Source: Gemmatales bacterium
GTDB lineage: Bacteria; Planctomycetota; Planctomycetia; Gemmatales; HRBIN36
Length of the DNA: 64,000 nt
Direction of reading: 5' to 3'
Assembly: GCA_025060195.1 (NCBI GenBank)
Contig: JANXCQ010000008.1
Span: 62,001-126,000 of the forward strand
Part shown: positions 1 through 64,000 of the stretch, in pieces
Layout of the letters: each line of letters begins with the position of its first letter
How positions within the stretch are numbered: position 1 is the stretch's first letter
Translations under genes and position numbers: made by a program
Notes under the pieces: model-generated
The model's database searches: none
What the model was told of the DNA's origin: nothing
What the model saw: the letters and a program-made list of their open reading frames with translations, nothing else

Positions 1-383
1 ATATCTGCGTAAAACCGTCGCGTCTCAGGATCAGCGCCCACCAACTTGCTAAACCGTTCCCAAAGAGGCAAAGCCGCCTCCTCCTTGCTATTGCTGTCTA
101 GGAAACGCTTGATTCGGTGCTCCAACCCGAGGCGCAGTAACTGACGGTGCAACTCAAAGCAGCGGCGGCGAATCTCAGGATCGGAGTCGCGCATGCCCGC
201 TTGCACCGCAGGCAGTGCCTTATCCCCTAAGCGAATCAGGGCCTGACTCGCTGCCTCGCGCACGTGAAATTCTCGGTCGCCCAACTGCCTGACTAAATCT
301 TCTGGGGTGGACGTTCCCGTTGCAGCTTCGGCCAAGCCAAGCAATACCCATCCAACTAGGCAGGAAAAAATTAGCGCTCTCAT
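1..383 (-). CDS. Secreted HEAT-repeat protein, 3' part cut off by the window edge
   Basis: Reading the minus strand from an ATG at 383 gives about 127 codons with no stop up to the window edge. The first 20 residues (MRALIFSCLVGWVLLGLAEA) look like a Sec signal peptide. The next part (about residues 28-75) has the pattern of paired amphipathic helices of HEAT repeats: 'LVRQLGDREFHVREAASQAL' followed by 'ALPAVQAGMRDSDPEIRRRC'. HEAT repeats usually form protein-binding solenoids, and secreted versions with this layout are common in Gemmata-type planctomycetes. I see no clear Shine-Dalgarno sequence, so the exact start is less certain than the frame. The function is unknown because the C-terminal part lies outside the window. 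Confidence 0.75.
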   Translation of the reverse strand, partial: MRALIFSCLVGWVLLGLAEAATGTSTPEDLVRQLGDREFHVREAASQALIRLGDKALPAVQAGMRDSDPEIRRRCFELHRQLLRLGLEHRIKRFLDSNSKEEAALPLWERFSKLVGADPETRRFYAD

Positions 384-724
384 GGTCGGCAGGTCTTCTA
401 AGGGTAGGCTTCCGTAGCAATGATTTTTTGACGGGGTTCGAGCCCGCAAACCTCTATTTTTATGTTACCCACGAAACAGATGAATACCAAGTGTCCTGCC
501 CTTGGCAATACGTCGCGCCAGCTACTGAATGCGGTTAATCAAGGATTTATTGACGGTCGGCCGTTATAACGGTATCAGCTCGACAAGAGAGCGCTTCCGA
601 AATCTTCTGGTCCAAAATTCCGAATATCAGCTGCGAGGCTAACCTCGCGGCAAATCAGTTTACATAATGGCTCGCTAAGCCGCAACTCTTTGCTAAGCTG
701 AAATCTTGCAAGTTGACGTATTGC
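384..724. other. Intergenic stretch without a recognisable gene
   Basis: About 340 bases lie between the start of the HEAT-repeat gene and the stop of the next minus-strand gene. This should hold the promoter of the HEAT-repeat gene. I found no convincing ORF, tRNA or strong hairpin. Confidence 0.5.
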
Positions 725-1438
725 TTAGCGACGTTGGCGGAGTTCACGGCGGATTTCCTCGAGTTCACGGGTCAATCGGTCGAGGCGAGATTCAAGATCG
801 CGAGCGCGGTCGGCGGCTGGTGCAGTGGGTCGTTGCGGCGGTCCGAAGCGGGGCGCGGGTGGGCTCAAACGTGGCATCCAGCCCCACCGTGGCCAACCCG
901 GGGCGAAGCGACCGGGTTGAGGCCACCAGGGTGCCCCAAAGCGGGGCCAGAACCCCCAACGACCCCACTGCGGTTGGGGGCCGCGACCAAAAGGAGGCCG
1001 ACGATCGCCGAAGCGACCCCGAGGTCGGTCGATCCGCGGTTTGTCCCCGGGACCAGGACGACGTGCCTCAGGTTTGCCAGAACGTTCTGGCCTGCGCGCC
1101 TCGGTTTGATCGGGTTTACGGGCTTTATCGTCGCCACGCGGTTCGGGCTTTCGGTCTGCTGCCGGTTTTCCCTCAGTTTCGAGGCGCCTGAGTTGCTCTT
1201 CGAGTTGCCGAACCATGTTTCTCGCGAATTCGAGTTGTTTGCGCACGCGTTCGATGGCTTCTTCGCGGCTGGCTGGTGGACGGAAGGGACCAAATCCTGG
1301 CCCGCCACGACCGAACGGGGGCTTGAATTCGGGCTTGGTCGGTTTTTCACTTTCAGGCTTATCGCGTCGTTCCTGAGCAAGGAGTGGCGCACCGCTGGCA
1401 AGAAACGCGACTAAGGTGATAGCTAAGCACCGTCTCAT
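725..1438 (-). CDS. Secreted Pro/Gly/Arg-rich hypothetical protein
   Basis: This 237-residue protein starts with a clear signal peptide (MRRCLAITLVAFLASGAPLLAQ), with an AGGAGG ribosome-binding site 8 bases before the ATG. Residues 55-90 form a charged helix likely to be a coiled coil ('EEAIERVRKQLEFARNMVRQ'). A long low-complexity part rich in Pro, Gly, Arg and Trp follows (about 95-205), and a second short coiled coil closes the protein ('LTRELEEIRRELRQRR'). Two helices around a disordered Arg-rich middle suggest a structural or binding role outside the cytoplasm, but I recognise no family. Long open frames on the other strand over the same bases are by-products of the GC-rich low-complexity sequence. 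Confidence 0.75.
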   Translation of the reverse strand: MRRCLAITLVAFLASGAPLLAQERRDKPESEKPTKPEFKPPFGRGGPGFGPFRPPASREEAIERVRKQLEFARNMVRQLEEQLRRLETEGKPAADRKPEPRGDDKARKPDQTEARRPERSGKPEARRPGPGDKPRIDRPRGRFGDRRPPFGRGPQPQWGRWGFWPRFGAPWWPQPGRFAPGWPRWGWMPRLSPPAPRFGPPQRPTAPAADRARDLESRLDRLTRELEEIRRELRQRR

Positions 1439-1598
1439 CGAACTGTCCTCCTACGAGTTACCTTTGCTTAGATGGGGCATGCGGTCGGGGTTCCCTACTC
1501 GCCCCGATCTTGGCCAACGTCATCATAACCGTGGCCTATTAAAGCCCTATGAGATTAAGAGTCGGCTGAGCGATTATGGATTAATAGTAAATGTGCTG

Positions 1599-2159
1599 TT
1601 AGCGCCAGGGCATAAGGTGGAAAGGAACAGGAGGGGGCAACTGGCCCTTTCGATAGGCCTCCTCGCCGAGCATATCGCGTAAATGTTTCAGACACATACG
1701 CCGGACACTAACCATGTAGTATTGGCATTGCACTTCGCGGACGGTATCCCAGATGCGGTAAAGTTCATCGAGTTGGTGGCGGTAAGATAGGCGTTCTGGG
1801 GGTAGATGGGGTTCATGGGCTTGGTGTTCGTCGAACCAGCGGGCACAGGCTCGATTGAAGTTGATGGCTTGTTGGACTATCTCCCCTTGGGGGAACAAAA
1901 ACGCATCGCTAAGAAATGGAGCATCGGCCAATTCGCGATAACGTTGACGAAGCATATGCAAGTCCGCGGAGAAGGTTTCGGGTTGAGTGAGCACATACGG
2001 CAACTCGCGCGGGTCAAGCAGTTCCCAATCCAGGGCGATACTGATCAGGGCAAATTGCATGGTTGGCCAGCGGGAACGCAACCAGTCGGGCTGGACATAG
2101 CTTTCAGGAACTTGTGGCACCTGCACCAGAACCATGGCCAAGATGGTTTCGGTAAGCAT
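1599..2159 (-). CDS. Hypothetical protein with hydrophobic N-terminus
   Basis: The likely start is the ATG at 2159, preceded by AAGGA about 11 bases away; a GTG directly before it would add one residue. The 186-residue product begins with a short hydrophobic stretch (MLTETILAMVLVQVPQVPES) that could be a weak signal peptide. The rest is mostly helical and rich in Trp, Tyr, His and Arg, for example 'DQLHRxYR'-like patterns and 'RRMCLKHLRDMLGEEAYRKG' near the end. No known domain is recognisable. It is transcribed away from the kinase gene, so the two may share a control region. Coding status is supported by length, ribosome-binding site and normal amino-acid composition. Confidence 0.6.
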   Translation of the reverse strand: MLTETILAMVLVQVPQVPESYVQPDWLRSRWPTMQFALISIALDWELLDPRELPYVLTQPETFSADLHMLRQRYRELADAPFLSDAFLFPQGEIVQQAINFNRACARWFDEHQAHEPHLPPERLSYRHQLDELYRIWDTVREVQCQYYMVSVRRMCLKHLRDMLGEEAYRKGQLPPPVPFHLMPWR

Positions 2160-2468
2160 CACTGGCGGAATCCTTTCGTCGTTGTTGAAGCCCCTCGTCC
2201 AACATCGGCGCAGACCTGTGGTCGTATTAGATAGGCAGCGAAACCTTTGCCCACAACTTAGGCCTGGTCACCTGCAATTTCGTTAGCCGCAGCAAAATTT
2301 GCCCTTAGGTGGAATAGCGCTAAGACTCGTCGCGGGTGGGTTGGCTCTGAACTGAACATGACAAATCTTTTACCTAAGCGATAAAGTCGGTGTCTTAGTT
2401 ATCAACCATCGGCTCGGAGCAATTTCGTGTGTTAGTCTTTTAAGCCCGTTATTTTTGAGGAATTGTGC
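2160..2468. promoter_or_regulatory. Divergent intergenic region before the WD40 kinase
   Basis: About 310 bases separate the divergent starts at 2159 (minus) and 2469 (plus), so promoters for both genes should lie here. I could not assign a -35/-10 pair with confidence. The only clear signal is a GAGG ribosome-binding site at 2457-2460, 8 bases before the kinase ATG. Confidence 0.4.
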
Positions 2469-5400
2469 ATGAGCGAAGTACGTGAGCCCCATGAATCTGG
2501 GGCTTGGCTTGGTCACCTGAATGCAGACATCGAGACGCGCATGGTCGAGGCCTCCTGGCAGAGCGAGGAGGCTGCGGTGGCGATAACTCCGACAGATGAT
2601 GAGCGGAACCCAGCCTCGCGGGCGGACCGGCCCGTGGCACAACCAGAGGCCAGCCCTGAGCGGGAGCCGTTTGCCCTAGGACCAACGTTATTGACCGGGG
2701 TTCCGCGGCTGTGGCCAGCTTCAGACCCCGTCAGCTCCACAGTTACGGATTCGTCAGGCGACACACTACGGACGCGAAGCACTTACGAAGTGTTAGGCGA
2801 TTATGAACTGTTGGACGAGATAGCACGAGGCAGTGTTGGGGTGGTGTATCGCGCCCGGCAAATCTCATTAGGGCGAGTTGTCGCTGTGAAGATTATTCAA
2901 TCAGGGCGGTTAGCGACGCCCGAGGAAGTTCGGCGATTTTATGCCGAGGCTGAAGCTGCGGCTTCGCTGCATCATCCTCACATTGTGCCCATTTACGAAA
3001 TCGGTTCTGCGCACGGCGTGCATTATTTTTCGATGCGCTACGTGGAGGGCGGCGACTTATCTGAGCACAAGAACCGATTGTCGGGGCGATGGTTCGAGCA
3101 AGCGCGGCTGCTGGCAACGGTGGCTCAGGCTGTGCACTATGCCCACCGCCACGGTGTGCTGCATCGCGATCTCAAGCCTGCCAACATTTTGCTCGATGCG
3201 GAGGGGCAGCCTCTGGTTTCTGATTTTGGCTTGTGCACACGTCTAGCCCAGCCGACCTCCCCAGGCGACGAATTACTTGTCGGCACACCGTTGTACATGG
3301 CTCCGGAGCAGGTGGACAGCCGATTCGGGAAAGTCAGCGTGGCTAGTGACGTGTACAGCCTCGGGGCCATTCTTTACGAACTGATCACGGGCCAGCCCCC
3401 ATTTCCTGGGGAAACTGTTGAAGAGGTGTTCAGAAAAACTGTCAACGAGGAGCCCATACCGCCCGCGCGGCTACGCCCCGATGTACCTCGTGATTTAGAG
3501 GCCATTTGTAGCAAGTGTTTGCGGAAGAATCCTAAAGACCGCTATGCAACGGCGCAAGAGTTCGCTGAGGACTTGGAGCGTTTTCTACGCGGAGAGCCAG
3601 TGTTGGCGCGCCGTGTAGGAATAACCGAGCGGCTATGGCGCTGGAGCCGACGAAATCCGGGCACTGCCTTGCTCACATTGGCCTCGGCCACTTTGGGAAG
3701 CGTAGCAGTGTTAGCCATCTTAGGCGTGGCGTTACTCGTAGCTTGGCGGGAGGCCAAAAATGTCGAGCGACTGGAGGCTCTTCATCGCGAGGCGTTGTTG
3801 GCTAAGGAGCAGGCGGATAAGGAGCGACATCGCACATTGACCGTCTTGCGGGAAACTGAACAGCGGCAGCTTCAGGTGCAGCGTCTGGCTGCCGAATTGG
3901 CTTGCATGCAAGCCTTAGAGGCATTCCATCGGCAGGAAGTCGCCACAGGAATGTTATGGGTGACTCGTGCTTTAGCCTGGTTGCAAGAATCAGACGCGAA
4001 GGAGATTATGCCGCTGCGAAAGCTCTTGGCGAGTTGGCAGAATTGGGCCCATCAGCTGGTGTTCTATGGGCGACTACCCGAGCGTTGGCGGAGCTTGGCC
4101 CTGCATCCCAAAGAAATGACCGTGGTCGGCGTCAACCTACGCGACCAAGCTTTCTTATGGCATTTAGCCTCGGATAGCGGCCCGCGACGCGTTCTTCAGG
4201 AAGTTAAAATGGTGCGCGACGTTCGCTTTGCGGACCAGGGCCGGGCTTTGTGGTGTATTACGGGTCAAGGTTGGCAAGTTTGGGATAATCAGGGCCAACA
4301 CTTACTCGAGAGTTGGGAGGCTAGTTCGCCTTTAGGTTGCTGGGCGATTGATCATGACGGTCGAAGCTGGGCCGTAGCCGATCAGCAGCAGAACGTTTAT
4401 TACTGGCAATGGCGGGACGGTTCGGAACAGCCGCGTTTTGTGCTCGTAGCGCGTTGGCAGTTACTTTACCCGGTAACCAAGTTGGCGATCGCAGGGGAAA
4501 CGCAGACCGTTTGGGCGCGGACGCGGGCAGGCATTTGGACGTTGCGCCCTAGCGCAACGCCCAGGACGGATGGTCCCGATCTTGTGCTCATGCCGAGTCG
4601 TTTAGCGGTCTCGGCCAAAGCGGACTGGTTGATTTACGGTTCTAACGTTGGGTATGTCAGAATTTGCGACTTGACCGGAGACCTGTATGCTTCTCCGCCG
4701 TTAGATATTGGCGGCGAGTGTCGCTACGTTTTCATAAGCCACGACGGACGAATCGCGGGGGCATTAGGTGCGCAAGGCGTTTTTCACATCTGGGACGTCG
4801 CCTCCCAACAGCCGCTTGGCGACCCCTTAGATAAGTCAGTACCCCATCACCTGGCGGACATGACTCCCGACTGTCGGCGGCTAGCGACAATAGCTGAGGA
4901 CGGAGCACTGCGCGTTTGGCAGGTTGCTGCTTATCCTCCCTGGCGTGTTCGAGCATTCCTACAAGACGCTGTAGAACGCGCTGTTTTCAGTAAGCTGGCT
5001 GATCATCTGGCCATTGCTTCAAACCAAAAAGCATGTATCTATCGTCGGCACGACGACGCGAACTGGCGTCAGATTACTAGTTGGGACCTGATGGGCTCAG
5101 TCGGCTTCTGGTCTTGGAACGAAGCGGGCACGCGGTTGCTATGCGTCAATCGAGACGGGAGATTTCTGGTCTGGAACGTTCAAAATGAGGCGAGGTTATT
5201 AGCCGCCTCCGGGGCAGATGAAGTCGCCACCCTAGCTGCTTGGGACGACCACGGGCGTTACCTTGCTTTTGTTGACAAAGAACGACGGCTTGCGGTCTGG
5301 GATTTGTCGTCGCGGCAACCTCTTGGCTCAGTGCGACTTCCGAATGGCAACCCCACTGCGTTAGCTTGGAATCGCGAGGGAACTGAGTTAGCAGTAGGAT

Positions 5401-6086
5401 TGGACACCGGAGTCATTTGCCTGTGTCGACCCAAAGAGATGGGTCAGGCTCCGGTTTGTTGGCTGGCGCACAGCGGGCTTGTTCACGCCCTTCATTTCAA
5501 CTCCAAGCATCCCATCCTGGTTTCTGTAGGTGCTGACGGCCAAGTGCTTCAGTGGGAAGTGGGCAGGTCGCGGTTGGTGAAGCTAATGTGGAGACATGGA
5601 GGTGCAGCACGATCATTCCCCAGCCCGGGGGAGGCGGAGCGTATCTTAACAGTGGGGCGGGACTTTTCGGCCGTGGCGCACGACTTGGCGGCAGGACAGT
5701 CCCGTCCGTTGGTGAAGTGGGGCCGACGGGAATGCCTAATGGCAGCGTTCAGCCCGTCTGGGGAGTATTTAGCCACGGTAAGTGCGGGCCATTTGCTTGA
5801 ATTGTGGGATGGGGGTACAGGTTATCGTCTGACCCCACCGCTTCCGGTGCTTACTGCGCTGCGTGCTTGCACTTGGCTCAACGACGAGGAATTACTGCTA
5901 GTCTGCCAGGACGGGCGGCTTTTGTCTTACCGAGTGTCACCGCCGGCCCAAGGCGATGCACAGAGCTTAACGGCTCGGTGGCAACGGCTCATGGGCCTGG
6001 AGCTGATCCATGGAGCAGTTCGTCCTTTGGCAGTCGAGCAGTGGCAGCAAATCCGTTGGCAACTGAACCAGAATTCCCCACCCTAG
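2469..6086 (+). CDS. Serine/threonine protein kinase with C-terminal WD40 repeats
   Basis: A 1205-residue Hanks-type kinase. The ATG at 2469 has GAGG 8 bases upstream and is preferred over the TTG two codons earlier. The kinase domain spans about residues 112-375: a nucleotide loop with Ala in place of the first Gly ([11 protein letters not shown]), catalytic Lys in VVAVK (141), HRDLKPAN (about 232-239), DFG (252-254) and APEQ (278). One membrane helix (about 398-426) follows, then a charged coiled coil (430-475), then a long WD40-like region to the C-terminus with repeated VW, LW and IWD motifs. The architecture predicts a cytoplasmic kinase and an extracytoplasmic propeller that may sense or bind a ligand. 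This kinase-WD40 layout is typical of planctomycetes. Substrates are unknown. Confidence 0.93.
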
Positions 6087-6271
6087 CCCTGGCAGTTTAT
6101 ATAATGGCAAGATGCTCGTGCGAAACTGGTCCTCTCGAGCTTCCAGAAAGCGCTAAGCGAACAAAGTGAACGCGCCAACGCGAAAAGCTGACACTGCTTA
6201 AAGTTTTGGCAGTCGTCCGGGCAAGTGTCTGGCCGATGCTTCCTGAGTCGAGCTATTCACGGAGCGCCCCA

Positions 6272-7669
6272 GTGAAGCGACTCCTAGCTTGCCTATTGCT
6301 CATAGCGGCTTTTCTTACCGGGGCAGCTTATTGGTGGAACCATTCCCAGTACAACTCCGCCATACAGCCACGTACCGAGGCTGTGGATCGCGGCCCCATT
6401 ATCTTGCGTGTGGCGAGCGGCCAGGGGAAATTTGTGCCTAAGCGGGTGATCCCCATCGTAACCGATGTGGCAGTGGGCAAAATCGTGGCTATCAATCCGA
6501 AGGCGGAGCCGGGGCAATTTATCGAGGCGGGCGAATGGTTAGTGCGTTTGGATACCACCCAAGCTGAGATGACCCTGAAACGTACTGAGGCGGAAATGGC
6601 GGCAGCCGTCTTTGAACTCGAACAGGCGCGCTACCGCTTGAACGAAGTCGAATCGAAGAAGAACGAAGCCGACGCTGCAGTGCGTTATGCCGAGAAATAT
6701 CTCGAAGCGGTTCGCAGTAACGGCAACACCGATTTAGAACGTAAGGCACAAGCGCAGTTAGAACTAGCCCGGCAGGCACAGAAAGCAGCGGAAGTTGGTC
6801 TGAAAGCGGCCCAGGCCGCAGTGCAAGCGGCGGAGAAGAAAGTGGAAGCGTATCGGGTGGGTGTGGAAGCCGCCCATAAGCAATTGGCCGCCTGCACCAT
6901 TTATGCGCCACAGTCCGGTTTTGTACTGGAAAAGCGGATATTTCCGGGCCAACTGGTAACACCCCAGGCCGTGCCCTTGTTGTTTGTCTTGACACCTCAA
7001 TTGGACGAACTGGAGCTTGCCGTGCAGGTAAATGAGGCCGACATTCTCAAGATTATGGTGGGCATGGAAGTAGAATTTACCGTGGACGCGTTATCGGGCG
7101 AAAATTTGGTCTTTCAGGGTCGGGTTGAGCGAATCAGTTGGACACCCAGTCAGCCGAGTCTCTCGCCTTTTCGGATGCCCGTGGGATTGCCAGACTTGGG
7201 CAACATTTGGAACTTATTGAGTGGCACAAGTAGCGGGTCAGTCACGTATGTAGTAACCGTGACAAATTTTCCGATGCCGCCGGCTCGGGAAGGTCAGTCT
7301 CGCATTTTCCGGCCGGGAATGACGGCGAACGTGGATTTTATTCGACGGCTCGTATCGGAGCCTGTGCTGCGTATCCCGAATGAGGCCCTAAGTTTTCGCC
7401 CTCCCTCGTTGCGGGCCGATTGGGCCGAGCAAATACGTACCCAGGAGACTTCTCGTCGTAAACCCGTGTGGATTTGGGTACCCAACGGTCGAGGCGGACG
7501 CATGGAAATGACATGGGTAACCATTCGTCCCGAGGCAAACGACGGAAAATACACCCAGCTCGAAGAACGGGGGGACTTGACCGAGGGAACGCTCGTCGTC
7601 GTGGAAATTCCTCAGCCGCCTCCTAAAAGCGGCATATTCGAGACGCCTATCCGCATTGGGCCCAACTAA
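6272..7669 (+). CDS. HlyD/MacA-type efflux periplasmic adaptor
   Basis: Membrane fusion protein of an ABC efflux system, about 465 residues. I prefer the GTG at 6272, because GGAG lies 7 bases upstream and the protein then begins with an ideal membrane anchor (KRLLACLLLIAAFLTGAAYWW); the open frame extends upstream to a TTG at 6206. Residues about 40-95 form the first half of the lipoyl-like domain. A long alpha-helical hairpin rich in Ala, Glu, Lys and Gln follows (about 100-190), then the second lipoyl half ('TIYAPQSGFVLEKRIFPGQL') and the beta-barrel with 'RPGMTANVDF'. The family links an inner-membrane pump to an outer-membrane channel. It is directly followed by the matching ATPase and permease genes. 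Confidence 0.9.
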   Translation: MKRLLACLLLIAAFLTGAAYWWNHSQYNSAIQPRTEAVDRGPIILRVASGQGKFVPKRVIPIVTDVAVGKIVAINPKAEPGQFIEAGEWLVRLDTTQAEMTLKRTEAEMAAAVFELEQARYRLNEVESKKNEADAAVRYAEKYLEAVRSNGNTDLERKAQAQLELARQAQKAAEVGLKAAQAAVQAAEKKVEAYRVGVEAAHKQLAACTIYAPQSGFVLEKRIFPGQLVTPQAVPLLFVLTPQLDELELAVQVNEADILKIMVGMEVEFTVDALSGENLVFQGRVERISWTPSQPSLSPFRMPVGLPDLGNIWNLLSGTSSGSVTYVVTVTNFPMPPAREGQSRIFRPGMTANVDFIRRLVSEPVLRIPNEALSFRPPSLRADWAEQIRTQETSRRKPVWIWVPNGRGGRMEMTWVTIRPEANDGKYTQLEERGDLTEGTLVVVEIPQPPPKSGIFETPIRIGPN

Positions 7670-7740
7670 TCGTACCCCGCACTAAGATACCTCATAGCCC
7701 CTCAGCCAAGGAGGCGAAGCCTGCCCGGGAGCTGTAGCGG

Positions 7741-8556
7741 ATGAGTGAGGCACACGACGTCCAGCCTTTGATTGTCCTCGAAGAAGTGTATAAGGTTTAC
7801 AACTCGGGTGCGGTGCCCGTTCACGCATTGCGTGGTATCAATCTAGAAATTCACCGGGGAGAGTTCGTGGCTATTATGGGGGCGAGCGGTTCAGGTAAGA
7901 CGACGCTGATGAACATTATTGGATGTCTGGATCGCCCGACGCGGGGGCGTTACTTTTTCGACGGTCAGGACGTCGGTCAACTTGGTGTCAATCAGTTAGC
8001 TAGTATTCGCAATCGCAAAATCGGCTTCGTGTTTCAAGGCTTCAACCTTCTCAAAAGGCAGACCGCATTGGAAAACGTCGAATTGCCCCTTATTTATGCG
8101 GGTGTGCGCGCCCAAGAGCGTCGACAACGGGCTTGGGAGATGTTGCGTTTGGTCGGTCTGGCCGACCGTGCACACCATCTACCCAGCCAACTGTCAGGCG
8201 GTCAGCAGCAACGAGTGGCCATCGCACGGGCCTTAGTCAATCGTCCCCAAGTCCTCCTGGCCGACGAGCCGACAGGCAATCTCGATAGTCGAACCAGCGA
8301 AGAAATTTTGGCGGAATTTCAGCGCCTGAATCAGGAATTTCATCAGACTATTGTGCTGGTGACTCATGAGCCGGACATCGCGGCTCATGCGGGACGTATT
8401 ATCCTGATGCGTGATGGCCGGATTGCTAACGATAAACTCAACACACGGCCGCGGGTCGCTCGACCGGCGCAACCGCGGGCCGAACCTGATGCCAACGCAT
8501 CTGGTCTGCCGATAGCCGTTTCCTTCCAGGTCGAATACCCATCGGAGGCGAAGTGA
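7741..8556 (+). CDS. ABC transporter ATP-binding protein, MacB/LolD type
   Basis: The 271-residue ATPase has every expected motif: Walker A GASGSGKT (47-54), Q-loop FVFQG (96-100), signature LSGGQQQR (151-158), Walker B VLLADEP (171-177) followed by TGNLD, and the switch His in VTHEP (209). The 'TGNLDS' and 'VFQ.FNLL' features place it in the MacB/LolD/FtsE branch, which powers mechanotransmission rather than substrate translocation through the membrane. A C-terminal tail of about 40 residues after the core is Pro/Ala-rich. It lies between the adaptor gene (71 bases upstream) and the permease gene (about 42 bases downstream), so the three very likely form one operon. Confidence 0.93.
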
Positions 8557-8598
8557 CACCTACCACCATTGTCAGATATTGGAACTTGGTCATCGCCG

Positions 8599-9816
8599 AT
8601 GAGTCCTTTCAGTGCCCTCCGCGTGGCTCTGGATGCGCTTTTGGTCAACAAGGGGCGGTCTTTGTTGACCAGCTTAGGAATTGTCATTGGTATAGCCGCA
8701 GTCATTGCCATGGTGGCTGCGGGGACGGGGACGCGGGAAAAGCTCGACGAACGGCTCAATAGTGTTGGCAAAACGCTTATTCTCATACGGGCGATGACCC
8801 GGAGTTCCGTCGGTTTGCTGACTACGGCTCAACCGTTCACGCCTCGGGATGTGCAAGCGCTCCGCGAGGATACACGCTTGGGCGCAATGTTAGTCGGTAT
8901 TTCAGAATCGCAGTTCGAGTTGGTGACCGCCTCCACGATGACAACGCAATGCCACACCACAGCCACGGGCGGCACGCCGGAGATTAAGGAGATCCGAGCT
9001 TGGACTTTAGCAAGCGGTCGCTTCTATACCGAGGCCGATGTGAAGAAGGCTGCTAACGTCTGCGTTTTGGGCGAAACCGTGCGGAAGAAACTTTTCCCCA
9101 CGACCAATCCCTTGGGACAAAGTATTCGGGTGCAAGGCGTCGCGCTGGAAGTGATCGGGGTTCTAGCTCCAAAAGGGCGAGCACCGACAGGCGCCGATCA
9201 AGATGATCAAATTTTCCTCCCTATCACCACGCTTCAGGAAAAAATCGCTCACAAGCAGAACGTGGGGGTTATCGTAGCGGCAGCTCGCGACCCCTCTTAT
9301 TTGAAACCTGCCGAAGAACGCATTCGACAAATCCTGCGCCAAACCCGACGCATTCGTCCGGGCATGGAGGACAACTTTGAGGTTACTAGCGTGCAGGAGA
9401 TGGCCCAGTTGGCAGTTTATGTAACTACTGCACTGAATGTACTGACCGTGGTGATTGCTTCGATTTCCCTGGTGGTCGGCGGCATTGGCATCATGAACAT
9501 TATGTTAGTTTCCGTCACAGAGCGGACACGGGAAATTGGTATCCGCATGGCTGTGGGCGCTCGTCCGAAAGACATCCGGAACCAGTTTCTCATCGAGGCA
9601 GTGGTCTTGGCGCTCTTGGGCGGCTTAGTCGGCGTGCTAGTCGGGATCGGGCTGGCAGTGTTGTTAGGGCTATTGCTGAATTGGCCCGTCTACATCTCGC
9701 CCATCGCGGTGACTCTAGCCTTTGGTGTATCGGTTGCGGTAGGCATCTTTTTTGGCTACTACCCTGCGGCGAAAGCGTCCCGACTTGACCCCATCGAAGC
9801 GCTCCGTTACGAGTGA
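8599..9816 (+). CDS. MacB-like ABC transporter permease (FtsX family)
   Basis: About 405 residues from the ATG at 8599; the frame is open from a TTG at 8569, but the typical family start is 'MSPFSALRVALDALLVNKGR'. The topology is the MacB_PCD plus FtsX pattern: one N-terminal membrane helix (about 20-42), a periplasmic domain (about 50-270), then three C-terminal helices (about 275-310, 330-365 and 370-395). The motif 'IGIMNIMLVSVTERTREIGI' precedes the last two helices and is a hallmark of the family. Together with the upstream adaptor and ATPase it forms a MacAB-type exporter. Possible cargoes include macrolide-like compounds, peptides or lipoproteins, and nothing here selects among them. 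The stop is only 5 bases from the stop of the converging next gene. Confidence 0.92.
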   Translation: MSPFSALRVALDALLVNKGRSLLTSLGIVIGIAAVIAMVAAGTGTREKLDERLNSVGKTLILIRAMTRSSVGLLTTAQPFTPRDVQALREDTRLGAMLVGISESQFELVTASTMTTQCHTTATGGTPEIKEIRAWTLASGRFYTEADVKKAANVCVLGETVRKKLFPTTNPLGQSIRVQGVALEVIGVLAPKGRAPTGADQDDQIFLPITTLQEKIAHKQNVGVIVAAARDPSYLKPAEERIRQILRQTRRIRPGMEDNFEVTSVQEMAQLAVYVTTALNVLTVVIASISLVVGGIGIMNIMLVSVTERTREIGIRMAVGARPKDIRNQFLIEAVVLALLGGLVGVLVGIGLAVLLGLLLNWPVYISPIAVTLAFGVSVAVGIFFGYYPAAKASRLDPIEALRYE

Positions 9817-9821
9817 TACGG

Positions 9822-10925
9822 TTAGCGTTTATGCCACAAGGTCAGCCAAACTTCTTGACCGAGTAGCAGCACCCGGTAACGTCGCCGGCATTGCCAGCCG
9901 CAGCGTTCAGCAGGATGAGCAAAAGCCTCCCAATCGGCCACGAGGATTGCCGCTCGTCCAGGCGACGTCAACACCCGGTGCCATTCGGGTACTAGCTCCC
10001 GATAAAGCAAACCAATGTCTTCGTCGGGACTGATCTGTTTCCCATAAGGAGGATTACAGGCTAAAACAGGCACGCTCTTTGCAGCTAAGGGTAGGCGCCG
10101 CGCATCCCAACGCAATAACGGCCATGAGTATTGATCTTCTTCGGCGGGACGAAAGCGACGGAAATATTCTAAGTTCGCTCGAGCGGCTCGAAGGGCTGAC
10201 CACTCCCGGTCACCGCCGAGAATACGTCCCGCTCGCGCAAAACCCAGACGCTCTGCGAGTATCGTCCCCGCACCGCACATGGGGTCGAGCACTAATTCCG
10301 AAGGGTCAGGTTGAACCAGCCAAATCAGAGCGGCTGCCGCTACCGGTCGCAAGGATGCAGGCAGATGTTCCACCTTATATTCCCGATGGCGCATTGTCGC
10401 GTCGGACAAGCGTAAACCGCAGACCGCTGTTTTGCCGCGGATGGTCAACCAAATTTCCACGGCCGCATCTTCCTCCACTGGCCTCCAAGAGCCAGGAATC
10501 TTACCCCGCAGACCTCTGGCCAAGGCTTCTAATGCATCCACACGACGATAGCCATGCTCACCATACATTTGGCATACCAAATGGTATGTCGGCTTTCCCC
10601 GCGGTCGTGGCCGAATCTGATGATGCCAGTACCAGACTCGTTCCCAGTCCGGCTCACGACTTGTCCAAGTTTCGATGAGGTCTAAGTCCCGCGCTCGATA
10701 GGTGAGTTGATCAGTGCCCCAAAGAAGGAGGAAAACATCCTCGGCTAAACGCAAGCGGAAGATCTCCCGGTTGAGCGAGTGCAGCCGAAATACGACAACA
10801 CCTTTATGCACCCGCTTGATTTCCGCGCCCAGGCGCTGAGCAGCCTCCTCGGCCGCCAACGTTTCCAAACCGGGCAGGGTCATTAAATACAGCGCGGGTG
10901 GCGAGTCCGTCTTCCCGGCATGCAT
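9822..10925 (-). CDS. THUMP-domain class I SAM-dependent RNA methyltransferase
   Basis: The 367-residue protein has a THUMP-like RNA-binding N-terminal half (about 10-165) and a Rossmann methyltransferase domain. The SAM-binding motif is DPMCGAGT (214-221), and the catalytic motif NPPYG (291-295) is the type used for exocyclic amino groups of guanine or adenine in RNA. This matches the TrmN/Trm14 and RlmL families, which make N2-methylguanine in tRNA or 23S rRNA. The length fits the tRNA (TrmN-like) branch better than the much longer RlmL. The precise target cannot be fixed from sequence alone. It converges on the MacB-like permease and diverges from the HD-GYP gene. Confidence 0.88.
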   Translation of the reverse strand: MHAGKTDSPPALYLMTLPGLETLAAEEAAQRLGAEIKRVHKGVVVFRLHSLNREIFRLRLAEDVFLLLWGTDQLTYRARDLDLIETWTSREPDWERVWYWHHQIRPRPRGKPTYHLVCQMYGEHGYRRVDALEALARGLRGKIPGSWRPVEEDAAVEIWLTIRGKTAVCGLRLSDATMRHREYKVEHLPASLRPVAAAALIWLVQPDPSELVLDPMCGAGTILAERLGFARAGRILGGDREWSALRAARANLEYFRRFRPAEEDQYSWPLLRWDARRLPLAAKSVPVLACNPPYGKQISPDEDIGLLYRELVPEWHRVLTSPGRAAILVADWEAFAHPAERCGWQCRRRYRVLLLGQEVWLTLWHKR

Positions 10926-11118
10926 GAAAGTTTATCCCCCAGCCGAATCCGTCATATCGTAAACCAATAAGGTTCGATGGGTGTGGGGCATTTTACTGGA
11001 AATCTTTGTGCTATGTTTGTGAAGGACTAACGCTTGGCCGAGTAACTTATCGCGCAACCTCTGACTCGAGGCTCGGCATTGCTATGGAAGCCTAGCTTTG
11101 CGAGTTGGGAGAGTAATG

Positions 11119-12390
11119 ATGTCATCACCAGATACCACCTCCCCTTCGCTCCAAGTTAAACTCGCCGCAGTGTCGGACTCTGTACATCAGATGGACTTAC
11201 GCCCCTGGGATGCGTTATTAACCTTACATGCGATAATGCAGCGGCTTCGCTTATGTAAGGATCCTTTTGTAAACGTGCAGATGCTCTTAGGGGCTAGTGT
11301 GCATGTGCTCGGGGTAGAGACTCTCGCTTGGTTACCGTCGGAGTCCCCTCTACCCTTTGCCTGTGCTGGCACCGTGGCTTGGAGCGAAGGCGATTGTGCA
11401 AGATTAATCACCCTTGTGTCCCGTGAACACGATTGGCGGAGCCAGCCGATTTATGTTCAGGACCAAAATCAGGAAAGCCTCTGGGCCCGTGAGTTTCCCC
11501 AGGTGCGGCAGATGCTATGCCTGGGCCTCGTCGAGCAAGTCCCTCTGGGTTGGATTTTGGCAATCAATAAGACCTCAGGGGAAAGGTTGCGTCGTAGCGA
11601 TAGTGCTCTTCTCATGCCCTTTTTGGGGCTATTACGGGTGCTGCATTACAGTGTGCTTCGAATTGACGAACTACGGGAATTATTGTTTGGCTTTGCCCGT
11701 TCTCTAACCGCTGCTATTGACGCTAAAGATCCCCGTCGCACGGGCCACAGCGAACGCACAGCGCGGATTGCCGTCGCCATCGCCCGCCGTTTGAGTTTGA
11801 GCGATACCGATCTGGGGGAAGTCTACCTGGCGGGCTTGCTCCATGACATTGGTAAGCTGGGCTTGCCCGATTCTCTCCTCCGTAACTCGGGACGGTGGAC
11901 CCCTGAGGAGCTGCAACGGTTCCGCCAACATGTCAATATTGGCTACACTTTCCTGGCCGACCTGCAGTCGTTACGCAACATTCTGCCTGCCATCTTGCAC
12001 CATCATGAACACTACGATGGCAGCGGCTATCCTGACGGTTTGCGCGGCGAGCAAATACCCTTGATCGCGCGCATCGTAGCTGTGGCTGATGCCTACGACG
12101 CACTCACCACGGGCTATTATGACCAGGCTCCGCTGCCCTTGGCCGAGGTGGAAAAACGATTGCTCCAAGAAGCCGGCACTAAATGGGATCCGTGCGTTGT
12201 GAGTGCCTTATACGCAGCACGCGAGGAATTGCTGGCTATCCGGCCAGGAGAAGTGGGGCAATCATTTTGTTGGCACATGGAACGTGCGTTACGCTTTTGC
12301 GTAACAGACGAGCATGAATCCCTCCGGGCCACGCCAGCCCGGCCCTTTGAGGACTTGATTGAATTTAATTCATCTCCGCCCGGTTCATGA
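11119..12390 (+). CDS. HD-GYP domain protein, likely c-di-GMP phosphodiesterase
   Basis: I choose the second of two adjacent ATGs (11119), 7 bases after GGGAG; the product has 423 residues. Residues about 30-180 resemble a degenerate GAF-type sensor. The C-terminal HD-GYP domain is complete: H210 in TGHSERT, the metal-binding pair H242-D243 in LLHDIGK, the cluster HHHEHYDGSGYPDG (294-307), and VADAYDALT (322-330). HD-GYP enzymes hydrolyse the second messenger c-di-GMP, and all the usual residues are visible, so activity is expected. No receiver domain is present. The next gene, about 130 bases downstream on the same strand, is a hybrid histidine kinase with its own receiver, suggesting a shared signalling role. 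Confidence 0.9.
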   Translation: MSSPDTTSPSLQVKLAAVSDSVHQMDLRPWDALLTLHAIMQRLRLCKDPFVNVQMLLGASVHVLGVETLAWLPSESPLPFACAGTVAWSEGDCARLITLVSREHDWRSQPIYVQDQNQESLWAREFPQVRQMLCLGLVEQVPLGWILAINKTSGERLRRSDSALLMPFLGLLRVLHYSVLRIDELRELLFGFARSLTAAIDAKDPRRTGHSERTARIAVAIARRLSLSDTDLGEVYLAGLLHDIGKLGLPDSLLRNSGRWTPEELQRFRQHVNIGYTFLADLQSLRNILPAILHHHEHYDGSGYPDGLRGEQIPLIARIVAVADAYDALTTGYYDQAPLPLAEVEKRLLQEAGTKWDPCVVSALYAAREELLAIRPGEVGQSFCWHMERALRFCVTDEHESLRATPARPFEDLIEFNSSPPGS

Positions 12391-12520
12391 TGTCTTGCGA
12401 GAACTGGACCCGAGGGTAGAATCGCGCCAACGTCCAGCCACGGGTCTTCCGCGTGCTTAGGCAGAACTCTCACTCCGCTCAGTCGCCTAGCATGGGAATG
12501 AGAATCTAACCCGCTCAACT

Positions 12521-14704
12521 ATGACCACTCAATCTTTGCACTGCTTGGACTACGACACACTGCGGGCTAGCGATTCGACTCACCTTTGGGTTCACTATCT
12601 AGCCGAGGCAGTACGCTTGGGTGTCGCTGCCGACCAGGTAATCATCGGCATTTGTCACAGCAACGGCACCTTGCAAGAATTAGCTTCTGTGCTGGCCCCT
12701 GGAGAAGAGCAATGTTTGCATGCCACGGATCTCTTCGTTCACATAGGCGAGCCGGCCGCAGCTGAATTGCGCCAATCTGACGACTTAGCGCAAACCAAAT
12801 CGGAGGTGCAACAGCAGGTGCTACCATGTCCGATGCTACTGATCCGCGAGGCGTTACCTGGCGGTAGCGAGGTAGTGCTCGTCGCCGCGCGTAAACCAGG
12901 TAGGGATGCCTTCAGTGCGGGACATACTCAGTTGGCTCAAGCTTTAGCGCGGGTGCTTTGCGCACGCCCTACCTTCGACGAGCTCCCGCTGCTGCTGCAT
13001 GTGCGGCTCCTGACCCAAATTGCCCAAGTCGGGGGTAGTAATCCCGACCTCAATTTCACCTTACGATTCGCTTTACGCGAGTTGGCCCGATATTGTCCAG
13101 GTTGCTGGGCTTCGGTCTGGCTCCATGAAAGCCGCGAAGGGCCGTCCCTCCAGCTGACAGCTTATAGCGATCCGCCTTGGAAGACTGGCCGATGCACCGC
13201 GTTACTCCACACGAACAAAGCTTCCTCCTCGTCGGTACAACTGCCCACAACGACTTGTTTACTGGTGCGTGAGACTCCGTTAGTCACCGCGCTGGAGAAG
13301 CGCCAAATCGTTTATTGGGAACGTTTGGCGGAGCAATCGTGGGATGTGCTGCGCCAATGGGCAGCTCTTGGATTTCACGCGGCCGCTGCCATTCCGCTGT
13401 TCGTTGGTCAGGAAAAAGTTGGTGTGCTCTTGCTCCTGTCGAAACGCTCCGTAGGTTTTACCAGAAACGAGTTGCACTTAGCAGCAACCATCGCCGAACT
13501 GTTGGGCCCCATCATTGCATGCCATCGTCTCACGGGTCAGCTGAGTCAGGCTTATGAACAGTTGCAGAGGGCACAACAGCAGTTGGTCAACGCCGAAAAA
13601 ATGCGGGCGCTAGGCGAGTTGGCCAGCGGTATGGCCCATGACTTCAATAATGCACTCTGCGGTACCTTAGGTTTCATCGAGCTGGCACTGCGCGAGCCAC
13701 AGTTGCCGGCCGCCGTCGAAGAGCTACTGCGTATGGCCCGCACCTGTGCGTTAGACGCAGCGGCGACTGTGCGGCGTGTGCAAGATTTTGCCCGCTGGGA
13801 GCGCGGCCTGCAAAACGCAGAGATAGTCCTGGTCAACGATTTGGTACGTCAAGTGGTCGAGCTCACGCGCCCCCGCTGGCATAACGCCGCGCGGGCCGGT
13901 TCTCGCATCATAGACGTGCAGCTCGATTTACAAAGCCAAGCCCACGTTATGGCGAACCCTTCGGAGCTTCGCGAGGTTCTAACCAACATCATCCTGAATG
14001 CCGTGGACGCTATGCCTCAAGGAGGGAAAATTACCATCACGACGCAGGATGAAGAAAACTATGTGGCCGTCCACGTCAGGGACACAGGAATGGGCATGAC
14101 GCCTGAAGTTCAACAAAGGGTCTTTGAGCCGTTTTTCACTACAAAAAAGGAGCGCGGCACGGGCTTGGGGCTCAGTATCTCGTATGCTATAATCAAACGG
14201 CACGGCGGAGATATTAGCGTGGAGTCCGAGCTTGGGCGCGGCTCCACCTTTACAATTCGCCTACCCGTAGTACGCCAGGACCCGACACCCGTTCCCAGTA
14301 ACGGCTCCGCGCTAGCTTGTCCAAAACACCGGGCCAGCTTGCGAATTCTGGTTGTTGATGACGAGCCTCATGTGGTCAGCTTCCTAAGGCAATCGTTGTT
14401 GCATCTGGGGCACCAACCTCAGACCTTTCAGGACCCCGAACAGGCCCTGGACGATTTACGTCGGAACTGTTATGATCTAGTAATTAGCGACTTAAGTATG
14501 CCGAAAGTAGACGGCCTGGAGTTGGCCTCCGCTTGCGCACAAATCGCCCCACAAGTGCCTGTTGTTTTACTTACGGGGTGGGGCGAGCAGTTACGTCAAG
14601 GCGATTCATTGCCTGCTGCAGTGCGCTATGTCCTAAACAAGCCTATTACCATCCAACAGCTGGAACAAGTCCTGCACCACTTTGCATCCGATCATGGCTC
14701 ATAA
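12521..14704 (+). CDS. Hybrid sensor histidine kinase with GAF and C-terminal receiver domain
   Basis: A 727-residue soluble hybrid kinase. The N-terminal 155 residues are of unknown fold. A GAF domain covers about 160-335 and a coiled-coil linker 338-360. The HisKA phosphoacceptor is His373 in GMAHDFNNAL. The ATPase domain has its N-box at N493 (ILNAVDAM), DTGMGM (521-526) and the GTGLGLSI lid (546-553). A receiver domain fills the C-terminus, with acidic residues D613/D614, phosphoacceptor Asp657 in ISDLSMP and the conserved Lys707 in NKP. The HDFNN form of the H-box is typical of NtrB-like kinases. No membrane helix is visible, so it should sense a cytoplasmic signal or partner. No separate output gene follows directly. 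Confidence 0.92.
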   Translation: MTTQSLHCLDYDTLRASDSTHLWVHYLAEAVRLGVAADQVIIGICHSNGTLQELASVLAPGEEQCLHATDLFVHIGEPAAAELRQSDDLAQTKSEVQQQVLPCPMLLIREALPGGSEVVLVAARKPGRDAFSAGHTQLAQALARVLCARPTFDELPLLLHVRLLTQIAQVGGSNPDLNFTLRFALRELARYCPGCWASVWLHESREGPSLQLTAYSDPPWKTGRCTALLHTNKASSSSVQLPTTTCLLVRETPLVTALEKRQIVYWERLAEQSWDVLRQWAALGFHAAAAIPLFVGQEKVGVLLLLSKRSVGFTRNELHLAATIAELLGPIIACHRLTGQLSQAYEQLQRAQQQLVNAEKMRALGELASGMAHDFNNALCGTLGFIELALREPQLPAAVEELLRMARTCALDAAATVRRVQDFARWERGLQNAEIVLVNDLVRQVVELTRPRWHNAARAGSRIIDVQLDLQSQAHVMANPSELREVLTNIILNAVDAMPQGGKITITTQDEENYVAVHVRDTGMGMTPEVQQRVFEPFFTTKKERGTGLGLSISYAIIKRHGGDISVESELGRGSTFTIRLPVVRQDPTPVPSNGSALACPKHRASLRILVVDDEPHVVSFLRQSLLHLGHQPQTFQDPEQALDDLRRNCYDLVISDLSMPKVDGLELASACAQIAPQVPVVLLTGWGEQLRQGDSLPAAVRYVLNKPITIQQLEQVLHHFASDHGS

Positions 14705-15185
14705 AAATTTTTTTACAATCTGTTGCCAAAACGTGGCGCAAAGCGTATATTGATATAGAAGCGGCTTTTCACGAGGCTGCTGCTTACGTGTAAGGCGAAT
14801 CCGACCGATTCAGGGTGGCTCCTGGCGCTTGTCCGCCAGTCATTACTGCTCATCCCTCCTCGATGGCTGGTTGCCGCCATCACGAGCCCACATATGGCCG
14901 TGAGTAGCCAATTACTAATATTCACCCAATTCCTTGCGATCTGATAGTTGGTTCGACAAGCATGGATTTTGCATTTGGTAGGAACAGGTTGCTAAACAAC
15001 CTACTGTATTTCTGTAACTCTGCTACTAGCAACCCGTTCCAAGAAGCCTACCTCATCAGGTCGGCATCGCCGAAGACAACAGAATTAGGAATATGCCGGC
15101 CATCGGCTCATTGCTGTGGCTGAGCCGAGGCAATCACCAGTTCTCTGAGGACCTTTGTCCAACCAACTGTACAGGAGATACGCCC
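14705..15185. promoter_or_regulatory. Leader region of rho
   Basis: About 480 bases separate the kinase stop from the rho ATG. Just after the kinase stop is an A/T-rich run (14703-14720) containing seven T residues, possibly part of a terminator, although I could not draw a strong preceding stem. The rest is likely the long rho leader. In several bacteria Rho controls its own synthesis by terminating in its leader; that is family knowledge, not visible here. The frame is open upstream to 15093 but lacks a good ribosome-binding site there. Confidence 0.35.
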
Positions 15186-16637
15186 ATGAAGCAGTCCATC
15201 CAGAAAGGTCATGCAGTTAGTTCTCAAACCCTAGCAGTGGATTCCGCCAACGCACAGATGTTGGCTACCATCGAGCAGATGCCATCAGGGGACGCACGCA
15301 TTCGTGGCGAGGAGCAACGCCCCGTTCAGGTCTCCGTCAAGCCGCAGTTGGCTCCCGGCGAGATAGCGCCTGGCCGGACGGAAATCAGTGCACTCCAGCG
15401 CCTAACCGTTCCCCAACTCCTGAAACTAGCTCAGGCGGAGGGCGTCGTTCATAGCTCTGGTATGACACGGCAACAACTGGTCGTCGAAATCGTACGGCAA
15501 CGTGCTGCCCGCGGACATATCATTTACGGCATGGGTACCCTGGAAGTATTGCCCGAAAAATTCGGCTTCATTCGCATGGCCGAACGCAACTACCTCAGCT
15601 CGCCGGATGATATTTATGTTTCTCCCGCCCAGATCCGCCACCTAAGTTTAGAAACAGGAATGGTCATTCGCGGTACTGTACGACCGCCCTTGGAAGGACA
15701 GACCAACTTCGCACTGCTCCAAGTCGAATCGGTCAACGGTCTGCCTCCCGAACGTGCCGCCCAACGCACTAAATTTGAAGACCTCTTACCCATCCATCCC
15801 TGTAAGCGGATTATTCTTGAAACCACCCCGGAGGAGATTGATACCCGCGTCGTTGATCTGATTGCACCCATTGGGTGCGGACAGCGCGGTCTGATTGTAT
15901 CGCCTCCTCGCGCAGGGAAGACAATCCTATTACAAAAGATTGCGCGTGCTATTCTCCGCAATCATCCTGAGATCTACGTGATCGTGTTGCTCATCGACGA
16001 GCGCCCCGAGGAAGTTACCGACATGCGTCGTAACATCATCGGTGACAAAGGGGAAGTCATAGCCTCCACCTTCGACGAACCCGCGTATCAACACTTGCAT
16101 GTGGCCGAGATCGTCCTGGAGAAGGCAAAGCGTATCGTCGAATTCGGAGGCGACGTCATCATCTTGCTCGATTCGATTACCCGCTTGGTTCGCGCCTACA
16201 ACACGGAAGCTCCCGCCACGAGCAAGATGCTCCCGGGAGGTCTCGCCGCGACCGCCCTAGAAAAACCGAAGCGCTTTTTCGGCAGTGCCCGACAGATCGA
16301 CAATGGAGGCTCCCTAACCATCTTGGCCACCGCTCTTATTGAGACGGGCAGCCGCATGGACGAAGTCATCTTCGAGGAATTCAAGGGCACGGGCAACATG
16401 GAAGTGCAACTCGACCGTCGCCTGGTGAATAAACGCGTCTGGCCCGCTATCAACATCGCAGCTTCCGGTACACGCCGTGAGGAACTGTTGCTCCACCCCG
16501 ATGAGTTACGCCGCGTTTGGCTCCTGCGGAAAGTGCTCAGCGACATGGACCCGGTCGAAGCTATGGAATTACTAGTGAGCAAACTCCGCAAGACCCGCAG
16601 CAACGCCGAGTTCCTCATGACCATGCAGTTAGCTTAA
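15186..16637 (+). CDS. rho: Transcription termination factor Rho
   Basis: Hexameric RNA-dependent ATPase that terminates untranslated transcripts. The ATG at 15186 is chosen because ACAGGAG lies about 8 bases upstream; an in-frame start at 15093 would add 31 residues without such a signal. The 483-residue product has an extended N-terminus (1-65), the SAP-like Rho_N segment (about 69-105), an RNA-binding cold-shock-like domain with GFGFIR-type residues (about 110-185, 'EKFGFIR'), and the ATPase core. That core has Walker A PPRAGKT (240-246), the catalytic-Glu loop LLIDERPEE (268-276), Walker B VIILLDS (324-330), Q-loop and the R-loop region 'LPGGLAATALEKPKRFF'. It is full length. Single gene by context. 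Confidence 0.96.
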   Translation: MKQSIQKGHAVSSQTLAVDSANAQMLATIEQMPSGDARIRGEEQRPVQVSVKPQLAPGEIAPGRTEISALQRLTVPQLLKLAQAEGVVHSSGMTRQQLVVEIVRQRAARGHIIYGMGTLEVLPEKFGFIRMAERNYLSSPDDIYVSPAQIRHLSLETGMVIRGTVRPPLEGQTNFALLQVESVNGLPPERAAQRTKFEDLLPIHPCKRIILETTPEEIDTRVVDLIAPIGCGQRGLIVSPPRAGKTILLQKIARAILRNHPEIYVIVLLIDERPEEVTDMRRNIIGDKGEVIASTFDEPAYQHLHVAEIVLEKAKRIVEFGGDVIILLDSITRLVRAYNTEAPATSKMLPGGLAATALEKPKRFFGSARQIDNGGSLTILATALIETGSRMDEVIFEEFKGTGNMEVQLDRRLVNKRVWPAINIAASGTRREELLLHPDELRRVWLLRKVLSDMDPVEAMELLVSKLRKTRSNAEFLMTMQLA

Positions 16638-17649
16638 ACTCCGCTTGCCTATGATAATCGGTTAGAACCTTGTTAGCGAGGATGGCTCGGGGCTACCATC
16701 CCAAACAACACTGATGGAAAGGTATTTAGTTAATCCACCAAACGTCTAGTGGCTCGTTACTCTAAACTTGAATGGATTAGTTGCGACTCCAGATGCTCCC
16801 AGGAGGTTAGGATGCAGTGCCATGTAACTATTGTCAGGAGGCAAGTATACTTCCTCTAAACAAAGTAAGATTCGCAGCGCAAGATAAAATTGGTACATAT
16901 ACGTTTTCTTCGCACGGAAGACTGAATGTTGGAGGGACATAACGGTGCTCCCTCATATGAGGCGACCGTTAGCGAACCGTTAGTATGCGTGTCCTACTCA
17001 TAAACATGATAAGTAGGTCTCAATCGCTTGGCTCTTCACTCAGGCGTTGATGGATTTCTGTGCGGTTTCACGATATGTCATAATTTGCATTCATGCTGGT
17101 CACCTTATGATAAACTCTCCATTATAAATACGCCAGCTCACTATTTAGCATTAGGCTGCATTAGTCACCGTAATGTGAGGGTTTTGTCTTACTTAGTGAC
17201 CTCTTTATGCAACGGCGATGGAACTGAAATAGTATTTCCTGGGAATGGATACCATAAGAATTTTAGTGAACAGCCGAATGGCGGCGGACTTTTATCTTGG
17301 ACGTAGCATTTGAAAGAGACAAAGCTCATGATAATTGTTTCACCTTGCTTTTGGTTATCTGATAATCCAAAACGCAAATTACGATTATCAATGCGGAGGG
17401 GACGAAAGCTAAGTCAGTCTTGGTATAGTCGGGCCATTATTTAGCTAACGCTTGAGGCAAGCGAACACGGGATCTAATACGCTAGCTAAGTTCCGATATG
17501 GGTTTCTTACGGTGTTCGTTGGCTAGGCAAAGGACTTCGGAAATCCCTGCATGGCACTAAGTCGGTCCTGCTGTGCCCGCAGAGACGTGTACCAGGATAA
17601 CAGGATATGATTGAGCCCAGCTTATTTGTGAAGCAACATTAGTAAGCGG
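16638..17649. other. 1-kb stretch without a recognisable gene
   Basis: This block between rho and the oxidase cluster is more A/T-rich than its neighbours and contains no ORF with protein-like composition. Two small details: AGGAGG at 16801-16806 precedes an ATG at 16812 that opens only 15 codons, and a perfect 10-base palindrome (AAGTATACTT) sits at 16843-16852 with GAGG and CCTC on its flanks. It could hold remains of lost genes or an unannotated small RNA; I can support neither. Confidence 0.4.
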
Positions 17650-18759
17650 TTACGGAGTCTTAGTCAGGTTCAGTGCGAGCCATCGGTAGGCTTCCTGGCG
17701 GGCTTGCTCGGGAAACTCGTGGCCTGCCTCGGGATAGATTGCCCGCAACTTATCGGCTGCGCCTAAAAGACGATACACTGGTTCGGCCGCACGAATACAC
17801 TCGCGCACACCTTCCACATCAAAATTGTGGTCGTTGGTCGGTGCCACGGTGAGAAACGCCCGCGGTGCCAACGCCCCGATCACTTCCGTGAATTCGAACG
17901 GCATCTTCCTGGGATCGGCGCCGTATTGTTTGAGGATAAGCGGCATATAACCTGCGTGGCTCCAGCCACGCAAATCTCCTTTCATGTACGTGCGAAAGCT
18001 GCAGTAACCACAACTGGAAACAACACACTTGACTCGCTCGTCAAAGACGGCCAGAAAAATGCTGTTATGTCCGCCGAGCGAGTGGCCGATGGCTCCGATG
18101 CGTGCGCCATCCACTTCGGGCAGGCTCTGTAACACGTCCACGGCCCGACGATGGTTGACGATGCCTTTCATGGTGGCACTGACGTATCCCAGCGCGTATG
18201 GGTCGCATTTATATTCGCCCATGTTGACATAGTCGGGGGCGATTGTTGCAAACCCGCGCTCTGCCAATTCCACAGCATAAGCGCGATTGGGAGGCCCACC
18301 TAAACCACAGACTACTCCCTTACCTAGTTCCCGATTCGTCGGATGCAGGCATACCACGCCAGGCACTTTCTGGGTAATCCCCAGCGGCACAAACACATAG
18401 GCTGGCACACGATCTCCCTTTTCGGCCAGGTAAGTAATCTTGCGGCGGACATAACGCTCCGTGCGGATCACCTCCGTAACCTGAGTCTCGAGTGGCAAAC
18501 GGGGATCGTGCTGCGGCAAAGGTCCCATGACCTTTTGCATGTTGGACAGAATATGGGCCCGCCGCGTTTGCCAGTCTTGTGGTGTCTGCACAGGCCGAAG
18601 CCGACCTGTCGCATCGAGATACACTAACAGGTTGTCGCGATCTTCGTAAATCGGCGCTTCTGAAGGCAGTTGGCCCGGAGTAGGGCTTGCGGGCAGTATC
18701 CCACTGACCAGCGAAAATAGAATCAAAGCTACCTGTGTTCTCCTAACCCGCCTTAGCAT
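17650..18759 (-). CDS. Secreted alpha/beta-hydrolase, acetyl-xylan-esterase or dienelactone-hydrolase-like
   Basis: A 369-residue protein with a signal peptide (MLRRVRRTQVALILFSLVSG). The hydrolase core follows: oxyanion region 'VPGVVCLHPTNRELGKG', nucleophile elbow GHSLGG (about 224-229), an acid candidate in 'TNDHNFDVEGV', and the catalytic His in 'PEAGHEFP' near residue 350. AAGGTGA precedes the ATG. The family (abhydrolase_7 / prolyl-oligopeptidase-like esterases) is common in planctomycetes, where members deacetylate polysaccharides or hydrolyse other esters; the substrate is unknown. It is the last gene of the minus-strand oxidase block, 11 bases after the SCO1-DUF420 gene, so it is probably cotranscribed, although it has no clear role in respiration. 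Confidence 0.85.
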   Translation of the reverse strand: MLRRVRRTQVALILFSLVSGILPASPTPGQLPSEAPIYEDRDNLLVYLDATGRLRPVQTPQDWQTRRAHILSNMQKVMGPLPQHDPRLPLETQVTEVIRTERYVRRKITYLAEKGDRVPAYVFVPLGITQKVPGVVCLHPTNRELGKGVVCGLGGPPNRAYAVELAERGFATIAPDYVNMGEYKCDPYALGYVSATMKGIVNHRRAVDVLQSLPEVDGARIGAIGHSLGGHNSIFLAVFDERVKCVVSSCGYCSFRTYMKGDLRGWSHAGYMPLILKQYGADPRKMPFEFTEVIGALAPRAFLTVAPTNDHNFDVEGVRECIRAAEPVYRLLGAADKLRAIYPEAGHEFPEQARQEAYRWLALNLTKTP

Positions 18760-18770
18760 GCATCACCTTT

Positions 18771-19859
18771 TTAAAACGGGAGTAATTGCGGGTTGAGTAC
18801 GTAAAGCATGACGTACACTGCGATGCCGCTGGCGCACACGTAAATCCATATGGGCCACGTCAAGCGGGCCAGGCGACGGTGGACCTCCCATCGTTGAAGC
18901 AGCGCGAACCAAAGTACAAGCGGAACAAGAATGGCCAGCGCCGCCGCTAGGACTACGTGCGACATTAGTACGACCAAGTACACCATGCGATCCCAACCGC
19001 TCCCGGGATAGCGCGTGTGCCCAACTTGCCAGTGATAGTAAAGGTAGGAGAGCAAAAACAACGCAGAAACCGTAGCCGCGGCTAACATCAAACTACGGTG
19101 CCAGAAGACCCGCCGCATTTTGATGGCGACGAACCCTGCCAGCAATAACACCAGGCTCGTGGCGTTGAGGCCCACGTTGAGCGTGGGTAGCCAGCGGACA
19201 GGTATCCCGCCTACGGAGTCGAGCCGACGCACCTTTTGAGCAAGTCGCGCCACCGCTTCCTCGTCCACCTCGAACCACGGTGATCCTTCCCCTTCTAAGC
19301 GTACCACCAGTTCGCTATCGCGGAGTCGTCCCCGGCGATCCAACAGAAACAAGCGGTTGCTATGGGCAATGTCCCAGCCCCTGGGGGCCGCATAGTACCA
19401 ACTGAGTCGTTTGGGCCGCGTCGCAGGGCCAAACGCTTCCTCAATCCAGGTAAAAAGACGTTCGCTGTCTGAATCCGTTGTGGTCAGGAACCACCACCGC
19501 CTGGGGTTGGCCCCCAAGGACTTCGCTACCTCGCGCAACCGTTCAGGCCGATCAGTTTCGGGGTCAACCGATATGAGAACTAACCGCGCGTCGGTGTTTC
19601 GGAGTTGCCGCTGCAACTCTTGCATCGCCTGACAGATTTTTGGACACGACGCTTGGCAGCAACTGAAGAAAAAACCGACTACACTAATGCGCCCGCGTAA
19701 GTCCTGTGCTGAGATGAGTTCGCCCGAATCCGTAAGAAAATGAAATTCGGGCAACGATGGCTGGTCTTCTTGTGAAAACACTTGATAAATTCCATAGCCA
19801 ACAACGCCCAACAACCCAACAATCAAGGCCCCCCACCAAATTGTTTCACGTTTCAGCAT
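18771..19859 (-). CDS. SCO1/SenC copper chaperone fused to DUF420 membrane domain
   Basis: About 362 residues from the ATG at 19859; an upstream TTG would add three. A membrane anchor (about 9-28) is followed by a thioredoxin-like SCO domain (about 35-190) with the copper ligands in CPKIC (CxxxC) and a downstream His in 'IAHSNRLFLLDRRG'. SCO1 proteins deliver copper to the CuA site of cytochrome oxidase subunit II. The C-terminal 150 residues carry four hydrophobic helices of DUF420 type ('WHRSLMLAAATVSALFLLSY', 'MVYLVVLMSHVVLAAALAIL'), a family linked to oxidase assembly. The fusion puts two assembly functions in one polypeptide, directly downstream of subunit IV and in the same operon as its likely client CtaC. 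Confidence 0.9.
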   Translation of the reverse strand: MLKRETIWWGALIVGLLGVVGYGIYQVFSQEDQPSLPEFHFLTDSGELISAQDLRGRISVVGFFFSCCQASCPKICQAMQELQRQLRNTDARLVLISVDPETDRPERLREVAKSLGANPRRWWFLTTTDSDSERLFTWIEEAFGPATRPKRLSWYYAAPRGWDIAHSNRLFLLDRRGRLRDSELVVRLEGEGSPWFEVDEEAVARLAQKVRRLDSVGGIPVRWLPTLNVGLNATSLVLLLAGFVAIKMRRVFWHRSLMLAAATVSALFLLSYLYYHWQVGHTRYPGSGWDRMVYLVVLMSHVVLAAALAILVPLVLWFALLQRWEVHRRLARLTWPIWIYVCASGIAVYVMLYVLNPQLLPF

Positions 19860-19882
19860 GCACGGCAACCCAACCGAGTTGG

Positions 19883-20209
19883 CTAATCGCTTAGTATCGG
19901 GGGTGGAATATCAAGGAGATTGCGATATTGGGAGAAAGTGATGTCCGGCATCAGGGTCAGAACCAATACGATGCCAACGATAAGCGTTGGAACTACCATG
20001 AAATACACTTTGAACCAGTCATACTTGAGGTGCATGAAGAACATGGCGACGAGCACGGCTTTACATACGGCCACGAGCACGTTGACCATATTTCCCGCTG
20101 CTTGGCCGATGAGATATTCTGAGGTTACGGAAATTGCAGTCAATGCGACTAGCGCACCGAAAACCGCCAGATAATTCGGATGGGCGTGGGTTTCGTGAGT
20201 CGTCGTCAT
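19883..20209 (-). CDS. ctaF: Cytochrome c oxidase subunit IV family protein
   Basis: The 108-residue protein has a His-rich N-terminus (MTTTHETHAHPNY) and three hydrophobic helices (about 13-35, 40-60 and 68-92), the topology of bacterial subunit IV (CtaF/CyoD-like). The motif 'MFFMHLKYD' between helices two and three is a signature of this family. Such subunits stabilise the core oxidase and carry no redox centre. It lies 27 bases after ctaE and 23 bases before the SCO1-DUF420 gene. GGAG precedes the ATG. Confidence 0.9.
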   Translation of the reverse strand: MTTTHETHAHPNYLAVFGALVALTAISVTSEYLIGQAAGNMVNVLVAVCKAVLVAMFFMHLKYDWFKVYFMVVPTLIVGIVLVLTLMPDITFSQYRNLLDIPPPILSD

Positions 20210-20236
20210 GTTTTTCTCCGTGGACTGCTAAGCCTG

Positions 20237-21295
20237 CTAGCCAATTAGGTATAGGAGCGGGAAAAGGAAAATCCAGACGATGTCCACGAAATGCCAGTAG
20301 AGTCCAGCGTTTTCGACCCAAATAGCTTTGTCAGGCCCGAGCCGACCGAGCAGGTAAAAGACCAACAAGACTGCGAACACAACCATTCCCCCAAGCACGT
20401 GCAAGGCGTGGATGCCGGTCAAGGTGAAGTAAAACGACGACCAGGAGTTGCCATACAGATGCAACCGTGGCAGATGCGCTTGGGGATATTTTTGCTCGCT
20501 GAGATAATGGTAATGAACAGCTTGCTGCCGTTTGCTCATGGGGATACCGAGGGCCGCCAATTGCAATGCCTCTAATTCCTCCAGAAATGCATCATGGGCC
20601 AATTTGGCCTTTTGCATCTCGGCACGACGTTGACGTACCAACTCGGTCAGTCGTGTCCGCAATTCTTCAGCGTTAGCAATCTCAGGCAATCCTTCCTTGG
20701 GAAAACTGGCACGCAGTTCCTGGTACCAGGCCAAGGCGGCGGCATCGGTCAACGGTGCATTGCCGATATTGTAGCGATAGAAACGGTCGAGAGCGACATA
20801 AACGGCATCTTCCTCGGGTTTCTTACCGTTCTCCGCGGCTAGCTTCCGTCGCTCTGCCAAAGCTTCCTGCACGAGCGAGGGCACAGTTTCAATGATTTGC
20901 CCCGGAAGCAGATGATGACGCCATTTGTCCGTGTATTCGATGACCTTCACGACCATAAACACGCCGCCCAACAGAAACGTGGCCAGCAGATACATGGCCG
21001 AACGTTGTGGGTTCTGCTCGTGCAGGGCCTTCAGGGCGAGCACGACAGTCACCGAGCTACAAATCAGCACGAAGGTGTTAAAAGCGCCCAACGCGACGAC
21101 CAAATGCATCTCTTCAGGTCGGGGCCAATGCGGCGCGCCAAAACGCTGTACGATGTAGGCGCCGATCAGTCCTGAGAAAAACATAATTTCCGTAGCCAAA
21201 AAGAGCCACATGGCCAGCTTGGAGTTTGGTAAGGGCAGGCCCATGGCTCGCGGTTCTTCCTCAGCAGCGTGCCAAGCATGTTCTGCCACTGCCAT
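20237..21295 (-). CDS. ctaE: Cytochrome c oxidase subunit III with a large internal insertion
   Basis: Core oxidase subunit without redox centres that supports stability and proton uptake. The membrane helices match CtaE: '[20 protein letters not shown]' (about 25-48), further helices at about 65-88 and 102-121, then '[20 protein letters not shown]' and the C-terminal '[20 protein letters not shown]'. Bacterial CtaE is usually near 200 residues in the five-helix form, while this one has 352. The excess is a soluble, charged, mostly helical insert at about residues 133-272, between the third and fourth helices of this protein. AGGAG is about 10 bases before the ATG. Neighbours are ctaB upstream and subunit IV downstream. 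Confidence 0.93.
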
Positions 21296-21335
21296 GGTTC
21301 ATTTGCTCCTGCGAATTATGGCCTTTCTGATAATG

Positions 21336-22343
21336 TTAGGGAAATGTCATCCCGGGTCCGGGGGACGTAGCTGATGGCGTTATCAGCACCGCCCAAGCTC
21401 CGTCCGCGATAAGGAAGAGATACAGCATAGGCAAATAGATCAGCGACATCCACAAGACGTAGCGGGCCCGTTGTTTTTCAGGCTGTAACAGGAACCACCA
21501 CGAAGTGACGACAAACATGGCGCCTAACATCACCGCAGCTATCAGGTACTGCGTGCCGCACAAGCCAACCAACACGGGACTAAAGCTGGCGCACGTCAGC
21601 ACCAGGGTATGGTTCACTAATAACCTGCCGGTCATGCGTCCGGAGGCATCGAGCACTGGCACCATTTTCATCCCCGCACGGGCGTAGTCATCGCGGTAGA
21701 GCCACGCGATCGACCAGAAGTGGGGAAACTGCCAAAGGAACTGAATCAGAAACAGCGACCACGCGGGCGAGTCTAACTGACCCGTGGCCGCGCTCCAACC
21801 GATCAGCGGGGGCAAAGCTCCCGCCACGGCACCAATCAGTGTGTTCAGTGTGGTGCGAGTTTTTAGGGGCGTATAGACAACGAGGTAAATAGCCACAGTG
21901 AGGGCCCCGAGCAGGGCAGCCAGCGGTGTGGTGGCTGACACCAAGACGGCTAACCCGGCCAAAATGAGTACGACTCCCATGCGGAGCGCGGTAACTGGGC
22001 GTACTCGACCCGCCGGTAACGGTCGGCCGCGCGTACGTTCCATGAGCGCATCGAGCTGGCGTTCCTGATATTGATTCATGACCGCCGACCCCGCCGCTAG
22101 GAGCGCTGTGCCGACCAATACCCAAGCCAGTCCCGACCAACGTATATTGCCCTGCCAAGCTGAGCCGCAAATGTATCCCAGCGCGACGCTGCATAACACC
22201 AGCATGTTGAGGCGTGCTTTCGTCAATTCAAACCAGTCGGCCCAGACGCGATGGCCCACAGGCCGAACGTCGCCGACGTCTGCGGCTTTTTCCAAAATCG
22301 GCTGACGAGAGCGAGCGGGGCTAGGGGCTTCTAGGAGTCTCAT
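21336..22343 (-). CDS. ctaB: Protoheme IX farnesyltransferase (haem O synthase)
   Basis: Integral membrane prenyltransferase of the UbiA superfamily that adds a farnesyl group to haem b, giving haem O, the first step to the haem A needed by CtaD. The 335-residue protein has about eight to nine hydrophobic helices and the polyprenyl-diphosphate binding motif 'NQYQERQLDALMERTRGRPL' (about 90-109), followed by RRDD-like positions around 'YRDDYARAGMKMVP'. The ATG overlaps the stop of ctaA in an ATGA, indicating translational coupling. An N-terminal 30-residue extension before the first helix is longer than usual. Confidence 0.94.
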   Translation of the reverse strand: MRLLEAPSPARSRQPILEKAADVGDVRPVGHRVWADWFELTKARLNMLVLCSVALGYICGSAWQGNIRWSGLAWVLVGTALLAAGSAVMNQYQERQLDALMERTRGRPLPAGRVRPVTALRMGVVLILAGLAVLVSATTPLAALLGALTVAIYLVVYTPLKTRTTLNTLIGAVAGALPPLIGWSAATGQLDSPAWSLFLIQFLWQFPHFWSIAWLYRDDYARAGMKMVPVLDASGRMTGRLLVNHTLVLTCASFSPVLVGLCGTQYLIAAVMLGAMFVVTSWWFLLQPEKQRARYVLWMSLIYLPMLYLFLIADGAWAVLITPSATSPGPGMTFP

Positions 22344-23311
22344 GAAAATGCTCCAACGGCCGAAGCAGTTTGACGCTCAGCCACACCTTCCGCCAAATGA
22401 TGAGTAATGCGCATGACCGCGACGGTGCTGCTAACTAGTAGTAAGGCCCCGCAGAGCATATGTGCGGTAGCCAGGAGCGCGCGTTCAGGAGGAATTTCTC
22501 GCGCTATGCCGCCATCTCCGGCGCCTAACATCCAGGCTCCCAGGCCGAGCAACACCTGTAGTCCTGCCAGCACAACCAAGCCTAGGGTTGACCACCGCAG
22601 GTACGCATAAGCACGGGGTTCCAGCACTTGTGCTTTGACGCAAAGTAACACGGCATGAAACAGGATTCCCGCTGCGAGGATCAGGTGGAGTACGATGGGC
22701 CAACTCATGCGTCCGCCGACTTGGCGTAACCAGACCCCTGTGAAAAGCTGAATGATCAATAATCCGAGAGTGAGATAGGCCAAGCGCAACAATTTGCTTC
22801 GGCCCATGACGGCGACGCGGGTTTCTTCCAACCAAGTCGGCGACAAGGAAATTGCCAGCGCGGCTAAGAGTGCGAAGACCAACTGTCCCGCAATGCCATG
22901 CATCATCGCTAATTCACGGCCCGCAGGCACCTCGTAAAGCACCCGCAAACCGCCGAGCAGGCCTTGCAGGCCAACGCCGAGCAAGCAGGCTAAAGCTAAC
23001 ACGCTTTGCCTGCGACTGGATCGTCGTTTTGTTGTAAACCAAGTCCAGACGGCGAGCACAACCGTCATGCCCCCGACCAGCCAGCCGAGTTGACGGTGCC
23101 CATGCTCGGCGACGAAAGCAAGCCCCCGTGCGGCGGCCTCCGACCAATGGGTCAAGAGGTACCACGGAGAAGTCGGCCAAGCATCATCTACCATGCCCCA
23201 GCGCATCGTGGTCACAGTGCCACCGACCAGCAGTAACGGAAACGCCGAAGCTGCGGTCAGCACGCTCCACAGGTGCAAACCCAAGGAATAGCGATTGTCC
23301 GCTAGGTTCAT
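22340..23311 (-). CDS. ctaA: Haem A synthase (COX15/CtaA)
   Basis: Converts haem O to haem A by oxidising a methyl group to a formyl group. The 323-residue membrane protein has eight helices in two related halves. Haem-ligand candidates are H70 and H72 in EHGHR (69-73), a His in 'MMHGIAGQLVF', one in 'HLILAAGILFHAVLLC' and one in 'AHMLCGALLL' near the C-terminus, as expected for CtaA. It is coupled to ctaB by an ATGA overlap. Upstream on the same strand, about 100 bases away, is a Uma2-family gene that separates it from ctaD. Confidence 0.93.
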   Translation of the reverse strand: MNLADNRYSLGLHLWSVLTAASAFPLLLVGGTVTTMRWGMVDDAWPTSPWYLLTHWSEAAARGLAFVAEHGHRQLGWLVGGMTVVLAVWTWFTTKRRSSRRQSVLALACLLGVGLQGLLGGLRVLYEVPAGRELAMMHGIAGQLVFALLAALAISLSPTWLEETRVAVMGRSKLLRLAYLTLGLLIIQLFTGVWLRQVGGRMSWPIVLHLILAAGILFHAVLLCVKAQVLEPRAYAYLRWSTLGLVVLAGLQVLLGLGAWMLGAGDGGIAREIPPERALLATAHMLCGALLLVSSTVAVMRITHHLAEGVAERQTASAVGAFS

Positions 23312-23412
23312 GGTCTTGTTCAGTTCGGTGGGCCTGCTAAGCGGCTAAGTCCGTGTGCTTTTTTGACCGCTGTGCACTGTGCTCGTTGACTCGCGCCGAT
23401 GGCTCGTTGAGT

Positions 23413-24036
23413 TTATCTCGCCGTCGCTGTCTCTGTGGGTACTGCGGCGAAGATCTCCCGAAGCGGCAAGCGAAAATCCGGCAACACTTCGCCTCCTTCA
23501 AGAGCGTCGGCTTCGGTCCGCACCAAGACGGATAGCGGGCTGGAATATACGTAGGCCAACCGCAAACGGGGCGCTATAACCCAAACCAATCGCACGCCGT
23601 AGTGAAAATACTCTTTCACCTTTTCTAGCACCTTCTCCATGGGTTCGGTGGGGCTGAGCACTTCGACCACCAGGTCGGGAACCACCGCCCAATCATCCAC
23701 TGCGGGGAGCGGTCGGTCTAAAGGCCAGCGCTGGTGGGAAACGAAAGCCACGTCCGGCCGCCGCGCCAAACGCCGTTCTCGATCGAGCACAATCAACGCT
23801 TCATGCGTCACCCAACCCAGACGATGGGCCCGCACGTGTAACGTCAGATGATGGTTCAATTCATTAGAAATTACCCCGCTCAAGATGCTCATCGGCACCT
23901 CAACGGGATGACCGTATTCCCACTCGAGTAGTAGTTCGTCAGTGTCTAACTGAGGAGAAGTCAACATCGGCTCCGCTCTAGGCCGATCTGATGTATCGCT
24001 GATTTCTACTCTCGAAGGGAGAACGCCTGCGCTCAT
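23413..24036 (-). CDS. Uma2-family (DUF820) putative PD-(D/E)XK nuclease
   Basis: The 207-residue protein matches the Uma2 fold: 'VSMSILSGVISNEL'-like helix, a central beta segment 'RRPDVAFVSHQRWP' with the catalytic-type Asp, 'VPDLVVEVLSPTEPMEKVLEKVKEY' with the E-V-x-S-P motif, and 'GVRLVWVIAPRLRLAYVY'. The PD-(D/E)XK-like residues D (in RPDVAF) and E (in VVEVLSP) are both present. Uma2 proteins are abundant in cyanobacteria and planctomycetes, and their biological substrate is still unclear. Here the gene interrupts the oxidase operon between ctaD and ctaA in the same orientation, which looks like an insertion into an existing operon. Confidence 0.88.
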   Translation of the reverse strand: MSAGVLPSRVEISDTSDRPRAEPMLTSPQLDTDELLLEWEYGHPVEVPMSILSGVISNELNHHLTLHVRAHRLGWVTHEALIVLDRERRLARRPDVAFVSHQRWPLDRPLPAVDDWAVVPDLVVEVLSPTEPMEKVLEKVKEYFHYGVRLVWVIAPRLRLAYVYSSPLSVLVRTEADALEGGEVLPDFRLPLREIFAAVPTETATAR

Positions 24037-24111
24037 GGGGCTATCCGCTTCTCAGCCCGTCAAAGGATGCGCGACCCACTCGAAGCGGGAATATAGTCGT
24101 GGACCAATCAG

Positions 24112-25932
24112 TCAGTGAGCGGCATACTGCTCTTCGCCCGGAAGTGGCGGATGGGTTTGAGGCAAATAATCCTCACTAGCAGCTGGGTGGCTATATTCAT
24201 AGGGGCCACGGTAAACGACTGGGGTTCGTTCAAAATTACCATGCGGTGGTGGCGAGGGGGCCTCCCACTCTAGCGTGTTCGACCGCCACGGATTCTTGTC
24301 CACTTTCTCCCCCCAGAACATGCTATAAAACAGGTTAAACACGAAGATCAGTTGAGCCGCACCAAACAGGAAGATGCTGTGCGACGAGATCTTGTTCATA
24401 AGCATGATAGCATAACTGGCCTCACTATCTACCAAGGGACGAATATCTGCGTAACGGCGAGGCTGACCGAGTAAGCCCACCTGGTGCATCAGGTAAAAGC
24501 CAATGAAAATGGTTAGGAACGACAGCACGAAGTGGAGCTTGCCCAAAGTTTCGTTCATCTTGCGCCCAAACATCTTCGGGAACCAATGATAAGTGGCTGC
24601 AAACAGACCAAACATGCCGCCCAGCATGATTACGAAGTGGAAGTGCGCCACAATGAAATAGGTATCGTGAATGTGAATATCTGTTGGCGTCGAGGCCATG
24701 AAAATGCCGCTCAGTCCGCCAATGATGAAGAAAGCCACGAAGGCCAGTGTGAACAACAACGCGGTGCTCCAATTTGGCTTACTTCCCCAAACGGTGAAAA
24801 TCCAATTGAAGACTTTCACCGACGAGGGCAAGGCAATCATTATGGTGGCCACCATGAACGCCGTGCCTAGGCTTGGATTCATGCCGCTGACGAACATATG
24901 ATGGCCCCAAACGATGAAGCCCAACCCCGCAATGCCCAGGATCGAGAACACCATGGGCTTATAACCGAATAGGGGCTTACGGACGTGGGTCGCGATAATG
25001 TCCGAAGCCATTCCCATGACTGGTAGCACCATGATATATACCGCGGGGTGCGAGTAGAACCAGAATAAGTGTTGAAACAATAGCGGTTGACCTCCCGCAG
25101 AGCGCCGAGTGAAGTTATTGACAATCCAGTTCCCGTCGAAGTTTTGCGGCACAAAGAACGCCGTCCAACCGAGGTTGTCCAACAATCCCATAATGAGAGC
25201 CACAGTGAGCACTGGTAAGGCGAACGCCTGCAAGATCGCGGTAACGAACAGCGACCAAGTTGTCATAGGCAGGCGGAAAAACGTCATGCCGGGCGCCCGG
25301 CAATTAATGATCGTAGTTAGGTAATTCACCGAACCCATCATCGAGGAAACCCCTACGAACAACAAGCCTAAGTACCATAATGTCTGGCCCGTTCCTGATC
25401 CTGGTGCCGCTTGCTGAATCACGCTCAGCGTTGGGTACGCCGTCCATCCCGAACCGGATGGACCGCCCTGCGTGAAATAACTAGCAATGAAGCAAATCAA
25501 TCCTGGCCAGATGAACCAGTAGGATAGCATGTTTAGCGTTGGGAACGCCATGTCGCGGTAACCAATCTGCAATGGAATCAGATAATTACCAAACGCGGCT
25601 GTCGTCATCGGGATGATCACGGCAAAGATCATAATCGAGCCGTGCATCGTTACCGTGGCAACATACGCTTCCGGAGTCATTTTGCCGTCATTATGGGGCC
25701 AGAGCCAACGACCTATCAAAGGCACGGGCGAATCGGGATAGGCCAATTGCCAGCGAATGAGCAACGCTAACAATCCGCCTACGATCATCATGAACCAGGC
25801 TGTAAAGAAAAACTGCAGGCCGATGATTTTGTGGTCCGTCGAAAAAATGTATCGGCGGATGAAACTCATTTCATGGCCGTGATGGCTATGCTCGCTATTA
25901 TGTCCTTCCAGGGGATGATTATTCATAGCCAC
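24112..25932 (-). CDS. ctaD: Cytochrome c oxidase subunit I, A2-type haem-copper oxidase
   Basis: Catalytic subunit that reduces O2 to water at the haem a3-CuB centre and pumps protons. The 606-residue protein has 12 or more helices and all ligands: H97 (low-spin haem), CuB ligands H295, H344 and H345, H430 and H432 in HFHFV, and the cross-linked Tyr299. The sequence around the first CuB ligand is YSHPAVY (293-299) instead of GHPEVY. In the published family scheme YSHPxVY marks the A2 subgroup, in which Tyr-Ser replaces the D-channel Glu. The K-channel Lys is conserved as K373 in VKVFNW. A His-rich N-terminus (5-20) and a Pro-rich C-terminus extend it slightly. It follows ctaC by about 96 bases. 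Confidence 0.96.
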   Translation of the reverse strand: MAMNNHPLEGHNSEHSHHGHEMSFIRRYIFSTDHKIIGLQFFFTAWFMMIVGGLLALLIRWQLAYPDSPVPLIGRWLWPHNDGKMTPEAYVATVTMHGSIMIFAVIIPMTTAAFGNYLIPLQIGYRDMAFPTLNMLSYWFIWPGLICFIASYFTQGGPSGSGWTAYPTLSVIQQAAPGSGTGQTLWYLGLLFVGVSSMMGSVNYLTTIINCRAPGMTFFRLPMTTWSLFVTAILQAFALPVLTVALIMGLLDNLGWTAFFVPQNFDGNWIVNNFTRRSAGGQPLLFQHLFWFYSHPAVYIMVLPVMGMASDIIATHVRKPLFGYKPMVFSILGIAGLGFIVWGHHMFVSGMNPSLGTAFMVATIMIALPSSVKVFNWIFTVWGSKPNWSTALLFTLAFVAFFIIGGLSGIFMASTPTDIHIHDTYFIVAHFHFVIMLGGMFGLFAATYHWFPKMFGRKMNETLGKLHFVLSFLTIFIGFYLMHQVGLLGQPRRYADIRPLVDSEASYAIMLMNKISSHSIFLFGAAQLIFVFNLFYSMFWGEKVDKNPWRSNTLEWEAPSPPPHGNFERTPVVYRGPYEYSHPAASEDYLPQTHPPLPGEEQYAAH

Positions 25933-26028
25933 ACCTCGTTAGGATTTCCGTAGTCTACAGACCAGTAGTGAGCCAGAGACTAAACTCTGACTCTTGTAGC
26001 CAGGGGGCAGGCTGCTCGAATCGAATTT

Positions 26029-26907
26029 TCAGTGTGCCTGGGCCACCGAGTGAGTTAAGGTGTCGCCTGCGTTATCCGAAGCAATTTCTGGTCCCCCACC
26101 GGGCTCTCGCAAGCGTTGGGTTTGGTCGCGCAGCCAGCGATTATAAGCCTCGCGTGATTCGTGTACCACAACGCGGGCACGCATCATATAATGGCCAGGA
26201 CCACATAATTCCGCGCAATAAAACTCATACGTGCCGGGCTTTCCCGCATCAAACCACACGGGCACGAGCAAGCCAGGCACCGCGTCCTGCTTGACACGCA
26301 TCTTTGGGATAAAGAACGAATGAATTACGTCGCGCGAAGTCAAGTACACCAGCACGGTTTCTCGCGCTGGGATATGTAATTCGTTGACGAGTTCAAAGGA
26401 TTCGGCTAAAGCAGGTTGGGTGACATCGAGTCTTCGCGGCGTCCGGGCTTCCTCGTCCCATAACGGATAACGCACTTGCCACATCCACATGCTTGCGGTG
26501 ATGTGCGCATCCGCAGGTTTCTTGGGCTTTTCGATTTTCACCTGAGACCACGTGGGTATCTGATAAAAGGCAATGAACACCAGGATCGCCGCCGCCATGA
26601 GCGTCCAGCCGATTTCCATCGTGCGGTTGCCATGAACGAAGTCGGCCTTCTGAGATGAGTCGGCGTCCTTACTGGTAAACATCGCATAAACCAACAACAA
26701 TTCCGTGCCCACGAAGAAGATACCGGTTATCCACATGATCACGTCGAACAGATGGTCAATCTTGCGGCCGTAAATTTCAGACACGTTTTCCGGCCACAAG
26801 GCGCCGTACATGTCGCAGACCCAGAACGAGGCCACCCCGAAAATCGGCACGCTTAGGAATAAAATCGTCCATAGTATTTTCTGCCAGTACACGGCTGCTT
26901 TCTCCAC
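26029..26907 (-). CDS. ctaC: Cytochrome c oxidase subunit II with CuA site
   Basis: Accepts electrons from cytochrome c through the binuclear CuA centre. The 292-residue protein carries the complete ligand set: H196 (VIHSFF), C231, E233, C235 (CAELC), H239 and M242. Three hydrophobic segments precede the CuA domain (11-30, 53-77 and 99-117), one more than the usual two mature helices; the first may be an uncleaved signal anchor. No C-terminal haem c domain is fused, unlike caa3-type subunits, but the cytochrome c gene just upstream could fill that role. It is 21 bases downstream of that cytochrome c gene and upstream of ctaD. Confidence 0.95.
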   Translation of the reverse strand: MEKAAVYWQKILWTILFLSVPIFGVASFWVCDMYGALWPENVSEIYGRKIDHLFDVIMWITGIFFVGTELLLVYAMFTSKDADSSQKADFVHGNRTMEIGWTLMAAAILVFIAFYQIPTWSQVKIEKPKKPADAHITASMWMWQVRYPLWDEEARTPRRLDVTQPALAESFELVNELHIPARETVLVYLTSRDVIHSFFIPKMRVKQDAVPGLLVPVWFDAGKPGTYEFYCAELCGPGHYMMRARVVVHESREAYNRWLRDQTQRLREPGGGPEIASDNAGDTLTHSVAQAH

Positions 26908-26928
26908 CTAAGCACCACTGTACTCGCG

Positions 26929-28086
26929 CTACTCAGCCAGGGTAATGGCCGGCCGAGTACGCGACATGTTCATCACATAATTGACCAGGAGCCATACTTC
27001 TTCGTCGCTAAGTTGTTTTTCATCAGTTGCAGGCATATCTGTCCCAGCGATGCCCAAGCGAATTCGCCAAAACAAATCCTGAGGTCGGCTGCCACCTCGG
27101 AAGACTCCCTGCGTCAGGTCGCGAGGTGGTAGTGGGTTACCCCAGAAATCGCGGCGCACGGCATTATCGGGCACTTCGCGGGGGTCGCCTCGACCATCTA
27201 CGCCGTGACACTGCACACACGCCCCTTTATTCACGAACAAATCCCGAGCTCGTCGCATCAAGGCCGCTGCCTCTTCGGCGGTGGATGCCGTCTCGATGAT
27301 CGGCCAACGCGGAGCAGGAGGCACGGGCTTAACCAACTTTTTCTGGCGAGTCCAACTCTGCACAATGTTTCTAAGAATATCTGGAAGAGCTTGCAGTGCC
27401 TCGGATTCGCCCGCGCTGAGGTCTTGCTGTTGAACTAAGATTCGCCCCAGTGCATGCTCTGTACGACCCCGCATGTTGAGGTGAATCACATAACTGATGA
27501 TAGCCTCTGTCTCTCGCTCGGACAGCAATGCAAACGAAGGCATGCTCGCACCGGGGACGCCGTTATGAATGGTGCGCCGCAAATCCGCCCGTGATGGCAG
27601 GGCGATCGCGCCGCTGGGATCGTACGTTGAGCGGAATTTGAACCAAATGGTGCGGAAATCGCGGGGTGGAGGATTGAGCCAGCGACCCGTGCTGCCTCGA
27701 CCGTCTCCGACAATCCCATGGCAATGGATACAGAAACGGCGATAAAGCCGACTCCCTTCTTCAAGAGTTTTTTCATTGAGACCTGCCAATTCCGGGTCGT
27801 CGGGCAGCGATAGGCTCTCGTCAGCCTGAGCCAAGTCCACTTTCGGATGCGCAGGAGTTCCGAAGATAGGTTTCAGTAAGCGGGCCAAGACTTGTTGGGC
27901 TGCAGTGGACAGTTGCGCCTCCGTCAACTCATCGGGAGCGGGCTTGTTTGTTTGTGGGTCTGGTCGGCGCGTATGTGGACTGAAGTAATACTCCAGATCT
28001 TCCGGATAGCGGTCCTCACAGCCAGGCAAGGCCACCGCTATCCCGACTGCGAGGAAAACCGACCAATATCTACTAGATGAGCACAT
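26929..28086 (-). CDS. Di-haem cytochrome c lipoprotein, likely electron donor to the oxidase
   Basis: The start at 28086 is preferred because GGAGG lies 9 bases upstream; the frame is open to a GTG at 28116. The 385-residue product has a lipoprotein signal ending in ALPGC (Cys23), so it is probably lipid-anchored. Two class I cytochrome c domains follow, with haem motifs CIHCH (119-123) and CVQCH (290-294) and axial Met candidates at M182 (SMPSF) and M351 (DMPAT). Both domains look complete. It is the first gene of the oxidase operon, so an electron-transfer role to CtaC is a reasonable inference. Similar two-domain proteins also occur in alternative complex III, but no other genes of that complex are seen here. 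Confidence 0.92.
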   Translation of the reverse strand: MCSSSRYWSVFLAVGIAVALPGCEDRYPEDLEYYFSPHTRRPDPQTNKPAPDELTEAQLSTAAQQVLARLLKPIFGTPAHPKVDLAQADESLSLPDDPELAGLNEKTLEEGSRLYRRFCIHCHGIVGDGRGSTGRWLNPPPRDFRTIWFKFRSTYDPSGAIALPSRADLRRTIHNGVPGASMPSFALLSERETEAIISYVIHLNMRGRTEHALGRILVQQQDLSAGESEALQALPDILRNIVQSWTRQKKLVKPVPPAPRWPIIETASTAEEAAALMRRARDLFVNKGACVQCHGVDGRGDPREVPDNAVRRDFWGNPLPPRDLTQGVFRGGSRPQDLFWRIRLGIAGTDMPATDEKQLSDEEVWLLVNYVMNMSRTRPAITLAE

Positions 28087-28440
28087 TCCTAATCGCCTCC
28101 GAGAGCCGTTGCACACGCTTGAGTACCAGAATGGGTTTAGTTTTACGCATCAGCGTGAGCCCGTCAAGCAGCCGCTTTGCTAAGTTAATTGCTTCAACCA
28201 ATGGCGAAGCAAAACACGTGCCGAATCTCTGATTTCAATTCCCCCAGCTATATTTGGTTTGCGATCCGCCACGAAGGAAAAATAGGTCCTCGTTCGGCCC
28301 AATCTTTCCCAGTTCTTAGACACCCGGTATGGTTATTTTCCCGTAAACAGGAGTGGCGTGCTTTGCCACGTTGCTTAGGAGTTGCAACAATAAGCGTGAG
28401 TCTATGTCTTCTGTCTAAGTCATCGAACCAGGAGCAACCC
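28087..28440. promoter_or_regulatory. Divergent region between the oxidase operon and the deacetylase gene
   Basis: About 350 bases lie between the first gene of the oxidase operon (minus) and the deacetylase ATG (plus). Promoters for both should be here. An open frame upstream of the deacetylase start (28189-28440) has a poor composition and no ribosome-binding site, so I treat it as noncoding. No operator-like palindrome stood out. Confidence 0.4.
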
Positions 28441-29214
28441 ATGTCCGCGGTGGTGTTAGGGGTCTTCGCCCATCCTGACGATGCGGAGTTTTTGTGTGCT
28501 GGAACTTTGATTCGCTTAGCGCAGGAACACGGCTGCCCAGTGCACATCGCCAGCATGACCCCAGGAGATTGCGGCTCCGCCGAATTGCCTCCTGACGAGA
28601 TTAGCGCTGTGCGCCGTGCCGAGGCGCAACGGGCTGCGGCGGTTATTGGTGGACAGTATCACTGCTTAGAAGAGCGAGATTTATTGATTTTTTACCAAGA
28701 GCGGACTCTGGTGAAAGTTGTGAGGCTACTGCGCGAGGTTCGGCCCGAGATCGTTTTCACCCATTGTCCAATGGATTACTTACTTGACCATGAAATGACT
28801 AGCCTAGTGGTGCGTGCCGCGTGCTTTGCGGCGCCCGTACCGAATTTTGCTACGGATCCGGAATTGCCGCCGTTGCCACGCATCCCCCACTTGTACTATT
28901 GCGACCCGATTGAGGGCAAGGACATTTACGGTCGGATGGTACCCGCCCAATTCTATGTGGACATTAGTCGAGTGATCGACCTGAAGACGCAAATGCTGGC
29001 GTGCCACGCCAGCCAGCGACAGTGGCTTCTCAGACACCACGGCGTGGATGAGTATCTCGAAGCGATGCGTCGTTGGGCCAGACAACAAGGAGAACGTGTC
29101 GGCGTCGCCTTTGCGGAAGGTTTCCGCCAACACCTCGGCCATAGTTATCCGCAAGACAATATCTTGAGCCAACTTCTCGGCAGCTTAACAGCCACCGAGC
29201 TGCTTCAGTACTAA
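28441..29214 (+). CDS. PIG-L/LmbE-family zinc deacetylase
   Basis: The ATG at 28441 has AGGAG about 6 bases upstream and gives 257 residues, the usual family length; the frame is open 84 codons further upstream, but that part looks noncoding. The zinc site is visible as AHPDDAE (10-16), where His11 and Asp14 are metal ligands and Asp13 the likely base, plus a His in 'DYLLDHEMTS' near residue 118. Family members remove acetyl groups from N-acetylglucosamine-type sugars in GPI, mycothiol, bacillithiol or antibiotic synthesis. No glycosyltransferase or thiol-synthesis gene is adjacent, so the substrate cannot be named. Confidence 0.9.
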   Translation: MSAVVLGVFAHPDDAEFLCAGTLIRLAQEHGCPVHIASMTPGDCGSAELPPDEISAVRRAEAQRAAAVIGGQYHCLEERDLLIFYQERTLVKVVRLLREVRPEIVFTHCPMDYLLDHEMTSLVVRAACFAAPVPNFATDPELPPLPRIPHLYYCDPIEGKDIYGRMVPAQFYVDISRVIDLKTQMLACHASQRQWLLRHHGVDEYLEAMRRWARQQGERVGVAFAEGFRQHLGHSYPQDNILSQLLGSLTATELLQY

Positions 29215-29496
29215 TATCTTCATGCTACTCAAGGCGGGGTGCTCTCGACGAGTATTTCTTGGAAGTGGGCTTGGTAAAAGGTTCTTGCAGGCAAGGTGAC
29301 GGAGGGCTCTGAATGAGCACGCTCCATCGACGTAAGCCGACTGTTTCCCTGGCCGTTACTACCAGCCCATCTTTTCGCTGACAGGTTTGTCACGTTGCGC
29401 TTCGGTAGGTAATTATAACGAATGAGTTAGTGCACTTTCCCGCGATATTTAGGGGCATCACCATCAGGAGAAACAAGACGTTATCAGGAGCGCGGC
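29215..29496. other. Intergenic region before the interrupted coiled-coil gene
   Basis: About 280 bases without an ORF. The only recognisable signal is AGGAG at 29486-29490, 6 bases before the ATG at 29497, which is a good ribosome-binding site for the following broken gene. Confidence 0.4.
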
Positions 29497-31519
29497 ATGG
29501 GTGCTTATGATTTCGCGCGGCGGTTGATCATTTGCGAACAGGAAGTTGAAGCTTTGCGAGAAGAACACGCACAATTGAATGAGGCAATAAGCTGGTACGA
29601 GGGGGTGTCGGAGCCGTTACTAGTTAGTGAATTAGACCGCCTCAACCGCTACCTTGAGGATCTGACCGTTGCTCGGAGTCACACCCAAGAGCTATTATCC
29701 TCGCTCGAGCAAGCCCGGAGTGAGATTCAATATTGTTCGTAAGGTATTAACCATATTTCGGGTAGCGCCGCCTGGGAAAGTCAAATCCAGGCCTTCAAAG
29801 AACGTGAGCGACGCTTGACAGAAAAATTCGCCTTGGATTCTCGCGACCACGAGCAGCATCCTTGGGAAGAACTGCGGCCTCACCTGGACCGCCTGAGACA
29901 ATTGGAAGCTGAGTTGGCTGAGTTAGAACGTACCATTAGTCAGTTAGTTAGTTCCCAGACTCAGTTGCAGGTCGAGCGAAATGCTCTCGAAGAGCAACTA
30001 GTAGAGAAGCAGCAGACACAGTCCCAACTTAGTCGTGATGTCAGTTGGTATGAAAACATTCGTCCGAAGTATGCGATACTGTGCCAAGAATACCAACAAT
30101 ATCAGGCGGAGACCGTCCGCCTGCATTAGGAGGTCGAGGCAATGCGCGCTGTCGTTACCGAGTTACGACAGCAATTGGCCAGTATAGAGACTCAACTAAG
30201 AAGCTTATGGAATCCCCTAACGTAGCTGGATAGTAGGCAATCGCAGCTGCGGTGTCAACGACGTCGGTTACTCTAGCAGCTTACACGCCGAAAGGCCTTT
30301 CTAAATGGACGGGCGTCCGAGTTGAGGCGGCTGAAAGCATTGGCCAAGAAACGCCATCAGGTTATAGCACGTTTTCATTCTTTTGACTATGAAGGGAAAA
30401 AGAGAGAGTTAGACTCAGTTATTAAGGAAATTCATCATTTAGAGCAGAACATACGATCGAAGGAACAGTCCCTCAAAGAGGTGCAAGCGCAGCATTTCCA
30501 TTGTTGCCAGAAACAAAGTCAGTTGAAGAAAGAATTACAAGCCGAGCTCTCGGCGCTACGGGCTATTTATATGAGTTGGCTCGACCGAATTAAATAGCAC
30601 CTACATCAGAAACTTACCGAACTAACCGCGCAGAGAGATTCCGTCGAACAAGACATGAAACGGACTCAAGAACAATATAAGCAAACCCAGGAGGAACTGG
30701 AACGATATCGCAACACAGATTTTGAAGCTCTTCGACGTAAGTTAAGAACTGTGACGGCGAAACTCCAAGCCAAGGAGCGTTGCTTAGAGCGATATCGGAG
30801 ATATGAACCTTCAATCAATAGCCGATTAGAACCACTGTATCAATCTATGAATCAAATCTATGTTGAGCTACGAAAAGCCCAAGCTGATCTAAGAGAAGCT
30901 AGGTATTTGGAAAATCAACTCAATCTGGCATCTAGCAAATACGGGCGAAAACTCATTCACGAGGAATGCGATTGCAGATTCGGTGAAGGTAGCCCGGGCA
31001 GAGTAATTTATCGGCTTGAGGGCCAAATCGGAAGGTGGAGGGCGGATCTCGAAAAACTCCATCGCCGTATTGAAAAAAATTACGAGTGCCTATTTACGGC
31101 GAGTCGAGTGAGAGTTTCTAATTATTGACCGCAATAATTGCTGCTATGAAGGAACTAATTTCATCAACCTAAAGGCTATCAAGGCCTTATTACCTAAGTT
31201 GATAGAGGATCAGTACGAGACAACCATAGTATTCGATGGGAGCATCTGCGGTCTCACGAACAGAGGCCCGACTTATATTACCCAGGAGCTACGAATCGGA
31301 GATGGCGTGACCGTGCATGTTGTTCCGTCACGTCAGTCGGCAGATGAGACTATTCTCCGCATCGCGGAAAGAAAACCCCAGTGCTATGTGCTTAGTAACG
31401 ACCGATTTGCGGAATACCCGGACAGCAGGATCGTTCGTGAGGATCGTCTAACTCGACACACAATCCTGGACGGTTGCATGATCATCGAAGATTTGGACAT
31501 TGAGGTCCATTTCGATTAG
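29497..31519 (+). pseudogene. Interrupted coiled-coil / NYN (PIN-like) ribonuclease gene
   Basis: From the ATG at 29497 one frame runs to a TGA at 31126-31128, broken only by TAA at 29740 and TAG at 30127, 30223, 30274 and 30595. Translating through the stops gives a continuous, very Gln/Glu/Arg/Leu-rich coiled coil of about 540 residues. A change of frame by one base near 31109 then joins a NYN domain in the next frame: 'FLIIDRNNCCYEGTNF', 'TTIVFDGSI', 'VPSRQSADETILRIA' and 'CYVLSNDRFAEYP', ending at a TAG at 31517-31519. Those segments carry the four acidic positions expected of Zc3h12a-type NYN ribonucleases. The parent was probably a single protein of about 674 residues. Default reading: a recent pseudogene. 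Readthrough or recoding is possible but unproven. I do not know the parent's role. Confidence 0.75.
31112..31519 (+). other. NYN (Zc3h12a-like) nuclease domain in the second frame
   Basis: This is the 3' part of the interrupted gene in the shifted frame, open from 31112. It covers the whole core of the domain, about 135 residues: first Asp in IIDRNN, second in VFDGSI, third in SADETI and fourth in LSNDRF. NYN/PIN nucleases use such Asp residues to bind metal and cut RNA. The residues are intact, so if this part were translated it could be active. There is no ATG or ribosome-binding site at its beginning; the first in-frame start-like codon is the TTG at 31199, which would lose the first catalytic segment. 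Confidence 0.7.
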
Positions 31520-31635
31520 GTGGGTTTTGAACCAAGAAAGGCCTGACTAAGCAGGTTGCACTCAATTAGGGGCACGTGTCGCGCCCAACCAAAACATGCC
31601 CAGAATTGCACAACATGCTGAAAGCTTCTCGTGGT

Positions 31636-32742
31636 TCAGGTCCGAACCACGGGACGTTCGCGGTGGCTGGCCCAGATGGTTAGGTCGGGTAACAATTCCT
31701 TTAGACGGCGAGATAAGTTTTCTATAGCAAAACGTTCGCTGCTATAGTGGCCTAGGAGAATGACGCTTGCGCCTTCGGCTCGGGCTGACAGCAGGTCGTG
31801 AAAACGCATTTCGCCGGTCACAATCACGTCCGCCTGAGCACCGAGAGCGTCGGCCAATAGATCGCGTCCTGCGCCACAAGCAATGGCCACACGGCGCACC
31901 ATTTGCTCGGGGGAGCCGACGAATCGAACCGATTCTTGCTGCCAATGTTGACGCACTTTATCTACGAGCATTTGCAGCGTGAGTTCGCGAGGTAAAACAC
32001 CAATACGTCCCGCGCCGCCAGGACGATATGTAGGACGCAACGGATAGACGTCGAAGGCTGGTTCCTCGTAAGAATGGGCGGCCCGCATGGCGCTGATAGC
32101 TTCGTCCACCAAGCGTTCGGGGCAAATCACTTCCAGGCGCCATTCCGCTACTTCTTCACGTTGTCCTTTTTGACCCACCGTCGGTTGGGTCGCCTCAGTG
32201 CCGAAGAAAGTGCCTGTACCAGCGGCACGAAAGCTACACTCACGGTACTGTCCGATAATGCCCGCCCCCACAGCGAACAAAGCATCGCTGACTTTAGCCA
32301 AATCGCTCTCGGGTACGAAAACCACAATTTTACACTGACGTTCGCCAAGGGCGGGGCGTAACGGCTTGACCGATTCAAGTTGCAGGATGGACGCAATTTG
32401 GTCGTTGATGCCACCTGGGGCATTGTCGTAGGCAGTGTGAGCGCTATAAACGGCAATACCCGCCCGCATTAGCGAAAGAACCAGTCGGCCCTCCTGTGTC
32501 TGATCGGTAATGCGTTTCACAGGGCGGTAAAACAGCGGATGATGGGAGATTACTAAATCGGCGTTTTCATGACAAGCCTCGGCCACTGTGTCCTGCGTGA
32601 TGGTCAAACAAGTCATGATCCGAGCTACGGACTGATCCAGGCTGCCCAGAAGCAAGCCAACGTTATCCCAATCTTCGGCCAACTCTAGCGGAGCCAGTTG
32701 TTGCAGGATGGGCAGGACGTCGCGGAGCAATCGGCTTGGCAT
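31636..32742 (-). CDS. Nif3-like dinuclear metal centre protein (DUF34)
   Basis: The ATG at 32742 has GGGGAG 7 bases upstream and yields 368 residues; the frame continues upstream to 32790 without need. The N-terminal NIF3 half shows 'LAEDWDNVGLLLGS', the metal-binding HH in 'VISHHPLFYRPV' and 'AHTAYDNAPGGIND'. A middle insert of about 110 residues ('CKIVVFVPESDLAKVSDALF') is the YqfO/PII-like domain found in long versions such as B. subtilis YqfO. The C-terminal half supplies 'DVIVTGEMRFHD' and 'VILLGHYSSERFA' with the remaining ligands. The family is nearly universal, and its function is debated, with GTP cyclohydrolase-like and repair roles proposed. Confidence 0.93.
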   Translation of the reverse strand: MPSRLLRDVLPILQQLAPLELAEDWDNVGLLLGSLDQSVARIMTCLTITQDTVAEACHENADLVISHHPLFYRPVKRITDQTQEGRLVLSLMRAGIAVYSAHTAYDNAPGGINDQIASILQLESVKPLRPALGERQCKIVVFVPESDLAKVSDALFAVGAGIIGQYRECSFRAAGTGTFFGTEATQPTVGQKGQREEVAEWRLEVICPERLVDEAISAMRAAHSYEEPAFDVYPLRPTYRPGGAGRIGVLPRELTLQMLVDKVRQHWQQESVRFVGSPEQMVRRVAIACGAGRDLLADALGAQADVIVTGEMRFHDLLSARAEGASVILLGHYSSERFAIENLSRRLKELLPDLTIWASHRERPVVRT

Positions 32743-32832
32743 GAACCATCTCCCCGTGCAAGCGAGCTTTTGACCGTCTGAAACGGTCATGTAGGCGCAG
32801 AGGCACGGTATTCCGGCTGGGTAGGGTTGATT

Positions 32833-33624
32833 TTATAAGTCGCAACGAGAGAAGTGCACCACTGCGAGAAGCGCGGCGAAGCTGGCTACGAGCCAAGCCC
32901 AAGCCAGGGCGCGGAAAACGGCCCAGGTATCGTATTGGCCCCATATCAGGAACGGAAACCATTTCCACAGCCCTTGCGGATGGATGGGAGTCAGTCGTGT
33001 GAGCCAAAGCAGAGCCCCAGCGCCGTGCACGATGACCCAAGCCAGCATCAAGGCCAACGCCGTGCTCGGACAAACAGCGCTGAAAAACACGCCTATGGTA
33101 GCAATGGCCGCCAATACGCTCAGTAATAACGCCAACGCCCACAAGGTGCCCAGGAACGACAGGTCTTCGTGGCGAAGCAAAACGTAGGCCAAGAACCAGA
33201 CTATGAGGCCCAATAACAGGAGTCCACCTAATAGCGCGGCAAGTCGGCCCAGCCATTTGCCGAAGAAGTATGCATAACGGCTGATCCCTCGGCTTAGGAC
33301 GGAGTCGGCTAATGTGCCCCGCTCACCAGCGATGGTGCCGGCACTAAGAAGGATCATGAGCGTCGGCCCGATTATTAGAGAGGCTTGGCACAGTTCGGCG
33401 AGAATGCTGCTGGCCGATTGCACAATGCCCGCCTGATGATAAATAGCTGCCCGATGCAGGACGTAGCCGATCGCGAGAGCGGCTAATAATAGCATGGCCA
33501 CGCGAAACGTCCAACTGCGCCACGTTTGCCGCCATTCCATGACCAAGACGGCAGCGAAAGGTAACCATCGCCATCTCAGTGCGGACAGCAGCGAACGTGT
33601 GGCTGACATGGTGGCACTTGCCAT
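32833..33624 (-). CDS. ABC-2 type transporter permease
   Basis: The 263-residue protein has six hydrophobic helices, the first near residue 38-60 after a basic N-terminus, and the motif 'SAGTIAGERGTLADSVLSRG' in the first cytoplasmic loop. This is characteristic of NosY/ABC-2 permeases, where it contacts the ATPase ('E-R-G-T'). It starts inside the stop of the ATPase gene (TGATG at 33624), so the two are translationally coupled. The pair is predicted to form an exporter. No substrate-binding protein is present, and the substrate is unknown. Confidence 0.9.
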   Translation of the reverse strand: MASATMSATRSLLSALRWRWLPFAAVLVMEWRQTWRSWTFRVAMLLLAALAIGYVLHRAAIYHQAGIVQSASSILAELCQASLIIGPTLMILLSAGTIAGERGTLADSVLSRGISRYAYFFGKWLGRLAALLGGLLLLGLIVWFLAYVLLRHEDLSFLGTLWALALLLSVLAAIATIGVFFSAVCPSTALALMLAWVIVHGAGALLWLTRLTPIHPQGLWKWFPFLIWGQYDTWAVFRALAWAWLVASFAALLAVVHFSRCDL

Positions 33625-34622
33625 CAGGCCGCCTCCCGATAGCTCCAGGCCCGAGCGAAACCTCGAGCTTCCTCCTGCTCGACCAGTTGGAGAAAAGCCT
33701 GTTCCGTGGGCTGGCCCGCGCTGCGCAGACTGAGCACGTCCACTTTATTATCCGCCAACGCCATAAACACACTGGCCAGCGCACTGGAAGCCAAGCAGTT
33801 ATCTTGTAAGACGACGTCAAGACGGCGTTGTCGCAACTGGGCCTGTTTGACCTCAGCCAAGCCGCGCACGGTTTGCAGTACCTTAGCGATAGCCTTCTGC
33901 TCCCCGTCGAGTTCTAACTCGAAATGTCGGCCCCGCATTCTGCCCCGCAGTTCCTGCAATGAGCCGCTATAAATCAAATGACCCTCACTAAGCACGGCCA
34001 CTTGGGTACATACTTCATCCACGTCGCTAAGATTGTGGCTGGACACGATGAGCGTCTTCTGCTGGCTCAGATTCTTGATCAATTCGAGCATACTGCGGCG
34101 GGCTTCGGGATCGAGGCCATGCGTCGGCTCATCCCAGATAAGCAGTTCGGGATCGTTGATTAGGCTGGCGGCCAGGGCTAGCCGCACCGTCATACCATGA
34201 GAAAATCCCGCAATCGGTTCCCCTGAAACGTCGAGCAATTCAACGGCGCGCAGCAATGCAGCTAGTCGCGGTTTCCGTTCTTGGCGCGACAAGCCGAAGA
34301 GGCGGCCCATATAGTCGAGGTAAGCGATGGGTGTAAAGCCTTTGGGAAACTGCGGTTGCGCGGGAATGTAGCCGATTCGTCGGCGTAAGTGAGCGGCATT
34401 GGGGGTCATATATTGGCCGAAGACTTTTACCCAGCCCGCCGTGGGACGCTGCAGTCCTAACAGCAGGCGTAGCAGCGTAGTCTTACCGGCACCGTTAGGC
34501 CCAACCAAGCCGAGCACCGCTCCCGCCGGTAACTCTAAAGTCACATCATTCAAAGCAATTCGCCGATTGTGATAGATTTTGGTCAAGTGGTGCGTTTCGA
34601 CGACGGTTACGTCCTCGTCCAC
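33624..34622 (-). CDS. ABC transporter ATP-binding protein (ABC-2 partner)
   Basis: I choose the GTG at 34622, which has GGGGAG 7 bases upstream (332 residues); the frame is open to 34694. The ATPase core has Walker A GPNGAGKT, the Q-loop in 'GYIPAQPQF', the variant signature FSHGM in place of LSGGQ, Walker B 'LLIWDEPTHGLD' and the switch His in VSSHNLSD. The C-terminal 90 residues form the extra domain typical of CcmA/NosF-type ATPases. It overlaps the permease gene by one base pair (TGATG). Together they form a two-gene export operon. Confidence 0.91.
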   Translation of the reverse strand: MDEDVTVVETHHLTKIYHNRRIALNDVTLELPAGAVLGLVGPNGAGKTTLLRLLLGLQRPTAGWVKVFGQYMTPNAAHLRRRIGYIPAQPQFPKGFTPIAYLDYMGRLFGLSRQERKPRLAALLRAVELLDVSGEPIAGFSHGMTVRLALAASLINDPELLIWDEPTHGLDPEARRSMLELIKNLSQQKTLIVSSHNLSDVDEVCTQVAVLSEGHLIYSGSLQELRGRMRGRHFELELDGEQKAIAKVLQTVRGLAEVKQAQLRQRRLDVVLQDNCLASSALASVFMALADNKVDVLSLRSAGQPTEQAFLQLVEQEEARGFARAWSYREAA

Positions 34623-36431
34623 GACTTCGCTCCCCAGCGAGGCTCGGCCTAGCCTCTTGCGAACAAGGCCGCTCTCCCCTCCAAGCCCGCGCACTGACCG
34701 CGGATGCTCGCTCGCCCGAGTCTTTCACGAAGCTGGGCGAGAAGGTATTGACGCCATGGCGAGGCCCAGGCGTACTTCGAAGCGGGCGAATTATAAATTC
34801 CTTCTTTGGGCTTGCCTAGCCCGGTTTTTACGGCTAATTAGGGGGAACCCGCATTCGACAGTGTGATATAGCAACTCGGATAGCAAACGGCTCAACACCT
34901 TACTTACCACGGACCTTTGTCTGCCCATGTCTCAGGAATCCTTGCGAATTTTATCGCACCGTGATCAGCTAGGGGTGGCGTCTTCGCGGTCACGCTTGAA
35001 CGGATGGCCAGTCCGACCTTCTCCGCATGCCCATTGACTTCATGCGTTCGGAAGACCAGACGGCAAATCTTAACTACTGAGCGATATGTTATCCGTCTCC
35101 GTCGTTATTGGGACTTTGGCACCGCTGAATTCTTACCGGCTCCGAAGGACCCACAGTTGGGATTATGATGCGCGTGAGTTCACACAACATAGGTCGTGGC
35201 TCATCGCGCCTCCGCGTGTTGTCCGACATAAGCGCGAGGCACGGAGCGTGGCCTTAAAGCGAAACGTATTTAGGAAACGCATTTCTTGAGCATGCCCAGT
35301 TTGCTGTAAGAAGGCCTCTAAGATTGCGTAACATAAGTTTTTGCATAAGTTCCTGCTAAGTTCCTGCTGCTAAGCGGGGCGGAGATTTTTACTTCCGCAG
35401 ATGGCAGAGGCAAAGGCACATGTTCGGATCACTCTGGGTTAAACCTGAAAACAAACTTGCGATTTGTGGGTCGTGACAGGGCCATCACCTCTGCTTCATT
35501 GGCGACCTGAAAATACAACATAATCAACACAAATACCTTGTACTGCGCACGGTAGATTTACGATTTTGGCGATGTGTTATGTGATACAATTTACTAAACC
35601 ATTCCTGCCCATGGCATTATTTGCTAATATACACCCGCCGAAAAATCGCCATCGAAGTTTAGAGCGTAATGGCCTGCATCATTTTGCTGCTATAATGCTA
35701 CTTGTACCGTTTCAGACTGGTTACAGCGAGCGTGGCAATTGCTATAGTAACCGGCTTGGAGCTCCCTTTTTACGGTAGGTCAACAATCTCACCTTGTCTG
35801 GGGAAGGACCAGCTCAGCGCGCCGCTTATGTGGGCGCGCCAAAGATTCCAAAAAACGGACGTTCTGCCTCGGACCTGGGTGAGTAATATACGATTGCAAG
35901 TCGCAGTCGCTTGTGGTGGTCGCTGAGATGCTAGGGCGCCGCTTACGGGGGACACTATGGAGAATCGCTTGTGGCCACGTTCGGATAGTAAGCCTACTTC
36001 TAACCCGCGACCCAATAAGAGCCGACTACGCTACGCGGCAAAGGTCAGCAGAGTTATAGAGTTGTTTATGTCCTCGAAACTGCTCTATAATCTAAAGTTA
36101 TGGAGTCCTCCGCGTCACATGCAACCCATTCCCAAACGCTACAGTCGTAACTGCATCTACACGGCGGATTACGCAGGTTTACCGAGAAAAAACATTGCCG
36201 CGGATGAACGCACCGCCGTGGATCCCGGTTGTGCTAAGTTACGGCAATCTATGCTTGGACGCGGCTCAAGATCATTTACGATGTAACACATTATCATGAG
36301 CTTAGCGGTAGCACAACATTGTTAAGCCGCTAGAGTGTTGCACCCGCCGTTATCATCTGGAATCAGCAGCATTGTCTGCAACTCGATCTAAGTGCATATC
36401 CCGTGTCCTGGTGTAACTTAGTTAGCAGCTA

Positions 36432-36458
36432 AGATGCATGGCTTTCCATTATGCATCT
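36432..36458. repeat. Perfect 8-bp inverted repeat with 11-base loop
   Basis: AGATGCAT (36432-36439) and ATGCATCT (36451-36458) are exact reverse complements around an 11-base loop. There is no T run after it, so it does not look like an intrinsic terminator. It lies in gene-free DNA; an operator or a chance hairpin are both possible. Confidence 0.4.
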
Positions 36459-36532
36459 ATGAGTGATTGGTGGTCATTTGTCCCTCCAATCTGTGGCAAC
36501 CTGTATAATTTTCAGTTATGATGGCGGTTACA

Positions 36533-36915
36533 GGCCCTGACGCAAAACCTAGTCGCCGAGCTCTGCAAGTTTCACTTGCGATCGTGCTTAGTTGTTATCT
36601 GCCACGGGCCCCGACGCAATACCTAATCACCGGACTCTGCATGGGGCGTGCAATTAAGACAAACAAACCGCGGATTAGCGCAGATTGACGCTGAAAAATA
36701 TAGTGGCCGATCCCGAGTCGCAATAAGCTCTATCGTGGTGATCAGCAGCAGATTCTGCAGGTGGGCGCACGGAAGTATAAAACCTTACTCGGAATCATAG
36801 TGGGCTATATGCTTTGATTAGCCGCAGATTACGCGGATTGTTGCAAAGGAATATCGAAGCCTACTCCGAATCTTAATGGGCTGCATAGTTATGATTAGCC
36901 ATAAGTTAAACGAAT
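36533..36915. repeat. Degenerate tandem array, period about 75 bp
   Basis: Two related pairs are visible. Copies at 36533-36567 and 36607-36641 agree at 29 of 35 positions with a spacing of 74. Copies at 36783-36823 and 36860-36900 share most positions, including an identical GATTAGCC, with a spacing of 77. A weaker fifth copy lies near 36708-36760 (CCGAGTC...GATCAGCAGCAGATT). The units differ too much for a CRISPR array or an active repeat, so this is an old decayed array or successive duplications. Confidence 0.5.
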
Positions 36916-37210
36916 GCGCGCAGAGGAACGGCGCGGGAGAGACCGGAGAAGTTGAAGCATTATTACCGTATTGGCCCGAACCAATGTGTGAATGATCGGC
37001 GCGGAGCTTCGGCCAGTTGGTTCCGTATTGACATTTACTCTTGGCCACTTGAGTCTTAGACGTTGTCTGGATTATTAAGTGAAACGGGGCGGGCAACAGG
37101 GTATAATGTCCGAAAATCAAGGGAAGCTGACTGACTGTTTGCGTTGCTTAGTAATAAATTGTTGCGACGGGGAGCTGACCTTAACATTACTTATGTCTTA
37201 AGGAGGACTT

Positions 37211-37282
37211 ATGAGACTATCACCCCTGGTTCAAGCTAGGCCGCATCGGAACGTACGATCTGAACATACGGATAGTCCGTGA
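37211..37282 (+). CDS. 23-codon ORF with a strong ribosome-binding site
   Basis: TTAAGGAGG ends 4 bases before the ATG at 37211, one of the best ribosome-binding sites in the window. The ORF reads MRLSPLVQARPHRNVRSEHT followed by DSP and a TGA. It is basic at the start and has no recognisable domain. It could be a real small protein, a leader peptide, or the surviving 5' end of a deleted gene. Nothing on the plus strand follows for 950 bases, which argues against a leader peptide. Confidence 0.3.
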   Translation: MRLSPLVQARPHRNVRSEHTDSP

Positions 37283-37360
37283 TAGTGACGGAACAGACGC
37301 GACCCAATGGCGTCGGCGGAGCAAGAGTAAAGCAGCTTATGTACGGATGGGCCGTGAGAG

Positions 37361-37975
37361 TCATGGACAAACGCGGCGGCCGCCCAGGTAGTAGTAGCCG
37401 AAGCTAAAACGTACGGGTGGTGGCACGGGTTCGACGATATAGATGGGACTAGGGTCATAGATGACAGCGGGGCGTTCGTAAATGACGGTGGTTGGTGTGA
37501 CGATGGTGGCGGCAGGTCGCGGGGTCATGCGGAGCATTTCCTGGACGACGCGTTCGCTCACGCCTTGGTTTTTCAGATAAATAATCTGCTCCGAGGTGAG
37601 CCGAGCGGGCAATCCAACCGCACGGACGTGGGCCAAGATTGTTTCCTCGGATACGCCGTGCTGAGTCATCGTTACGATGTCGCGGAGCAGATTCTGTTGA
37701 GCAGCGACTTGAGTATGCCAGCGAGCCTCGGCCGCTGCTATGCGTGCCTCGTTGCGGCGTTCTTGTTCATCCAGGCTTGAACCGATGGCTGCGCCCGTAA
37801 CCGAACCCAGGGCCGCGCCGACTATAGCGCCGCCTTCAGGATGGCCAGTGGCGGAGCCGACGGCTAAGCCAGCCATGCTGCCGAGTAAGCCGCCTAGGGC
37901 CGCACCTGTTCCTGTGTGGGTTGCGCAGCCGCTAAGAAGCAGCGCCGCTGTCAGCACTCCGTTCAGGTAGCGCAT
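37361..37975 (-). CDS. Glycine-zipper lipoprotein
   Basis: The 204-residue protein starts with a lipoprotein signal (MRYLNGVLTAALLLSGC, Cys17). Residues about 20-68 form a glycine zipper with many small residues spaced for helix packing in membranes ('GAALGGLLGSMAGLAVGSAT', 'GGAIVGAALGSVTGAAIGSS'). A charged helix (about 70-100) and an unclassified domain with 'GLPARLTSEQIIYLKNQGVS' (about 118-145) follow. The C-terminal 50 residues are rich in Pro, Tyr and Val, a style also seen in the secreted protein at 59872. Glycine-zipper lipoproteins usually sit in the outer membrane. The exact role is unknown. Confidence 0.85.
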   Translation of the reverse strand: MRYLNGVLTAALLLSGCATHTGTGAALGGLLGSMAGLAVGSATGHPEGGAIVGAALGSVTGAAIGSSLDEQERRNEARIAAAEARWHTQVAAQQNLLRDIVTMTQHGVSEETILAHVRAVGLPARLTSEQIIYLKNQGVSERVVQEMLRMTPRPAATIVTPTTVIYERPAVIYDPSPIYIVEPVPPPVRFSFGYYYLGGRRVCP

Positions 37976-38346
37976 GGCCGTATCCTTATGTCGCTAGAGT
38001 CTAAAGGGCCTCCCCGGCTGCGATGGACCGACCGCTGTCCTATACTCGGTCTTGATTGCCCACTTGATCGAACTTCCCCATATCACATTATCGGCATTTT
38101 TCACAAGGTCAGTTCGCTCGTTACTGATAGTTGGTAAAATAACTATCTGGCTTGGGAATTCTCGCTTTGAATCTGGAGGGCGCTCATTAGGGTAGTGTTT
38201 CAGAAACCCGCGGGTCACTCACGCCAACATGGGTATGAGCCATGTCGCTTAGGACGTGCTATGGTAAGGTGACGGACGCTTGCTCAAATGAGCGAGTCAG
38301 AAATGAGGGAGCGGAAACTCGCGCGAGAAATTGGGCGCGCCTCCTC
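37976..38346. promoter_or_regulatory. Divergent region between lipoprotein and cytochrome c genes
   Basis: About 370 bases. The cytochrome gene's frame is open from an ATG at 38242, but the stretch 38242-38346 would encode a charged leader without signal-peptide character. I see no clear promoter boxes or hairpins. Confidence 0.35.
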
Positions 38347-39693
38347 ATGCCAAGCTTGAGATGGGCCTGGACGGTAGTTTTGGCCGGCACCGTGTTTGCC
38401 GTGGCGTCTGAAGGGGAGCGCCGAGCTGATCCCCAACGCGGTCGGGAAGCTTTGTTAACGCGTGCCTATTTGCCCGTGGCCTGGTCGGAGCAAACTTATC
38501 AGAATGTTTGGAAAGTCTGGGGGCTGAGTGAACGGCCCGCTGACTTCGAAGAGCGTTTTCGTCAGCGTTATGGTTTGCACCAAGCTCCCTATCCCAATGA
38601 CGGTTTGCCGATGGGGTTGCGTTATACGCGTGGACTGCTGGGTCGCGGCATCACAGTAGATTGTTTGCTGTGTCATGGAGGCTCACTGTTTGGGCAGAGT
38701 ATTATTGGGCTGGGCAACGCTTCGTTAGACATGCAGGCCTTATTTGAGGAAATGTTTGAGGCTCAGGGAATAAAGCGAGCTACGCCATTTCCGTTCACGC
38801 AAGTGCGTGGTACGACAGAGGGGGCGATGATGGCGGTGTATCTATTTCGCATCAGGGATGAGGAATTGCGCCTGGTGCCGCCGCAGAACTTTGCGCTCAC
38901 GCCATACCTGTGTGAGGACGCCCCCGCGTGGTGGCTGCTCAAGAAGAAAAAGACCATGTACCATACGGGCAGTACCGATGCGCGCTCCGTGCGTTCCATT
39001 ATGCAGTTTTTGCTCAACCCATTGAATGGCCCGGACCACATCAAGTCGTTGGAGCCGACGTTCGCCGATGTACATGCTTATATTTGCGGTTTGGAGCCGC
39101 CAAAGTATCCCTTGGCCATTGACCAGAAATTGGCCGAGAAAGGCCGCCTATTGTTTGAAAAACATTGTGCTCGCTGCCATGGCACTTACGGGCCGAATGG
39201 GGCCTATCCGAACCGCATTATTCCGTTGAAGGAGATCGGTACGGATCCGTTGCGGGCGCAAGCGATACCTAAGGAGGCCAAGCAGCTGTACGCTCGGAGT
39301 TGGTTTGGCCAAGAGCGTGATTCTCGCGGGCGACCCTTGATTTTCCAGGAGGAGGTGGGTTACCAGGCGCCGCCATTGGACGGCGTTTGGGCCACTGCTC
39401 CGTATTTCCATAATGGTTCCGTGCCTACGGTTTACCATGTGCTGAATAGTAAGGCGCGTCCGAGGATTTTTACGCGGAGTTTTCGAACTGGCGCAGAGGA
39501 TTACGATACTGTGCGTCTGGGCTGGAAATATCAGGAATTGGATGGAGCACCTGGGCCAGACGTACCTGCCATTGAGCGGCGCAAAGTTTACGACACTTCG
39601 CAACCGGGGCGAAGTAATGCAGGCCACACTTATGGGGATAACCTGTCAGATGAGGAACGTTTTGCCATTATCGAGTACCTAAAGACGCTATAG
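38347..39693 (+). CDS. Secreted c-type cytochrome, di-haem oxidoreductase-like
   Basis: I prefer the ATG at 38347, because the protein then begins with a signal peptide (MPSLRWAWTVVLAGTVFAVA); the upstream ATG at 38242 gives 483 residues. The 448-residue product has two haem c motifs: CLLCHGG (about 104-110) and CARCHGT (about 277-283). The segment 'GVWATAPYFHNGSVPTVYHV' is characteristic of the RoxA / cytochrome-c-peroxidase-like di-haem oxidoreductases, and 'LSDEERFAIIEYLKTL' is a usual end of a cytochrome c domain. Likely a periplasmic oxidase or peroxidase; the substrate is unknown. A membrane protein gene follows 145 bases downstream. Confidence 0.88.
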   Translation: MPSLRWAWTVVLAGTVFAVASEGERRADPQRGREALLTRAYLPVAWSEQTYQNVWKVWGLSERPADFEERFRQRYGLHQAPYPNDGLPMGLRYTRGLLGRGITVDCLLCHGGSLFGQSIIGLGNASLDMQALFEEMFEAQGIKRATPFPFTQVRGTTEGAMMAVYLFRIRDEELRLVPPQNFALTPYLCEDAPAWWLLKKKKTMYHTGSTDARSVRSIMQFLLNPLNGPDHIKSLEPTFADVHAYICGLEPPKYPLAIDQKLAEKGRLLFEKHCARCHGTYGPNGAYPNRIIPLKEIGTDPLRAQAIPKEAKQLYARSWFGQERDSRGRPLIFQEEVGYQAPPLDGVWATAPYFHNGSVPTVYHVLNSKARPRIFTRSFRTGAEDYDTVRLGWKYQELDGAPGPDVPAIERRKVYDTSQPGRSNAGHTYGDNLSDEERFAIIEYLKTL

Positions 39694-39838
39694 CTCAAAC
39701 GTATGTTTTCTTGGAGTCATGGCCTGAATGCGTTGTCATGGACATCGGGCGTTAGGAGTGCGGCATTATGTTTCAGTGTTACAATGTAGGCAGACGGGTG
39801 GCCATCGGTCTGGCCGGCAGGTTTTCGGAGAAATTATC

Positions 39839-40789
39839 ATGCAAACAAGAGCGCAGAGCCTGGTCTGGCCTTGGGTGGTGTTCCTGATGTCGTTAGCTTT
39901 CGCGTTGGCTTGGCCTCAGTGGCGTCCAACAACGATGAGCGTGGAAAGTTGGATGCCCAGTCTTTGGATCGCGGGATTGGTGTGGTTGGCTTGGAAGGTG
40001 AAGAATTGGTTGCTGGGAGTGCTCACGGGTTTGGTGGCGATTTTTCATCCTGAGACGGTGGGCAAAGATTTTCAGGCCGCACTAGGGGAGCAGTTGACTG
40101 GGTTAGTGTTGCTGGCGGCGTGGTGCGCTCAGGTGGTGGAATTGGTCTGGCACCCAAGCGCGGGTTGGAGAAGTTGGCTGGCTTGGACACTAGTCGGCTG
40201 TGTGTTGGCAATTGTAATGCGGTGGCACGATGCGGTCACTTTCAGTTTCGCGCAGACGTTATTGTGGTCTTGCTGTCTGAGTGTGTCGGGCCTGGTGTTG
40301 TGGTACGGCGGTGAGCAAAAGTGGAATCGGTGCGCGTATGCCTGGTGCAGTGTTGTTGCCGTGGCTGCGTGCGTAACGTTGTGCTACTGGGTTTGGCCAA
40401 GTCAAACTGGTTCGGGTTGGCCCTTTTCAACTTGGGCCGATGTGAGGCATACGTGGAATCAGGCACTCGGGAAATTTCTTAACTTGCCGTTGAGTTGGCT
40501 CGAGCGATGGGCGTTAACGCTGCTCTTGGTGTGGGCCTGGTGGCGGACGCTGCGTCGAGCTTGGCGCTGCGCTCAGCTTGGCATGGCGCCGAGTTCCCTA
40601 GTGCTCACCTGGGCGGCGCCCTTGTTAGTCGTTCGGATATTACTGGCGCCTTCGCAACATGTCGGACTTTTTATTCCCATCGGTATGCTGTTACTTGGGT
40701 ACCTAAGCTTCGACTTGCTTCACGGGATGTTTGAGAGGATGCGTTTGGAGCCCCCTGATGTTGAGGCCCCAGCGGGCCCAGCGAAATAA
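39839..40789 (+). CDS. Hypothetical multi-pass membrane protein, Trp-rich
   Basis: The ATG at 39839 is preceded by GGAG 8 bases upstream; the frame is open to 39728. The 316-residue protein has about eight or nine hydrophobic helices and is unusually rich in Trp (about 30 residues), with motifs such as 'LVWLAWKVKNWLLGVLTGLV' and 'LLLVWAWWRTLRRAWRCA'. No family is recognisable to me. It lies downstream of the di-haem cytochrome on the same strand, so cotranscription is possible but not shown. Confidence 0.75.
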   Translation: MQTRAQSLVWPWVVFLMSLAFALAWPQWRPTTMSVESWMPSLWIAGLVWLAWKVKNWLLGVLTGLVAIFHPETVGKDFQAALGEQLTGLVLLAAWCAQVVELVWHPSAGWRSWLAWTLVGCVLAIVMRWHDAVTFSFAQTLLWSCCLSVSGLVLWYGGEQKWNRCAYAWCSVVAVAACVTLCYWVWPSQTGSGWPFSTWADVRHTWNQALGKFLNLPLSWLERWALTLLLVWAWWRTLRRAWRCAQLGMAPSSLVLTWAAPLLVVRILLAPSQHVGLFIPIGMLLLGYLSFDLLHGMFERMRLEPPDVEAPAGPAK

Positions 40790-40850
40790 TCATAGACAAC
40801 TACGGGGCGGGACTGCGAAAATTTCCTCGGTGAACTAATTCCAGCCGAGC

Positions 40851-41351
40851 TTACACATTGCCGCTTTCGAGTTGACGCATAAGTTCGCGGTAACGGGGGT
40901 CATCGCGAATGGAATCCAGGTCGCGGTCTTGTTTGATATAACGATAATCCCGGTAACCCAACTCGATGGCACGGCTCAGAGCACGGATGGCAGCGTCGGT
41001 CTTATGCAACCGTGCATAAGTGCAGGCCAAGTTATAGTGGGCGACAGCATCCTGAGGCCGGAGACGTACCAGACGAAGATCAACTTCTAAAGCCTCGGCA
41101 TAGCGACCAATCTGGGTCAACAGCTGGCTCATCAGACGCAATACATCCACGTAATCAGGATAGCGCCGCAATATCCCAGCATAAAAGCGTAACTCGAATT
41201 TGAGCTGGCTTTCGTGAGCTAGCGCCTCGAGCGTTTCCGGGGGACGAAGGATAGCCTCCCAACCTTCGCCACAGGGCCAAGCCGTTTCCGCCATGTTCTT
41301 GTGCCCTTCACTATTGGCATCAGGTGCTGACTGCGAATAGTTCACCACCAT
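40851..41351 (-). CDS. TPR-repeat protein
   Basis: At most 166 residues; an alternative ATG at 41294 with a GAAGGG about 9 bases upstream would give 147, and I cannot decide between the two. Tetratricopeptide-type helices are visible at about 64-135: 'LRLMSQLLTQIGRYAEALEV', 'AVAHYNLACTYARLHKTDAA', and 'AIRALSRAIELGYRDY'. The end 'LDSIRDDPRYRELMRQLE' is the usual closing motif of Gram-negative TPR proteins. No signal peptide. TPR domains bind other proteins; the partner is unknown. Confidence 0.85.
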   Translation of the reverse strand: MVVNYSQSAPDANSEGHKNMAETAWPCGEGWEAILRPPETLEALAHESQLKFELRFYAGILRRYPDYVDVLRLMSQLLTQIGRYAEALEVDLRLVRLRPQDAVAHYNLACTYARLHKTDAAIRALSRAIELGYRDYRYIKQDRDLDSIRDDPRYRELMRQLESGNV

Positions 41352-41582
41352 TCAGTGGCTACCATCGATGATGATAGTGGCTGGTTTCTCATGGGATTAT
41401 ATCGTACGCTCAGGCGCTGTGGTAGATACAGGCTTTACCGAATGTATCACCATGCGCGAACATTATGGTTTTTGACTTATGTGGCTTGATGACAATAAAG
41501 GGTGCGGCAGAATGACAAGCGATTATTTGATATAGGGTCCTAACAGAACTGGTCTCAAGGACAAAACGATGGCGGTCGGGGC

Positions 41583-42506
41583 TCAGAGAGTCGATTCGCG
41601 GCTTAGGAGTGTGAACACGGCGACTTCTGGGCGCACGCCGTAGCGTAGGCGCAAGCCATAGCCGATGCCGCGATTGACATAGAGTAACCCGTTGCGATGG
41701 CTATAGAGGCCGCTGGCCCAACGCCGCATTTTGCCGCTCAGGAAAACAGGACCAAGGCCGGGCCAATTGACTTGGCCGCCGTGAGTATGGCCGCTTAGGG
41801 TGAGCACGGCCCGACGCCCCTTCAATTGCTCGATGGTTTGCGGATGATGTGCTAAAAGCAAACAGGGGGCGTCGTTGGGAACGTTGCCAAAGGCCGCTTG
41901 GGGATCGCAAAGTCCGCTCCAAAGATCATCCACACCTACGACGTAAAGCAAGGTGCCGTTTTTTTCGATGGGCCAAGCCTGATTGCGCAACACACGTACA
42001 CCCCGTTGGCGCAGAGCTGACTCGACCAATATTGACAGGCTTGGGCGCGACCAGCCCAGGCGTATGCGCACAGCAAAATCATGATTGCCGAGGACTGCGG
42101 CGATACCGATCTGCGCCCGCAAGCGAGCCAGCGTATCGGCGAGCTGTTCCACATACTTGGATCCCGAATGGACAAAGTCGCCCGTGAGAGCCACTATATG
42201 GGGCTGATAGCAGTTGGCTAGTTCGACTGCTTCCACTACTAGCGACAAAGGCACCCTGCGACTAAGATGAAAGTCGCTCAGATGAACAATGCGCAACCCG
42301 TGCAAGGCTTTTGGCCAGTTCGCCAACACTAACTGCAATTGGCGTGCTTCCAACCATTGCGGTTCAACATGGCGTGCGTAGCGCCAATAAGCCCAAGCTC
42401 GTCCTACCCAGTAAGCCAAGTTACTTTTACGTTTGGAAGTTCTTCGGCTCAGCGCCAAGTCCAATGGTGTTTCGGCAGAGCCTGACTTCTTTACACGCAG
42501 GACCAT
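41583..42506 (-). CDS. Calcineurin-like metallophosphoesterase, YkuE/YaeI type
   Basis: The 307-residue protein shows the five metal motifs of the family: 'HLSDFHLS' (D-x-H), 'ALTGDFVHSG' (GD), 'VLGNHDFAV' (GNHD), 'LLAHHPQTI' and 'LSGHTHGGQV' (GHTH). The N-terminal 75 residues before the first motif are basic and aromatic and may anchor to the membrane surface. The closest known type is the YkuE/YaeI group, implicated in lipid or lipid-A precursor hydrolysis. The ATG at 42506 has no strong ribosome-binding site. No operon partner is evident. Confidence 0.9.
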   Translation of the reverse strand: MVLRVKKSGSAETPLDLALSRRTSKRKSNLAYWVGRAWAYWRYARHVEPQWLEARQLQLVLANWPKALHGLRIVHLSDFHLSRRVPLSLVVEAVELANCYQPHIVALTGDFVHSGSKYVEQLADTLARLRAQIGIAAVLGNHDFAVRIRLGWSRPSLSILVESALRQRGVRVLRNQAWPIEKNGTLLYVVGVDDLWSGLCDPQAAFGNVPNDAPCLLLAHHPQTIEQLKGRRAVLTLSGHTHGGQVNWPGLGPVFLSGKMRRWASGLYSHRNGLLYVNRGIGYGLRLRYGVRPEVAVFTLLSRESTL

Positions 42507-42588
42507 TCGGCTGACCTAAAATACGGTCAATCAAGGTTCCTTCTGCATAAACACTGGGTTATGTTGTCCGCCCATGCTTGATAGACGA

Positions 42589-43017
42589 TTAGTCCTCGTC
42601 TTCGTCTTCCCAATCATCATCCTCATCTTCGTCATATTCATTCTCTTCGTCAAATTCTTCTTCATCTTCAAAATCTTCTTCCCAATCTTCATCGTCTTCA
42701 TCTTCCCAATCTTCTTCTTCCCAATCTTCGTCTAAATCTTCATCTTCGTCAAAATCTTCCTCTTCAAAATCTTCCTCTTCATCAAATTCATCTTCTTCGA
42801 ATTCCTCTTCCTCATCCTCCTCATCGTCTTCGTCGTAAGCGCGTCGTCTGCCACCGCGGGGACCGTCGAAAGCACCGCGAAAGCGCTGCGGTCTCGAATG
42901 CCCCTCATTGGCTAGGTCACCTTCAACACCGAAGGAAGCTAACCATTGCCAAAATCGTATTGTCATGGCCATGACCCTCGTGATTGGCTTAGTAAGCCGC
43001 AGATGCTCCGGACGCAC
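42589..43017 (-). CDS. Extremely acidic low-complexity protein
   Basis: Up to 142 residues; the ATG at about 42966 (MTIRFWQWLASFGVEGDL) is an alternative start. A short hydrophobic/amphipathic head and a basic linker (about 40-60, PRGGRRRAYDED) are followed by 80 residues made almost only of Asp and Glu, with Trp and Phe at intervals (EEEDW, DDEDWEEDFEDEEEFDEE). On the DNA this is a run of TCTTC/ATC-type trinucleotides at 42593-42835. Polyacidic tails of this kind can bind basic proteins, calcium or histone-like proteins. The frame is fully open, but such DNA can also expand by slippage, so coding status is likely rather than proved. Confidence 0.6.
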   Translation of the reverse strand: MRPEHLRLTKPITRVMAMTIRFWQWLASFGVEGDLANEGHSRPQRFRGAFDGPRGGRRRAYDEDDEEDEEEEFEEDEFDEEEDFEEEDFDEDEDLDEDWEEEDWEDEDDEDWEEDFEDEEEFDEENEYDEDEDDDWEDEDED

Positions 43018-43367
43018 TACCTTAGTAATCGATTCGTATAAGATCCCTCCAAGTGCGTGGAGAGAAAGTCAAAGGTCGGTGGGACAAACGTCCCTCCGGC
43101 ACGAGTTTTCCTACTGTTTAGCCTTGCCGACTGGGGGCCTTAGCGGTAGCAGCTCCAACCGCACTTCTGTTTGGAAGACTTTTTCACTTGGGAGCTTCCT
43201 CTCCCATTACCTGAGGCCAATACTAAGTGGCCCTACGCTGCCTTTCGCCCTGTCGTGCAAAGCCTTGCCTATGCCTTATACGCCCTTGAAAGTAGGTTGG
43301 CAAGGGCGCGATTTGGTAACGCATGGTATTATGGTGCGTTTTTGTCAACTGGCCAATCGCCCGTCAG
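43018..43367. other. Intergenic region without a recognisable gene
   Basis: About 350 bases between the acidic-protein start and the stop of the propeller gene. Open frames here run into the propeller gene on the opposite strand and are not protein-like. The promoter of the acidic-protein gene should lie here. Confidence 0.4.
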
Positions 43368-45383
43368 TTATTCTTTTTCGAAAACCAGGTCCATCGCGCC
43401 GAGATTGCCTGCGGCATCGGAAATACGAACTACCACAACATGCGTTCCTTTTCGCAACGGTCCAACGCGGAAGCGGAACGATTCGCTACGTTGGTCGAAA
43501 ATACCGTCGCTCGGAAACAGTGCTTGCCATTTTCCCCCGTTGAGGGAATAGCTAGCCTGAATCAACCGCGTCCATTGGTCGCTCGCTTGCACGCTCAACC
43601 AGGCGAAATCTCCGTCCCACTTTTCCAGCCGCACAGAGACTTGAGGCGGTTGATTGTCTACTACAAAAGGGGTACTGATGCGCTCGGCTTCACGTGCCTC
43701 GGTTTCAGAATTGTCCCTACGATCGCTGGCAATCACTTTTAGTCGGTACACCCCTGACGGCACCGTACTGGTATCCCACTCCAATTCGGGTTTTTCCAAA
43801 TCGCGCGCTAATTCGACCCAGTGCGGCCAACCTTCCTTACGGAAGTAAACGTCGAAGACTAACGTATCTTCGTTCGGGTCGTTGGCGCTCCATCTAAAGC
43901 GTAATTTTCGAGAGGTCTCTCCTTTTGTGGCATCGGCGGATGGGTTCTCCCAGTCTGGGACTTCCAAGGCGGTCAGTTCTGGAGCCAGATTAACGTTCTT
44001 ATAGCCCAATGATATGCGGTGAACGATGGGCGTTCGATAAGGGACTTCAGTGGTCAAAGTCAAACGGTATTGCGCGAAACGTCCCGGGGCGATCTCAGGC
44101 AACGGCCGATCAGGGTCGGTTATTTCGGACGACCACGCCGTCCAGGTTTCATCGGGAATCGTCGTGTTTCCAGTGCGCAGGGCTAAACGCAAGCACGTGC
44201 CCTGCGGCAAAGTCGCAGTCCAAGATACGCGACGCAGACGGCTGACCTGCCGCATATCGAGAATATCGGATACCAGCGTGCCTTCTCTCAGGTATCCTGG
44301 TTGCATCAAAAACAAGCGGCCTGGTTCACCGCAGGCGAACACCACTGAGCCGTCTCGACGCCGGCACGCTGCCGTTACCTGCGGATACTCTAGCCGAACT
44401 AATTCCCAGCGTGATTGATGGGCTGAGTCCAATTCAAATACTTGGCCTTGGCCAGCCGTTGCTACAATCAGCGATCGGTTGTCCCACGGGACCAAGGCCA
44501 TGATCATGGCCCGTTCGCGGAGGGCTTCCCGTACTGAGCCATCCGAATGTATGGCGTAAACAACGTTTTCCTTAACTCCAGCTGTGCCTGCCGGAGGGGA
44601 AGTCGCAGTACCAGTCTTACCGAGAGGAACTGCGGTTCCTGCGAGGATGACCTCCCCCTGAAGTGCTAAGGTGCGAATGTCATTGTGGGGCGTCTCGAAC
44701 AACGCTTGCCCCTGCCCATTTTTCAGATCGAACCGATACACTATGCCGCGCTTAGCAGTTGAGGCATATAATCGCCCTTCGGCCAATACTAACGCCTGCA
44801 CGTGTTCCTGCTTCGTCGCGTAGAAGGTCTCCACCTGCCCCGTGCGAGAAAGCCGCAGGATTTTGCCGCGTGGCCCAGTCCCTGCGTACAGGACATCGTG
44901 GGCGCTATCGTAAACCAGCGACCAGACGTACGATTCCCCAGTCTTGGCGATGACTCGCCCTTTCCCCTCCGCGGTGATTTCAAGTATCAGACCATTGGGG
45001 CCCGTGCCTGCGAAAATCCGCCCATCAGGAGTGGCTGCCAGAGAGAATACTTGTGGGTCTTCCGCCCGATAGAGCAAATGGGCGTTTCCATCTGCGTCCA
45101 CCCGATAAACCTTGCCTTCGTTTCCCGTGGCTACCAGCAACCGCCCTTGTTTATCTTCGACCAGGCTCCAAATGTGAGAAGCCTCGAGCGTGACCCAAGG
45201 CTGAATCGGCCTGCCTAATCGGATGCTGCCGTCGTGAGCTACTACCACGCCCTGCAGTTGCGCTTTCTCATAATGCCCGGCCTGGTATTGTTGGAAAAAG
45301 CGCATCTTCCCCGCATAAGAAGGCACTAAGCACACAAACAGTGTTAGAATTCCTGTCCCCGGAAACAGCCGAAGCCAGCGCAT
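43368..45383 (-). CDS. Secreted beta-propeller protein with C-terminal Ig-like region
   Basis: The ATG at 45383, after AAGGAAC, gives 671 residues with a signal peptide (MRWLRLFPGTGILTLFVCLV). Repeats of propeller type fill about 55-370: 'IWSLVEDKQGRLLVATGNEG', 'VFSLAATPDGRIFAGTGPNG', 'VWSLVYDSAHDVLYAGTGPR', each ending in a V-A/G-T-G turn. The C-terminal third resembles fibronectin/Ig-like beta domains ('LRFRWSANDPNEDTLVFDVY', 'GVYRLKVIASDRRDNSETEA'). It contains no enzyme motif, and a binding or scaffolding role is likely. It follows the S55 peptidase gene by about 70 bases on the same strand, so the two are probably one operon. Confidence 0.85.
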   Translation of the reverse strand: MRWLRLFPGTGILTLFVCLVPSYAGKMRFFQQYQAGHYEKAQLQGVVVAHDGSIRLGRPIQPWVTLEASHIWSLVEDKQGRLLVATGNEGKVYRVDADGNAHLLYRAEDPQVFSLAATPDGRIFAGTGPNGLILEITAEGKGRVIAKTGESYVWSLVYDSAHDVLYAGTGPRGKILRLSRTGQVETFYATKQEHVQALVLAEGRLYASTAKRGIVYRFDLKNGQGQALFETPHNDIRTLALQGEVILAGTAVPLGKTGTATSPPAGTAGVKENVVYAIHSDGSVREALRERAMIMALVPWDNRSLIVATAGQGQVFELDSAHQSRWELVRLEYPQVTAACRRRDGSVVFACGEPGRLFLMQPGYLREGTLVSDILDMRQVSRLRRVSWTATLPQGTCLRLALRTGNTTIPDETWTAWSSEITDPDRPLPEIAPGRFAQYRLTLTTEVPYRTPIVHRISLGYKNVNLAPELTALEVPDWENPSADATKGETSRKLRFRWSANDPNEDTLVFDVYFRKEGWPHWVELARDLEKPELEWDTSTVPSGVYRLKVIASDRRDNSETEAREAERISTPFVVDNQPPQVSVRLEKWDGDFAWLSVQASDQWTRLIQASYSLNGGKWQALFPSDGIFDQRSESFRFRVGPLRKGTHVVVVRISDAAGNLGAMDLVFEKE

Positions 45384-45450
45384 GGAAATGTTCCTTCCTA
45401 GGCACGGAGCCATAGCAGCCCTTGGGTAAAGACGCGTGCCGAAACCTGCA

Positions 45451-47355
45451 CTAAGGCGCGGTTCGCCCGGCAGGTTTCTCGATTAGGAATGGTTTATGAC
45501 GCGCTACGCGAAACGCCACGGACTGCTGTCCTTGCACGACCCAAGGCACATCCTCTCGGACAACTAAGGCACTGCCTAGCGTTCCCACTATCGTGTGCCG
45601 CGATTGACTTAGCACCGCCGCCATACTAGGCGGCAAGTCGGGTAACGCCTTTCCCTCGACAACGACGCCCGAGCTGGGCAGCACAACGCGAACAGCAATC
45701 CGCGTTCGCTTAGCCCCAGTTTGCACTGCCAGCGCCTGCATTAGTTGCTCCACCGTCGTGGGATTACTCAACTGCGGCGAATCCCGCAGCTCATAACGGG
45801 CATTGGTCAAGTCGTCCATCACCTGGGCGGTGTAATTTCCTTCAGGCAAATCCGCAGGTAACGGCAACTCGATGCGCACACGTTGACGGGGCTGACGGTA
45901 AGGCTTGAGCCAGACGTACATCACCAACGTCTCGCCTGGCGCGTATACTTCATTCTCTAGATAAGCTCCATCGATTTCAGCACTTATCCGCCCCGGACTG
46001 AGCGTGGTGTCGCAAGTGAGGCGGTTCAACCGCAGGTGCGCCACAGGATTGGTGTGGAGCAACTGTACCAGATTCGCAACGGGCTGATACAAACTGGGCG
46101 GCGCACGATTCCCTCCGACGCTGCTACCCGAAAATAAATCACGAAACACTATGGGTCGCTGACCCTCCAGCTCCAGCTGCACCACTAACTCAGCAGTCAG
46201 CTCGTCGGGCAACTCTCCCTCTGCATCCACGGCATTCGTGAGCACGGAAAAGACCAATTGATGCGTCAAATTCCGATGACGCGCTACCCGGCAACGGTAA
46301 GTGCGCGACGGGCCTTCTTTGCCGAAACGCACAGTTACTTCCACGGGCAGCATGTCTGCTTGCCGCTTGAGCCACCCCGAGATTCCCGTGCTCACGTCCG
46401 CATGCAACACGCCCACCGCCTCTAATGGCGAACCCAGCTTGAAACTGAGGTTTTGCCGCGGACACACCGTGTGTACGTAGCCCGTGAACAACGGAAACTC
46501 GCAGCGCCCTAGACCCAGGAAGGGGTGGCCGAAGGCATAGATCCGATCTCCTTCGACATGCGTTACCGTGCCCAATGAATACAGGCTTAGGTCGCCCACC
46601 ACCAAAGCCACGACCAGCGCGGAGCCAGGCGTCACCTCACTAGCCGCATCAGTCGGTTTGATGCTCCCCGCTGCACCCCCCTGCACTACAAGCATGCCAT
46701 GGGGTGCTAAGCGTTGCTCCAATAGGTCCAAGGAGTGTCTGGTAAATCCGATACCTGCTAGGGGCAAGCGTAATGGCTCCAAGTAAAGCCCATTGGCAGG
46801 GGTTGGGCTATCTTGTGCCGGCGACGACGCCGACCACGGGTTTAGCCACACTTCCGTCCAAACCCGTTCACCAACACGCACTGGTTCAGTCAAGGGAACA
46901 CGCTTCAGTTTCGCCATGCCTTCGCGACGCTCGAAGGATTCGACAAACTCCACCATCTGGGCGAAGGGCGTGATCCCCGCGATCGGCTCTTTGGCAAAGG
47001 TCCAGGCATAACTGATCGCGCCCACTAACTTGTTGTCCACGTACACCGGACTACCACTCATGCCCGCGATCACTCCTGTTTGCTCTAGCTCTGCCCCCGA
47101 TAAACGTGCCAAAATCAGATCCCGCCCAGGACTAACATGCCGCAGTACGCCCAGAATTTCCACCTCGAATTTTTCACAACGATTGCCCCGAAAGACGCTC
47201 AGACCATAACCTTTCATCCCAGCTTTGATGTCTTCCACGGCCCAGTAGTCCCCAGTGCGTCGTGCTCCAAACAACGTTGCTGACACCGCGCTCAACGCGA
47301 CCATCACAATCGCACTCGGGATAACCCAGTCGCGTCTGCGCCAAGTTCGCCGCAT
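45451..47355 (-). CDS. SpoIVB-type peptidase (S55 family) with long C-terminal part
   Basis: The start at 47355 has GGGAG 8 bases upstream; 634 residues. A membrane anchor or signal (about 10-30) is followed by the S55 domain: 'VEDIKAGMKGYGLSVFRG', the nucleophile segment 'GMSGSPVYVDNKLVGAISYA' (the Ser of GMSGSP is the expected catalytic residue), and 'KEPIAGITPFAQM'. A further conserved block 'IYAFGHPFLGLG' comes near residue 280. In Bacillus, SpoIVB cleaves a membrane complex in sporulation; this organism has no visible sporulation genes, so the role must differ. The C-terminal half has Ig-like strands without known motifs. Operon partner: the propeller gene downstream. Confidence 0.87.
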   Translation of the reverse strand: MRRTWRRRDWVIPSAIVMVALSAVSATLFGARRTGDYWAVEDIKAGMKGYGLSVFRGNRCEKFEVEILGVLRHVSPGRDLILARLSGAELEQTGVIAGMSGSPVYVDNKLVGAISYAWTFAKEPIAGITPFAQMVEFVESFERREGMAKLKRVPLTEPVRVGERVWTEVWLNPWSASSPAQDSPTPANGLYLEPLRLPLAGIGFTRHSLDLLEQRLAPHGMLVVQGGAAGSIKPTDAASEVTPGSALVVALVVGDLSLYSLGTVTHVEGDRIYAFGHPFLGLGRCEFPLFTGYVHTVCPRQNLSFKLGSPLEAVGVLHADVSTGISGWLKRQADMLPVEVTVRFGKEGPSRTYRCRVARHRNLTHQLVFSVLTNAVDAEGELPDELTAELVVQLELEGQRPIVFRDLFSGSSVGGNRAPPSLYQPVANLVQLLHTNPVAHLRLNRLTCDTTLSPGRISAEIDGAYLENEVYAPGETLVMYVWLKPYRQPRQRVRIELPLPADLPEGNYTAQVMDDLTNARYELRDSPQLSNPTTVEQLMQALAVQTGAKRTRIAVRVVLPSSGVVVEGKALPDLPPSMAAVLSQSRHTIVGTLGSALVVREDVPWVVQGQQSVAFRVARHKPFLIEKPAGRTAP

Positions 47356-47666
47356 CGCTGGTTCTCCCATAAGTAGTCTTTACTCCCGAACGCAACCGAT
47401 CGATGTTAGGGCCAAGCGCCGCCCAAAAATCTCCCCAGACAAGGCAGCTAAGTGCGCTCCCGTCGCGCGCCTAGCAGGGCTACGGCGCTAAATTCCGGGC
47501 GGCAAAGCCGCTATCTTATTGGCCTGTGGTATTTGCCTGCAAGTCCAAACACTCAGTTCCTACGTGGACCGACGTGACCCGCTTGGGCAGGCACTATCGG
47601 GGACACCCCTTCTCCATTCCGTCCAATTTATTCTACGTTACGATGATGCTGATCTGGTTCTCCGTA
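47356..47666. other. Intergenic region without a recognisable gene
   Basis: About 310 bases upstream of the S55 peptidase gene and downstream of the PhoD-like gene. No ORF, RNA or hairpin that I can support. Confidence 0.4.
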
Positions 47667-48743
47667 TCACTTCGTAAGCAAAGATTTGAGGACACCTGGC
47701 TCGAGCCAACTCAGGGGGATTTTCTGTTGTAGGAATAGGTCGCCTTCTTCGTCGCGGATTTGCAGACGGAGCTGGGGGTCCTTTTTGTCCCACTCGATGA
47801 CAATCATGCCGAAGTTGTTGCCCCAGAACATGGTACCAATGCGATGGCGGTTGAGCTCCCAGCGTCCGAAGGTCTTATCGGCTTGAGTGAGACCACTGGA
47901 AGTCAGGTCATACAAGGGGTAACCGACGCCGCCATCCATCATCGAGAGCTCGGCCAAGTGTCTGTCGCCGCTGATGAAGATGACGCCCGCCGCTCGGGTG
48001 TCTCGAATTAGCTGGAACAGCCGCTGCCGCTCGTGCGGAAAGTTAGCCCATTTTTCCCAGTGATGATCTTCCGGGATGACTTGGATGCTGGAGGCAATGA
48101 TGCGTAGTTCGGCAGGCTGCCGGAGTTGTGTTTCCAGCCAGCGCCACTGGGTTTCTCCTAAGATCGTTGCCTGAGGATCGGGGTTAGGCAAATATGGCCC
48201 CTCGCGACTTTTTGGCTTTTCGGGCTTCCGTTTGAGCGGACTGCGGAAGTAGCGAGTGTCGAGCAAGATGATTTGTACCCGTCGTCCTTCGGGGCCGAGA
48301 ATGACGGCGTCATAAACGCCTTCCTGCTTACGGCGGGGCGAATCTGCGGGTTCGCCGAAAAAGTCCAGGAAGATTTGCTGCGACTCTCGTTTTTTCGGGT
48401 ATTCAGTGCCCGCATCGTCTTTGCCATAGTCGTGGTCGTCCCATGTGGCGAGAATCGGACAAATTTGACGCAGCCGCTGGAAACCAGGGACGGCAGCCAA
48501 CTTTTCATATTTCGCTTTCATTACCTCCATGTCCTCGGTGTCGGCATAGATGTTGTCACCGAGAAAGATGAATAGGTCAGGCTTTTGCGCGAGGACGGCA
48601 TCCCAAATCGGTTGTGGTTTGTCCTGATGGGCACAGGAGCCGAAGGCAATCCGCGATATGGTCTTGCCTTTGTCGAGCGGCGGTGCCGCTAGCGAGACCC
48701 CGAGCATCAGGCAAAGTGACAGCCCGACGAGCGCGCGTTTCAT
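47667..48743 (-). CDS. PhoD-like alkaline phosphatase family protein
   Basis: The ATG at 48743 has AGGAG upstream and yields 358 residues with a signal peptide ([20 protein letters not shown]). Metal-binding motifs of PhoD-type phosphoesterases follow: '[20 protein letters not shown]', '[15 protein letters not shown]', '[16 protein letters not shown]' and '[14 protein letters not shown]'. PhoD enzymes release phosphate from diesters or teichoic-acid-like polymers. This protein is shorter than B. subtilis PhoD and lacks its N-terminal domain, as is usual for planctomycete versions. It stands alone. Confidence 0.92.
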
Positions 48744-48978
48744 GCTGGCTCCTTTCAACCTGCGGTTGCTGAATCCTTAGGGTATCTGACTTGCAGTATA
48801 GTTACGATTCTGATGCCATTGAGCCAATCCTAGAGCGAATCGCGTCGACGTCCTGGCCCTTCGTTAGATCAACGCTTCTAAACTTACCGATAAGGTTAAA
48901 CTTGGTTACGCGCGTTCCGCGGGTTAGGGATTGTGTTCCGATGTGACGAGCTACCGTCGGAACCGGCAGCTGGCCCTG

Positions 48979-50049
48979 TCAACGGGCACGGAGCATCCAG
49001 AGTAAGACGACACGAGCGACTTGTTCCAGACCCTCGGCAGCACAGTTTTCAGGGGTATCGCTGAGACGGTGCCAGTGGGGGTAATCAAAGTCAATGATGT
49101 CCACAGCGGGAATACCGACTTTGAGGAGTTCCAAGTGGTCGTCTAAGACAGCATGTTTCACCTGGCGAATGAAAGCAGGGCAATCCAGGAGACGAGCGAA
49201 GTCCCAAATTTTTTCGACCAATGGGCCAGCTTGGACGAAAGAGTATTGTTCAATGTAAAAACGGGCGTTCTTGCCCGCGATCATGTCCACGAGCACGGCT
49301 TCGATATAGATCGGCGTGCTGCGCATTTGTTGGCGTTGTTTCGCATAGTGTTGGGCGAAATACTCGGAGCCAAAGAAGTAGCGGTCGCCACCGAGTTCGC
49401 TCGGCCTAGGATCAAAGATGTATTCCTCGCCGTCAAAGCAGACGAAATCTACGCCGACCTGAAGAGGCAGTCGTGGCATGATGGGGGCGAGTTCCATCAT
49501 GAGGGCAACGCCTGAGCCACCGTCGTTGGCGCCGAGAAACGGTTTCGTCCACAGACGTTCATCCGGTTCCTGATCTGCGATAGGACGAGTGTCATAATGA
49601 GTGCACAAGATAATTCGCCGGCTTCGGTCGGGGTGCCACCGCGCTATGAGATTGACCATCTCGACGGGTTCTTTACGGCTGCGCTGTTGCGCGCGAAAAC
49701 GTTGCAGTTCGACAGTCGCCCCGTACCGCTCGAAGTGTTTACGTAACAATTCTTGTTGCTTCTTCATGCCAGGCGAGCCGCTGATTCGTGGGCCGAGGGC
49801 GCAAATGTCTCGGAGATATTGCAGAGCACGAGGCCCTTGGAAGAGTCGTCCTGGCATGGTGAGTGTAGCTTCGACGATTCGCTGGGCCATGTAATCTGCT
49901 ACGGGATTGGTCATTTCCGAGGCAGCGTCTGGCTTCGTTATAGGTGAATTCGAAGTACCGCTAGTGCTCAACCAAACGCTGAGGGCTGCGACCGCGAGCA
50001 GAAGTAAACCGAGCACAGCTAATCGGATTCGCATGGATGGTTCGATCAT
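48979..50049 (-). CDS. M28-family peptidase / glutaminyl-peptide cyclotransferase-like protein
   Basis: The 356-residue protein has an N-terminal membrane anchor (about 8-27) and an M28 zinc domain. Ligand candidates: His in 'ILCTHYDTRP', bridging Asp in 'LGANDGGSG', Glu in 'VCFDGEEY' and a C-terminal His in 'FDYPHWHRLSDTPEN'. The WH..SDT..N ending and the overall length are closer to glutaminyl cyclases than to aminopeptidases. Glutaminyl cyclases convert N-terminal Gln to pyroglutamate. Its ATG overlaps the stop of the large FAD/Fe-S gene in an ATGA, so it is translationally coupled to that gene. Confidence 0.88.
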   Translation of the reverse strand: MIEPSMRIRLAVLGLLLLAVAALSVWLSTSGTSNSPITKPDAASEMTNPVADYMAQRIVEATLTMPGRLFQGPRALQYLRDICALGPRISGSPGMKKQQELLRKHFERYGATVELQRFRAQQRSRKEPVEMVNLIARWHPDRSRRIILCTHYDTRPIADQEPDERLWTKPFLGANDGGSGVALMMELAPIMPRLPLQVGVDFVCFDGEEYIFDPRPSELGGDRYFFGSEYFAQHYAKQRQQMRSTPIYIEAVLVDMIAGKNARFYIEQYSFVQAGPLVEKIWDFARLLDCPAFIRQVKHAVLDDHLELLKVGIPAVDIIDFDYPHWHRLSDTPENCAAEGLEQVARVVLLWMLRAR

Positions 50050-53009
50050 GACTTGTTAGTGACCGGAGTGTTTGGCGAGGCCTGGGATAGGCCTAAAGAT
50101 CGGGCGTGCTGAGCCAGGATTTCGACGGGATGGTAAGCCCGCCGCCCCGTGAGGTCATGGATTTGATGTCGGCAGGAGCTGCCACTGGCCACGATGACTG
50201 CTTGCGGACGTTTTTCCAGTTCGGGCAGCAGAGAGAGTCGCGCGATGGCCACACTCACATCATAATGTTCATAACCGAAAGAACCGGCCATACCGCAACA
50301 AGTGGTATCGAGCAAATCCACCGGAGCTTGAGGAAGCAGGCGCAAGGCATCCACGGTGGGCTCACTGCCGATTACGGCCTTTTGATGACAATGGGTATGA
50401 ACAACCAAGTGTGCGGTGGGCGAAGCGAATTCCAACGGGAGAACGCCAGACCGATGTTGCTCGAAGAGCCAAGCCTCTATGAGGTGAGCGTGGCGTGCAA
50501 CTATTTCGGTAGCCGGATGGGGGTAGAGTTCAGGCCATTCGTCCAGCAAGGTCAACAGGCAGCTTGGCTCAACGCCCACGATCGCTTGGCACCGTCTCAA
50601 GTACCTGGCGAGCTGCAGCGCTTGACGCGCCACCAAGTTCTGGGCCTCGTCGAGAAAACCTTTGCTTATTAGGATGCGTCCACAACAGAGTTCGGGCCAA
50701 ATCTCTACACGGTAACCAGCTTGTTCAAGTAGCCGAATGGCAGCGCGACCGATTTCGGGTTCGCTCCAAGTGGTGAAGCAGTCAGCAAGGAAGAGGACCC
50801 GTCCGCATTGGCCTGCTTGCGGTGGCGGCGTATGTTTACGGAACCAGCGAAGCAAATCACAGGATGTGAGTTGTGGCAGTGAGCGCCGTCGGTCCAAGCT
50901 TGCGAGTTTTTCCAAAAGCCAGCGTACGGTGCGTCTGTGAGTCAGCCATTGACTTAGAGGAGCGAAGCGAGCGGCCCAGGGGATCCAGCGGCGCCAATGG
51001 GCCAATAGCCAATCACGTAACGGGCGGGGATGAACACGATAGTAGTGTCGCAGGAACTCAGCCTTCAGTTTAGCCAGGTCCACATTACTCGGGCATTCGG
51101 CCTTACAGGCCTTACACATGAGACATAAGTCGAGGACTTCATAAACCCAAGGTGAGGTGAAATCGCGAAGCGGTTGCTCTCCCGTCAGGGCCAAACGAAG
51201 TGCATTGGCCCGGGCACGCGTGGTATCTTTTTCGTCGCGAGTCGCACGGTACGAGGGACACATGATGCCGCTATGCGTCTTGCGACATAACCCAGAGCCG
51301 TTGCATAGTTCGATGGCGGCAAGGAACCCTCCTTGACGGCGGTAGTCGAACACATGGTCGGGAACGTAGGGTAGATAGGTGGGCCCATAGCGAAGATTTT
51401 CCGTCATGGGTGGGGCATCTACCACTTTGCCCGGGTTCATTTGTCCTAACGGATCGAACACTCGTTTGATTTGGCGAAACGTCTCGTACACCACATCGCC
51501 GAACAGTTTACGGTTCCATTCACTCCGTGCCAGGCCGTCCCCGTGTTCGCCACTTAGGGCACCATTAAATTCAAGTACCAAATCCACGACCTCAGCGGTG
51601 ATTTTCCGCATGCGCTCGACATCTTCGGCTTTTTTCAGATTCAAAATGGGTCGAATATGCAGGCAACCGACACTGGCATGTCCGTAAAAGGCTCCGTCTG
51701 TACCATGGCGTCTCAAGATTTCACGGAAACGCTGGGCGAATTCAGGGAGCCGCTCAGGGCTGACGGCGGCGTCTTCGACAAACGTGGTCGGTTTGCGGTC
51801 GCCTGGCATGCTCAAGAGCACGGGTAAGCCTGCGGTGCGAAGATTCCATAAAGGCGTATATTCATGGGGTTCTTTAGCCGAAAGCACGGTTTGCACGCCT
51901 GGTAACTGATTCAGCCGGTTGACTAAGCGGTGCAAACGATCTTCGACTTCACGGCGGTCCTCTCCCTGTAATTCCACGAGCAGCACAGCGGCAGGGCGGC
52001 CGACTATGAGGCGTTTTTCTCGGCGCAGGGCGATGTTTTGTTCGGCCAATTCAACAATCAACTGGTCGAGCAGCTCTACTGCGGAAGGAGAGAACTCTAG
52101 ACAGGTCGCCAGGGCGTCGAGCGAAGCGGCGAGGGTGCCAAAATGCGGCACGGCTAGCATGCGGACACGAGGCCGTCTGACGATTTTTACCTCCGCCTCG
52201 GTAACAAAACCTAGAGTACCCTCGCTCCCGACTATTAACCAAGCCAAGTTAATCGTGTCGTCGGCAGGAAAGCCGTTCGCGGGAGCGAGGCGGTCGGCAA
52301 AGACGTCTAAGTTATAGCCGCTGACTCGGCGATTAATGCGGGGAAAGCGGCGATGAATCTCCGAGGCATGGCGGGTAACCAGCTGGTGGACGGTACGGTA
52401 AATTTCTCCCTCACGAGTTTGCGCTTCGCAGCGCCTTCTCCATTCCCAATGTGACAGAGGCTCCGCCACGAGCGCAGTCCCATCGCCCAATGCCAGTTGC
52501 AGACGTACCACGTGATCTATCGTTTTCCCATAGACGATGGAACGTGAACCTGCGGAATTGTTACCGATCATGCCGCCGAGGGTCGCTTGGTGGTGCGTCG
52601 AAACTTCGGGGCCGAATTGATAGCCATGGGGCGCCAGATAACGGTTCAATTGCTCCAACACTACGCCGGGTTGAAGGCGCACGGTCTCGCTTGCTAGATT
52701 GAGTTCCAGAATCCGGTTGAGGTGCTTGCTGCAGTCGATGATTAAGCCCGGCCCAATGCTTTGTCCCGATAAACTGGTGCCGCCGCCGCGCGGAACAATG
52801 GGCACGCGGTGCTCCGCCGCTATGGCTAAAGCGGTGTGCACATCCCGCAAATGCTTCGGAATCACAACTCCCAGCGGTTCGATTTGGTAGATGCTAGCGT
52901 CGGTGCTGTAGATTTTGCGGCTGGCCACGTCGAAGCGCAGCTCTCCTTCGAAGTGCCGACGTAACTGTTTTTCTAAAGCCCGTCGTCGTTCTTCCCGCCA
53001 GTCATGCAT
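50046..53009 (-). CDS. FAD-linked oxidase / Fe-S protein fusion, YdiJ or GlcD-GlcF type
   Basis: About 987 residues from the ATG at 53009, with GAGG 6 bases upstream. Order: FAD-binding PCMH domain (about 30-260) with 'PRGGGTSLSGQSIGPGLIID' and 'GNNSAGSRSI'; FAD-oxidase C-terminal domain (to about 530) with 'GEHGDGLARSEWNR'; two [4Fe-4S] motifs, CNGSGLCRKTHSGIMCPS and CLMCKACKAECPS; then two CCG domains ('PELCCGRILIS', 'DTTCCGMAGSFGYEHYD'). This is the layout of E. coli YdiJ, a D-2-hydroxyglutarate dehydrogenase, and of fused glycolate oxidase subunits. It probably oxidises a D-2-hydroxy acid and passes electrons to the membrane. It is coupled to the M28 gene downstream. Confidence 0.93.
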   Translation of the reverse strand: MHDWREERRRALEKQLRRHFEGELRFDVASRKIYSTDASIYQIEPLGVVIPKHLRDVHTALAIAAEHRVPIVPRGGGTSLSGQSIGPGLIIDCSKHLNRILELNLASETVRLQPGVVLEQLNRYLAPHGYQFGPEVSTHHQATLGGMIGNNSAGSRSIVYGKTIDHVVRLQLALGDGTALVAEPLSHWEWRRRCEAQTREGEIYRTVHQLVTRHASEIHRRFPRINRRVSGYNLDVFADRLAPANGFPADDTINLAWLIVGSEGTLGFVTEAEVKIVRRPRVRMLAVPHFGTLAASLDALATCLEFSPSAVELLDQLIVELAEQNIALRREKRLIVGRPAAVLLVELQGEDRREVEDRLHRLVNRLNQLPGVQTVLSAKEPHEYTPLWNLRTAGLPVLLSMPGDRKPTTFVEDAAVSPERLPEFAQRFREILRRHGTDGAFYGHASVGCLHIRPILNLKKAEDVERMRKITAEVVDLVLEFNGALSGEHGDGLARSEWNRKLFGDVVYETFRQIKRVFDPLGQMNPGKVVDAPPMTENLRYGPTYLPYVPDHVFDYRRQGGFLAAIELCNGSGLCRKTHSGIMCPSYRATRDEKDTTRARANALRLALTGEQPLRDFTSPWVYEVLDLCLMCKACKAECPSNVDLAKLKAEFLRHYYRVHPRPLRDWLLAHWRRWIPWAARFAPLSQWLTHRRTVRWLLEKLASLDRRRSLPQLTSCDLLRWFRKHTPPPQAGQCGRVLFLADCFTTWSEPEIGRAAIRLLEQAGYRVEIWPELCCGRILISKGFLDEAQNLVARQALQLARYLRRCQAIVGVEPSCLLTLLDEWPELYPHPATEIVARHAHLIEAWLFEQHRSGVLPLEFASPTAHLVVHTHCHQKAVIGSEPTVDALRLLPQAPVDLLDTTCCGMAGSFGYEHYDVSVAIARLSLLPELEKRPQAVIVASGSSCRHQIHDLTGRRAYHPVEILAQHARSLGLSQASPNTPVTNKS

Positions 53010-53041
53010 AGTTATCCTCACGCCTAATTTCCCAGGCCTTA

Positions 53042-53452
53042 TCAACTGGAGCTGCCATGTTCAGGTTCAGGTCCAGCGGGACGCCAGGGAGTCGGCTGAC
53101 CGAACCAGGTTTCTAGCGTTGTGTATTCGATGTATTCGATGATCGCCCCGTCCTTATGAATAAATGCCACACGACCGAATTCCGCAGGTTGGAAGGGACC
53201 GAGGACAACTTCTTCGCCTTGAATCGCCTCGTCGAGATTTTCGACCCGATATGCAACGTGGGGCAGGTGCCAAAGCTTCCAGAGCCCTACTTGCTTTGGG
53301 TCAATCTTGGGTATTTCCAAAGGGCGAATATATTCGATACGTTGCGGATGCAGACGTGGATTAGTAACCCATACCCGGGTTTGCGGTACCCAGCTCTCCC
53401 CCGGATGTGGCTCCGTGGTAATGATGCCGATGTGGTCGAATTCGCGATACAT
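53042..53452 (-). CDS. VOC-family (glyoxalase-like) protein
   Basis: The start at 53452 has GGGAG 8 bases upstream and gives 136 residues. The protein shows the glyoxalase/bleomycin-resistance pattern: an N-terminal strand-helix 'REFDHIGIITTEPHPGES', a second half with 'LWHLPHVAYRVENLDEAIQG' and 'FGRVAFIHKDGAIIEYIEYT' with a metal-type Glu near the end. VOC enzymes use a divalent metal for isomerisation, epimerisation or dioxygenation. It is 32 bases upstream of the D-2-hydroxyacid dehydrogenase-like gene on the same strand, so glyoxal-type or 2-hydroxyacid metabolism is a plausible shared theme. Confidence 0.82.
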   Translation of the reverse strand: MYREFDHIGIITTEPHPGESWVPQTRVWVTNPRLHPQRIEYIRPLEIPKIDPKQVGLWKLWHLPHVAYRVENLDEAIQGEEVVLGPFQPAEFGRVAFIHKDGAIIEYIEYTTLETWFGQPTPWRPAGPEPEHGSSS

Positions 53453-53536
53453 AGTTGAATCTCCCAGCATGTGCCTGACATGCGCCCTCGGATACACTAG
53501 CAGCATCGCGGTCGCTCGCACAGCGAGGAGAAGGAG

Positions 53537-54739
53537 ATGAACCTCGAGGCTATACAATCCGCGTTACGTCAAGCGCAGTGGGACGGTTGGTTACTGTGCG
53601 ATTTTCGGGGAAATAATCCTCTGGCCCGGCGGATTCTCGGTCTGCCTGCGACTCTGCTCACGACACGCCGATGGTATTATTTCATCCCCGCTATCGGCTT
53701 GCCAACCAAGATAGTGCATCGCATTGAATCTTCGGTCCTGGATAATTTGCCTGGCGCGAAACAGGTCTATCTCCGTTGGCAAGACTTAGAAGCGGCGCTG
53801 CGGCGCGTGGTAGCCGGTAAGCGAATCGCCCTGGAATATTCACCGAATAATCAGATTCCTTATATCTGTTGCGTCGATGCCGGCACAGCGGACTGGCTAC
53901 GGAGCTTGGGTGCGGAATTGGTATCTTCCGCTGACTTAGTACAGCAATTCGAGGCCGTTTGGACACCTCAGCAATGGGAATTACACTTGCAAGCAGCACA
54001 ACACACTGACGCCGCGTTCGCTGTGGCTTGGAGCTTCCTGGCTGACCAACTACGTGCAGGGCGAACCGTCCGTGAAAGCGACGTCCAAGCCAGGATTATG
54101 GATTATTTTGCGCAACGAGGACTGGTAACCGACCATCTGCCAATTGTCGCCGTTGGGCCTCATAGCGGCGACCCCCATTATACGATCACGCCGCACAGCG
54201 ATTCCGTAATCACAACGGAACAACTTGTGCTCATTGATTTGTGGGCGAAGGTAAATCACCCTGAAGCCGTCTATAGTGACTTAACCCGCGTGGCGTGGAC
54301 AGGCCCCAAGGTGCCGGCGCGAGTGAAGGAAATCTTTAGTATCGTGGCCCGCGCCCGAGACGCTGTGATCGACCGCATTCAGCAAGCCTTCCGCGACGGC
54401 GAGATGATTCAAGGCTGGCAACTGGACGAGGTAGCGCGTGGAATCATCGCTAATGCAGGCTATGGCGAGTTTTTCGTTCATCGCACGGGGCATAACATTG
54501 GTCGCGAGGTTCACGGAAACGGAGCCAATCTCGACAATCTCGAAACTCACGATGCCCGCCGAATCTTGCCAGGAACTTGTTTCTCGGTAGAACCGGGCAT
54601 CTACCTGGAGGATTTCGGCATTCGCAGCGAAGTAAATGTCTTCGTGGATTGGCACGGCATGGTGCATGTTACTGGTGGGCTTCCCCAGACGGAAGTAACT
54701 CCACTGTTGTCGGAACCAAATAATGTGCCTCGAAGCTGA
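53537..54739 (+). CDS. M24-family Xaa-Pro peptidase
   Basis: The 400-residue protein has the two-domain layout of prolidase-like enzymes: a creatinase-type N-terminal domain (about 1-140) and the pita-bread catalytic domain. Metal ligands are visible as 'VLIDLWAKVN' (Asp), 'AVYSDLTRVAW' (Asp), 'VHRTGHNIGREVHG' (His), 'SVEPGIYLE' (Glu) and 'GIRSEVNVFV' (Glu). AGGAG sites precede the ATG. These enzymes remove the residue before Pro from peptides. It diverges from the VOC gene across 84 bases, which should hold both promoters. Confidence 0.9.
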   Translation: MNLEAIQSALRQAQWDGWLLCDFRGNNPLARRILGLPATLLTTRRWYYFIPAIGLPTKIVHRIESSVLDNLPGAKQVYLRWQDLEAALRRVVAGKRIALEYSPNNQIPYICCVDAGTADWLRSLGAELVSSADLVQQFEAVWTPQQWELHLQAAQHTDAAFAVAWSFLADQLRAGRTVRESDVQARIMDYFAQRGLVTDHLPIVAVGPHSGDPHYTITPHSDSVITTEQLVLIDLWAKVNHPEAVYSDLTRVAWTGPKVPARVKEIFSIVARARDAVIDRIQQAFRDGEMIQGWQLDEVARGIIANAGYGEFFVHRTGHNIGREVHGNGANLDNLETHDARRILPGTCFSVEPGIYLEDFGIRSEVNVFVDWHGMVHVTGGLPQTEVTPLLSEPNNVPRS

Positions 54740-54867
54740 GGTTGGGCGTGGACTAACTTCGTAGCGCACCAATTTACGATAGCCGCGAAGGCCCCATGCA
54801 CTTCCTAGGGTACAGAGAACAGAAGTTGAATCGCATTTTCTAGGCGTTATGCCCGCTGCAGGTAGTA

Positions 54868-55899
54868 TCACCAGCGCATGACTAACGTTCCCCAGGCCAA
54901 ACCCGCGCCGAAACCGCTCATGACTACCAAACTGCCTTCGCGAATACGGCCCTCTTGGACGGCCTCGTCTAAAGCGATGGGAACCGATGCGGCTGAGGTG
55001 TTACCATATTTGTGCAAATTGCAATACACTTTGTCGCGCGGGATACGTAAGACGTCTAGAGCGGCGTTGATAATGCGGATGTTCGCCTGGTGTGGGATAA
55101 ACAAGTCTACATCGTCAATATCCAAACCGACGTGCTGCAACACGTCGCGCACCGTGTCGCACAAAATGTTTACCGCCCAGCGGAAGACTGCACGTCCATC
55201 CATGTACATATACTGAAGACCTTGCGCCAGCAGCTCAGGGCTTGGAGGTAAGCGGCTACCGCACGCGGGTCGGCTCAGCAAATAACCGCCGCGTCCATCG
55301 GAGCCTAGGCTATAGGCCAAAATTCCATATTCCTTTGGCGCCGCCGTAAGCAACACTGCCCCGGCACCGTCGCCAAACAAGGGAAAGGTCTTCTGATCGC
55401 GAGGATTGACGACTCGCGAGTTGGTGTCACCCGCGACGACCAGCGCCAAGCGACTCACCCCGGCGACGACGTAGGCCGCCGCACTTATTAGTGCGTAAAC
55501 AAACCCAGCGCAAGCCGCTTGCAGATCGAACGCGGCACAATTCAAGCCCAGTCGGTCTTGCAACAGACAAGCGGTCGAGGGAAACGACATATCGGGCGTA
55601 TAAGTGGCGCAAATAAGCAAATCCACTTCCTGGCGCGACACGCCTGCGCGTTGCAGGCATATTTCTGCGGCCTCATAACATAAATCGCTGGTGGCTTGGT
55701 GCGGCAAAGCGTGGCGCCGTTCGAGGATTCCCGTCCGGCGAATGATCCAATCAGGATCGCAGCCGTAATGTTGTCCAAGATATTCGTTCGTGATCACCCC
55801 GTCGGGTACGTAGCTGCCCGTAGCAATGACCCGTACTCCGGGCAACGCACGGCAGGGCGGACGCACACTGATTAAGGCCCCATCATGCTGCGTATTCAT
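54868..55899 (-). CDS. fabH: Beta-ketoacyl-ACP synthase III
   Basis: Condenses acetyl-CoA with malonyl-ACP to start fatty-acid synthesis. The ATG at 55899 gives 343 residues, close to the usual length; the frame continues upstream to a TTG at 55959. The active site is complete: Cys in 'DLQAACAGFVYAL', His in 'LFIPHQANIRI' and Asn in 'HKYGNTSAAS'. The C-terminus 'VMSGFGAGLAWGTLVMRW' is typical of FabH. It stands apart from other fatty-acid genes. A second reading, a KAS III-like enzyme of secondary metabolism, is less likely given the strong match to FabH motifs. Confidence 0.92.
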   Translation of the reverse strand: MNTQHDGALISVRPPCRALPGVRVIATGSYVPDGVITNEYLGQHYGCDPDWIIRRTGILERRHALPHQATSDLCYEAAEICLQRAGVSRQEVDLLICATYTPDMSFPSTACLLQDRLGLNCAAFDLQAACAGFVYALISAAAYVVAGVSRLALVVAGDTNSRVVNPRDQKTFPLFGDGAGAVLLTAAPKEYGILAYSLGSDGRGGYLLSRPACGSRLPPSPELLAQGLQYMYMDGRAVFRWAVNILCDTVRDVLQHVGLDIDDVDLFIPHQANIRIINAALDVLRIPRDKVYCNLHKYGNTSAASVPIALDEAVQEGRIREGSLVVMSGFGAGLAWGTLVMRW

Positions 55900-56263
55900 G
55901 ACCTTGGCAATGTTTTCCTCAGACCTCACTGCATCCGGGACTTCAGCACAAAACGTCAATGCCCGGTCAAGATATCTGGCTAAAAGTATATGTTTTCTGG
56001 CCTTTCAGGGATAGATGATTTTGCGGGGTAAGGTTCTGGAGTTGCGGGCCGACCCTAAGAGGAAGCCTTACCAGGTAACTGTCTCAGTAACGCTTTCCCA
56101 GCAACTGCTTCGCATGGGTCATGCTCGTACTGGAATGTCCTTACTTAGGCCGGCGGGCTTGGTTGTTTAAGATAAACGCCATACGCTGAGAAGAACTGGA
56201 GCCAGAGGGAGCTATGGTATGACTTACCACATAATAGCTTCGGATGAGCAAAGGAGGTGAAGC
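55900..56263. promoter_or_regulatory. Divergent region between fabH and the DUF1080 gene
   Basis: About 360 bases with no gene. Promoters for both neighbours should be here. The one clear signal is AAGGAGGTGA at 56251-56260, 3 bases before the DUF1080 ATG, an almost perfect complement to the 16S rRNA 3' end. Confidence 0.5.
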
Positions 56264-56899
56264 ATGCGGCCATGGGTATTATTCGCTACAGCTAGTATCG
56301 TGCTTGTGGGACTGGCGAGGCAGTCGCAAGTGCCCGGCCAAGAGAGGCCGGTCTTTTTCAACGGAAAAGACCTGACCGGCTGGCGTGGGCTGATGCAGTA
56401 TTGGAAAGTTGTAGATGGTGCTATTGTTGGCTCCACAGAACCAACCGGATTGAAATTCAATACCTTCCTGTGCAGCGAACGGGAATATGGGGACTTCGAG
56501 TTGAGTTTTCAAGTTCGCCTCAAAGGGGGTCAAGGTAACAGCGGCGTGCAAATCCGCAGTGAGATCCTCGATAAGGACAAGTTCGTGGTGCGTGGCCCCC
56601 AATGCGATATAGGCCAGCACTATTGGGGCAGCTTATACGGTGAACATTTCGGTGGTATGATGCAAGCGGCTCCTAAGGAATTGATCACCAAAGTCGTGAA
56701 GCCGGCCGAGTTCAATGACTATTCCATCCGCTGTGTCGGCAAACGTGTTACCATCAAGATCAACGGCATGACAACGGTGGATGGCGACTTTCCGAAAATG
56801 CCCGACAAAGGCATCATCGCTTGGCAATTACATTCAGGCGGACCCATGGAAGTAACGTTCAGGAACATTCGGTTCCGAGAATTGGACGCTAGCAAATAA
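56264..56899 (+). CDS. Secreted DUF1080 (3-keto-disaccharide hydrolase family) protein
   Basis: The 211-residue protein starts with a signal peptide (MRPWVLFATASIVLVGLARQ) and is a single DUF1080 domain with the LamG-like jelly-roll pattern: 'FFNGKDLTGWRGLMQYWKVV' at the start, 'LCSEREYGDFELSFQVRLKG', 'GNSGVQIRSE', and 'WQLHSGGPMEVTFRNIRFREL' at the end. The family is greatly expanded in planctomycetes, and some members hydrolyse 3-keto-glycosides. The gene is alone, with an excellent ribosome-binding site suggesting strong translation. Confidence 0.93.
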   Translation: MRPWVLFATASIVLVGLARQSQVPGQERPVFFNGKDLTGWRGLMQYWKVVDGAIVGSTEPTGLKFNTFLCSEREYGDFELSFQVRLKGGQGNSGVQIRSEILDKDKFVVRGPQCDIGQHYWGSLYGEHFGGMMQAAPKELITKVVKPAEFNDYSIRCVGKRVTIKINGMTTVDGDFPKMPDKGIIAWQLHSGGPMEVTFRNIRFRELDASK

Positions 56900-56979
56900 C
56901 TGCTGTACATAAGGCCAGGAATGTCTCCTCGGTCTTTTAGGGCCAGGCCTGGGTTAGTCGCTCTCCGAATAAGACTGAT

Positions 56980-58260
56980 CTACGAGCGGGCGTACCAAAG
57001 GATTAGTCGTTCGGTCTCCTGACGCATGGCCAAAATTCGCAGCGCTAGGCGTTGTCGCGATGATTCCAGGAATGGGCTGTAGCCGAAGTTTTCGTCAATG
57101 ACTTGCACCGCTTTTTCGACCGCTGCGGCACCGCCGCGGTCGAGGTAGCCTCGCGTCAGCCAAAGAATCATGGGCAGCGTCAACGCCAGCATCTCCAGAC
57201 CAATCAGAAACGGGTAATTCATGAATGCAGGACCGAAAAATTGCAACGACTGCATTTTGACCAGGTAATAACGTTCTAACAGTTCCCAAGCCGCGGCGGG
57301 TAATTCAGGCAACGGTTTTTCCATGTCGGCGAAAGTCACCTCCGGCAAGCCTTTTTGCAAAGGGGGCAATTTCCCGCGGCCTCGCAACATTCGCCACATC
57401 GCCGCCATCAATCGCAGGCGATTGCGCGAAGCGTCGCCGCGGCGCACCCCTTGATCCTTGCGCAACGATATGGCCAGGAAGTTACGGAATAAAATTCGAC
57501 CGACCCAACTGGGACGTATCACCGGCATGGGCCGTTCGGAAAGTTCTAGTCGAGCGGCATCAGCGAGCAATTGCAGGAATTCGCGAAGGCGGCTACCGCG
57601 GACCTTATCGAACCGAGCTTCCCAGCAAGTACGTGCTACGTAGAGGATTTGCAACCAGCGGCGCACCAACGGCCATTCCCGACTCCGCAGAATCCTGACA
57701 AACTCATCGCTAAACAGGACAATCTCGTCCCAATCCAGCCAATCGCCTTGACCCAGGGGTAAGAGTTGGTCGACGCTACCAGCGTGTGCTTGGGGATTCA
57801 TTTCGCGGTGCCAACGTTCGAAGCCTTGGGCATACTCTTTCAGTTCGTCGCGCTGCGCTGTCAGGGGACGCCCTTTGTTCGCCGTTGCCGAAGGACAAGC
57901 AAACCGCAAACTCACGCGGTAATGATCGCCCACCGGAACCAGAACATATGGATATAAACGGCAGGCGAACGGCTTAGCCTCGGGGCCGAATTTGGCGTGG
58001 ATGCGACATAGGCCGTGCTCATCGAGAAAAATGCAGCGGTCGCCCTCGCGCTGATTGACACGCCATTTGCGGCGCCAGAACGGCCCGTAGGGGACAAACA
58101 AAGGAATCCCCTGGAACTCAGGAAGTTGCGACCACCCTTGCGCCTCAATGCGTCGGCGTTCCTCAGGCGTAACGGGGACCCAATAGTCGGTGCAACAGTT
58201 ACCGCATTGATGACAGTCCCAGTTTTGAAGGACTGGTAAATGGCGAATTGGACGGGTCAT
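56980..58260 (-). CDS. YkgJ-family cysteine-cluster protein with long C-terminal domain
   Basis: The start at 58260 (MTRPIRHLP) has GGGAA about 8 bases upstream; 426 residues. The N-terminal part has the zinc/iron-chelating Cys cluster: C in 'WDCHQCGNCC' (about 15-24), C in 'DRCIFLDEHGLCRIH' and C in 'FACRLYPYV', plus 'RFACPSA'. This matches the YkgJ/Fe-S cluster family, whose members are involved in oxidation or maturation chemistry that remains poorly defined. The 280-residue C-terminal part is mostly helical, basic and unfamiliar, and longer than in typical YkgJ proteins. Neighbours diverge on both sides. Confidence 0.82.
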   Translation of the reverse strand: MTRPIRHLPVLQNWDCHQCGNCCTDYWVPVTPEERRRIEAQGWSQLPEFQGIPLFVPYGPFWRRKWRVNQREGDRCIFLDEHGLCRIHAKFGPEAKPFACRLYPYVLVPVGDHYRVSLRFACPSATANKGRPLTAQRDELKEYAQGFERWHREMNPQAHAGSVDQLLPLGQGDWLDWDEIVLFSDEFVRILRSREWPLVRRWLQILYVARTCWEARFDKVRGSRLREFLQLLADAARLELSERPMPVIRPSWVGRILFRNFLAISLRKDQGVRRGDASRNRLRLMAAMWRMLRGRGKLPPLQKGLPEVTFADMEKPLPELPAAAWELLERYYLVKMQSLQFFGPAFMNYPFLIGLEMLALTLPMILWLTRGYLDRGGAAAVEKAVQVIDENFGYSPFLESSRQRLALRILAMRQETERLILWYARS

Positions 58261-58379
58261 GCACATGTTCCCTTAGCCAACGGAACTTGATGAGGCCCTC
58301 TGAAAGTTTTTTACGCATAGGCAGGCAACTTGGATAGCGATACAATGGCACGGATTTTCTCAGGGTAGCGAGGCCGGTT

Positions 58380-59144
58380 ATGAGCGACCATAGCTTCCGG
58401 AAACATGTGATGGAGCACACGCCCGCGGCGATCTGCGCGCGATTGGCCGGTGGACCCTCTCACAGTTACCTGAGTGACTTCGTATATGGTGCCATCGATG
58501 GCACGGTAACCACGTTTGCGATCGTAGCGGGCGTGGAGGGGGCAGCATTAGCGGCTCCGGTGGTGTGCATCCTCGGCACGGTCAACTTACTGGCCGATGG
58601 TTTCAGCATGGCCGCCAGTAATTTTCTCGCCACGCGTACGGAGCGCCTTGAGCTAGAAAAAGCTCGCCATACCGAACGCGAACACATTGCCCGCTTCCCT
58701 GAAGGGGAGCGAGAGGAAATTCGCCAAGTGTTCGCCAAGAAAGGTTTCAGCGGCGAGACGCTGGAACGTATCGTCGAAGTCATTACCGCCGATGAAGAAC
58801 GCTGGGTGCAGACGATGTTGACGGAGGAGCTAGGCCTACGGTTGACCAGTCCATCACCCTGGCGTGCCGCACTAACAACATTTCTTGCCTTTGTGCTCGT
58901 GGGTCTGGTACCATTGCTATCGTATTTCCTGAACGCGCTTTGGCCGGGCTTGATTACCTCGGAATTCCACATGTCCTGCGTCCTGACTGCAATGACGTTC
59001 TTTGGAGTCGGCGCTCTCAAAAGTTGGTTTATTCACGAACCTTGGTATCGCACGGGAATGGTAACCTTGACCGTGGGCGGTATTGCCGCTGTTGTGGCTT
59101 ATCTTGTCGGTTACTTCTTGCGTCAGATCCTGGCCCTGCCTTGA
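58380..59144 (+). CDS. VIT1/CCC1-family iron or manganese transporter
   Basis: The 254-residue protein has GAGG 6 bases before the ATG. Five membrane helices match the VIT family: 'DFVYGAIDGTVTTFAIVAGV' opens the fold, and 'NLLADGFSMAASNFLATRTE' is the signature second helix. A charged cytoplasmic helical domain with many Glu residues follows (about 95-165, 'EKARHTEREHIARFPEGERE'), the site of metal binding in plant VIT1. Then come three more helices. Family members export Fe2+ or Mn2+ from the cytosol. It is followed 13 bases later by an ArsC-like gene on the same strand. Confidence 0.92.
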   Translation: MSDHSFRKHVMEHTPAAICARLAGGPSHSYLSDFVYGAIDGTVTTFAIVAGVEGAALAAPVVCILGTVNLLADGFSMAASNFLATRTERLELEKARHTEREHIARFPEGEREEIRQVFAKKGFSGETLERIVEVITADEERWVQTMLTEELGLRLTSPSPWRAALTTFLAFVLVGLVPLLSYFLNALWPGLITSEFHMSCVLTAMTFFGVGALKSWFIHEPWYRTGMVTLTVGGIAAVVAYLVGYFLRQILALP

Positions 59145-59157
59145 TGGAGTTGAGGCA

Positions 59158-59700
59158 ATGTCGTTACGATATTTCATCGTCTTGGCCGTGATCGGTCTAG
59201 CGCTTGGGATGGCGTGGGTCCTTAGCCGTAGTTTATTAAATAGGCTTCAGGCGGATTCATCGAAGATGCCGAATATGCCGGCGGATAGGATGCACGTCTT
59301 GATTTTGTGCACGGGGAACTCGTGCCGCAGCATCTTGGCGGAGGCGATTTGGCGCCATCTGGCGGGAGACCGCTATGTCGTGCAAAGTGCAGGCACCCAA
59401 CCTAAGGGAATCCATCCGTTGACGTTACGAGTTCTGGCCGAACGCGGCGTACCCACGGACGGACTTCGCAGTAAACACGTCAGGGAAATCGATACCTCGA
59501 AAATTGATCTGCTCGTTACCGTGTGCGACTCCGCGCGGGATAGTTGCCCATATCTGCCTGGGAATTTTCGTCGGCTTCATTGGCCCTTCGACGATCCACC
59601 TGCTTTTCCCGGAGGAGAAGAGGAGCAGTTGGCAGTCTTCCGCCGCGTACGCGATGAGATTTGGCAAAGAATCGCCGAATTTCTTGGTAGCCAACCGTAA
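59158..59700 (+). CDS. Membrane-anchored ArsC-type arsenate reductase / low-molecular-weight phosphatase-like protein
   Basis: From the ATG at 59158 (GAGG just upstream) the product has 180 residues. A hydrophobic helix (about 6-24) precedes a complete catalytic domain with the P-loop CTGNSCRS (about 50-57), the second Cys pair in 'VCDSARDSC' and the acid in 'HWPFDDPPAF'. Three redox-active Cys in this spacing are typical of thioredoxin-coupled ArsC. An internal ATG at 59290 (MHVLILC) would give the usual soluble length of about 136 residues, so the anchor may be real or a mistaken start. It is 13 bases from the VIT gene, hence probably one operon. Confidence 0.85.
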   Translation: MSLRYFIVLAVIGLALGMAWVLSRSLLNRLQADSSKMPNMPADRMHVLILCTGNSCRSILAEAIWRHLAGDRYVVQSAGTQPKGIHPLTLRVLAERGVPTDGLRSKHVREIDTSKIDLLVTVCDSARDSCPYLPGNFRRLHWPFDDPPAFPGGEEEQLAVFRRVRDEIWQRIAEFLGSQP

Positions 59701-59871
59701 CTGCGCGCAACCCAGGCAATCTCCCGCGTCTCTATATTGGATTAGGACGATCGCCGAGAACCGCTGTAGCGACACGGGACTTGACTCGGCCTCGGCTATG
59801 GCCTAGCTACACCCCAGGAACCTGACAACCTGAACTCATCCCAACCATGCGACCTAATTAGGAGGTGAACT

Positions 59872-60198
59872 ATGGCGCGAAAAATTCGCCACGGGCTCTC
59901 GGGCTTCGCCATTATCGTGGGAATATTGTCAGCGACAAGTGCGGCGGAAGCTAACCCCTGGATCGTCCGTCCGCGGGGGACCGTAGTCGGTTTATCGTTC
60001 AGCGTAGCCACGCCGACCGTCGTCTATCCCGCCCCCATGGTCGTGTACGACCCGTTTGTGCCAGTCGTCGCATCGCCTCCCGTAATAATTGTGGATCCTT
60101 GGTATCCTGCCCCTTTACCCGTTTATTATCCTAGACGCGTAACAGGCTTTTACATTGGCCCACCAGGAATAACCTTTTATTATCAACGCTGGCGCTAA
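59872..60198 (+). CDS. Small secreted Pro/Val/Tyr-rich protein
   Basis: AGGAGGTGAACT directly before the ATG is a near-perfect ribosome-binding site. The 108-residue product has a signal peptide (MARKIRHGLSGFAIIVGILS, cleavage near SAAEA) and a mature part of repeated V-Y-x-P and P-x-V motifs ('YPAPMVVYDPFVPVV', 'PLPVYYPRRVTGFYIGPPGI'). No family is recognisable. The style resembles the C-terminal tail of the glycine-zipper lipoprotein at 37361. Strong translation and export suggest an abundant surface or wall protein. Confidence 0.75.
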   Translation: MARKIRHGLSGFAIIVGILSATSAAEANPWIVRPRGTVVGLSFSVATPTVVYPAPMVVYDPFVPVVASPPVIIVDPWYPAPLPVYYPRRVTGFYIGPPGITFYYQRWR

Positions 60199-60320
60199 CC
60201 GCACTGGTCTCTGAGAGGTGTTCACGATAGGGCAAGATTACCCCCAGTCTTGGAGTTGGTTGGTCCGCTGCGTCCGCTATTTGTTGTCGTGCCGAATGAT
60301 TGCCGAATACGTAAACTACC

Positions 60321-63300
60321 ATGTCCAGTTACCATCGAATCCTCGCGGCGTCATTCGGGGAATTCACAGTGCCGGCGAAACAACTGAACCTGGCTTGGCA
60401 GATGTGCGGCGCTGTAACGGCGGTTTGGCTCACTTGGGCCGGAGCATGGTGTAACAAACCGACGAAGCCGGATAAGCCCATCGGCCCGTTATCGCCGCGA
60501 GAAGCCTTGGCCACGTTTGCCCTTGTGCCCGGTTTTCGCATCGAATTGGTGGCTGCGGAACCTGATGTCATTGACCCCGTAGCCATGACATTTGACGAAG
60601 ACGGCCGCTTGTTTGTCGTCGAAATGCCAGGCTATCCCAATGAAGGCGTGGCTATCGGTCAACCTCGAGTGGCTGGTCGCGTCCGCCAACTCGAAGACTG
60701 CGATGGCGACGGTTACTATGAAACGAGCCGAATCTTCGCCGATGATCTTCGCTTCCCCACGGGCATAACCGTCTGGCGGGGTGGATTGATTGTCGCTAAC
60801 GCACCTGACCTAATTTATTGCCGCGACACCAACCGCGACGGCCGAGCAGACTTTCGCAGTGTTCTATACACGGGATTTGGCATCCGCAACATTCAGCAAT
60901 TAGTCAATAGCCTACAGTTTCACTTCGATAACTGGATTTACGGATGTAATGCCGCGTCAGATTCCGAGGTGCGCCCCGTTCAGGATTGCACTGGCAAACT
61001 AGTGTTGTCAAAATCAGTGATCGCGATTGGTGCACGGCACTTTCGCCTGCGTCCTGACGAGCCCGGTAAACTCGAACCGACTTCGGGCGGAGGTCAGTAT
61101 GGCCTGAGTTGTGATGATTACGGCCAATGGTTCACCTGTACCAACAGTCAGCATATCCGCCACATCGTGCTGCCCGACGTCTATCTGCGTCGTAACCCAT
61201 ATTTACGGACGACAACAGTTGTGGTAGATATTCCCGATGGAACGGATGAACACACGTCGGCAGCACGAGTCTATCGAATCAGCCCGTTCGAACCATGGCG
61301 TTTGGAACGCACCCAAATGCGCCGGGAGGGCCCCGACGCTTCCCGTTTTGCGAAGACCGAGTTAGTGCCGGGTGGATATGTGACCAGCGCTTGTGGTATT
61401 CTCGTCGAGCGAGGTGGTCGGTTTTCCTCGCCTCATGCAGGTTTGGTTTACGTTTGCGACCCCGCTAACAACGTCATTCATCGGGATGTGCTCGTGCCTC
61501 ATGGGGTAACCTTCATCGCTAAGCGACTTGATAAAGACTGCGAATTCCTTGCCTCTACCGACACTTGGTTCCGCCCGGTGTTCCTATGCCAAGGGCCCGA
61601 TGGCGCCCTGTATGTAGCCGATTTTTACCGCGAAGTTATTGAGACGCCGCTTTCTTTGCCTGAAGAGATCAAGCGCCGTTATAACCTGGAAAGTCGCGGT
61701 CGCGGTCGGATTTGGCGCATCGCACCGGCCGACGGTCAGCGTCCACCTTGCCCTCAACTAAGCCGGGCCAAGAATGAGGAGTTGGTGCGTTATCTCGAAC
61801 ATGCGAATGCATGGTATCGTCTGACTGCGCAGCGCTTGCTTATCGAGAGACGACCTGGCCCAGAGCTCCGCGAATTGCTCTTGCACGTAGCGCGGCAAAG
61901 CAAGCGGGATATCGCACGGATCCATGCTCTATGGACCCTGGCAGGTCTGGAACAACTGCATATTGAAGACGTGTGCGAGGCACTATGCGACCATTCGCCC
62001 CGTGTTCGGGAACAAGCATTAGTCCTGGCCGAACCGTTTCTCAAGCAGGGCGAGCCGACGGTGATACGGTCCATTCTCAAGCTCGCTCACGACCCGGACG
62101 AGCGGGTGCGGTTCCAGCTGGCGTTCGCCCTGGGATATGTTTCTGCTACCCAGGTCAGCGACACCCTGCTGACGCTTCTCCGTCGCGATGGAAATAACCG
62201 ATGGATGCAGATGGCCATTCTTAGCTCAGCCCTGCCTCACGCTGCACATCTGTTAGATGGGCTAAGCAAGGAATCGAAAGTGCCCCAGGATGTTATCGTG
62301 AGCTTGGCAGGAATGGTTGCAGCCCAGCACGACACCGAAGCGTTAGCTCGTCTGGTCTTAAAACGCTTCGGCGAAGTCCAAGCTGGTCGTCTAGAGCAAT
62401 ATCAACTGGCGGTAGCTTTGGCCCAAGGTTTAGCACGGCAGGGCCAATCGTTAGCCAATTTGCTGCCCACCGATTCCGCCGCAAGGCGAACATGGATGCA
62501 ATTGCTCCACTCGGCACGTCAAGCGGTAGGACAAACGGACAATCTCCTAGCCGAACGATTGGCCGCCATTCGCTTGTTGGCCTACGATGAGCCAGCCTCT
62601 GTGATTCCCATCCTTACAGGTTTGCTGGAAGCCTCTCAACCGGCTGAGATTCAAATTGCCAGTTTACGATCTTTGGCTCAGTTACCTTCGCCGCAAGTGG
62701 CTGCTATCGTGCTACGGCAGTGGCCTGGCTTCAGTCCACAAGTGCGCCGCGTCGCTCAGGAAACCTTGTTTACACGGCCTGATCGGCTAACCGCGTTGCT
62801 GGATGCCATCGAAAAGGGTGACTTCCGCCCTCAAGATCTCGATCTGGTCTATCGTCAGCAATTGCTTCAACATCCCAACACGGAACTGCGTAGCCGTGCC
62901 CAGCGATTGCTTCGTAGCTTCGCAAATGAAGATCGTGCTCGCGTGATAAACGAATACAGGACGGCCCTGCAGCTTCGGGGCAACGTTGAGCGTGGGCGGG
63001 AGCTCTTTGTTAAGCATTGTGCAATCTGCCATCGTATCGGACAGACCGGCGCAGAAGTCGGCCCCGACTTGTTGGCCACGCTCAAGACTAAAACCGCTGA
63101 GGGTCTAATGATCGACATTCTCGATCCCAGCCGCGAAGTAGATAATCGCTATCTCAATTACCTTGTCCTGGATCGGTCGGGACGTGTATATACGGGTATC
63201 ATCATTGCAGAGACTGCCACAGCCATTACGCTCCGCCGCGCTGAAGGCGCCGAGGACACGTTGCTACGTAGCGAAATTGAGCAAATCCAAGCTACAGGAA

Positions 63301-63389
63301 AATCTTTGATGCCTGACGGCTTCGAAAAACAATTTACGCCTCAAGACCTCGCCGATTTATTGGCCTGGTTGCAAACGTTGGCCCGTTAA
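60321..63389 (+). CDS. PVC-type cytochrome c with N-terminal propeller and HEAT-like repeats
   Basis: This 1022-residue secreted protein has the planctomycete layout: a signal region (a hydrophobic stretch at about 28-43; an ATG at 60402 is an alternative start), an N-terminal membrane-bound dehydrogenase-like propeller (about 55-470; 'FALVPGFRIELVAAEPDVID', 'DGALYVADFYREVIETPLS'), a helical HEAT-like middle (about 480-840; 'RIHALWTLAGLEQLHIEDVC'), and a C-terminal haem domain with CAICH (900-904) followed by 'GPDLLATLKTKTAEGLMIDI'. It is thought to oxidise sugars or polysaccharides with cytochrome c as acceptor, but no member's activity is assumed here. No clear ribosome-binding site is visible. 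Confidence 0.93.
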   Translation: MSSYHRILAASFGEFTVPAKQLNLAWQMCGAVTAVWLTWAGAWCNKPTKPDKPIGPLSPREALATFALVPGFRIELVAAEPDVIDPVAMTFDEDGRLFVVEMPGYPNEGVAIGQPRVAGRVRQLEDCDGDGYYETSRIFADDLRFPTGITVWRGGLIVANAPDLIYCRDTNRDGRADFRSVLYTGFGIRNIQQLVNSLQFHFDNWIYGCNAASDSEVRPVQDCTGKLVLSKSVIAIGARHFRLRPDEPGKLEPTSGGGQYGLSCDDYGQWFTCTNSQHIRHIVLPDVYLRRNPYLRTTTVVVDIPDGTDEHTSAARVYRISPFEPWRLERTQMRREGPDASRFAKTELVPGGYVTSACGILVERGGRFSSPHAGLVYVCDPANNVIHRDVLVPHGVTFIAKRLDKDCEFLASTDTWFRPVFLCQGPDGALYVADFYREVIETPLSLPEEIKRRYNLESRGRGRIWRIAPADGQRPPCPQLSRAKNEELVRYLEHANAWYRLTAQRLLIERRPGPELRELLLHVARQSKRDIARIHALWTLAGLEQLHIEDVCEALCDHSPRVREQALVLAEPFLKQGEPTVIRSILKLAHDPDERVRFQLAFALGYVSATQVSDTLLTLLRRDGNNRWMQMAILSSALPHAAHLLDGLSKESKVPQDVIVSLAGMVAAQHDTEALARLVLKRFGEVQAGRLEQYQLAVALAQGLARQGQSLANLLPTDSAARRTWMQLLHSARQAVGQTDNLLAERLAAIRLLAYDEPASVIPILTGLLEASQPAEIQIASLRSLAQLPSPQVAAIVLRQWPGFSPQVRRVAQETLFTRPDRLTALLDAIEKGDFRPQDLDLVYRQQLLQHPNTELRSRAQRLLRSFANEDRARVINEYRTALQLRGNVERGRELFVKHCAICHRIGQTGAEVGPDLLATLKTKTAEGLMIDILDPSREVDNRYLNYLVLDRSGRVYTGIIIAETATAITLRRAEGAEDTLLRSEIEQIQATGKSLMPDGFEKQFTPQDLADLLAWLQTLAR

Positions 63390-63415
63390 GCCGGTGGTCT
63401 TGCACAAGTCAGCGC

Positions 63416-64000
63416 TCACGATGCTTGGAGCAGTTGGCGAAGCACATAAGGCAGAATGCCCCCGTGCTGGTAATACTGGGCCTCGCGGGGCGTATCAATG
63501 CGCACCACAGCGTGAAATTGCGTTTGCCGGCCATCCGGATGACGTGCCGCGATGGTGCACGTTCGACCGGGCGAAAAGGGTTCTTGTAATGCTTGGGGCA
63601 AACCGAGGATGTCATAAATTTCATTGCCAGTCAGACCCAGGCTATCGGCATTCTGGTTAGGCAAGAACTGCAACGGTAGGATGCCCATGCCCACAAGATT
63701 ACTGCGGTGAATCCGCTCAAAGCTCTCCGCTAGTACAACGCGAACGCCTAACAGACGTGGCCCTTTGGCCGCCCAATCGCGGGAAGAGCCGGAGCCGTAT
63801 TCCTTGCCCGCGATGACGAGCAAGGGCACGCCGGCTGCCTGATACTTCTCCGCCGCCTCGAAGATGGTCATGACCGTGCCTTCAGGAAAATAACGTGTCC
63901 ATCCGCCTTCCTGGCCGGGGACAAGGCGATTCTTCAACCGAACATTAGCAAACGTGCCACGCACCATGACTTCATGATTGCCACGTCGGGCGCCATAGGA
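63416..64000 (-). CDS. acnA: Aconitate hydratase, C-terminal part (5' end outside the window)
   Basis: Isomerises citrate to isocitrate in the TCA cycle. The frame is open to the window edge; the visible 194 residues begin '[20 protein letters not shown]', so the gene continues beyond 64000. They cover the swivel domain of AcnA-type enzymes, with the substrate-binding segment '[20 protein letters not shown]' and '[20 protein letters not shown]'. The three Fe-S ligand cysteines lie in the missing part. The gene converges on the PVC cytochrome gene, with 26 bases between the two stop codons. Confidence 0.95.

What the first reader, a model, noticed from the sequence alone, without database searches (positions are those of the whole stretch)
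29497..31128. Long coiled-coil frame broken only by five TAA/TAG stops over 1.6 kb
Seen directly: one frame runs from a good start to a TGA at 31126 with stops only at 29740 (TAA), 30127, 30223, 30274 and 30595 (TAG). No insertion or deletion breaks the frame over this distance, and the translation between stops stays coiled-coil. All five stops are one C-to-T change from a Gln codon, and Gln fits the local composition. About 15 in-frame CGA codons, each one change from TGA, are intact, although this number is too small to be significant. Explanations: (a) a young pseudogene kept in frame by chance, (b) TAR-to-Gln recoding imported with a phage or plasmid, (c) suppressor-dependent expression. 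(a) is the default, because neighbours use TAA and TAG as normal stops.
Basis: partly seen in the sequence, partly recalled or inferred. Interest (0 to 1): 0.68.

Follow-up and report, generated by a model that had tools for sequence, protein, structure and literature searches.

The report
Decayed coiled-coil–NYN ribonuclease pseudogene
The five stops break a dead copy of a gene for a coiled-coil RNA-cutting (NYN) protein whose intact relatives occur in the same genome and in many other bacteria; it is ordinary gene decay, not a re-read stop codon.

Summary
In detail: one frame, 29497–31125, is interrupted only by TAA at 29740 and TAG at 30127, 30223, 30274 and 30595. A Zc3h12a-like NYN ribonuclease domain follows at 31112–31519 in a different frame. 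In intact relatives both halves form one uninterrupted protein: a second copy in this genome (492 aa), a same-genus genome (421 aa) and about 25 species in several phyla. The window copy therefore carries five nonsense mutations plus a frameshift, and no standard start codon lies ahead of the nuclease domain's first catalytic Asp. Recoding to Gln fails its tests. At the only stop in a strongly conserved column (30223), 17 of 26 homologues have Trp and none has Gln. Release factors 1 and 2 are both present. None of 45 tRNA hits has a CUA or UUA anticodon. Neighbouring genes end in TAA (12), TAG (6) and TGA (15). Absence of TGA among five stops is expected (P about 0.3). Verdict: a recently decayed pseudogene of a sparsely distributed coiled-coil–NYN RNase. 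Side finding: in nine other genomes the intact gene sits directly behind a JukA anti-phage sensor gene, so the family may be a defence effector.

The parts
29497..31125 (+). Coiled-coil half of a coiled-coil-NYN protein, pseudogene; in frame but with five premature stops
   Evidence: HMM of 26 intact homologues matches it in one frame, model positions 6-265, E 6.4e-53 in a two-sequence search
29740..29742 (+). In-frame TAA (codon 82), in a poorly conserved coil column
30127..30129 (+). In-frame TAG (codon 211), variable column (Gln 5 of 26)
30223..30225 (+). In-frame TAG (codon 243), in the conserved WNPxxW motif; homologues Trp 17, Tyr 3, Phe 2, Leu 2, Ile 1, Met 1, Gln 0
30274..30276 (+). 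In-frame TAG (codon 260), variable column (Lys 9, Gln 7 of 26)
30595..30597 (+). In-frame TAG (codon 367), variable column
31084..31117 (+). Interval that holds the frameshift between coil and nuclease domain (model position 265 to 275)
   Evidence: TGA of the nuclease frame at 31109-31111 and first standard start only at 31199
31112..31519 (+). Zc3h12a-like NYN ribonuclease domain, in another frame, ending in TAG
   Evidence: PF11977 E 1.1e-4, 22.4 bits; family model E 3.2e-53; conserved acidic residues kept

Best explanation
29497-31519 is a pseudogene of a protein made of a coiled coil and a C-terminal NYN ribonuclease domain, in a Gemmatales (Planctomycetota) genome. It has gathered at least five nonsense mutations and one frameshift, while the rest of the reading frame is still recognisable because decay is recent (roughly 5% of sites substituted, inferred from the stop count). 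Translation would end after 81 codons and leave no nuclease. The intact family presumably works as an RNase oligomerised or tethered by its coiled coil, possibly an anti-phage effector; that part is inferred.
For: The coil matches 26 intact homologues in one frame and is directly continued on the same model by the NYN domain in another frame. Intact single-frame copies in this genome (C67, 492 aa), in G001 (421 aa) and in about 25 other genomes. The stop at 30223 lies in a Trp column. RF1, RF2 and a normal tRNA set are present. TAA, TAG and TGA all end neighbouring ORFs. Stop types match neutral mutation, P(no TGA in five) 0.26-0.31. The sister genome G001, whose flanking genes are 89-96% identical, has no matching DNA beside them, and only these two of 398 class genomes hold the family: a dispensable, sporadically gained gene.
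Against: No indel inside the 1.6 kb coil, fewer than one might expect beside five nonsense mutations. The NYN domain keeps its conserved residues (2 deviations in 26 conserved columns, ordinary for the family). The genome is a draft assembly in 126 contigs, so assembly error cannot be excluded without reads.
Confidence: 0.95

Rival explanations
1. TAA/TAG are read as Gln here (recoding, native or imported with a mobile element, or suppression).
For: Only TAA/TAG and no TGA among five stops; Gln is the commonest or second residue at two variable coil columns.
Against: Trp/aromatic column at 30223 with no Gln; no CUA/UUA tRNA in the held assembly; RF1 present; neighbours end in TAA and TAG; the frameshift remains. 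Absence of TGA is not significant.
Confidence: 0.01
2. Sequencing or assembly errors in an otherwise intact gene.
For: Draft assembly; no reads were available.
Against: Five nonsense changes and a frameshift within 2 kb, while the long neighbouring ORFs are unbroken and the contig is 133 kb.
Confidence: 0.03
3. Fragments between the stops are expressed as separate small proteins.
For: ORFs of 91-157 aa with possible starts exist between stops.
Against: They cut the homologous protein at arbitrary points; the NYN domain has no standard start ahead of its first catalytic Asp (31127), the first being TTG at 31199.
Confidence: 0.02

Closest known systems
Zc3h12a-like NYN ribonucleases (Pfam PF11977)
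   Same: The domain at 31112-31519 matches most of the profile (positions 6-132 of 154); the G001 homologue passes the curated cut-off (29.5 against 23 bits).
   Different: Here it follows a long coiled coil, is split off by a frameshift, and scores 22.4 bits, just under the cut-off.
Intact coiled-coil-NYN proteins (G000:C67, G001:C165, Shewanella, Achromobacter, Pseudomonas and others)
   Same: Same order of motifs: WYE, WNPxxW, YxxFD, IHxEC..FG.GSP, then NYN.
   Different: They are one open frame; the window copy has a longer coil with a repeated N-terminal part and is broken.
Genetic codes that read TAA/TAG as Gln
   Same: Only TAA and TAG interrupt the coil frame.
   Different: No suppressor tRNA found, RF1 present, another residue at the conserved site, and a frameshift in addition.

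Membership tests
TAA/TAG-to-Gln recoding | Homologues carry Gln at the stop positions | tested here: not met
   Codon 243: Trp 17, Gln 0 of 26; the other columns are variable
TAA/TAG-to-Gln recoding | tRNA with CUA or UUA anticodon | tested here: not met
   45 tRNA hits in the own genome, none with these anticodons; the one hit ARAGORN did not call reads by eye as UCU; assembly 93% complete
TAA/TAG-to-Gln recoding | Loss or change of RF1, TAA/TAG avoided as terminators | tested here: not met
   RF1 and RF2 both present; 12 TAA and 6 TAG among the stops of 33 long ORFs
Coiled-coil-NYN ribonuclease family | Coil followed by NYN domain, collinear with intact homologues | tested here: met
   Model positions 6-265 (coil) and 275-403 (NYN), in two frames
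Coiled-coil-NYN ribonuclease family | One uninterrupted reading frame | tested here: not met
   Five stops and a frameshift; hence a pseudogene of the family, not a working member
Zc3h12a-like NYN RNase (PF11977) | Score above curated cut-off and conserved acidic residues | tested here: inconclusive
   22.4 against 23 bits, but acidic residues invariant in the aligned family are kept
Zc3h12a-like NYN RNase (PF11977) | RNase activity | not testable with these tools
   needs an assay of an intact homologue

The most novel reading that the evidence does not exclude
The intact family (not this broken copy) is an undescribed nuclease effector of the Juk anti-phage system: nine of the fetched homologues lie directly behind a JukA gene, and others beside a viperin, a GmrSD-like gene or a type I restriction gene.
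Probability: 0.4. Interest if true: 0.45.

Novelty: new member of a known kind. Interest (0 to 1): 0.18.

Why it matters
It removes a candidate for stop-codon recoding and shows how one is tested: place the stops in homologue columns, look for release factors and tRNAs, and check whether the gene continues in another frame. It also points to a little-described coiled-coil–NYN RNase family that is often found near anti-phage defence genes.

Tried and rejected
Recoding and suppression. A tandem DNA repeat as source of the longer coil: no DNA repeats found; the repetition is visible only at protein-profile level. Orthologous locus in the sister genome for dating the decay: its contigs carry other DNA there, and the stretch downstream of its PIG-L gene lies elsewhere in the window's genome. 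Pfam hits of the coil (BLOC1_2, CENP-F and others) are below cut-off and are coiled-coil noise. Weak PADLOC hits of intact copies to JetC/LmuB are likewise taken as coiled-coil similarity. The tree of NYN domains does not resolve the origin of the window copy. A search with Pfam PF11977 found neither copy in the own genome, so the family had to be sought with its own alignment.

Full report
Observation. The frame at 29497–31125 is as described, with stops at codons 82, 211, 243, 260 and 367. The expected number of stops by composition is about 30, and the other five frames have 26–37, so the frame was once coding.

The missing half. Translation of 31112–31519 gives a 135-aa Zc3h12a-like NYN ribonuclease domain (PF11977, E 1.1e-4) in a different frame from the coil. 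A search of 61 genomes (own and related) found two intact relatives of both halves: a 492-aa protein in the window's own genome (C67) and a 421-aa protein in a same-genus genome. In both, coil and NYN are one open frame. A scan of species genomes gave 29 loci (including the same-genus one, titled Gemmatales bacterium), in Pseudomonadota, Chloroflexota, Actinomycetota, Acidobacteriota, Balneolota and others; nearly all of those not cut by a contig end are single frames of about 360–510 aa. A profile built from 26 homologues matches the window coil at model positions 6–265 and the window NYN domain at 275–403. The frame change therefore lies in 31084–31117. In the NYN frame a TGA stands at 31109 and the first ATG, GTG or TTG is at 31199, behind the first catalytic Asp (31127), so the domain is not a separate standard gene.

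Recoding test. Four stops lie in variable coil columns (Gln in 0, 5, 7 and 2 of 26). The stop at 30223 lies in a conserved WNPxxW motif where homologues have Trp 17, Tyr 3, Phe 2, Leu 2, Ile 1, Met 1 and Gln 0. The genome has RF1 and RF2 (told apart by their PxT and SPF motifs, my knowledge). Of 45 tRNA hits ARAGORN named 44, none CUA or UUA; the remaining weak one has, by eye, a UCU anticodon loop. The stops of 33 long window ORFs are TGA 15, TAA 12, TAG 6. Under neutral mutation 21–24% of new stops in this sequence would be TGA, so none in five has P 0.26–0.31; five stops correspond to about 85–90 substitutions, or 5% of sites.

Setting. The gene sits between a PIG-L family gene and a NIF3 gene. 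In the same-genus genome G001 these flanking genes are 89% and 96% identical, but the DNA next to them does not match the window copy, and G001's own coiled-coil–NYN gene is on another contig. Only these two of 398 class genomes have the family. This is the pattern of a sporadically acquired, dispensable gene. The NYN domain deviates at 2 of 26 conserved columns, within the range of intact relatives: decay is recent.

Function of the intact family (inferred). In nine loci (Bordetella, Achromobacter, Acidovorax, Comamonas, Variovorax, Hydrogenophaga, three Pseudomonas) a JukA homologue lies directly upstream, preceded by another shared gene. Of the other loci whose neighbours I checked, one has a prokaryotic viperin (L104), one a GmrSD-like gene (L092) and one a type I restriction subunit (L084); several had no recognised defence gene. 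A review describes Juk as the sensor JukA with diverse effectors, JukB among them (PMC13282480). The coiled-coil–NYN proteins tested matched no Juk model of PADLOC. I infer that the family may be an RNase effector; nothing here tests it. No JukA was found beside the window copy; distant, partial JukA-like matches lie elsewhere in both genomes of the genus.

Verdict. A real, well-observed feature with an ordinary explanation: a recent pseudogene with five nonsense mutations and a frameshift.

Noticed in passing
L085, L088, L089, L090, L091, L095, L101, L105, L107 (about 460-3420): Conserved three-gene order in Betaproteobacteria and Pseudomonas: a small gene (with an HTH domain in L101), a JukA homologue, then the intact coiled-coil-NYN RNase gene, which PADLOC did not name in the copies scanned; a possible Juk effector variant.
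   Followed up: partly
L104 1013-2062; L092 346-2037; L084 1-1791: Other homologues lie beside a prokaryotic viperin, a GmrSD-like gene and a type I restriction subunit, i.e. in likely defence islands.
   Followed up: partly
L057 (G000:C41:999-1091): The genome has a predicted selenocysteine tRNA (anticodon UCA), so UGA may be read as Sec in some of its genes.
   Followed up: no
window 34695-37361: A 2.7 kb stretch with few ORFs over 100 aa, not examined.
   Followed up: no
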